A stretch of 29,226 nt of DNA from a virus. The notes beneath the pieces are model-generated. The model did no database searches and was not told where the DNA came from. It saw nothing but the letters and a program-made list of their open reading frames with translations. This document shows positions 1-29,226 of the stretch, piece by piece. Position numbers and translations under genes: made by a program. Positions within the stretch are counted from its first letter, which is position 1. Every line of letters begins with the position of its first letter. Location of the stretch: positions 1-29,226 of the IMG/VR virus record IMGVR_UViG_3300007276_000208. The stretch is one strand, 5' to 3'.

Positions 1-3000
1 CAGCTTCTGCTTCTCTGCCAATATCTAAATACCAATTTTCATCCGCACCTGAGTTGTACTGATCTACTATAATCTTTTTTAATTCACCTATAGTTCTGAA
101 ACTTTGTTGCTCACTTCCTTCAGCTCTATAAATTTCTTTTAATCTTAAGTTTTTTTCAGTTTTTATTTGATCGAGAACATCTTGAAAATCTTTTATAGGC
201 ATATTATCTATTTCTTCACTAGTCTTATCTGCAAAGAGTTTATCAAGAAGATAACCTATCCTACTTGGTGGCATTCCATTGTTTGTCAAACGCATCTGAG
301 AAGTATCCGCCCTAGAAAATACCGCATCTTCTTCTTCTGCATCATCTCTTAAAACATTTTTTGCTTCTTCTTTTGCCGAGTTTATAACGATATCAGGATT
401 TTCTTCAAAGAATTTTCTTAGTTTGTTAATTACTTGTGATCTTGTTCTGTTTTCAAATAAACCATTGTTTATCATTTCCATTAATTGAACAGCGTTAGTA
501 ACACCTACTTCTTCCGCAGAAGATACTGTAGTAAAAAAGAATGCTTTAATTCTTTCAAATAAAGATTTTGGTTTTCCTGTAACTTTTACTTTATTTCCCT
601 TTACATCAAATAATTCTTTATTCTTTGTGTAATGAGCAAATAATTCTGCTACAGATTCTTCCTCTACTAATTGCCTGTAAGTTGCGTCATAACCTGGAGC
701 AATATCATCAAAATCAGGAAATGGCTTTTTCTTTAATTGTCTAGTGTAAGATCCTCTTTTTTCAGGAGTTCCAAAATATATATCTTTTTGTCTGTCGTAA
801 AAACTTTGATAACCTTGAGCAACTCCCATTAATCCATAAGGATTTTGTGTCATTGTTTCAGAGTAAGTTTTTTTAGCAAAGTTTGTTAATATCTTCCATT
901 CAGATTCCTTTATTAATCCCACAGTCATTAAATAATGTATGAACTCGTGGTTCATTGTTTTTAATCCACTATCTAAGGCTATACCATCTAAAGTTATTAA
1001 TTCAGATTTTGGAGCAGCATCAACGTAATATTTTAAACTTGGATCTAATGCTTCTACTTTTTCTTGATCAACTTTCCTACCTTTACTTGGATGAGTTTTG
1101 TGTATACTTCTTATCTTGTCACTTATTTTTTTTAAGTATTGATCTTTTTTAGGATTAGAATCTGAGCTCATAGCTATTTCTATTTGATCAGGAGTTAAAT
1201 CTGTTAGTTTAGCAATTCTTCTAAATTCATTTTGCAGTTCAATTTTCTTTTTATAATATAGTGTAAAAGGTAACGCTATGTACTTATAAACTCCTTGTTC
1301 AGCTTTGAAGTCTTGAGCATTATCTTTAACGCTCCTTACAAAACCAAAAGCATTTTTTTCTGTAACACTCATAGCATCAAATGATAAACCATCAGGACTA
1401 ATACCCATATTATCCATTTTTATAAAGGCTTCGGAAATACCTAATTTTTTTGCTTTTGCTCTAGCTTTAATCATAAATTGTTCTTTTAATCTTGCTTGAT
1501 TAATTTCAGATTTTAAAGGTGCAATTAAACCTGCCTCTACAAACTGTTGTCTTGCTATTGATAAGGAACTAGTGCCACCATCCCCACCCCAAGTTTCACC
1601 AATGATAATATTAGGTTCTACATATCCAGTTGTGTCAATCTCTTCTAAATAAGGACTAGAAGGTTTTGGTTGTTTTTTACGAGCTATCTTTTCAATTTGA
1701 GAAGTTGTTAATAAGTATTCATTGGGATTTAAAAAGTTTCTTTCTAAACCAAGCCTTGATCCATACTCTGCATTTGATTCGCTTAATTTTGCACCTTTAC
1801 CAAGCATAGATATTTTAAAATCATTTTCTGTAATAATTTCATCATTAAGTTTTGTTGTGTCAATACCAGATTCTTTATCTAATCTTTTTCTTTCAAGTCT
1901 TAAAATTAAATCTTGTTTTGTTATTTCACTAGAGTCATTATTAAATTCATTTTTAATAATTCTTTTTAACTCAGCTCTAGGGAACATTCTTGCTAACTCA
2001 GCAGTGCTCAAATTAAAAAGATCTTTATTATAATTATCTAATGAAACTCTTTTTTCAGACATTGAAGTTAAAACAGGAGCTTGATAATCTTTTAAGTTTC
2101 TTCCTTCTTTAAAAAATTCATATTTACCTGATGAGTTTTTAGTAAGTCTTCCACTTTCTACAAGCCTTCCAATCATTTGATCTAAAGCATTATCACTTGT
2201 TACACCTGATATTTCTTTTATTTCTTGTTTAGAGTATTGTTTATTTTTTGTTTTAATTTTAGTTTTCTTATTAGTAGTCGCACTTAATTCTTTTTCTACT
2301 TCTTTAATGTAATTTCTATCTTGGTCTTCTAATATTTTATTTATATTCTCTGAGGAATATAAGTTAGGTCTTACATCAATCATGGGTAAAAGTTCTCGTT
2401 GAGTAGGTAATTGTATTAACCTTCTTAGAACTATTGCTTTTTGTTGATTGTTCATTTTACTAAAAGAACTCTCACCTGTTATAGCTTTTAAATAATTTGA
2501 AAAATTATCGCTAGGTTTGTTTATATTTTCTTTAATATTTTTGTCTTGTAAAATACTATTTATATCCTTTTCTTTAGTTCCTTTATCCATTAGACCATAT
2601 GATTCTGCAAGTACATCAGGCTCAGAAATATTTTTTCCAACTTTAGAATTTGCTTGTATAAGAGCAATTAATTGCGTTGTATTATTCTGTGCACCTGAAT
2701 CATAACTTTGATTTTTTGCATCTCTTAAAGTTTCAGATCTTGAAGATACTGCTTGTAACCTTTCTTGCAAAGATTGTGCTGAGTCAAAATCTAAACCTTC
2801 TTCTTTGTTATTTTCAGAAATGCTGTTGTAGATTATACCATTGTTTTCATCTATGACGTTGTAAGATTTTATTTCTTCTTCGCCTTTTTGTTTTGTTCTT
2901 AAATATTCTTTAGCTTCTTTTAGTTTAAAGAAGGTTGGTAATCTGTCACCTCCAAGCCTACCAATGTCTTTTTCTTGTCCTGTTCCAACCTCTACTACTT

Positions 3001-4189
3001 GATATTGAACACCTATTCCTGCTTGATACCCTGTGTTAATTATTTTCCACTTTTTATCTGTTGTTTCATAGTCTGTTGTAGTGTCAAAACCTGTATCTTT
3101 TTTCTTTATTCTTTTAACATCTGAATCTTCATAAAAAGTAGGAACAACTTCAGACTCACCGCTTTCAACAACATTAAATTTAGGTATAGGAACACTAGAA
3201 TCAACAAACTTTTCTGACTCTTCTATGGTTTTATCTACTTCATCTTTTTTATTTGTATCCTCTATATTAACATCTTTTTTGACTCTACCTGGCACAAGAG
3301 CATTAATAGCTAAATCAGAAATAAACCCTGTAGCACCACCAACAGTTAAATTATCCCATATACTTTCAGTGTTAAATATTTTTCTATTTTCATCATACAA
3401 ACCTCTAGCAACAGCATCTTGAGCTATCCCTGCTACAGTTTCTTGAATAGCTTCGTTTCTTGCTGTGGCAGTTGCTCCTGCTAATTTAGGATATAATTTA
3501 CTAAATCCACTCTTTATAATTTCTTTTGAAGCATCATTGTTTGGTAGTCTTTTGAAAAGTTTTTCTATTGGATACATTTCACTTAATCCAATAAGACCAC
3601 CAAATGACTCTGCAATAATTTCTGTAGCAGTATTAATTCTTTTACCTTCGTTTCTTAACTCATTTATAGAATTAGCTTGGTCTGAAACTCCTGCACCAAA
3701 AGCTATTCCTAAACCTGTTCGACCAGCATATTTATCTAACTTATCTAAAACAGCAGGAGAAAAAGCCTTTTGTGATCGTAAAGCAGTAGTGGCTAATCTA
3801 GGAGCACCAAAGGTTGCAAAACTACCTATTCCACTTCCAACTTTACTCGTAAACAAATCTCCGTACTTTTTATCCGCAGAAATTTCAGTCTTTTTTCTAA
3901 AATCATCTTGTAAACTTTGTAATCCTTGCGTAATAAAATTATCATTACCTGCATCAAAAAAAGAAGATATACCTGTTGCTGATGTTAAAGTTGTATCAAC
4001 TACGCCTTTTGGTATATTTCTTAAAGCATAAGCATATCTTGCAGGATCAAGGTAACTGACATCTTTTTTTTGAGGTGAATAATTACTATAAGTTTCTGCA
4101 ATTTTTCGTTTTATAGAGTTAATTTGATCACGATTAAGATCAGATGGTATTTCAATCGTTTTGCCGTCAGGTAAATTAATTATAGGCAC
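1..4189 (-). CDS. Giant virion/polyvalent protein with HExxH zincin-like peptidase (3' end outside window)
   Basis: Open frame from a GTG at 4189 to the left edge, 1396 codons visible with no stop, so the C-terminus is missing. The start begins MPIINLPDGKTIEIPSDL, like the N-termini of other large phage virion proteins. Residues about 60-270 are Gly/Ala-rich with hydrophobic stretches. Residues about 645-690 look like a winged helix (KQEIKEISGV...DNALDQMIGRLVESGRL). A metallopeptidase signature follows: HEFIH at residues 1081-1085 (bases 935-949), then VEEESVAELFAHY with the candidate third ligand E1182 (bases 644-646). This H-E-x-x-H plus distal E arrangement is that of zincin domains embedded in phage polyvalent and MuF-type proteins. 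As the last and largest gene after the ejection-protein candidates, it is probably packaged and injected, acting on the cell wall or host proteins. The virion role is inference; the motif is seen directly. Confidence 0.8.
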   Translation of the reverse strand, partial: MPIINLPDGKTIEIPSDLNRDQINSIKRKIAETYSNYSPQKKDVSYLDPARYAYALRNIPKGVVDTTLTSATGISSFFDAGNDNFITQGLQSLQDDFRKKTEISADKKYGDLFTSKVGSGIGSFATFGAPRLATTALRSQKAFSPAVLDKLDKYAGRTGLGIAFGAGVSDQANSINELRNEGKRINTATEIIAESFGGLIGLSEMYPIEKLFKRLPNNDASKEIIKSGFSKLYPKLAGATATARNEAIQETVAGIAQDAVARGLYDENRKIFNTESIWDNLTVGGATGFISDLAINALVPGRVKKDVNIEDTNKKDEVDKTIEESEKFVDSSVPIPKFNVVESGESEVVPTFYEDSDVKRIKKKDTGFDTTTDYETTDKKWKIINTGYQAGIGVQYQVVEVGTGQEKDIGRLGGDRLPTFFKLKEAKEYLRTKQKGEEEIKSYNVIDENNGIIYNSISENNKEEGLDFDSAQSLQERLQAVSSRSETLRDAKNQSYDSGAQNNTTQLIALIQANSKVGKNISEPDVLAESYGLMDKGTKEKDINSILQDKNIKENINKPSDNFSNYLKAITGESSFSKMNNQQKAIVLRRLIQLPTQRELLPMIDVRPNLYSSENINKILEDQDRNYIKEVEKELSATTNKKTKIKTKNKQYSKQEIKEISGVTSDNALDQMIGRLVESGRLTKNSSGKYEFFKEGRNLKDYQAPVLTSMSEKRVSLDNYNKDLFNLSTAELARMFPRAELKRIIKNEFNNDSSEITKQDLILRLERKRLDKESGIDTTKLNDEIITENDFKISMLGKGAKLSESNAEYGSRLGLERNFLNPNEYLLTTSQIEKIARKKQPKPSSPYLEEIDTTGYVEPNIIIGETWGGDGGTSSLSIARQQFVEAGLIAPLKSEINQARLKEQFMIKARAKAKKLGISEAFIKMDNMGISPDGLSFDAMSVTEKNAFGFVRSVKDNAQDFKAEQGVYKYIALPFTLYYKKKIELQNEFRRIAKLTDLTPDQIEIAMSSDSNPKKDQYLKKISDKIRSIHKTHPSKGRKVDQEKVEALDPSLKYYVDAAPKSELITLDGIALDSGLKTMNHEFIHYLMTVGLIKESEWKILTNFAKKTYSETMTQNPYGLMGVAQGYQSFYDRQKDIYFGTPEKRGSYTRQLKKKPFPDFDDIAPGYDATYRQLVEEESVAELFAHYTKNKELFDVKGNKVKVTGKPKSLFERIKAFFFTTVSSAEEVGVTNAVQLMEMINNGLFENRTRSQVINKLRKFFEENPDIVINSAKEEAKNVLRDDAEEEDAVFSRADTSQMRLTNNGMPPSRIGYLLDKLFADKTSEEIDNMPIKDFQDVLDQIKTEKNLRLKEIYRAEGSEQQSFRTIGELKKIIVDQYNSGADENWYLDIGREAEA

Positions 4190-4195
4190 AGCATA

Positions 4196-4202
4196 CCTCT
4201 CT
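4196..4202 (-). promoter_or_regulatory. Ribosome binding site deciding a GTG start
   Basis: The minus strand reads AGAGAGG six bases before the GTG at 4189. It overlaps the TAG stop (4201-4203) of the preceding gene. An ATG at 4194 sits one base after the AGAGAGG, but it reads only four codons to a TAA, so GTG is the start of the giant protein. Confidence 0.7.
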
Positions 4203-5862
4203 AACTCAAATTGTTTACATAGGCTTGTATTTCAGCTTGAGCATTTTCTAATGTTTCACCACCGGTAGGTGCAACAGAAGGTGTTTCAGAAATTTTTTGT
4301 GTAATACCTTGCCCTATACTTTGACCTGACATTTCAGCTTGTAACTTAAGAAGTTGTTCAAGAACATTATTGTATCTTTCACTTCCTGGCTCAGTCTCAC
4401 CTAAAATTTCTAATGTTGCTTGTAAGTATTCCAACTGTCTTACTCTAGGATCAAGACCTTGCATTCCTTGTATCATAGATAAATCATCAGAAAGATTTTG
4501 TCTTTCCATATCTTGTTCATCTTTTATAATATCGTAATTACCTTGCACTATATCATTAAGGCTAGTAGCACTTGCAATATTAGAACCTAAACCCATAAGA
4601 AGTCTTTGTCTTCTATTAGATTCTCTTTCATCTGCTGTAGGATAGCCAAATTGTTCACTTGCCATTTCTAAAGGAGTCATTGGTCGTGTTGGCACTGAAT
4701 TGTTTTCCTCAAGTTTTTCAGTTTCACCAGGTAACATACTAGTTATTCCAAGCCCTCCAACAGTAGCTGAAGTTTTAGGATATTTTGCTATAAGTGATTG
4801 CCCACCTTTTCTACCTTTAGTAAAAATGTTATCTTTTTTACTCTTTCTAGGATTTTTAAATTTTTTCCACGCTTGTGCTAATCCTTTTTTACTTAACTTT
4901 CCTTTATTATATAAGCCGATTGCTGCTCTTAAACCTCTAACAGTCATACCAAGTCCTGCACCAATAGGTATAAGTGAAGTTAATCCAAATGCTATTGAGG
5001 CAGGACTATCGGTGTCAATAAAAGCACCTTCAGAACCAATAACCTTACTTAGAAGACCTCCTCCTTCTTTCATTCTTTTGACTTGCCCACCTTCTGCATA
5101 ACCTAAACCACCTGTACTAAATGGAATTGATCCTATAATTCCAGCTTTCATATCATTTTCATCTTCGCTTTGATCATTCATAATTGCACTTAAATAAGGA
5201 TTAAAATCATACGAACCTCTTAAATTACCTTGTCTATTTACATTTACGTTAAAATTATCTCTTCCAAGGTTTAATGAATCAATTTGATCATCTCCAACAT
5301 CAACATCTAAATCAACAGGAAGTCCTGAAATTGGTGCTTGTGGTATAGTTTCCTGATTACTTCTTTCATAATCAATCATATCTTTGAAGTCTTCTTCAGC
5401 TTCTATTTTATTTAATTCATCAAACTCTTCAGGAGTTATGGCTTCTTCATCACCTAAGTATGGTGTTTCTTCTTCACCTAAAAGATCCATTAAGCCACCT
5501 GGCGGTAAAGAAAACTCTTCTCCCATTTCATCACTTAATCTAACTGTTCTTCCTTCTGCCATCATTTGCATAGGTGGTTGTGGTTGCTCTAAATTTGCTA
5601 TTCCCCCACTAGCTTCGACTGAGAGGTTGGGGGAGGATAAGTCGGTACTAGCAGGGGAAGCAACTGATGAAACAACGTCTTCAGCTACTGTTGATGTTGG
5701 TGACATGTTTGTAGAAGAGTTTTGTAATGCCTCTCTATTTTTAATTTCTACTAATGTTAAAGATCCATATATAGAGTTAGGATCGTCTACCATATCTATA
5801 AGTCTTTGCATTGGCATATAACTTAATTCTTCTTGTAATTGTATTATGTTTTTACCTAGCAT
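4201..5862 (-). CDS. Probable internal virion / DNA-ejection protein, 553 aa
   Basis: N-terminal residues 9-45 (LQEELSYMPMQRLIDMVDDP...LTLVEIKNRE) match a segment I know from marine phage internal virion proteins, with the pattern L-x-x-E-L...L-x-x-M...P...L-V-x-x-E-I-x-x-R. The middle is acidic (about 110-200). Residues 255-261 carry YAEGGQV, a motif shared with other proteins here. Two glycine-rich hydrophobic segments follow, about 288-308 and 362-378, separated by a very basic stretch (319-352). The C-terminal part is helical and Gln-rich. The ATG at 5862 has AAGGAGT five bases upstream and overlaps the preceding gene by 11 bases. Acidic, membrane-prone and basic segments together suit a protein ejected with DNA, but no enzymatic domain is visible. 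Confidence 0.7.
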   Translation of the reverse strand: MLGKNIIQLQEELSYMPMQRLIDMVDDPNSIYGSLTLVEIKNREALQNSSTNMSPTSTVAEDVVSSVASPASTDLSSPNLSVEASGGIANLEQPQPPMQMMAEGRTVRLSDEMGEEFSLPPGGLMDLLGEEETPYLGDEEAITPEEFDELNKIEAEEDFKDMIDYERSNQETIPQAPISGLPVDLDVDVGDDQIDSLNLGRDNFNVNVNRQGNLRGSYDFNPYLSAIMNDQSEDENDMKAGIIGSIPFSTGGLGYAEGGQVKRMKEGGGLLSKVIGSEGAFIDTDSPASIAFGLTSLIPIGAGLGMTVRGLRAAIGLYNKGKLSKKGLAQAWKKFKNPRKSKKDNIFTKGRKGGQSLIAKYPKTSATVGGLGITSMLPGETEKLEENNSVPTRPMTPLEMASEQFGYPTADERESNRRQRLLMGLGSNIASATSLNDIVQGNYDIIKDEQDMERQNLSDDLSMIQGMQGLDPRVRQLEYLQATLEILGETEPGSERYNNVLEQLLKLQAEMSGQSIGQGITQKISETPSVAPTGGETLENAQAEIQAYVNNLS

Positions 5863-6835
5863 TTTGACTCCTTGTAGCTAATGCATTTGCTATTCCTAAT
5901 GCTGTTAAACCACCTCTTCGAGGAACTCTTCCTCCTCCTGCCATGCTAACTAATCCACCGCCTGATCCGAATAAAGATGCGGCTTGTAAGCCTCCACCTA
6001 CTAATCCGCTAAACAATCCTGGTTGTTGAGCGTATGTGCTAACTGTTCTATTAGGTTCAGAATATGATCCTTTAAGAATATTTTCATAAAAACCAAGTGA
6101 TCTTTGTGGGTATTCTTGTTGACGTAAGAAATCTTGATATCCCATATCAAGACTAGCTTGTTGTAAAGCTCTATCTTGCTCTCCCACAAGCTGTAAGTCT
6201 TTTAATCTTGCTTGAGCCATTGTTTGTTGCTGACCACCTAATTTTGAAAGTGCTATAGCTTTTCTTTCGTTAGCGGCTCTATCAAGTTCAAATCTTCTAT
6301 TAGCATCTAAAAATGCATCTTGTCTTCCTGTTTTTTCAATATCAGATAATTGTCTGTTTAAATCTCTTTGTCTTTCAGATTGCATTATAGATTCTCTATA
6401 ACCACCTAAACCACCTTGTGCTGATGCCTGATCTCTAATACCACGAGCTTGAATAGCTGATTGTTTTTTTGTTTCATCTTTTAAAGGATCAAGTGCTTGT
6501 TGAAAGTATGGTGACATATAAGCATCTGCAATTCCACCTGTCATAACGTCAGGAGAGCTTGCAGTTCTTTGATAGGCTTGTCTTGATGCAATAGGATCGC
6601 CAAACATAGCCATAGATGCTAAACCTTGTTGAGACATCCTTTCAGCAGGTGAAAAACCTGCTAATCTTTGTTGTGAATAAGGTAAGTAAGGTTGATTACT
6701 TTCAAACTCTGAACGACCTAAAAGAGCTTGGAACTGAGGTAATACCTCAGGAGGCATAGTTAAGTTAGTTACTTGTGTTTCTGTAGGTGCTGAAGAACCG
6801 CCACCTTTACCAAATCTTCTTCTACGATACGTCAT
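5852..6835 (-). CDS. Probable internal virion (ejection) protein, 327 aa
   Basis: The N-terminus MTYRRRRFGKGGG is strongly basic. The body contains QPYLPYSQQRLAGFSP followed by long Gln/Arg/Ala-rich helices (about residues 115-235), a composition common in podovirus internal core proteins. The pattern QPY-x-PY...R-x-AGFSP, then YMSPYFQQALDPL, is one I recognise from conserved marine phage virion proteins. The C-terminus is Gly-rich with MAGGGRV at about 298-304. I chose the ATG at 6835, which has AAAGAGG at good spacing; an in-frame TTG at 6853 would add six residues but would place that ribosome site inside the gene. It overlaps the upstream gene by 14 bases. Role in DNA ejection is inferred from position and composition. 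Confidence 0.72.
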   Translation of the reverse strand: MTYRRRRFGKGGGSSAPTETQVTNLTMPPEVLPQFQALLGRSEFESNQPYLPYSQQRLAGFSPAERMSQQGLASMAMFGDPIASRQAYQRTASSPDVMTGGIADAYMSPYFQQALDPLKDETKKQSAIQARGIRDQASAQGGLGGYRESIMQSERQRDLNRQLSDIEKTGRQDAFLDANRRFELDRAANERKAIALSKLGGQQQTMAQARLKDLQLVGEQDRALQQASLDMGYQDFLRQQEYPQRSLGFYENILKGSYSEPNRTVSTYAQQPGLFSGLVGGGLQAASLFGSGGGLVSMAGGGRVPRRGGLTALGIANALATRSQNAR

Positions 6836-7277
6836 TTGTAAACCTCTTTTCAAAAGCTACGGCTTTCCTACTCCAATCATCTTCTTTAATCCAACTCCAA
6901 AATCCTGCTCTAGCTACAGCTTCTATGCCATCACAATGACAATCTTTAGCAAAACTTTCTAAAATATCTATAGCTTCTTTTGTCCACATTTGTTGTTTTA
7001 CTCCTGCGACATGATCAATGTTTAACATTTTTAATCCTGTTGGATAATGTGTTATCTGAGTTATACCACAACCCATTAACTCAGGGAATTCTTCTTTTTT
7101 GTAAACAATCCATAAGTTACTTTCTCCTGACAAACACTCTTCTAGTAAATCACGAAGAGTAATTCTTCCATCGCTTCTCTTTGCACTTTTCTTTAAATGT
7201 TTTTCAGCAAAAGCCCATACATGAAGTATATCTTCTGGCTTTACTAATGTTTTTACAATTTCGTCTTTTTCATTCAT
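6822..7277 (-). CDS. GNAT-like phage protein (T7 gp13-type position), 151 aa
   Basis: The order of elements suits a compact acetyltransferase-like fold: an N-terminal helical part, a strand with NLWIVYKKEEFPELMGCGITQI (about 54-75), another strand KMLNIDHVAG (83-92), then WTKEAIDILESFAKDCHCDGIEAVAR (98-123) and a C-terminal F-E-K-R. Small proteins of this kind recur in phage virion operons, including the region of T7 gp13 among the internal virion genes, and are often annotated as GNAT-like. A clear acetyl-CoA loop (Q/R-x-x-G-x-G/A) is not evident, so it may be a non-catalytic relative. It starts with ATGA overlap to the 935-aa gene and sits between ejection-protein candidates. Substrate unknown. 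Confidence 0.6.
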   Translation of the reverse strand: MNEKDEIVKTLVKPEDILHVWAFAEKHLKKSAKRSDGRITLRDLLEECLSGESNLWIVYKKEEFPELMGCGITQITHYPTGLKMLNIDHVAGVKQQMWTKEAIDILESFAKDCHCDGIEAVARAGFWSWIKEDDWSRKAVAFEKRFTNDVS

Positions 7278-10081
7278 GCTGGCATCACGTTGTCTAGGTT
7301 AATAGGATCAGGTTGTTTTTCTGTATCGTGTTTTTCTGTTCTGACTCTTGATAAAAAATCATCCATAATTCTTGCACCTTCTTCGCTGTTGCCATCACCT
7401 AAGTTGCCAACAACATCAGCAGGAACAATGTATTCGCCAGGACTTACTGCAACTTGCTCTTGATCTCCAATAACTCCATTGACCTTATCATCCATTCCGC
7501 CACCTTCTCCCTGAATCATACCTTCTTGTTGAGGTAATGGAATTAACTCTGCTTTTAATTTAGCGTATGCTTCTTCTCCGAAAAGTCTTATAAATTCTTG
7601 CATAATAGATCCGTCATCTTTTAATCTTCCTAGAATAACGTAAGACATTTGTTCTAATAGTTCTCTGTCTCCTTTAGGCATTTTTTCTTGTATGACAGGG
7701 TTTGATAAAACAGTTTCTACTTGATCAGATTTTTCTATTATCTGACCATCTATTTCTACAGTGTCAGAACTTTGCATTATTTCTCCGCCTACTGCATATA
7801 GATTATCTTCCATACCACCTGTTGGTAATGGTTGTGTGTAATTTTCTAAAGTTTTAATTGAATTTAGTATTTGACCGCCACTTGCCATTCCAAGTTGTTC
7901 TTCAGTTGTAGTTTCTACTGGATTTAGTAAAGTTCCGTCATCTGCTAAAGAAGTTGCTGTGCGTAAAGGTACATAACCTTGTCCTGATGTAATCATGAAT
8001 TCCACAAAAGTACCATCTGCTTGTGGAATAATTGTAAGTAAGTTACCTGTGTTAGTATCAAATCTTAAATTATTATCTGTAGTACCAGTAGTCTCATTAA
8101 CAAAATCAGTGTTTACTTTAGAAAAATCAGTTAATTTATCTAGTGTAGTATCTCCTGCATAACTATCTAACTGATACATATAGTTATCTAAATAATTAGC
8201 AGGTGTTCCAAGTCTTTCTTTTGCTTCATCAGTTAAATAATCAAATATAGTATCATCAACATTTAAACGACCTGCGTCATCACCTGTTTGTACAATTAAA
8301 TTTGATTTAGGATCTATTGATAGATCAGTAAATGTTGATCCTTGATCTGTAGCTAATTCTGTAGCTATTGTTGAATCTTTACCTTCTATCTCTGCTAATA
8401 AATTTTCTATTCTTGTATTAAGAGAATCTACCTCTGACTGTAAAGGATTAATTGGAGCATCACCTACAGGTGCTGATCCAAAACCAGGAGTTCCGTATCC
8501 ACCGCCACCAAAAATACTGTTTAACTGTTGATCTTGATATTGATAATAAGGAGTGTTTTGCATGTAAGAACTTAAATAATCAGGTATACCTTTTTCTACA
8601 TTACCTAAAAGGTATTCATTATAAGGAGTTCCACCTGCAAATAAATTAGGATCATAAGAACCTTTATAAACATTTTGACCGCCTACTCTTACTACGTTAG
8701 GTATTCCTCCAGTTCCGCCACTACCTATTTCGTATTGTTGAGAGCTGTCAGCACCACCAATAGTTGATGTTGGTTGAATATTAGAAACGTATTGATACTC
8801 AGGCATAAATCCTGGCATATAATCATAAGGAACAGGAGTTAATCCTCTACCTCTAATTTTTCCTGCCATTTCTTCGTCTGTATAATAGTCTCCTGTAGTC
8901 ATATTTATTCTAGTAGGATCATAACCAAGAGAAAAATTACTTATGTCAGGCATTATAGGATCAGTAGGAGTAATATCTTCAGAAGATTGCGTTGTTACTG
9001 TACCATCTGTCGTATTACCATCTGTCGTATTACCACCTATGGTGCTAGTATTGCCTATGTAAGTTCCGTCTTTATCAAAATATTGACTAAAATCTATACC
9101 ACTAAGATCTCCATAATTAAAGTATCCACCAGGATATCTTCTTTCAACTTGTCCGCCATTGGCATATGAATTTTCTATTCTTCCGCCATCATAAGCAAAG
9201 TTATCAAATTTATTATATTGATTATTACCGCCTACGCTAAATGGTGATTGTGTTCCACCTGGTGTGTTTCTAGATGTGTATACTGATCCACCCATACCTG
9301 GTGCACTTGGTGTATAGTTATCTAGTATTTCATTTTTTTTGTCTATTCTTGCTTGTGATGCCATTGCATTACTTTTTTCAAAATCATCTATATCTTGCTT
9401 TACAGCAAGACCACCTGCACCTGAAGCAAAAGGAACTATATTTTTCATATCTGTTGCGGCAGTAGCAAAATTTCCAAGATCAAAATTTTGAAATGGTGAT
9501 TGACGTGCCACATCTGCTGCAGATGTAATATTATTATTAAAGAATTGTGTAGGATTTTGCCCTGCAACATTTTGAGCTAAAAATTCAGGACTATACTTGC
9601 CAAGTTCAGTAATAGTTTTAGCACCCTCTGTACCGCCTGAAAGTATACTTGTTAAATCTCCAGTAGAGGCATCAAGACCTAATCTAGTGGCTTCTTCTCC
9701 TGCTCCTGTTAAAGCTGCGGCATCACCAAACATATTAGCACCTGCAAATGTCATAAGTCCAGTCATCATACCTTCTTCTATACTACCTGATTCTAAAGTT
9801 GATGCTGTACCTGCACCTAAACCAGCAAGACCTGCTGTTCCTAAAGTAGCTCCAAGGGCAGTGCCTCCAAATAACATGGGAGCTAAAGCTCCTCCAATTA
9901 TAGGTGCTAAAGCAGGTAAAAATGCTTCAGGATACCCTGTATCAGGGTTTACTGTTAATGGTGCTACATTAGAAAGAGCTTGAACTTCAGAAGGATTAAC
10001 ATGCATAAGTGTTGTATCACCATAACGACCTCTACTTGCTACTTGATCTGCTATTCCTTTGTAAGGTAATTTGTTATTCAT
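7274..10081 (-). CDS. Large Gly-rich virion protein, 935 aa
   Basis: The N-terminal third has an Ala/Gly-rich hydrophobic region (about 52-93, 105-125) of the kind seen in membrane-active phage proteins. The centre (about 260-560) is low-complexity and rich in Gly, Tyr, Asn and Thr. The C-terminal domain (about 780-935) is well ordered. It includes ELLEQMSYVILGRLKDDGSI, then GGMDDKVNGVIGDQEQVAVSPGEYIVPADVVGNLGDG and a terminal VMPA. I recognise that GGMDD...V-x-x-SPGEY-x-VPADVV pattern from many marine phage virion proteins. Four copies of a short GG motif occur: YDGGRI (297-302), YANGGQV (306-312), MASGGQI (732-738) and YAVGGEI (762-768). It begins with a TAATG junction. Likely part of the tail or internal core; function is not established. 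Confidence 0.7.
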   Translation of the reverse strand: MNNKLPYKGIADQVASRGRYGDTTLMHVNPSEVQALSNVAPLTVNPDTGYPEAFLPALAPIIGGALAPMLFGGTALGATLGTAGLAGLGAGTASTLESGSIEEGMMTGLMTFAGANMFGDAAALTGAGEEATRLGLDASTGDLTSILSGGTEGAKTITELGKYSPEFLAQNVAGQNPTQFFNNNITSAADVARQSPFQNFDLGNFATAATDMKNIVPFASGAGGLAVKQDIDDFEKSNAMASQARIDKKNEILDNYTPSAPGMGGSVYTSRNTPGGTQSPFSVGGNNQYNKFDNFAYDGGRIENSYANGGQVERRYPGGYFNYGDLSGIDFSQYFDKDGTYIGNTSTIGGNTTDGNTTDGTVTTQSSEDITPTDPIMPDISNFSLGYDPTRINMTTGDYYTDEEMAGKIRGRGLTPVPYDYMPGFMPEYQYVSNIQPTSTIGGADSSQQYEIGSGGTGGIPNVVRVGGQNVYKGSYDPNLFAGGTPYNEYLLGNVEKGIPDYLSSYMQNTPYYQYQDQQLNSIFGGGGYGTPGFGSAPVGDAPINPLQSEVDSLNTRIENLLAEIEGKDSTIATELATDQGSTFTDLSIDPKSNLIVQTGDDAGRLNVDDTIFDYLTDEAKERLGTPANYLDNYMYQLDSYAGDTTLDKLTDFSKVNTDFVNETTGTTDNNLRFDTNTGNLLTIIPQADGTFVEFMITSGQGYVPLRTATSLADDGTLLNPVETTTEEQLGMASGGQILNSIKTLENYTQPLPTGGMEDNLYAVGGEIMQSSDTVEIDGQIIEKSDQVETVLSNPVIQEKMPKGDRELLEQMSYVILGRLKDDGSIMQEFIRLFGEEAYAKLKAELIPLPQQEGMIQGEGGGMDDKVNGVIGDQEQVAVSPGEYIVPADVVGNLGDGNSEEGARIMDDFLSRVRTEKHDTEKQPDPINLDNVMPA
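9001..9030. repeat. 15-bp perfect tandem duplication
   Basis: TACCATCTGTCGTAT occurs twice back to back inside the 935-aa gene, encoding the doubled NTTDG segment near residues 351-360. It is in frame and lies in a low-complexity linker. Confidence 0.9.
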
Positions 10082-10443
10082 TATGTTGTCTCTACTCCAA
10101 ATAAATTAAAACTTAATGTTCCATTTGTTGCATATACCTCAATAACATCAGATTCACTTAATGTGATGCCGATGACTGCGGCTAATGTATCTTGTGCACT
10201 TACACTTTTGTTATAATATATAAATTGTTTGCTGTCGTCACCAGCATTCTTTACTTTTATTCTAACTCTGAATGTATCTGCTGTACTTCCATGTTGATTA
10301 CAAACTACTAAAGAACTTATTGTTGTTTGTGCAGGATACTTTGTATCAACTCCTGTACCTTCTCTTCTAGGAACTGTATACAGCATTGTAGCTGTTGCTG
10401 AAGAAGGTTTTAATTGTGCCAATACTTTAAATGTATCTGCCAT
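10081..10443 (-). CDS. Small beta-rich virion protein, 120 aa
   Basis: The sequence is almost entirely predicted strands: ATMLYTVPRREG, then TTISSLVVCNQHGSTADTFRVRIK, FIYYNKSVSAQDT, and GITLSESDVIEVYATNGTLSFNLFG. The pattern LYTVP...SS-x-VVCN...T-F-R-x...YIYYD...-ITL-x-x-x-D-V-x-VYA-x-x-x-LSF-x-LFG-x-E is one I recognise as a widespread small phage structural protein. It has no membrane segment and no enzyme motif. It lies between the 66-aa gene and the 935-aa gene with one-base junctions, so it probably belongs to the tail tip or tail hub. It may be a decoration domain; the exact site is unknown. Confidence 0.68.
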   Translation of the reverse strand: MADTFKVLAQLKPSSATATMLYTVPRREGTGVDTKYPAQTTISSLVVCNQHGSTADTFRVRIKVKNAGDDSKQFIYYNKSVSAQDTLAAVIGITLSESDVIEVYATNGTLSFNLFGVETT

Positions 10444-10644
10444 TTAAGCTGTCCATTTTGGTGCACCAAGCAGTAGAAGTTGCATTCTTCTCACACTTTT
10501 GGCACTTGTTGTTGTATTTACTTTTTCTACTTCATCTACTTTTGTACTTATTTCATTTATAAAATTAGTAATTTGTTCACGAAATAAATTTTCATCTATA
10601 GAATTATATTCTTTTTGTGCAGGTCTTAAAGGTTGTCTAGCCAT
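10444..10644 (-). CDS. Small conserved helical protein, 66 aa, unknown
   Basis: The central part (residues 17-45, LFREQITNFINEISTKVDEVEKVN) is a probable amphipathic helix or coiled coil. It is followed by a basic segment and MQLLLLGAP-x-W near the C-terminus. The start overlaps the preceding stop as TAATG, with GGGAGAA upstream, which supports translation. I do not recognise a family; size and position suggest a structural or assembly partner of the propeller-like tail protein encoded immediately before it. Confidence 0.6.
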   Translation of the reverse strand: MARQPLRPAQKEYNSIDENLFREQITNFINEISTKVDEVEKVNTTTSAKSVRRMQLLLLGAPKWTA

Positions 10645-12854
10645 TATCTTCTCCCATCAGGATAAACATTCATTCTTATACCAAATAATCTAAAACTAGA
10701 GTCTTGATCTACATGCTTATATTTTAAAATAGTGGCTCTGCCTCTAGCCCTTAAATCAGTTTTTGTAGTAGATGAGGTAACAGTATTACTAGATGATAAA
10801 GCAGGTGATTCGGATGGATAATTTCTAATATATACTTCGTTATTTAAAGTTGAGATATTACCTGTTAATTCTACGTCATTTATTACAGATGATACTGCAA
10901 CAAAGTCTTGTCCATCTCCTATAGATATGTCACCACTTTCTAAATGAGATGTAAAAGCATTTCCTGTAGCATCCGCAGATAAACTATTAGACCTATCGCC
11001 ATCATCTTGCCTTACTAAGAAACTATTGATACTGTTAGATTGTTGCCCTAATAACATATAATCTTCTTCGTATGCTGTAGCACCTGCTGAACGCCACATA
11101 TTATTAAGAGTCCATGTATTTTCTACATAGTTGTAAATTACACACCTTGTTGGATCACTAGAATTTGCTGAAGAAACAAGGTCTGAATTTGCTGTTCCAC
11201 TGCCTGCATATAAAGTATTCATTTCATTACTAGGATAAAACCACCATACTTCATTGTATCTAGGATTAGCTACAGCGAAGACTTTTTGTTGTTCACTAAT
11301 ATCTAAGTCATCAAAGATATAATCTTCTACAGGGCAAGATATGGGCTCTATAGCACCTGAATATTTATAAAATCCTCTTTCTCCCATAAAGTATGTGTTA
11401 GCACCTGCATTAGCACAAGCCTTTGGAGATATCATAGTTATTCCATCTTGAACTTCGTCAAATGAAAAAACTAAATCGCCACCAATAAATTTCATAGAAT
11501 AAAGAGATGTATCAGTCCATATCAGTATTTCTTGTCTTGCTGATAAAGCACCTATTATTTCTGAACCACTACTTAAATCAACACCACCTGCTGAGTTAGT
11601 AGCACGAGGTGTCCAATCCATAGCATTCTGTGTTGCTGACCATCTAATATGCATAGGGTTAATTGTATCTTGTAAATAAGGATTACATCCAAAAGATATA
11701 CAATGACCATCTTGATCACTAGTCATAACTTGCGAAGAAAAAAAAGGAGCATTAGATTCATATTGTTTTATTGCATCGCCTGAATTATGTGCCTTTGCAA
11801 TAGTGTTATTTTTACCTCTTACACATCCTGTAAGTTGAGTCGCTGTAGAATTAGCATAATAAATAACTTCATCGCCAACGATAACATATCCATTATCTTG
11901 ATAAAAACCTGCTGTTGATACAACAGTAATTGTCGTAGCTGTACGAGTTAAAGCACCATTCAATGTAGTAGAGGCAATATCTAAAGAAGAAATAGGAGGT
12001 GTTGTCTGTGATTGCGTTGAAATTAATCTTGCTCTTTGACTTGTTCCTGCTGATTTATCCCAATAGTAAATAGGACCTCCTCTAGGATTCATAAGAAGAT
12101 CGTCACCAAAATTATCTTCTGACCATAATCTTAGTTGATTTTTATAATCAAGAGAACCAACACTACCCCATGCAACATTTTCTATTGTACCTCCCCAATC
12201 ACTTGCACCCCATCCTGTACCCTGAACAAAACTGTTAGAACCAACAGCTAAATAAGCACTTACGGATACACTAGCTCCTCCACCACTTGTACTAGCATTA
12301 GCTGTAGAACTTGATAATGTAAATGTTGTTGTAGTAGGAACTGACAAAACCTCTCTAGTATCGTATGTGTCAGAAGCAACAGCATTATATGTTGTTAAAT
12401 CTATACTTCCTATAGTTCCTGTCAAACCTGATATTCTTACTAAATCACCTGATTTTAATCCATGTGGATCAGTGCAAGTAAATGTTATAAATTGATTTCC
12501 TGATACACAAGCCACAGGATTGTTTCCTAAAACAAGTGCTGTTACAGGAGTTATATCTGAAGGTAAAGTTCCTTCTATTATATTATAGTTTGATCTAGTT
12601 CCTACACCTGTATACCTTGTATTGTTACTAGCTCTATAAAGAAATATAGACCTGATATTATTAGTTGAAGCAGGATCTGTTGAAGGAGATGAAGATGTTG
12701 TTGGAAGACTTACCCAAGAAGTCCACCCTCCTAGTTTTTGCGGAACTCCATTAAAGAATCTAATAAGGTTAGCATCATACCATTGACCTTTAGCAGTGTA
12801 CTGACTACCTACTTTATTTAATCCTGCTGGCGGTGTTAAGTCTTGATAAGGCAT
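10644..12854 (-). CDS. Tail hub / propeller-like stabilisation protein, 736 aa
   Basis: The N-terminus has GQWYDANLIRFFNG followed by PQKLGGW (residues 23-44), which I know from a large podovirus tail protein of beta-propeller type. These play the role of P22 gp10-like packaged-DNA stabilisation or tail-nozzle proteins. A first inserted beta domain lies at about 118-200 (DPHGLKSGDLVRISG at 129-143, then TTTTFTLSS). LRLWSEDNFGDDLL and RGGPIYYWD follow at about 241-266. A second insert (about 299-365, TTITVVSTAGF...VIVGDEVIYY) resembles domains found in other phage tail proteins. Later repeats such as LYSMKFIGG and TYFMGERGFYKYSG suit propeller blades. It follows the lysis genes with a TAATG junction. 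The precise homologue cannot be proved by eye. Confidence 0.72.
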   Translation of the reverse strand: MPYQDLTPPAGLNKVGSQYTAKGQWYDANLIRFFNGVPQKLGGWTSWVSLPTTSSSPSTDPASTNNIRSIFLYRASNNTRYTGVGTRSNYNIIEGTLPSDITPVTALVLGNNPVACVSGNQFITFTCTDPHGLKSGDLVRISGLTGTIGSIDLTTYNAVASDTYDTREVLSVPTTTTFTLSSSTANASTSGGGASVSVSAYLAVGSNSFVQGTGWGASDWGGTIENVAWGSVGSLDYKNQLRLWSEDNFGDDLLMNPRGGPIYYWDKSAGTSQRARLISTQSQTTPPISSLDIASTTLNGALTRTATTITVVSTAGFYQDNGYVIVGDEVIYYANSTATQLTGCVRGKNNTIAKAHNSGDAIKQYESNAPFFSSQVMTSDQDGHCISFGCNPYLQDTINPMHIRWSATQNAMDWTPRATNSAGGVDLSSGSEIIGALSARQEILIWTDTSLYSMKFIGGDLVFSFDEVQDGITMISPKACANAGANTYFMGERGFYKYSGAIEPISCPVEDYIFDDLDISEQQKVFAVANPRYNEVWWFYPSNEMNTLYAGSGTANSDLVSSANSSDPTRCVIYNYVENTWTLNNMWRSAGATAYEEDYMLLGQQSNSINSFLVRQDDGDRSNSLSADATGNAFTSHLESGDISIGDGQDFVAVSSVINDVELTGNISTLNNEVYIRNYPSESPALSSSNTVTSSTTKTDLRARGRATILKYKHVDQDSSFRLFGIRMNVYPDGRR

Positions 12855-13315
12855 TATTTACCTATCCTTTTCATTGCACGATTCCCAAACCAAAATGCAA
12901 TCACGCAAGAAAAGAGCCCTTGCGTTTCAACATCCCATGCATTAACAACTCCTCTTAAAGGATTATCACCATTCTGTACGGATATAACAACTTCTGTAAT
13001 TTTAACAAAAGCAAACAAACCAAATAACAAGTAAGTGATTACAGGTCTTACAGAAGCCTGTAGTGAAGAAATAAAATTAGATTTATTGCTTTTACTTAAT
13101 TGTTGATCGTGTTGATAAATAGATTTTGATTCTTCTATATCTGCTTGGGCATCTAACTCTTTAATTTTATACTTGGACATTTGCTCTGCATACTTAGCTT
13201 TAGCTTCGAGCATTAATAAGTCTTGTTTAAATTTAGCTTTCTTCTCGAAGAACCCTAATACTGAAGGCATAAAAGAAGTGCCGAATCCAAGTAAAGAGCC
13301 CAGCAATGATATCAT
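12854..13315 (-). CDS. Holin, GTA-type three-TM family, 153 aa
   Basis: Three hydrophobic segments are visible: residues 4-23, 90-113 and 133-147. They are separated by a long charged helix (24-75) rich in Lys, Glu and Gln. The segment SVRPVITYLLFGLFAFVKI followed by a terminal FWFGNRAMKR matches the pattern R-P-x-I-T-Y...FV-K-I...FWFG-x-R of the family described as holin of 3TMs for gene-transfer release. Holins permeabilise the inner membrane at the end of infection. It is the last of three small membrane-protein genes, whose junctions are tight, and its start has GAGGA overlapping the upstream stop region. Family assignment is by pattern memory. Confidence 0.75.
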   Translation of the reverse strand: MISLLGSLLGFGTSFMPSVLGFFEKKAKFKQDLLMLEAKAKYAEQMSKYKIKELDAQADIEESKSIYQHDQQLSKSNKSNFISSLQASVRPVITYLLFGLFAFVKITEVVISVQNGDNPLRGVVNAWDVETQGLFSCVIAFWFGNRAMKRIGK

Positions 13316-13317
13316 AA

Positions 13318-13521
13318 TTAGTCCTCAATTTTAAAAGTAAGATAAATGGTGTACCCTACTAAGCCTAAGGATATCAAAAGAAAGATAACGCTATCTATTG
13401 AGAATGCTATTAATAAAGAGATATAAGAAACTATTCCTATAAATATTGGTGATTTCAAACCTTCTACTAATGTATTAAAGTTTGATTTTATTGATCCTAT
13501 TATTTTATTTAAAATATCCAT
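13318..13521 (-). CDS. Small two-TM membrane protein, 67 aa (lysis cassette)
   Basis: A short amphipathic N-terminus (1-23) is followed by two hydrophobic helices, about 24-42 and 44-63, ending in a charged KIED tail. The size and topology resemble small holins or holin regulators, and it sits between two other membrane-protein genes. The ATG at 13521 has AGGAGAA four bases upstream. No family is recognised with certainty; an antiholin or second holin is the leading inference. Confidence 0.6.
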   Translation of the reverse strand: MDILNKIIGSIKSNFNTLVEGLKSPIFIGIVSYISLLIAFSIDSVIFLLISLGLVGYTIYLTFKIED

Positions 13522-13530
13522 TTTCTTCTC

Positions 13531-13728
13531 CTATATTACTAAACTTGTTACAACAACTATTGTTCCACTAATAACTGAAAACAAAGTTGCTATGATAAAA
13601 TACTCTAATCTTTTTACTCTGTGCAATGTTTCTTCTGATGTTTTTTCACAAGCTGTTACATGATCTATTAACTGTTGTTCCATTACCGCCAACTTTTTAT
13701 CCACTTCTGCAACAGTTGTTTTTGCCAT
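13531..13728 (-). CDS. XhlA-like single-TM protein, 65 aa (lysis cassette)
   Basis: A cytoplasmic-type helix (residues 5-40, with VDKKLAVMEQQLIDHV and RVKRLE) precedes one C-terminal transmembrane segment (about 43-65). This arrangement, a coiled-coil helix then one C-terminal TM, is that of hemolysin XhlA-like and related small phage membrane proteins commonly placed next to holins. It is the first gene of the three-gene membrane cassette. Its ribosome site is weak (AGGA with an eight-base spacer), which would favour low expression. The function in lysis is inferred from neighbours. Confidence 0.58.
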   Translation of the reverse strand: MAKTTVAEVDKKLAVMEQQLIDHVTACEKTSEETLHRVKRLEYFIIATLFSVISGTIVVVTSLVI

Positions 13729-13740
13729 TTAAAAATCCTA

Positions 13741-14811
13741 TTAATATGTGTTTGCCATTACACAGTAATGACCTGATGAAACATTAGATGGTGTTGTAAA
13801 TTTTAAACCACCAAATTGTGACCATGGAGAACTGTTAGCTGCACCCATAGTAAAATTAACTATTTTTGAATTATCTATATTTTGTCCTGATCTAGAGATT
13901 AATTTTCCTTCTCCATAATAAGGATTTCCTGCTCCTGATTGATAAGATGTATCTCTCCAAAGATTAATATCCCACCATATATCTATTTGATTATTGCTTC
14001 CTGGTGCACACAAAGGTAAAGTCCATGAAGTAGCTAGTGCATTCGCAGTAATAGAAGCATCGTTTGTAAAACTACTAAATGTATTAGAAACATCTATTTG
14101 ATAACCTGAAGAATAAAAACTTCCTACTCCTGTAGCACCACCAGTTGTTATAGGTTGTATATTAATATTTCCTGATGCATTAGCTGTTATTTGCATAGAA
14201 CCTTTAAAATTATAAGTTGAGTATGTTGTTGTTGCATAAAAATTATTAATTGTAGTTCCTGTTGTAACAGCTCCGCCTGCTACTTTTCTATAAATAGAAT
14301 TATCTAAGCCAACAACTACGTTTCCTGAAGTAGGACTAGCGGTAATTTGATTTGATGCTCCTGTAACTTGAACAACACCTGGCGAAGCTGATTCAGATTG
14401 TTTCATTACACCTGAACCTGTTGAATATAAAAGAGCGTCTTTACCTGAAGCTATAGTAATTCCTACATCACCATTAGACATTTTTATTATAAGGCTTTTA
14501 GCTGTTGAATTTTTTATTAACCACATTTTTTTAATTGTAGATGGTTGTAAGACTATATTTCTGATAGCTGTAAGAACACCTCCTGTATCAGTAAATTCTA
14601 AAATTTGTTCACGACCACTTGGCGAACCTGAAGAACCTGTAGTAGCATTTCCTACTGTTATTGTTATATTTGCATCAGATGTAAAATTTTTAAAATTATA
14701 TTGAAATGTTTCATCAACAATATCTAAATTAGTATTAGTGCTTGTACCCCATGTGCCTGCCTCATCACCTTGAGTTATTAATTTTAGCCCTATATTACTG
14801 AATGTAGCCAT
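13741..14811 (-). CDS. Tail fibre-like protein, 356 aa
   Basis: The N-terminus (residues 1-40, FSNIGLKLITQGDEAGTWG then TNTNLDIVD) is a conserved start I recognise in marine phage tail fibres and other virion proteins. A beta-rich region follows, with VLTAIRNIVLQPS and MWLIKNSTAKSLIIKMS, then SPGVVQVTGASNQITASPTSGNVVVGL (about 138-165), a typical fibre segment. The C-terminal part (about 180-356) is Ser/Thr/Asn-rich and may form the receptor-binding tip. Unlike the four-gene array at 16589-20404, it lacks the DGTA-x-Q-x-LKTDGSG module, so it is a separate appendage type. GGAG precedes the ATG. Confidence 0.7.
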   Translation of the reverse strand: MATFSNIGLKLITQGDEAGTWGTSTNTNLDIVDETFQYNFKNFTSDANITITVGNATTGSSGSPSGREQILEFTDTGGVLTAIRNIVLQPSTIKKMWLIKNSTAKSLIIKMSNGDVGITIASGKDALLYSTGSGVMKQSESASPGVVQVTGASNQITASPTSGNVVVGLDNSIYRKVAGGAVTTGTTINNFYATTTYSTYNFKGSMQITANASGNINIQPITTGGATGVGSFYSSGYQIDVSNTFSSFTNDASITANALATSWTLPLCAPGSNNQIDIWWDINLWRDTSYQSGAGNPYYGEGKLISRSGQNIDNSKIVNFTMGAANSSPWSQFGGLKFTTPSNVSSGHYCVMANTY

Positions 14812-14825
14812 TTATTTCTCCAATT

Positions 14826-14847
14826 AAATATTCCTCAAAGAATATTT
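14826..14847. repeat. Inverted repeat in intergenic gap
   Basis: AAATATTC and GAATATTT form an 8-bp inverted repeat around the six-base centre CTCAAA. It lies between the stop of the cupredoxin gene and the ribosome site of the next gene. No T-run follows on the minus strand, so it is not a standard terminator. It shares 17 of 19 bases with the palindrome region at 26678-26696. Confidence 0.65.
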
Positions 14848-15619
14848 ATGCTGCTATTTCAACCCAATTTGGGTTTTGATTTGTATCAATTTCACTCCAA
14901 ACTAACACATTTGTTGTAGTTAATGAAGCAGAAACTCCTGTGACTGTTGCAACTGCACTTAAAGATATGCTTACAGTTCCTATAGCACCTGTTGCTTGAA
15001 CTCCTGTAGTTAAAGCATTAATAGAAATAGATGGTATTGCATTTCCAACTGCACCTGTAGATTTAATCTCAACATTTGCTTCTATGCTAACAGCGAATCC
15101 CATTCCACTATGAATATTACATTTTACATACAAGGTTGATGGAGTGTTATCACTTATAACAATTTGAGTATAAGCTCCTGTCTGACCTGGCGTTCCTACT
15201 ACTGTAACTCCGTCAGTATAATTTGAACCATCTTGTGTCGTACTAAATCTTAATGGATGACCTGCATTACTTGAGTCTGCTTGATCAAATATGTAGGTAA
15301 ATCCTGAATGCAATGCAGTAGGCATTATTTGTTGGAAATCATTTACAAAGTATTTATTACCGCTACCAGTGCTTTGTACTGTAATTGTAAAGGTTTCATT
15401 GCCACGAGCTTTAGCATAAACAAAACCTGCCACGCCAATAACTTGACCTAAAACTCCTGTCGCTTGAACGCCTGTAGGTATAACTAATTCAGAAGATGTA
15501 ACACCTGCATTGCCAATAGCACCTGTAGCTTGAACACCTGTAACTGCTTCCTCAACATTATTAATTACGCTAGATTGTGCGTATGATGCTTCAGAATATG
15601 TTGTGAAACCAAGTGCCAT
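14846..15619 (-). CDS. Virion protein with GVQATG repeats and a cupredoxin-like domain, 257 aa
   Basis: TGVQATG repeats occur at residues 27-33, 49-55 and 205-211, with weaker copies at 187-192 and 227-230. Such TG-V-x-ATG-x-x-G units are beta-strand repeats seen in marine phage virion proteins. Between them, residues about 75-182 form a domain with the ligand pattern of a type 1 copper site: GHPLRF (H121) and CNIHSGM (C167, H170, M173). Similar domains ending in Y-x-C-x-x-HSGMG occur in marine phages. The C-terminus LVWSEIDTNQNPNWVEI is also typical of these proteins. It sits among fibre and chaperone genes, so a surface-exposed tail component is likely. Copper binding is inference; the ligands could be structural or bind nothing. 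Confidence 0.72.
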   Translation of the reverse strand: MALGFTTYSEASYAQSSVINNVEEAVTGVQATGAIGNAGVTSSELVIPTGVQATGVLGQVIGVAGFVYAKARGNETFTITVQSTGSGNKYFVNDFQQIMPTALHSGFTYIFDQADSSNAGHPLRFSTTQDGSNYTDGVTVVGTPGQTGAYTQIVISDNTPSTLYVKCNIHSGMGFAVSIEANVEIKSTGAVGNAIPSISINALTTGVQATGAIGTVSISLSAVATVTGVSASLTTTNVLVWSEIDTNQNPNWVEIAA

Positions 15620-15654
15620 TTAATCTATATTTCTCCTAATACAGATAATTTACA

Positions 15655-15849
15655 CTACTCTACAGTATATTGTCCATTCTCTGATTCAATTAATTTTTTA
15701 ATTTGTGTTCCCAATTCTTTAGAATCAACAGATTGTAATGCATCTATAAAATTACCTTCTTTACCTATTATAGTAAAGTCTACTTGATATTTATGTTCTA
15801 TTTTTTGAGAGTGAACATCGTTCATTCTTTCATCTACATTTTCAGTCAT
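15655..15849 (-). CDS. Small protein of unknown function, 64 aa
   Basis: No family is recognised. Residues 20-36 (YQVDFTIIGKEGNFIDAL) look like a strand-turn-helix start, followed by a helix EL-x-x-QIKKLIES and a short tail QYTVE. It is acidic and soluble, with no membrane segment. The start lies two bases after the stop of the upstream chaperone-like gene, with AGAAGA upstream, so translation is likely coupled to it. Position suggests a small assembly factor for the appendages. Confidence 0.5.
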   Translation of the reverse strand: MTENVDERMNDVHSQKIEHKYQVDFTIIGKEGNFIDALQSVDSKELGTQIKKLIESENGQYTVE

Positions 15850-15850
15850 A

Positions 15851-16231
15851 TTAGTCTTCTAAGGGATTTTTAGGAAATACTATATTTGTAGGATCACTAT
15901 CTGTAGATGGTAAATCTCTTAACTGTTTTCTGTAGTTTGTGATATCAGCTTTTAATTCATCACTTAAAGCACTATCAGGAAGGACTGCCCAATCTGTTTC
16001 AGATAATTTTTGATTTCTTTCCATTCTAATCATTTGAAATGCTTCTTTATCCCAATTAGCAAGCATATCTCTAACGCTTTGTTTTTGTTCTTCCCATTCA
16101 ACATCACTAATTTCTATATCTATTCTTTGACCATAAGTTTCTGAAGATTCATCAGAATCCCTAACATTTCTTAAAGGTCTTACAGTCCATATGTTATAGT
16201 CTTCTTCTGTAGGTCTTACTAGTTCTGACAT
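15851..16231 (-). CDS. Tail (fibre) assembly chaperone-like protein, 126 aa
   Basis: The C-terminal half carries the hallmark of the phage tail assembly chaperone family (Phage_tail_APC type): RNQKLSETDWAVLPDS (residues 72-87), YRKQLRDLP (100-108) and an IVFPKNP ending. The family pattern is R-N-x-x-L-x-x-TDW-x-x-L-x-D...YRQ-x-LRDLP...P-x-x-P. These proteins assist folding or trimerisation of fibres and usually follow fibre genes, as here, downstream of four of them. The N-terminal half (1-60) is less typical and acidic. AGGAG lies upstream of the ATG. It is probably paralogous to the gene at 16267-16587. Confidence 0.72.
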   Translation of the reverse strand: MSELVRPTEEDYNIWTVRPLRNVRDSDESSETYGQRIDIEISDVEWEEQKQSVRDMLANWDKEAFQMIRMERNQKLSETDWAVLPDSALSDELKADITNYRKQLRDLPSTDSDPTNIVFPKNPLED

Positions 16232-16266
16232 TTTTTTTAACTCCTAATTTTTAAAACTTATACTAT

Positions 16267-16587
16267 TTAATTGTAAGAATCAACAATAAATTGAGGTGTT
16301 TCAGGTAACTCAACAAATGCTATTTCTTCTTGTGTTTGATTTTTTATATTATCAAATATATCTCTTAACTCTTCTCTATAAGCAATAGCTTCTTCTTTCT
16401 GTTCTTCTGTAATTCTAACATCAGAAACAGCAGTCCAATCTGATCTTTTTAAAAGATCAACTACCAATACAGAAAAATTATCTCTAAAACTTTTTAGTGA
16501 TTCTTCTTTTCTTTTATCTTCAGCTTCTTGAGTAATGTTTACTTCAATTTCACCTTGATCGTTAGTCCAAATTTTTTCAATAGGCAT
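16267..16587 (-). CDS. Tail assembly chaperone-like protein, 106 aa
   Basis: Residues 44-56 (DLLKRSDWTAVSD) and 70-77 (YREELRDI) fit the L-x-x-SDWT...YR-x-x-LRD core of the phage tail assembly chaperone family. The N-terminus IEKIWTNDQGEIEV and a charged helix (20-35) precede it. It lacks the clear P-x-x-P ending of its neighbour. Two chaperone-like genes in tandem after the fibre array suggest dedicated partners for different fibre types, which is inference. The family call rests on the short core motif only. Confidence 0.62.
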   Translation of the reverse strand: MPIEKIWTNDQGEIEVNITQEAEDKRKEESLKSFRDNFSVLVVDLLKRSDWTAVSDVRITEEQKEEAIAYREELRDIFDNIKNQTQEEIAFVELPETPQFIVDSYN

Positions 16588-16588
16588 T

Positions 16589-17452
16589 TTAAGATGTTCC
16601 TAATTGTGGTTGAGAATACTTAAATATTTTACAAGCTGCATAATTACCAAATCCATTTCCATTACTAAAAGATAATTTAAAACCATCTATTCCTACAGAA
16701 CTTGAATAATAGCTTGTCCAATTATTTCCTGTTTTACTTGCTTGTAAAACACCAGAACCAATATATTTACCAGCTACTCTATAGTTATATCCATGACTTG
16801 GATGATAATAACCTGATGCTTTAGTATAATCCCAAGTTAACATTGCAGGTGCATCAGTTCCTCCTCCATCAGGAATAAACACATCAATCCATCCCCAAGC
16901 ACCTAGACCAGGCAAAGGAGTTCCAAAAGCTGAATAATTACTAGTGTTATCTGCTTTACTTGTCCAACTAGTAAAATAACCACCTAACTCAAATTGAGAA
17001 GAATTTCTTTGTCCACTATCAGTAGTGCCATAAGCATCTAATTGATAAAATCTATAATTACAAGCAGAACCTATTTGGTCTTGATTTACAACACTACCGC
17101 CTTTTGTAAAATGAAAATATAAAGATGTACTTCCTGTATTATAAATAGGAGCTAAACCATTTATATAAATTCTATAATTATTTCCTCTCGTAAATACATT
17201 ATTAAATTGTATATTAGAACCTACTCCTGTTCCTTGAAATTTAGTTCCATTAGCAACTTCTTCAAATCCATTTGCAGAACTTACGCCACCCCATGATAAA
17301 GTTCCACTTCCGTTTGTTTTTAAAAAATCATCAGCAGTACCATCGGCAGGCGGCCAGGTATATGTTGTATTTCTTGATTTAATTTTAACGTCTTTTGTAG
17401 CGGCAGAAGATAAAGTTAAATCGTTATCATCAGATTTTATTTCATTAGTCAT
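16589..17452 (-). CDS. Fibre-like appendage protein D, 287 aa
   Basis: Residues 1-56 include LTLSSAATKDVKIKSRNTTY, then TWPPADGTADDFLKTNGSGTLSWGG. The second part is the DGTA-x-x-x-LKT-x-GSG-x-L module found once or twice in each gene of this array. The rest (about 60-287) is aromatic- and Gly-rich beta structure: YRIYINGL, SLYFHFTKGGS, YGTTDSGQRNSSQFELGG, WDYTKASGYYHPSHGYNYRVAG. Its tip shares no obvious sequence with the other three, consistent with a distinct receptor-binding end. It starts with a TAATG junction. Assignment as a fibre is from composition, module and neighbours. Confidence 0.68.
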   Translation of the reverse strand: MTNEIKSDDNDLTLSSAATKDVKIKSRNTTYTWPPADGTADDFLKTNGSGTLSWGGVSSANGFEEVANGTKFQGTGVGSNIQFNNVFTRGNNYRIYINGLAPIYNTGSTSLYFHFTKGGSVVNQDQIGSACNYRFYQLDAYGTTDSGQRNSSQFELGGYFTSWTSKADNTSNYSAFGTPLPGLGAWGWIDVFIPDGGGTDAPAMLTWDYTKASGYYHPSHGYNYRVAGKYIGSGVLQASKTGNNWTSYYSSSVGIDGFKLSFSNGNGFGNYAACKIFKYSQPQLGTS

Positions 17453-18465
17453 TAATTAACCACATCATTTTTAAACCAAGCCCACAAAGTAACAACTCCA
17501 TCTTGAAAGTTATAAGAACTATTACCATTTTGTATTTTAAATCCCATGGTATGTTGATCTGTTGAGTTATGAAAAGGGTATGAAAAATTTGATCCGTTGT
17601 TTGTGTAATTACTATTGTTATGTGAAATATTAGTATATCTAGCACATTCAGAACCAGTTCTACTAGCACTTACTCCTGCATTAAAATCATGCGACCAAGA
17701 AGGTGTAGAATATGCATTCCAAAAATCTACTGTTCCTGTAACACCTATATTAGAGGCTTGTCCTTGAGCTAAGGTTTGTTTTACACTAGCGCTATCTCCT
17801 GAGTTTATAGCTTGACTACCAGAGCTTCCAACTCCTACATTAATACCTGAAGAACTAGGAGTTAAAACTCCATCATTAGCAAGGAAACCACCATTACTTT
17901 GATAACTACCAAAATTATTACGCATTCCACCTGAATAATATCTTGGATTATTTGTTGTATTTCTTGAAGTAGCAGTTCCTGCTTGATTAAAAAAATCATA
18001 GTAGCATTCATAAGTTTGAGTAGCTGAATTATCAGATAAACCATAAAAATTTAATCTTAAAGCTAAAACATTACTAGATGTACTAGTATATGAAGTGGGA
18101 ACTGTTAAGGTAAAATTAGAAGCAGGTGTATCTGTTAAAGGACAATATTTATCACAAAATCTCCATCCTGTTTCTGTTGAATTAGCAGGGTTTGTTAGAG
18201 GACCACCTGCTTCTGAAGCAAATGTGGTTGTACCAGTGCTACTATCTGTTTGAAGTAACTGATTGGCAGTTCCATCTGCATTTGGCATTGTGTATGTTAC
18301 TGAGCTTCCGTCAGCACTTTTAAAAGCATTGTCAAGAGTTCTAAAACCTAAATTAGTTGAACCATCTGTTTTTAAAAATTGTCCTGCTGTTCCATCTGTC
18401 GATGGTAATTGAAAACTTGTTGTACTGTTTTGAGATTGTACTTTTTTTACTACTATTTTTCCCAT
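17452..18465 (-). CDS. Fibre-like appendage protein C, 337 aa
   Basis: The N-terminus MGKIVVKKVQ parallels MSK-x-VVNQ-x-Q of the next two upstream genes and is a likely particle-attachment segment. Two modules follow: DGTAGQFLKTDGS (24-36) and NADGTANQLLQTD (about 62-74). The body has GWRFCDKY, then TLTVPTSYTSTSSNVLALRL, both mirrored in fibre B. The C-terminus VVTLWAWFKNDVV matches the FK-x-GVV ending of fibres A and B. The middle is Ser/Asn/Gly-rich and unlike its relatives, as expected for the receptor-facing part. TAATG coupling at both ends. Confidence 0.7.
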   Translation of the reverse strand: MGKIVVKKVQSQNSTTSFQLPSTDGTAGQFLKTDGSTNLGFRTLDNAFKSADGSSVTYTMPNADGTANQLLQTDSSTGTTTFASEAGGPLTNPANSTETGWRFCDKYCPLTDTPASNFTLTVPTSYTSTSSNVLALRLNFYGLSDNSATQTYECYYDFFNQAGTATSRNTTNNPRYYSGGMRNNFGSYQSNGGFLANDGVLTPSSSGINVGVGSSGSQAINSGDSASVKQTLAQGQASNIGVTGTVDFWNAYSTPSWSHDFNAGVSASRTGSECARYTNISHNNSNYTNNGSNFSYPFHNSTDQHTMGFKIQNGNSSYNFQDGVVTLWAWFKNDVVN

Positions 18466-19445
18466 TAGCTAACTACTCCATTTTTAAATACTGCGTATAA
18501 TTCAATCATACCATCTACATAGGTTCTACCTGCACTGTTAGAAAAATTAAATCCCATAGGATTATTTCCATCTGTCCAATTTCTATCGTAATATCTTGTT
18601 GATTGTTTAAGATTCATAGAAGGATAATCAGTTCCTGAACCAGGTATTCTATTTTGATACCTTAAATCACTAGTAACTAAACCATGACGTTTGCCATTAT
18701 ATATATCTATTTGTCCAATCATTCCTTCAGATCCTGAATTATTATATACATCTGATGAATTATTAGCTGTAGCACTTTCAAAAGCAGGTGTATCTAAAAG
18801 GTTATAAGCATTTGGATAATACGCTGTTTGATTCCCTGTTAGTTCCATACCAGGACTTGGATTAGTACTCCAATTACCTTGAGATTGACTATTATATCTA
18901 GACCACCAACCACAAGTATAATGACTACTACCATTTTGATAATTCATTACAGTGCCGGCTTGATTAGTAGGTTTAATTCTAAGTGCAGTGTAAGCATCAC
19001 CACCAGCACTACCTCTTTGAAATCTGAGACCACGAATAATTAATCTGTAAGCCATTACATTTTCCATATTAGTAGTATACTGAGTTGGAACTGTTAAGGT
19101 AACTTGGTTAGGTGATCCATCAGTATACCTTTCGTATCTGTCACAAAGTCTCCATCCTTGTTGAGCACCATCTTTAGTTGTAAAAGGTGTAGGTGGAGAA
19201 AGATAACTAATATTGCTAGATGCACCATCTGTTGTAAAAATTTTACCTGCTGTATAAGTGTTAGGAAATTTTATTAAAGTACCATTACCATGCATAGGTT
19301 GGACACCACTCGCCCATCCTAAAGTTCCACTTCCGTCTGTAACTGTTGCTATTTGATTTGCACTTCCGTCTGCTGTCCACCATGTTAGTGCAGGTGCAGA
19401 ACCACCTGTACTATGTTGTAATTGATTTACTACTACTTTTGACAT
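18465..19445 (-). CDS. Fibre-like appendage protein B, 326 aa
   Basis: It begins MSKVVVNQLQ and carries DGSANQIATVTDGSG (26-40) as its module copy. Shared with fibre C are GWRLCDRY and TLTVPTQYTTN; NVMAYRL corresponds to fibre C's NVLALRL. The C-terminus is MIELYAVFKNGVVS, like fibre A's QLYAIFKDGVV. Between about 160 and 310 it is rich in Tyr, Trp, Asn and Gly and not obviously related to A or C. One-base TAATG overlaps link it to both neighbours. Most likely a short tail fibre subunit or a member of a heteromeric fibre. Confidence 0.7.
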   Translation of the reverse strand: MSKVVVNQLQHSTGGSAPALTWWTADGSANQIATVTDGSGTLGWASGVQPMHGNGTLIKFPNTYTAGKIFTTDGASSNISYLSPPTPFTTKDGAQQGWRLCDRYERYTDGSPNQVTLTVPTQYTTNMENVMAYRLIIRGLRFQRGSAGGDAYTALRIKPTNQAGTVMNYQNGSSHYTCGWWSRYNSQSQGNWSTNPSPGMELTGNQTAYYPNAYNLLDTPAFESATANNSSDVYNNSGSEGMIGQIDIYNGKRHGLVTSDLRYQNRIPGSGTDYPSMNLKQSTRYYDRNWTDGNNPMGFNFSNSAGRTYVDGMIELYAVFKNGVVS

Positions 19446-20404
19446 TAAACAACTCCATCTTTAAATATAGCGTATAGTTGAATTACACCTTGTCTCCAAT
19501 TACCACCATTAGTATAAATTCTTACTCCCATCATACCGCCATCCATATTTTCCATATCTCCGTTAGTAGTTGAACTTGTATAGGCATTAGATGATTTTTG
19601 TGGAGCAGGAAATTTATGATATTCCATATTGGATGTACTAGAACCATAAGCTCCTCCTGACCATCCATTCATAGATAAATTTCTTAGCATTGGATATATA
19701 TCAAATTCACCATTTTGTCCGACAGCATACTGTCCACTACTACCAGTTTCTAATCTGTTATCTTGCTGATTATCACCATAAGTATTGTAAGAAGTTGGAA
19801 CAGAACAAAAGCCATTAGTATTACTAGTAGGTTCTTGATTTAAAAGACCATTAACTCCGTAATTAGGATGAGCACCATAAGAGTAATAATTCCACCTGTA
19901 ATTTCCACCAAATCCACTAGAATTAAGAGCGGTGCTACCATCTTGCTTAAGAGGTATAAAATATATCTTACCACTTGAACTTGCTCTTATGCCATGAAAT
20001 GTAAGTCTAAAAGACACAATATCAGTATAATTTGTTGTGTAAGTGCTAGGAACAATTAAATCTACAGTATTTGAATTGTTTGCAGCCATTGCATCTCCTG
20101 TACTGCCCACTAAAACCATTCCATCTTGACTACCAACTGACATTGGGTTTGATGCTGTAGAATTAGCGTAAGATAATTGACCACTACCATTTGTCTTTAT
20201 AACTTGATTAGCACTGCCAGGTGCTGTAGGCATTGTATATGTTACTGTTTGACCACTATTTTTTACAGTGCTAATACCATTAACAAAACTAAGATTACCA
20301 CTTCCATCTGTTTTCATTACTTGATTAGCTGTGCCTCCACTTTGTGGTAAAGTGAATGCAGTTCCACCACTGTATTGAATTTGATTTACCACTAATTTAG
20401 ACAT
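19445..20404 (-). CDS. Fibre-like appendage protein A, 319 aa
   Basis: First gene of the array. It begins MSKLVVNQIQ, with modules GGTANQVMKTDGSG (23-36) and GSANQVIKTNGSGQLSY (63-79). It shares LIVPSTYTTNYTDIVSFRLTFHGI with the equivalent segments of B and C, and ends VIQLYAIFKDGVV. The variable centre (about 140-300) is Asn/Ser/Gly/Tyr-rich. AGGAG precedes the ATG, the strongest ribosome site of the four, so the later three may be translated by coupling from it. No depolymerase or intramolecular chaperone motif is visible. Confidence 0.7.
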   Translation of the reverse strand: MSKLVVNQIQYSGGTAFTLPQSGGTANQVMKTDGSGNLSFVNGISTVKNSGQTVTYTMPTAPGSANQVIKTNGSGQLSYANSTASNPMSVGSQDGMVLVGSTGDAMAANNSNTVDLIVPSTYTTNYTDIVSFRLTFHGIRASSSGKIYFIPLKQDGSTALNSSGFGGNYRWNYYSYGAHPNYGVNGLLNQEPTSNTNGFCSVPTSYNTYGDNQQDNRLETGSSGQYAVGQNGEFDIYPMLRNLSMNGWSGGAYGSSTSNMEYHKFPAPQKSSNAYTSSTTNGDMENMDGGMMGVRIYTNGGNWRQGVIQLYAIFKDGVV

Positions 20405-20413
20405 TAAATTCTC

Positions 20414-21088
20414 CTAAGTACTTAAAGTTATTGTTTCACCCAAACTTAATGTTGCATGTTGAGTTGCGTCTATTACTTCTAAACTTGTTGGAACTTGAAC
20501 AGTTCCTGTAATGTTTAGTTCTCCTAAAGAAACTGATGCACCACTAAGTGTTGCTGATGTTTGAAAAGGACATATTTCATTTGAATAAGCTGTATCTGTG
20601 ATATAATAAACAGCTCCATCAAAAACTGTTACTTCTCCACTACCGCCTATTTCTGTTCCATTTTTTCCTAAAAATACTGCACCTAAAATAAACCCACCTG
20701 TTGTTTCAGGTATAATTTTTTGATTTCCTTGGATGTTTCCTGAAGCTGAAGCAATATCAACAGCAGATAAAACACCTGCTCTTTCAGCAGGCAATGTTAC
20801 AAAAGCATCTTTTTCACCTGAACCAAAATTTACTAAATTATCTGAATTAGAAGATGAAAAAACAAAATCTCTACTTAAAGTAGTTCCACTTGCTGTATAA
20901 GTTCCTATTCCTATTTCATATGTATTATTATTTGAATCTACAATAGCGTATTGAGTTCTTCCACCATCTCCTACAACAGCAAAACTTTGAAATCCATCTT
21001 TAGCACCTGCAAGATTAATAGTACCTGTACCTGTTGTAGTAGTGGTTTCTTTTACTCTATCTGCTATTTCAAGACTAAAGTGAGGCAT
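20414..21088 (-). CDS. Conserved beta-rich tail virion protein, 224 aa
   Basis: Residues 1-105 follow a pattern I recognise from many phage tail appendage proteins: DRVKETTTTTGTGTINLAGA, then GFQSFAVVGDGGRTQYAIVD, EIGIGTYTASGTTLSRD, NLVNFGSGEKDAFVTLPAE. The C-terminal part (about 125-224) is a second beta domain, with GGFILGAVFLGKNGTEIGGS, then a repeat-like section SGASVSLGELNITGTVQV. It may be the connector on which fibres sit, since it lies directly before the fibre array and after a tail-type protein gene. No catalytic motif is visible. Confidence 0.72.
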   Translation of the reverse strand: MPHFSLEIADRVKETTTTTGTGTINLAGAKDGFQSFAVVGDGGRTQYAIVDSNNNTYEIGIGTYTASGTTLSRDFVFSSSNSDNLVNFGSGEKDAFVTLPAERAGVLSAVDIASASGNIQGNQKIIPETTGGFILGAVFLGKNGTEIGGSGEVTVFDGAVYYITDTAYSNEICPFQTSATLSGASVSLGELNITGTVQVPTSLEVIDATQHATLSLGETITLST

Positions 21089-21523
21089 CTATGCAAGCCT
21101 TATTATAGCATTCGTTGCATCAGCAGTTGGGAATTGAACTGTAAAGTCACCACTTGTAGATGTTTTATCAGCACCAAAATCTAAAATAGCAACAGAAGCA
21201 TTTGAATTAGATGTATTATAAATCATAGCTCCTCTTGCAGTAATAGAGCTTGCTGACCAAGTAACATCACTAAAGTCACAAAAAGCTGTAGTTCCTGAAG
21301 TTGTTGGAGTTGCATTTGTTAGAGGTTTTCCACCTGATGCATAATTAGTTCCAGTAGCTTCATTAGACGTTGTAAAGACAGTGCTACTTGCGTCTAGATT
21401 TGCTGAACTTGTGTATAAAGCGATGTTGAAAGTGTTACCGCCTGCACCAGAAGTTTTAAAATTATGACCTGCTTCTAATAATTGTCTTTTAAAGCTAGTT
21501 GTCATTGCTTGCGTTATCGCCAT
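21089..21523 (-). CDS. Conserved virion structural protein, 144 aa
   Basis: The start MAITQAMTTSFKRQLLEAGHNF, then FNIALYTSSANLDASSTVFTTSNE, then a segment from TTAFCDFSDVTWSASSITARG to AILDFG and GDFTVQFPTADATNAIIRLA, is a family I recognise in many marine phage genomes, annotated only as a structural protein. It is all beta with no membrane segment. The gene starts with GGAG and overlaps the upstream stop (TAATG), and abuts the next gene. A tail baseplate or adaptor-ring component is the likely role; that is inference from neighbours. Confidence 0.72.
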   Translation of the reverse strand: MAITQAMTTSFKRQLLEAGHNFKTSGAGGNTFNIALYTSSANLDASSTVFTTSNEATGTNYASGGKPLTNATPTTSGTTAFCDFSDVTWSASSITARGAMIYNTSNSNASVAILDFGADKTSTSGDFTVQFPTADATNAIIRLA

Positions 21524-21816
21524 TATAATCTCCTAATTATATCTGAGCCACATTTGTGACCTTCTTTTTCTAATGTGTATATTAATGTACTTCTATCTGA
21601 TTGAACAGCTTTTTTCATATAATCTAATACAACAGTATAAATATTATTTTTAAACTCTTTTGCTTGTTGTTGCAAGACAGGATCAATATTATCTGAATAT
21701 TGTATAATTCTATTGGTTGCTTGTTCTGCCCAATACTCTGCTGAGTGTCCTGAATTTTCAGTTGTTGAAACAATTACACTACCTAGAGATAATCCTATAT
21801 TTTCTGATATTGACAT
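21523..21816 (-). CDS. Conserved small phage protein, 97 aa
   Basis: Residues 22-60 have GHSAEYWAEQATNRIIQYSD followed by DNIDPVLQQQAKEF, a segment I recall from small conserved phage virion-operon proteins with the pattern GHSPE-x-WAE-x-A-x-N-R-I. It is helical, soluble and Gln/Glu-rich. It begins with a TAATG overlap to the membrane protein gene and has GAGGAG upstream. The function is not known; conservation beside tail genes suggests assembly or structure. Confidence 0.62.
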   Translation of the reverse strand: MSISENIGLSLGSVIVSTTENSGHSAEYWAEQATNRIIQYSDNIDPVLQQQAKEFKNNIYTVVLDYMKKAVQSDRSTLIYTLEKEGHKCGSDIIRRL

Positions 21817-22118
21817 TAATTAGTCTCCTCTAACTTTGATTTTATTATTTTTAATTCTTCTTCTAGCATAGCTATTTTTATGTCTTGAATAGCATCATCA
21901 GGTAAAGCTCCCATCTGCCCACGCGGCCAGAGTATCCTAAATTCTGAATTAAGTTCTATGTCTTTTGATATTAAAATAACATCGTTTTCTAAATTGTTAA
22001 TTCTTGATTCAATACCAAAGTATAACCATACACTTACAGCTACAACACCAATCATACTAATTAAATTTCTTATTGGAATTTGTACTTTACTAGATTCTGA
22101 AACTGAAAAATCATTCAT
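21816..22118 (-). CDS. Single-TM coiled-coil protein, 100 aa
   Basis: One hydrophobic helix (about 18-36, LISMIGVVAVSVWLYFGIE) is followed by a coil (37-55), then FRILWPRGQMGALPDDAIQ (about 60-78), and a second charged coil to the end (79-97). The WPRG-x-MG-x-LP-x-D motif is one I recall from small marine phage proteins. The N-in, coil-out topology resembles the inner-membrane component of a spanin pair, but no outer-membrane partner is visible and the gene sits in the tail module. It overlaps the upstream adaptor gene by four bases. Confidence 0.6.
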   Translation of the reverse strand: MNDFSVSESSKVQIPIRNLISMIGVVAVSVWLYFGIESRINNLENDVILISKDIELNSEFRILWPRGQMGALPDDAIQDIKIAMLEEELKIIKSKLEETN

Positions 22119-22759
22119 TGAACTACTTGTCTTGGTTGACCAAATCTATAACTGTCTTGCATATCCTTGCCTGCCGATTCGTTTCTTAATCTAGCAAGAG
22201 CTTCTTGATATTGTTTTTCGTACTCTACTTGCATTTCAGGTTGACCTTTTAAAAATAAATTTGCCTGAACTAAAGAACCATAGAGCAAACACTCAGGTGC
22301 ATTTGTTCCTAACCATGTTTGTCCACTTGAAACTGCTGTAATAGATGGTGGATTATAAAAATAATGCAACTCGGTGGTATAACCATTTGTAGGTGTAGGA
22401 GCTAACATAAATGTATCATCATCAAATAATGCGTAATATTTAGGCTCTCCTTCGGTAGTAGCATTAGGATATGCCTCTCTTAAAAAAGCTACTTCTTTTA
22501 ATAATAAAAAAGATTGCTTACTATTGCTAGTAACAGATAAAGAGAATGGTGATAAAAAATCAGAAGGAGTAGAAAGATACTGTGTACCTGCTGACATTTG
22601 ACCTTCTACATTTTTTCTAAAATTAGGTAACTGACAAGTTCTAAGTATTCTGTCTTCTGCACTTGTTATAAAGTTATTTATATTATTATTAAATGTGGTT
22701 TCATCTGTATTAGAATAATCTTTAATTGCTTGTGTTAATGTTGTGTAAGTGTATGACAT
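22115..22759 (-). CDS. Head-tail adaptor-like protein, 214 aa
   Basis: The order of features suits the phage adaptor family (P22 gp4 or SU10-adaptor type). An N-terminal helical region (about 5-45, with TLTQAIKDYSNTDETTFNNNI and RILRTCQLPNFRK) comes first, then TQYLSTPSDFLSPFSL. A beta domain follows with KYYALFDDDTFMLAPTPTNGYTTELHYFYNPP, and then a helical end LLYGSLVQANLFLKG. Such proteins form the ring that joins portal and tail. Its partner at 23099-23797 has a similar layout. Name by homology is not proved here. Confidence 0.68.
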   Translation of the reverse strand: MSYTYTTLTQAIKDYSNTDETTFNNNINNFITSAEDRILRTCQLPNFRKNVEGQMSAGTQYLSTPSDFLSPFSLSVTSNSKQSFLLLKEVAFLREAYPNATTEGEPKYYALFDDDTFMLAPTPTNGYTTELHYFYNPPSITAVSSGQTWLGTNAPECLLYGSLVQANLFLKGQPEMQVEYEKQYQEALARLRNESAGKDMQDSYRFGQPRQVVQ

Positions 22760-22762
22760 AAT

Positions 22763-23098
22763 TTAACTCGTTACTATTGTTACAGAACCAACTGCTGTAT
22801 TCATTAATAAATTTCCTGATCCTCCACCATCACCATTACCAACAGGATCAAAAGCAAAAAGTCTTCTACTTTGATCTAAATTTTGATCAGGTCTTGCATA
22901 GGGCAGTGCTTGTGCATCTTGGAAAGTATATCTTCCTTGAAAGTTTTGAGCCGCATCTTTATCCCAAACATCTTTTCCCACTAAAAAACCTGTTGGGTTT
23001 CCACCAACAAACTCTCTTCTCAAGTCTTTTAAATCGTACCTAAATCCTGTTCTGTCACAAAATCCAAAAGCATATTTTCCATTAGCGTACTTAACCAT
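22763..23098 (-). CDS. Conserved small tail/neck protein, 111 aa
   Basis: The start KYANGKYAFGFCDRTGFRYDLKDLRREF, then GFLVGKDVWDKD (residues 38-49), follows a pattern common next to tail adaptors in marine phages: GK-x-A-x-G-x-x-DR-x-G-x-x-Y-x-L...G-x-LVGKD-x-W-x-KD-x-P-Q. It has one Cys only, so a zinc knuckle is not supported. The C-terminal part is Gly/Asn-rich. It lies directly between two adaptor-like genes with near-zero spacing, so a neck or tail-tip component is the best guess. Confidence 0.68.
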   Translation of the reverse strand: MVKYANGKYAFGFCDRTGFRYDLKDLRREFVGGNPTGFLVGKDVWDKDAAQNFQGRYTFQDAQALPYARPDQNLDQSRRLFAFDPVGNGDGGGSGNLLMNTAVGSVTIVTS

Positions 23099-23797
23099 TT
23101 ACTGACCATAACTATAACTGTAAGGAACAAATTGAACAGTTGCTTTAACTCTATCTTCTTCAGAAGCCAATCTAAATTGTTCTTCATAATATTCTTTTAA
23201 AAGTACAACTCTTTCTTTTGACTCAGGTCTTTTAATTGCAATGTGCAGTGCTAATCCTGCAACTAAAGCAGGAAGAAAACGAACAGGAACATCAGCATCT
23301 AAACTTGCTACATCTCCCATATCTTGAATTCTTCTTAAATAATAATAAACTAATTTATAAGGTTGTGCTGAATCAGGAACTGGCCAGAGATTAACCTCAG
23401 GTCTTTCTCTTTGTCTGTTAATCCATACTTGTATAGGTCTTCCTGTAGTTAATTTATTTGGAATACCTGAGTAGGTAGAATTACTAATTCTTGTTAAAGG
23501 TATATCTGATTGACCTGTTGTACTGCCTTCGTCTGTTCTAATAAACTGTTCTATTAATGCTACAGCATCTGTTTCTATATTGTACTTAGCAGTTCCTGCA
23601 ACAATAGTAATCTCACCTTTCTGTACTGTCCAAAGGTTAATTCCTCTATTTTGCCATTCCAAACAAAGTAAATTTAAAGATCGTCTAGCAGTTCTAAGAT
23701 CGTAACCTGTACGCATCTCTAATCCTGCTCTCTCAAATGCTTCTTCGCAAATCTCCCCTATATCTAAATTGAATGTCGAAGTTCCTGAAGTTGTCAT
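23099..23797 (-). CDS. Head-tail adaptor / tail-tube-like protein, 232 aa
   Basis: The N-terminus has FNLDIGEICEEAFERAGLEMRTGYDLRTARRSLNLLCLEWQNRGINLW (residues 9-56), a helix-rich start typical of phage adaptor proteins such as P22 gp4 relatives. YNIETDAVALIEQFIRTD follows, then a beta domain RPIQVWINRQRERPEVNLWPVPDSAQPYKLVYYYLRRIQDMG, and an end rich in helix (LALHIAIKRPESKERVVLLKEYYEEQFRLA). It is the first of the neck-type genes after the phosphoesterase. A weak AGG site (ATAGGTATTAA) precedes the ATG. Confidence 0.7.
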   Translation of the reverse strand: MTTSGTSTFNLDIGEICEEAFERAGLEMRTGYDLRTARRSLNLLCLEWQNRGINLWTVQKGEITIVAGTAKYNIETDAVALIEQFIRTDEGSTTGQSDIPLTRISNSTYSGIPNKLTTGRPIQVWINRQRERPEVNLWPVPDSAQPYKLVYYYLRRIQDMGDVASLDADVPVRFLPALVAGLALHIAIKRPESKERVVLLKEYYEEQFRLASEEDRVKATVQFVPYSYSYGQ

Positions 23798-23818
23798 TTA
23801 ATACCTATTTAATTTATG

Positions 23819-24916
23819 TTACTTATCCTTTTTATCAGAATATTTGTTTAAAAGAAACATAAGAAATTCTTTTCCATATTCTATATCAGAAAAACAATGT
23901 GTAAAGCTAGTACCTTCGGCAAAAGGATCTATTACTTGCATAATAGCTTGACCATTTCTTTGTTCATCTAATCCAAGATTTCTTGCATAATCATCAAAAA
24001 ATTTATAACCACGAGCACGAGCTAACCAATGAATTTTTCCATCATATAACTCATGTTGTGCTAACGCCCAATTATGTTTATGTCCTGATATGTATAAGTC
24101 AGCATCACTTTGCCATTTAGCTTTCTTCATCTGAGCGTGAAGCGGATTCCATTGTGAATGTCCTGGCATATCATGAGCCGTATAAATTTTACATTGCCTT
24201 CCATTAGGAAACTCAAGACATATTCTTGCATCCCAAGGCTCATATATTGTATGTTCTGATTTCATATATGTAATAGGATCACCTGCTCCTGACCAGAGAT
24301 CGTGATTACCCCCTACTAATAAAAGAAAGTCTCCTGCTTTTACAAGCCATTCCACGAGCTTCCAACTAGTTTCAGCAGACGTGTCCTGATTGGCGTAGAG
24401 CCTTCCGAGACGACCTACCCAATTATTTTGTAAATCACCCAAAGAACATCCCTTTATATTAGGATGAGAGTTTATTATATCTAGGTCTCTTCTAAGAGTT
24501 ACCCAATCACATCCGTTATCATCAATATGAGGATCGCCTAACCAAACTAATCCTATAGGCTCATCCTTTTGAATTTTAATTTTGTGCCATTTGGTTTTTT
24601 CTTTTTTATTTTTAGCTCTAGTAAATCTTTTTGTAAGATGTTCTATGTATTCTTCTATATCATCTTCTGCATCAGGATTAATACTTTCAAATCTTGGAGA
24701 GAAGACATCTTCTGAATTAGGTATTTTATGTTTAAAATCTTTATTCCAAAATTCATCTTCAGTAATATCCCATCTTTCTCTAGCCATAGTGCAATGAGAA
24801 CGAAAGGTAGTTAAAGCCATACCTAAATCAATAGCTGCTTGCTTTTGTGTTCCTGATATAATGAATTGATCTAAAGCATTAATTAATACTTGGTCTTTGA
24901 CTGCGTGGTTTCCCAT
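23819..24916 (-). CDS. HTH plus calcineurin-like metallophosphoesterase, 365 aa
   Basis: The catalytic domain has the calcineurin-type metal-binding motifs in order: GDPHID (127-132), GDLQNN (160-165), GGNHDLW (202-208), TAHDMPGH (247-253) and GHKHNW (278-283). These ligands coordinate a two-metal centre in phosphoesterases. The second motif reads GDLQNN where many members have GDxxDR, so the substrate may differ. Residues 8-50 look like a helix-turn-helix (INALDQFII...TQKQAAIDLGMALTTFRSH), perhaps a DNA or end-binding module. The domain combination and location inside the structural operon are seen directly; a nuclease or nucleotide phosphatase role is inference. GGAGGA precedes the ATG. Confidence 0.8.
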   Translation of the reverse strand: MGNHAVKDQVLINALDQFIISGTQKQAAIDLGMALTTFRSHCTMARERWDITEDEFWNKDFKHKIPNSEDVFSPRFESINPDAEDDIEEYIEHLTKRFTRAKNKKEKTKWHKIKIQKDEPIGLVWLGDPHIDDNGCDWVTLRRDLDIINSHPNIKGCSLGDLQNNWVGRLGRLYANQDTSAETSWKLVEWLVKAGDFLLLVGGNHDLWSGAGDPITYMKSEHTIYEPWDARICLEFPNGRQCKIYTAHDMPGHSQWNPLHAQMKKAKWQSDADLYISGHKHNWALAQHELYDGKIHWLARARGYKFFDDYARNLGLDEQRNGQAIMQVIDPFAEGTSFTHCFSDIEYGKEFLMFLLNKYSDKKDK

Positions 24917-24936
24917 AAGTCCTCCCTAATAAATTA

Positions 24937-25569
24937 TTAATTCCACTTATTTCCTGCCGAAGGTTTAGTAGATGGTTTTTTAACTGCACCACCATCTGCC
25001 ATTCCTTGTCTTAGTAAAGAAGCATGTATACCTCTAAGATATTTACCTTTAGAAGTATTTTTCATAAAAGAAGGATCATTAGCTATTTCAGAAGATGATC
25101 TTCCTCTAGCATTTCTTCTTCCTTTAGAGTTACTCATTTGAGTTTTCATTTTATTTTTATAATCAAACTTTTTAGGTTTAGTATCTTTCTTAACTTCTTT
25201 TTTAACTTCTTTCTTAACTTCTTTTTTAACTTCTTTCTTAACTTCTTTTTTATTATCTTTTTTATTATCTTTTTTATTATCTTTTAAATTTTTCTTAGCT
25301 TGAACTATATCTTTATTACCAACTAGATCTTCACTATTTCTATTTTCTTTTTTTCTTTTTTTTGTTCTTTCTTTAGATATTTTTTTTGCTTCTTTTAATA
25401 TTTCTTCATCAGAAAATTCACTTTTCTTAAATGGCTTTATTTTATTTCCTCTAAGGGCATCAAGACTAAATGCACCTAAAATACTTTTTCCAAGACCTTT
25501 AAGTTTTTCTCTATTTTTTTTATTTCTTTCTTTTACTTTTTCACTAACAAAACTTTTTCTTTCTGCCAT
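24937..25569 (-). CDS. Lysine-rich repeat protein, 210 aa, unknown
   Basis: Almost the whole sequence is hydrophilic and Lys-rich. Residues about 96-130 are tetrapeptide repeats, three KKDN-type units followed by five KKEV-type. The C-terminal quarter has RGRSSSEIANDPSFMKN, then LRGIHASLLRQGMADGGAVKKPS, with MADGGAV at 190-196, the GG motif shared with other virion proteins. A basic, disordered or helical body suits binding to DNA or acidic proteins, and a packaged histone-like or scaffold-associated role can be imagined. No enzyme domain is present. The ribosome site is weak. Codon use in the repeat alternates AAG/AAA, so the repeats are not identical. Confidence 0.62.
   Translation of the reverse strand: MAERKSFVSEKVKERNKKNREKLKGLGKSILGAFSLDALRGNKIKPFKKSEFSDEEILKEAKKISKERTKKRKKENRNSEDLVGNKDIVQAKKNLKDNKKDNKKDNKKEVKKEVKKEVKKEVKKEVKKDTKPKKFDYKNKMKTQMSNSKGRRNARGRSSSEIANDPSFMKNTSKGKYLRGIHASLLRQGMADGGAVKKPSTKPSAGNKWN
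25191..25286. repeat. Eight 12-bp tandem repeats within the Lys-rich gene
   Basis: Five units of TAACTTCTTTYT are followed by three of TATTATCTTTTW (plus-strand notation). In the first group the tenth-to-twelfth bases alternate TTT and TCT, giving a 24-bp higher-order unit. They encode KKEV and KKDN repeats. Confidence 0.9.
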
Positions 25570-25574
25570 AATAA

Positions 25575-25988
25575 TTATCCGTAAAACTTTTTGAATGAAA
25601 TAATAATAGTATAGGTGTCATTGCCTGCCGCACCAACTGTAGTGAAGAGAACGTCACCATTAGTGCCTGTTGTCTCTGAGTCTCTTAGTGAAGTAAACTC
25701 TTTGAAACATATTTCATCAGACCAATCTTCTTTAAGTTCAATAGCTAATTCATTAGCATTTGCCTTAAAAAGAATTTTAACACCCATACCTATATTAGAG
25801 TACCATATTTTTTCGATACCAACTCTAGTGCATGCTTGACCTAGTTGATTAGCTTCTAGGGTTAAACCTGTTCCACCACCATTTAAATCTATTTTAACTG
25901 CGTTAGTTTCAGCAGTAGCGTCAGGATTAGTAAAAACGCATACCGCTCTATTACTACCATCTTGTATTTTCCTTAATGTTGCAGCCAT
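25575..25988 (-). CDS. Conserved virion protein, 137 aa
   Basis: The motif IEKIWYSNIGMGVKILFKAN (about residues 58-77) and the ending TYTIIISFKKF belong to a conserved small structural protein I recall from marine phages, with the pattern I-x-W-x-x-x-GMGV-x-I-x-x-x-A. It is a beta-rich protein of capsid- or tail-decoration size. It has AAGGAGAAG before its ATG, formed by the end of the 34-aa gene upstream, so translation may be coupled to it. Exact role unknown. Confidence 0.66.
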   Translation of the reverse strand: MAATLRKIQDGSNRAVCVFTNPDATAETNAVKIDLNGGGTGLTLEANQLGQACTRVGIEKIWYSNIGMGVKILFKANANELAIELKEDWSDEICFKEFTSLRDSETTGTNGDVLFTTVGAAGNDTYTIIISFKKFYG

Positions 25989-26093
25989 TTACTTCTCCTT
26001 TTTAACGGATTTTGTAGCTTGAACAAAACCAACTCTAGCATATTTATCTGCTGTTTTTTTAGGTTTAGCTTTAATTTTCTTTTCGTCTGCCAT
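25989..26093 (-). CDS. Basic microprotein, 34 aa
   Basis: A short frame reads MADEKKIKAKPKKTADKYAR then VGFVQATKSVKKEK. A near-perfect AAGGAGGT lies four bases before the ATG at 26093, stronger than most other sites in the window. Its TAA ends directly before the next ATG at 25988. It has 11 Lys in 34 residues. Its start, MADEKK, also resembles small basic proteins found with head genes. No family is recognised. A peptide binding DNA or the inner capsid surface is a guess; alternatively it is a leader for the next gene. Confidence 0.55.
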   Translation of the reverse strand: MADEKKIKAKPKKTADKYARVGFVQATKSVKKEK

Positions 26094-26110
26094 TTAGACC
26101 TCCTTAGTTA

Positions 26111-26566
26111 TTAAGAAAGGTTATTGTTTTGGACATAAAGAACAGTAACTGTAGCAACACCTGTTGTTCCGTCACCATTAGCACCTGTAAAGTCAGCAAG
26201 AACTTCTAAATCAGTTGTTCCTACATTGGTAGCTTCTGTGTCTAAAGTTCCGTGTGTTGTTGCGACTGCTTTAGTGTTAATACCATCTAAGAAAGCATCT
26301 GCGTCTGCTGAAGTTCCTACATCAATAGTAGCTGCTCCACCATCGTTACCAGCAGTTGTTACGTTTAAAATAACATCTACAATTTGTGAGTTTGCAGGAA
26401 CAACTGCAACTCTTTGATTAAGATGACTTGCACCTGTGATGTCTACTAATTTTGATTGTGCCATTGTAACAAAACCTACGTTAGTAACGTCTGTTCCTAC
26501 TACAGTGCCTGTTGTGTCGTTAATAGTTCCTGCTTTGATAGGACCTGAAAATGTTGTTTTACCCAT
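26111..26566 (-). CDS. Conserved head-region virion protein, 151 aa
   Basis: The N-terminus MGKTTFSGPIKAGTINDTTG and a beta-rich body with NQRVAVVPANSQIVDVILNV fit a small structural family I recall from marine phages: KTTFSGP-x-KSGT...IP-x-GSQI-x-x-I. It is soluble, acidic, and has no membrane segment. It is the first gene after the terminator following the capsid gene, with AAGGAGA upstream. A capsid surface or portal-vicinity role is inferred from position. Confidence 0.68.
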   Translation of the reverse strand: MGKTTFSGPIKAGTINDTTGTVVGTDVTNVGFVTMAQSKLVDITGASHLNQRVAVVPANSQIVDVILNVTTAGNDGGAATIDVGTSADADAFLDGINTKAVATTHGTLDTEATNVGTTDLEVLADFTGANGDGTTGVATVTVLYVQNNNLS

Positions 26567-26593
26567 GATATAATCTCCTTGTCGTTGGGTTGT

Positions 26594-26607
26594 CTAACCG
26601 AGGTTAG
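26594..26607. repeat. Inverted repeat in the leader of the post-terminator gene
   Basis: CTAACC and GGTTAG flank a GA centre (14 bases). It lies between the candidate promoter and the ribosome site of the gene at 26566. It could be an operator-like site or a small mRNA hairpin. Confidence 0.4.
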
Positions 26608-26630
26608 TCAAGTGATTCATTTAAGTTTAA

Positions 26631-26659
26631 ATAATACACAAAAAAAAGAGGAGAAGCAA
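26631..26659 (-). promoter_or_regulatory. Candidate sigma-70-type promoter overlapping the terminator
   Basis: The minus strand has TTGCTT (26659-26654), a 17-base spacer, then TATTAT (26636-26631). The -35 lies in the terminator stem. Both boxes are one to two bases off consensus, and AT-rich DNA yields chance matches, so this is weak. Confidence 0.28.
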
Positions 26660-26672
26660 GTGCTTCTCCTCT
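26640..26672 (-). terminator. Intrinsic terminator after the capsid gene
   Basis: A perfect 12-bp inverted repeat, AGAGGAGAAGCA with TGCTTCTCCTCT, has a two-base centre. On the minus strand it is followed by seven further T residues (26646-26640), the classic Rho-independent layout. It lies 46 bases after the capsid stop, like the terminator after gene 10 of T7. Confidence 0.88.
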
Positions 26673-26680
26673 AAAATAAA

Positions 26681-26696
26681 TATTCCTTAAGGAATA
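26681..26696. repeat. 16-bp perfect palindrome
   Basis: TATTCCTTAAGGAATA reads the same on both strands. It sits between the capsid stop codon and the terminator. It may form a small hairpin or be a protein-binding site. It resembles the inverted repeat at 14826. Confidence 0.75.
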
Positions 26697-26718
26697 CTTA
26701 GTTTTAATAGTCTAAAAC

Positions 26719-27657
26719 CTATGAAGAACCAGGGCTTCCATAGATACCTAGAGGATCAGATACGCCATAGCTATATCTTTCTCTAGCACGATATCTCACA
26801 TTACCTGTGTCGAAATCGCCATCCATTCCTGTTTCTAATGGTGTTCTAACAAAATGTTTCATACCATTTGGTATGTCTGTTAGTAGATAGAATGCATTTG
26901 TGTCAGTTAAATAGTGATTAACTGAATAACCATCAGGAATTACTCCTAATGATTTAATTGCATTGATATCATTATCAGCAGTGTTAGGTCTTAAATCAGT
27001 AGCTAGAATCCTTTGAGCTACGAACATTAGATTCGGTGGTACAATAAGTTTTCTTGCACGACCTGCAACTAATAGTCCTCTCTCATCGGTGTAGCCTGAG
27101 ATACTGATGATCGCAGCTTCTAAGGAAGTTTCGTTTAGGTCTGCTCCTGTAACAGGTCGATTACTATTGAATCCACCATTTACGAGAGGGTGACCACCAC
27201 CGCCTGCTACGCCATCACCAACAGCAGTAAATAAATTTACGCCATCACCTGACTGATAAGTGTTTGTAAAACCATTGTTTAAAGGAAACGCTGCTTTTAC
27301 TTGCTTAGTATAAGCCATTGCTCTAGCTAGTGCTTTAGTGTATCGGCTAGAAAGACTATCGTAAAGATTGTCTTCCATTGCTTCTTCAGTAATTGCAAAA
27401 CCTAGTGCAACTGTCTCATGAGTGTATCTAGCAGTGAAAGATTCTTGAGCAGAATCATAAGTCATTGCTGCTCCTTCATTTTTCACAGGTGCTTGACCGA
27501 AACCTGAGAGTTTTACTTCTTCTTCGAAAGAACGATCAGAATTTTCAGTTTCATAAATTTCTTTATCTTCTGAATCGTACCCTTCATATTCCAAACCAAA
27601 CAAAGCGTTTAGACCTGGAAGTAGCTCTTTGAGCATTTGGGCTCTTGAAATTGCCAT
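26719..27657 (-). CDS. Major capsid protein, HK97 fold, 312 aa
   Basis: The sequence follows a marine phage capsid family. Recognisable segments are QMLKELLPGLNALFGLEYEGYD (about 8-29), SFTARYTHETVALGFAITEEAMEDNLYD (72-99), RARKLIVPPNLMFVAQRIL, and the ending RTPLETGMDGDFDTGNVRYRARERYSYGVSDPLG with a final GSPG. The E-loop region and the P-domain pattern fit the HK97-type fold; no N-terminal delta domain is visible, so a separate scaffold is expected, in line with the genes upstream. AGGAG precedes the ATG, and an intrinsic terminator follows, suggesting high expression. The length is usual for the family. Confidence 0.88.
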   Translation of the reverse strand: MAISRAQMLKELLPGLNALFGLEYEGYDSEDKEIYETENSDRSFEEEVKLSGFGQAPVKNEGAAMTYDSAQESFTARYTHETVALGFAITEEAMEDNLYDSLSSRYTKALARAMAYTKQVKAAFPLNNGFTNTYQSGDGVNLFTAVGDGVAGGGGHPLVNGGFNSNRPVTGADLNETSLEAAIISISGYTDERGLLVAGRARKLIVPPNLMFVAQRILATDLRPNTADNDINAIKSLGVIPDGYSVNHYLTDTNAFYLLTDIPNGMKHFVRTPLETGMDGDFDTGNVRYRARERYSYGVSDPLGIYGSPGSS

Positions 27658-27668
27658 ATCTTATTCTC

Positions 27669-28259
27669 CTATGTGCCTAAAGGCTTGTCGTATGCGTGCA
27701 TTCCTGCGTTGAATTTCACAATAAGATCAGTAAATGCATCTCCTGGTGTGCTTTCTCCGCTTTCAACGAATCCAAGTATACGAATTGGTAAAGTGTTTGT
27801 TGTGGCGGCAGTAGATGCGTCTAAAGCATTTTTGCTTCTTCCGAGATCTGTTGAACCAGCTGTTTGCACAACTGCTATATTACTGCCGATTTTGCCTTTT
27901 GCTACAGCACCATCTGCTTGCATTCTGAATTCAACATTTGGATCGTCTAGTACGATAGCGTTGATATCATCAGCTGCGATTGATGTATTGTAAGATTGGG
28001 CAAAAGTAGTTTGTTTTGTATTAGGATCAGTATATGTACATCCTAAAAAGACACCAACAGGTGTGAGTGTTGTAGTACCAGTGTCTTTTGCCACTGTTAC
28101 AACGCCTCCTGCTAAAACAAGTTTGACAAAGTCACCATAAAAGATGCTTGTGCCTTCTGCTGATTTAATTGGAATATATCTTGTTTTTCCACTAAATGAA
28201 CCACTTGCTGAAGTAGTACCTACTGGCTCTGCACCCATTGGGGTTGCTTTTGTAGCCAT
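27669..28259 (-). CDS. Probable capsid decoration/stabilising protein, 196 aa
   Basis: Residues 10-65 (GAEPVGTTSASGSFSGKTRYI, then SIFYGDFVKL) and PVGVFLGCTYTDPNTKQTTFAQ are followed by NAIVLDDPNVEFRMQADG, IGSNIAVVQTAG, LPIRILGFVES and GDAFTDLIVKFNAGMH. I recognise this as the protein encoded just before the capsid gene in many marine phages. It is beta-rich with little helix, fitting a capsid-surface or decoration role. ACGGAG precedes the ATG. Assignment as decoration rather than internal protein is inference from gene order. Confidence 0.72.
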   Translation of the reverse strand: MATKATPMGAEPVGTTSASGSFSGKTRYIPIKSAEGTSIFYGDFVKLVLAGGVVTVAKDTGTTTLTPVGVFLGCTYTDPNTKQTTFAQSYNTSIAADDINAIVLDDPNVEFRMQADGAVAKGKIGSNIAVVQTAGSTDLGRSKNALDASTAATTNTLPIRILGFVESGESTPGDAFTDLIVKFNAGMHAYDKPLGT

Positions 28260-28280
28260 TTTATTACTCCGTAATTAAAA

Positions 28281-28823
28281 TTAATGTTTGCCGAATGTAG
28301 TCCTTGAATTCCTTTGCGGTTCTAGCATTGGCATTCTAGGATCACTTTCTCTAAGATAATTATTATCTATAGACTCAACTTGCTGAACGGCTAACTTGTC
28401 ATAGTATTCCTGTCTCGATTTCACGAGTTCAGCAGGTGCTTTACATAATAATAGACCACCTATTTCGATACATCCATCAGATGCCCATTTTGAATCTTGA
28501 TCACTCATGATCTGTAATTCAGGATGGTCTTCTGATTTACAGGCTTCCCATCCTTCCCTAAATCTATATGAGACATTAGGGTTGTCTGATTGTCCTACTG
28601 TAGCAGTTCTAATCCATCTAAATACCCAACCATCTTGAGGTTTGGGATCAGGAAGAACTGATGGTGGTTGCCACGCTTGAGTTCGCTGCGTGTCTGCTCT
28701 TTGATTACTTCCACTAGTTTCTCGTGGAGTGCGGCTATCACCTGCAACTTCTGTGGCTTCAAGCACTTCTGCTTCGATTTGATCTTGTTTTTGGTTTTTG
28801 TCGTTAATGTCTTGTTTTGTCAT
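28281..28823 (-). CDS. Conserved head-module protein, 180 aa
   Basis: After a charged, disordered start (1-45), the pattern WQPPSVLPDPKPQDGWVFRW then IRTATVGQSDN then YRFREGWE is one I recall from a conserved marine phage head-module protein. The end has CIEIGGLLLCKAPAEL, then QEYYDKL and RESDPRMPM. It may act as scaffold partner or portal-proximal factor, since it lies between the scaffold-like gene and the decoration gene. It starts with a TAATG overlap and AAAGGAA upstream. No enzyme motif is present. Confidence 0.66.
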   Translation of the reverse strand: MTKQDINDKNQKQDQIEAEVLEATEVAGDSRTPRETSGSNQRADTQRTQAWQPPSVLPDPKPQDGWVFRWIRTATVGQSDNPNVSYRFREGWEACKSEDHPELQIMSDQDSKWASDGCIEIGGLLLCKAPAELVKSRQEYYDKLAVQQVESIDNNYLRESDPRMPMLEPQRNSRTTFGKH

Positions 28824-29226
28824 TATCTTCTTTCCTTTATAAGTTCAGCCGCATATTGTTCAGGTGTAATTCCAAGTTTCCTAGCGAGAGAAACTTGAGT
28901 AGCAGTTAATTTGACCTTACTAGGTCTTGCTCCGTTATTTCTAGTCGCAGGAGCTACCACACTAGGTGGGGTTTGCGACTTGCGAGATTCTACAGGATCT
29001 GCTACTTCCTTGTATGAATCTTCGGTTTCAAATTCCTGAGGAAAAACTTCCCTCATCCTTTGATCTACACGATCATAATACTCTTTTGATGTAGGATCAA
29101 CATTTTCTTTAATAAGTTTTGTGTGAACTCCATATGCAAAATTTGTCATTTCTTCATCTGCACCAAACCATTCGTTGTTTTGTTGCCAAGCAACTGCTTT
29201 TTCATCAGGTTGAGGAACTTCCACAG
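28823..29226 (-). CDS. Scaffolding protein-like, C-terminal part (5' end outside window)
   Basis: The frame is open to the right edge, and the apparent GTG at 29224 is only a chance codon, so the gene is partial. Visible residues include WQQNNEWFGADEEMTNFAYGVHTKLI, then YYDRVDQRMREVFPQEF, and a C-terminal VKLTATQVSLARKLGITPEQYA. The pattern W...NPWFG-x-D...MT...A...H-x-L...YY-x-x-I/VD-x-x-MR-x-x-FP and a C-terminal LT-x-x-x-x-x-A-KLG is one I recognise from scaffolding proteins that guide procapsid assembly. Position just upstream of the decoration and capsid genes agrees. Confidence 0.72.
   Translation of the reverse strand, partial: VEVPQPDEKAVAWQQNNEWFGADEEMTNFAYGVHTKLIKENVDPTSKEYYDRVDQRMREVFPQEFETEDSYKEVADPVESRKSQTPPSVVAPATRNNGARPSKVKLTATQVSLARKLGITPEQYAAELIKERR

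Follow-up and report, generated by a model that had tools for sequence, protein, structure and literature searches.

Genes and features at the locus

We analysed a 29,226-nt stretch of marine phage DNA (the window), positions 1 to 29,226 of IMG/VR record IMGVR_UViG_3300007276_000208. One end of it is occupied by the 5' part of a gene for a giant polyvalent-type protein (positions 2-4189, minus strand), which is read from a GTG start at 4189 and is cut by the window edge after 1396 residues. Direct reading of the sequence places AGAGAGG, a likely ribosome-binding site, at 4196-4202 on the same strand, 6 bases 5' of the GTG. Upstream on this strand lie a DNA-ejection-protein-like gene (phrog_4287; 5852-6853, minus strand; E 2.1e-11) and genes for a stabilisation-like virion protein, two SU10-type adaptors and the major capsid protein. 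With phages MinM2, HTVC027P and HTVC023P, the capsid protein shares 58-69% identity and the stabilisation protein 27-32%; the genomes of these phages contain no match to the window's giant and possess a different giant module. Two HExxH sites of MinM2, considered as relatives of the site described below, found no support.

Elsewhere in the window, a DNA-repair-exonuclease-like protein (phrog_7339, 23822-24916) is encoded among the virion genes, between two SU10-adaptor-like genes and upstream structural genes. Four consecutive tail-fibre-like genes (319, 326, 337 and 287 residues; 16589-20404) begin alike and are apparently tandem duplicates.

When the window protein or its domain alone was compared with Pfam, PHROGs, PDB, 50,697 phage records and GTDB genomes, zero matches were obtained. 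Scans of IMG/VR with either query gave a sole match, a full-length relative of 2914 residues on one contig (L001), with 66% identity across the 1396-residue window part. A 935-residue protein without a Pfam or PHROG match (window 7274-10081), encoded two genes upstream of the ejection-protein-like gene, is conserved at the same place in L001. The C-terminus of L001 carries LPD38 (E 7.3e-29), a phage-only domain of polyvalent proteins (PMC5512222); the window stops short of the corresponding part. It is through the LPD38 of L001 that the window protein displays the character of a phage polyvalent protein, namely a giant, multidomain protein with phage-type LPD domains. The wider family was reached only by scanning with the C-terminal LPD38 module, and the best 80 of at least 588 related loci were used.

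LPD38 giants of the cultured phages Escherichia phage PTXU04, Vibrio phage 1.232.O and the pelagiphages HTVC204P and HTVC034P share a C-terminal module of ~700 residues and a like place in the virion gene cluster. Their N-terminal parts differ, and those checked do not contain the peptidase domain described below. In HTVC204P and HTVC034P, the genes that precede the giant are those for tail tubular, acetyltransferase and internal virion proteins, in similar order. Because of the position of its gene and the nature of its neighbours, the window's giant is probably packaged and ejected together with the DNA.

A zincin-like metallopeptidase domain and its active site

The original prediction, made from the sequence, had proposed a zincin-type peptidase within the giant. 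Its motif HEFIH (residues 1081-1085) is present at 935-949 on the minus strand, in a reading frame open over at least 1396 residues, as had been claimed. The 1396 residues contain 5 His, and from this composition HExxH is expected ~0.0015 times. A profile of 56 relatives, built without the window and L001, matched the window at residues 1077-1258 (envelope 1015-1270) with an E value of 6.9e-28, which is somewhat flattering because these relatives came from a window-seeded iteration; the same profile did not match the reversed window sequence. An earlier profile match using set A7, to which the window belongs, was discarded as circular and replaced by this one. In a single-sequence phmmer search of the 80 loci with the window domain, distant homologues were detected already at an E of about 1e-8. 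Sequence comparison and modelling of a relative thus support the assignment of residues about 1015-1262 (404-1147, minus strand) to a zincin-like metallopeptidase domain with a C-terminal helical extension.

After iteration, the domain was found in L001 and in 62 of the 80 LPD38 giants (the best 80 of at least 588 loci). In the remaining 18, the N-terminal half is out of view because the start of the contig or locus interrupts the open reading frame. The zincin keeps its position and sequence in giants whose downstream modules differ widely. From these comparisons, the full giant is most likely ~2900 residues long, with the zincin in its N-terminal half and the conserved LPD38 module at its end.

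Among 64 homologous giants, H1081 and E1082 are conserved in 61 and H1085 in 63, consistent with their predicted roles as zinc ligands (H1081 and H1085) and general base (E1082). E1177 and G1243 are invariant (64 of 64), and E1178 is kept in 61. G1243 belongs to a conserved helical extension, GKPKSLFERIKAFF...NNGLFENR (residues 1205-1248; 446-577, minus strand), which also forms helices in the model of the relative L028.

The third zinc ligand had been predicted to be the Glu of ESVAELFAHY (E1182; codon 644-646, minus strand). This residue does lie 101 residues past H1081, but position 1182 is Glu in only 46 of the 64 giants, Asp in 17 and Met in one, so the proposed ligand role is not supported, in contrast to the conservation of the two His. 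One helix turn away lies the pair E1177-E1178 (656-661, minus strand; E1178 codon 656-658). In three giants (L041, L044 and L045), H1081 and E1082 are replaced and E1178 has become Ser, with 1177 still Glu and the flanks conserved and in register. As the loss of E1178 coincides exactly with that of HExxH in the same three giants, E1178 behaves as the third zinc ligand. It is most likely this Glu, 97 residues past H1081, that would complete the site, E1182 being more likely a second-shell acidic residue. The spacing from HExxH to this Glu is 97 in the window and 99 in L001, the two with the longest insertion, and 51-83 in other relatives. In thermolysin-type gluzincins, an acidic second-shell residue lies one turn beyond the ligand Glu; by analogy, E1178 as ligand and an acidic residue at 1182 would fit this pattern. 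Four more giants with a dead zincin were found later (L103, L106, L107 and L166); in these, as in L041, L044 and L045, HExxH and the distal Glu are replaced jointly, and the protein is otherwise kept, including the fold region.

Fold of the domain

AlphaFold2 modelled the window's own domain sequence poorly (pLDDT 67, hardly any strands), and a fold search with this model gave no zincin match. Modelling of L028, a better-sampled relative, with the same sequence set gave a pLDDT of 83 and a pTM of 0.77. The order of elements in this model (helix, five strands, HExxH helix, Glu helix) is the zincin topology, and its Glu helix is the later helix in which a third ligand is expected. The zincin fold anticipated for the window was thus obtained with the relative and not with the window's own model. 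Against PDB, M34-type zincins (the lethal-factor and PPEP-1 class) ranked first for the L028 model, with a best E of 0.27 and none significant; the likeness is one of fold to this model, without sequence similarity. Comparison with viral models gave four matches below 0.001 (E 2.3e-8 to 5.9e-4), all of them large proteins and one named as a large polyvalent protein. Lower-ranked matches included PolyVal ART proteins, an M34 endopeptidase and a metallopeptidase.

The expectation that a profile of polyvalent peptidases would recognise the domain failed: Pfam MPTase-PolyVal (PF18818) gave no match in seven records searched with an E limit of 1, and membership in this family was rejected. No Pfam match was found for the window or its relatives. 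The window's poor model and the absence of sequence matches in Pfam, PHROGs and PDB would agree with HEFIH being a chance motif with no peptidase behind it, a reading that is hardly credible as it is contradicted by conservation in dozens of divergent giants and by the zincin fold of the relative. Conservation and fold, together with the LPD38 of L001 and the ejection-like neighbour, bear out the proposal of a zincin peptidase in a giant polyvalent-type and probably injected protein.

An S-R linker motif at module borders

In one subfamily of giants, the L028 clade, a short linker motif recurs. In L028 and L033, P.FSR ranked first among repeated patterns in an unbiased count, P[TLNVSA]FSR occurs 42 times in giants versus 0.34 in shuffles, and the consensus across 106 distinct sites is [DQ][ILV]P[LTN]FSR. 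Within the clade, intact giants contain 126 motifs in 108,196 residues, versus 3 in the 108,284 residues taken from other ORFs of these contigs. Homology breakpoints between giants lie within 12 residues of a motif in 650 of 2106 cases, versus 174 (maximum 254) at random positions. This clustering indicates that the motif marks module borders.

PxFSR was rejected as a universal motif, being confined to one clade and some scattered relatives. Other clades have variants in the form of repeated S-R linkers: IAYSRR in L074, IRESRR in L079 and L081, KFSLRAP in L083 and L095, and RASRR in L031. Between zincin and LPD38, a generalised pattern, [FYEML]S[RL]R, shows 7.7-fold enrichment; it does not occur upstream of the zincin, and other ORFs show no enrichment. 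The pattern was chosen post hoc, and its enrichment serves as support only. Its enrichment in the C-terminal module derives at least largely from a conserved NFSRRG there.

We propose that zinc would be coordinated by H1081, H1085 and E1178, with E1082 as general base, and that the zincin would mainly serve to process its own giant, cleaving, either in cis or in trans, the short S-R-type linkers that separate the modules. The cut modules would be released as separate proteins. The motif would be the site of cutting and this zincin the enzyme, acting at some stage in the virion or after entry. To this explanation as a whole, a zincin domain in a packaged and ejected polyvalent giant that mainly cuts itself at S-R linkers, we assign a probability of about 0.6.

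Alternatively, the zincin might mature other virion proteins (capsid, ejection or tail) during assembly. Virion proteases commonly cut several proteins, and the neighbouring gene is ejection-protein-like. However, the motif is ~42 times rarer in other ORFs of the same contigs, and such a role is decidedly improbable, even if cut sequences of another kind are possible in those proteins.

In one clade, the motif is lost together with the active site

Self-processing was examined further by comparing intact and dead zincins. Among the unique L028-clade giants with a complete C-terminus (n=47), the motif is present in 38 of 40 with an intact site (mean 3.35) and in none of the 7 with a dead site (Fisher 5.7e-7, kinship uncorrected). 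A tree was built from the C-terminal module, a region that does not include the zincin. On it, dead copies branch off as at least two distinct lineages, each with active giants that carry the motif as neighbours. For three motif losses scattered at random over 91 branches, the crude probability of striking both dead branches is 7e-4. The co-loss rests on two, perhaps three, independent losses. Two related giants, L133 and L134, are exceptions, having an intact zincin site and no PxFSR linker.

The erosion of the linkers can be followed at individual sites. At two orthologous linkers, in separate dead lineages, FSR is replaced and the flanking modules remain in register, as exemplified by DDIPNFSR versus KMPVNE, KLPELN, PLPKNE and GMPEVSE. 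This in-register replacement bears on the possibility that the motif signals packaging, binding or a recombination border without proteolysis and that its co-loss is a lineage effect. Such a signal would be consistent with the shuffling of modules at the motif and with dead copies representing only two or three lineages. It is nevertheless rather improbable, in view of the replacement of FSR with flanks kept in separate dead lineages and of the differing S-R linkers that unrelated clades carry downstream, never upstream, of the zincin.

The co-loss bears likewise on an injected effector role, in which the zincin would cut a host protein (e.g. a defence or envelope protein) and the S-R linkers would be mere spacers or docking sites. 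This role is an accepted alternative in PMC5512222, and the conservation of the domain in place and sequence despite very different downstream modules would suit it. Yet it predicts no erosion of linkers in the same protein upon loss of the active site, and we consider it possible but unlikely. The original prediction had left the target between host and phage proteins; the evidence from relatives favours linkers between the giant's own modules, ahead of a host target or another virion protein.

Further observations argue against self-processing. Vibrio phage 1.232.O has one VTFSRAG yet no HExxH, and in phage N4 the related virion RNA polymerase enters the particle uncut (PMC5512222). We see about even odds that the family consists of true polyproteins, in which the zincin would cut clade-specific S-R linkers at module borders, enzyme and sites would co-evolve, and dead lineages would have lost their sites and use the uncut giant.

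A putative processing site in the window

The window contains a single FSR (residues 1291-1293; 311-319, minus strand), located 113 residues past E1178 in an acidic linker, RDDAEEEDAVFSRADTSQMR (residues 1281-1300; 290-349, minus strand), which may be a processing site. It is not preceded by a proline. In L052, L075, L087 and L093, the first FSR is found at +109 to +117 from the Glu. At the position of the window FSR, L001 has LLSR, and a search of L001 for a repeated linker-like motif found none. Because of the missing proline, the LLSR and the lack of repeats in L001, self-processing is carried mainly by the relatives, in particular by the loss of the linker motif with the active site in the L028 clade, and is only suggested for the window protein.

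Relation to known systems

Among the domains of polyvalent proteins from phages and plasmids, zincin-like MPTases are the most frequent, and processing of these proteins by them has been proposed (Iyer et al. 2017, PMC5512222), with P1 DdrB noted as processed (PMC5512222). The MPTases of N4 virion RNA polymerase and P1 DdrB likewise have an HExxH helix and a distal Glu helix and form part of giant phage proteins with many domains that are presumed to be injected (PMC5512222). The window zincin differs from PF18818 in giving no match to it, and 12 clades are distinguished by Iyer et al. 2017. A zincin domain in such giants is therefore of an already known kind; what is new is the linker motif, together with its disappearance from lineages whose zincin is dead. 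The terms FSR, linker and processing site do not appear in the main text of PMC5512222, and a literature search for processing sites of the FSR type in internal proteins of phages yielded none. A motif that vanishes with the active site provides a concrete candidate cutting site for the 2017 processing proposal (PMC5512222). It also offers a means of recognising where modules meet in those giant phage proteins for which databases give almost no matches, and the natural dead-zincin lineages serve as controls.

The giant of Shewanella phage X14 (L014:4918-5550) contains HEMAH and a later E-x-x-A-E helix, with weak but real similarity to this zincin (hhalign P 1.8e-6). The spacing from HExxH to the Glu helix is much shorter in X14, and the site was missed by the HMMER profile. 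Shewanella phage X14 is a cultured phage with an LPD38-type giant and a possible bench system.
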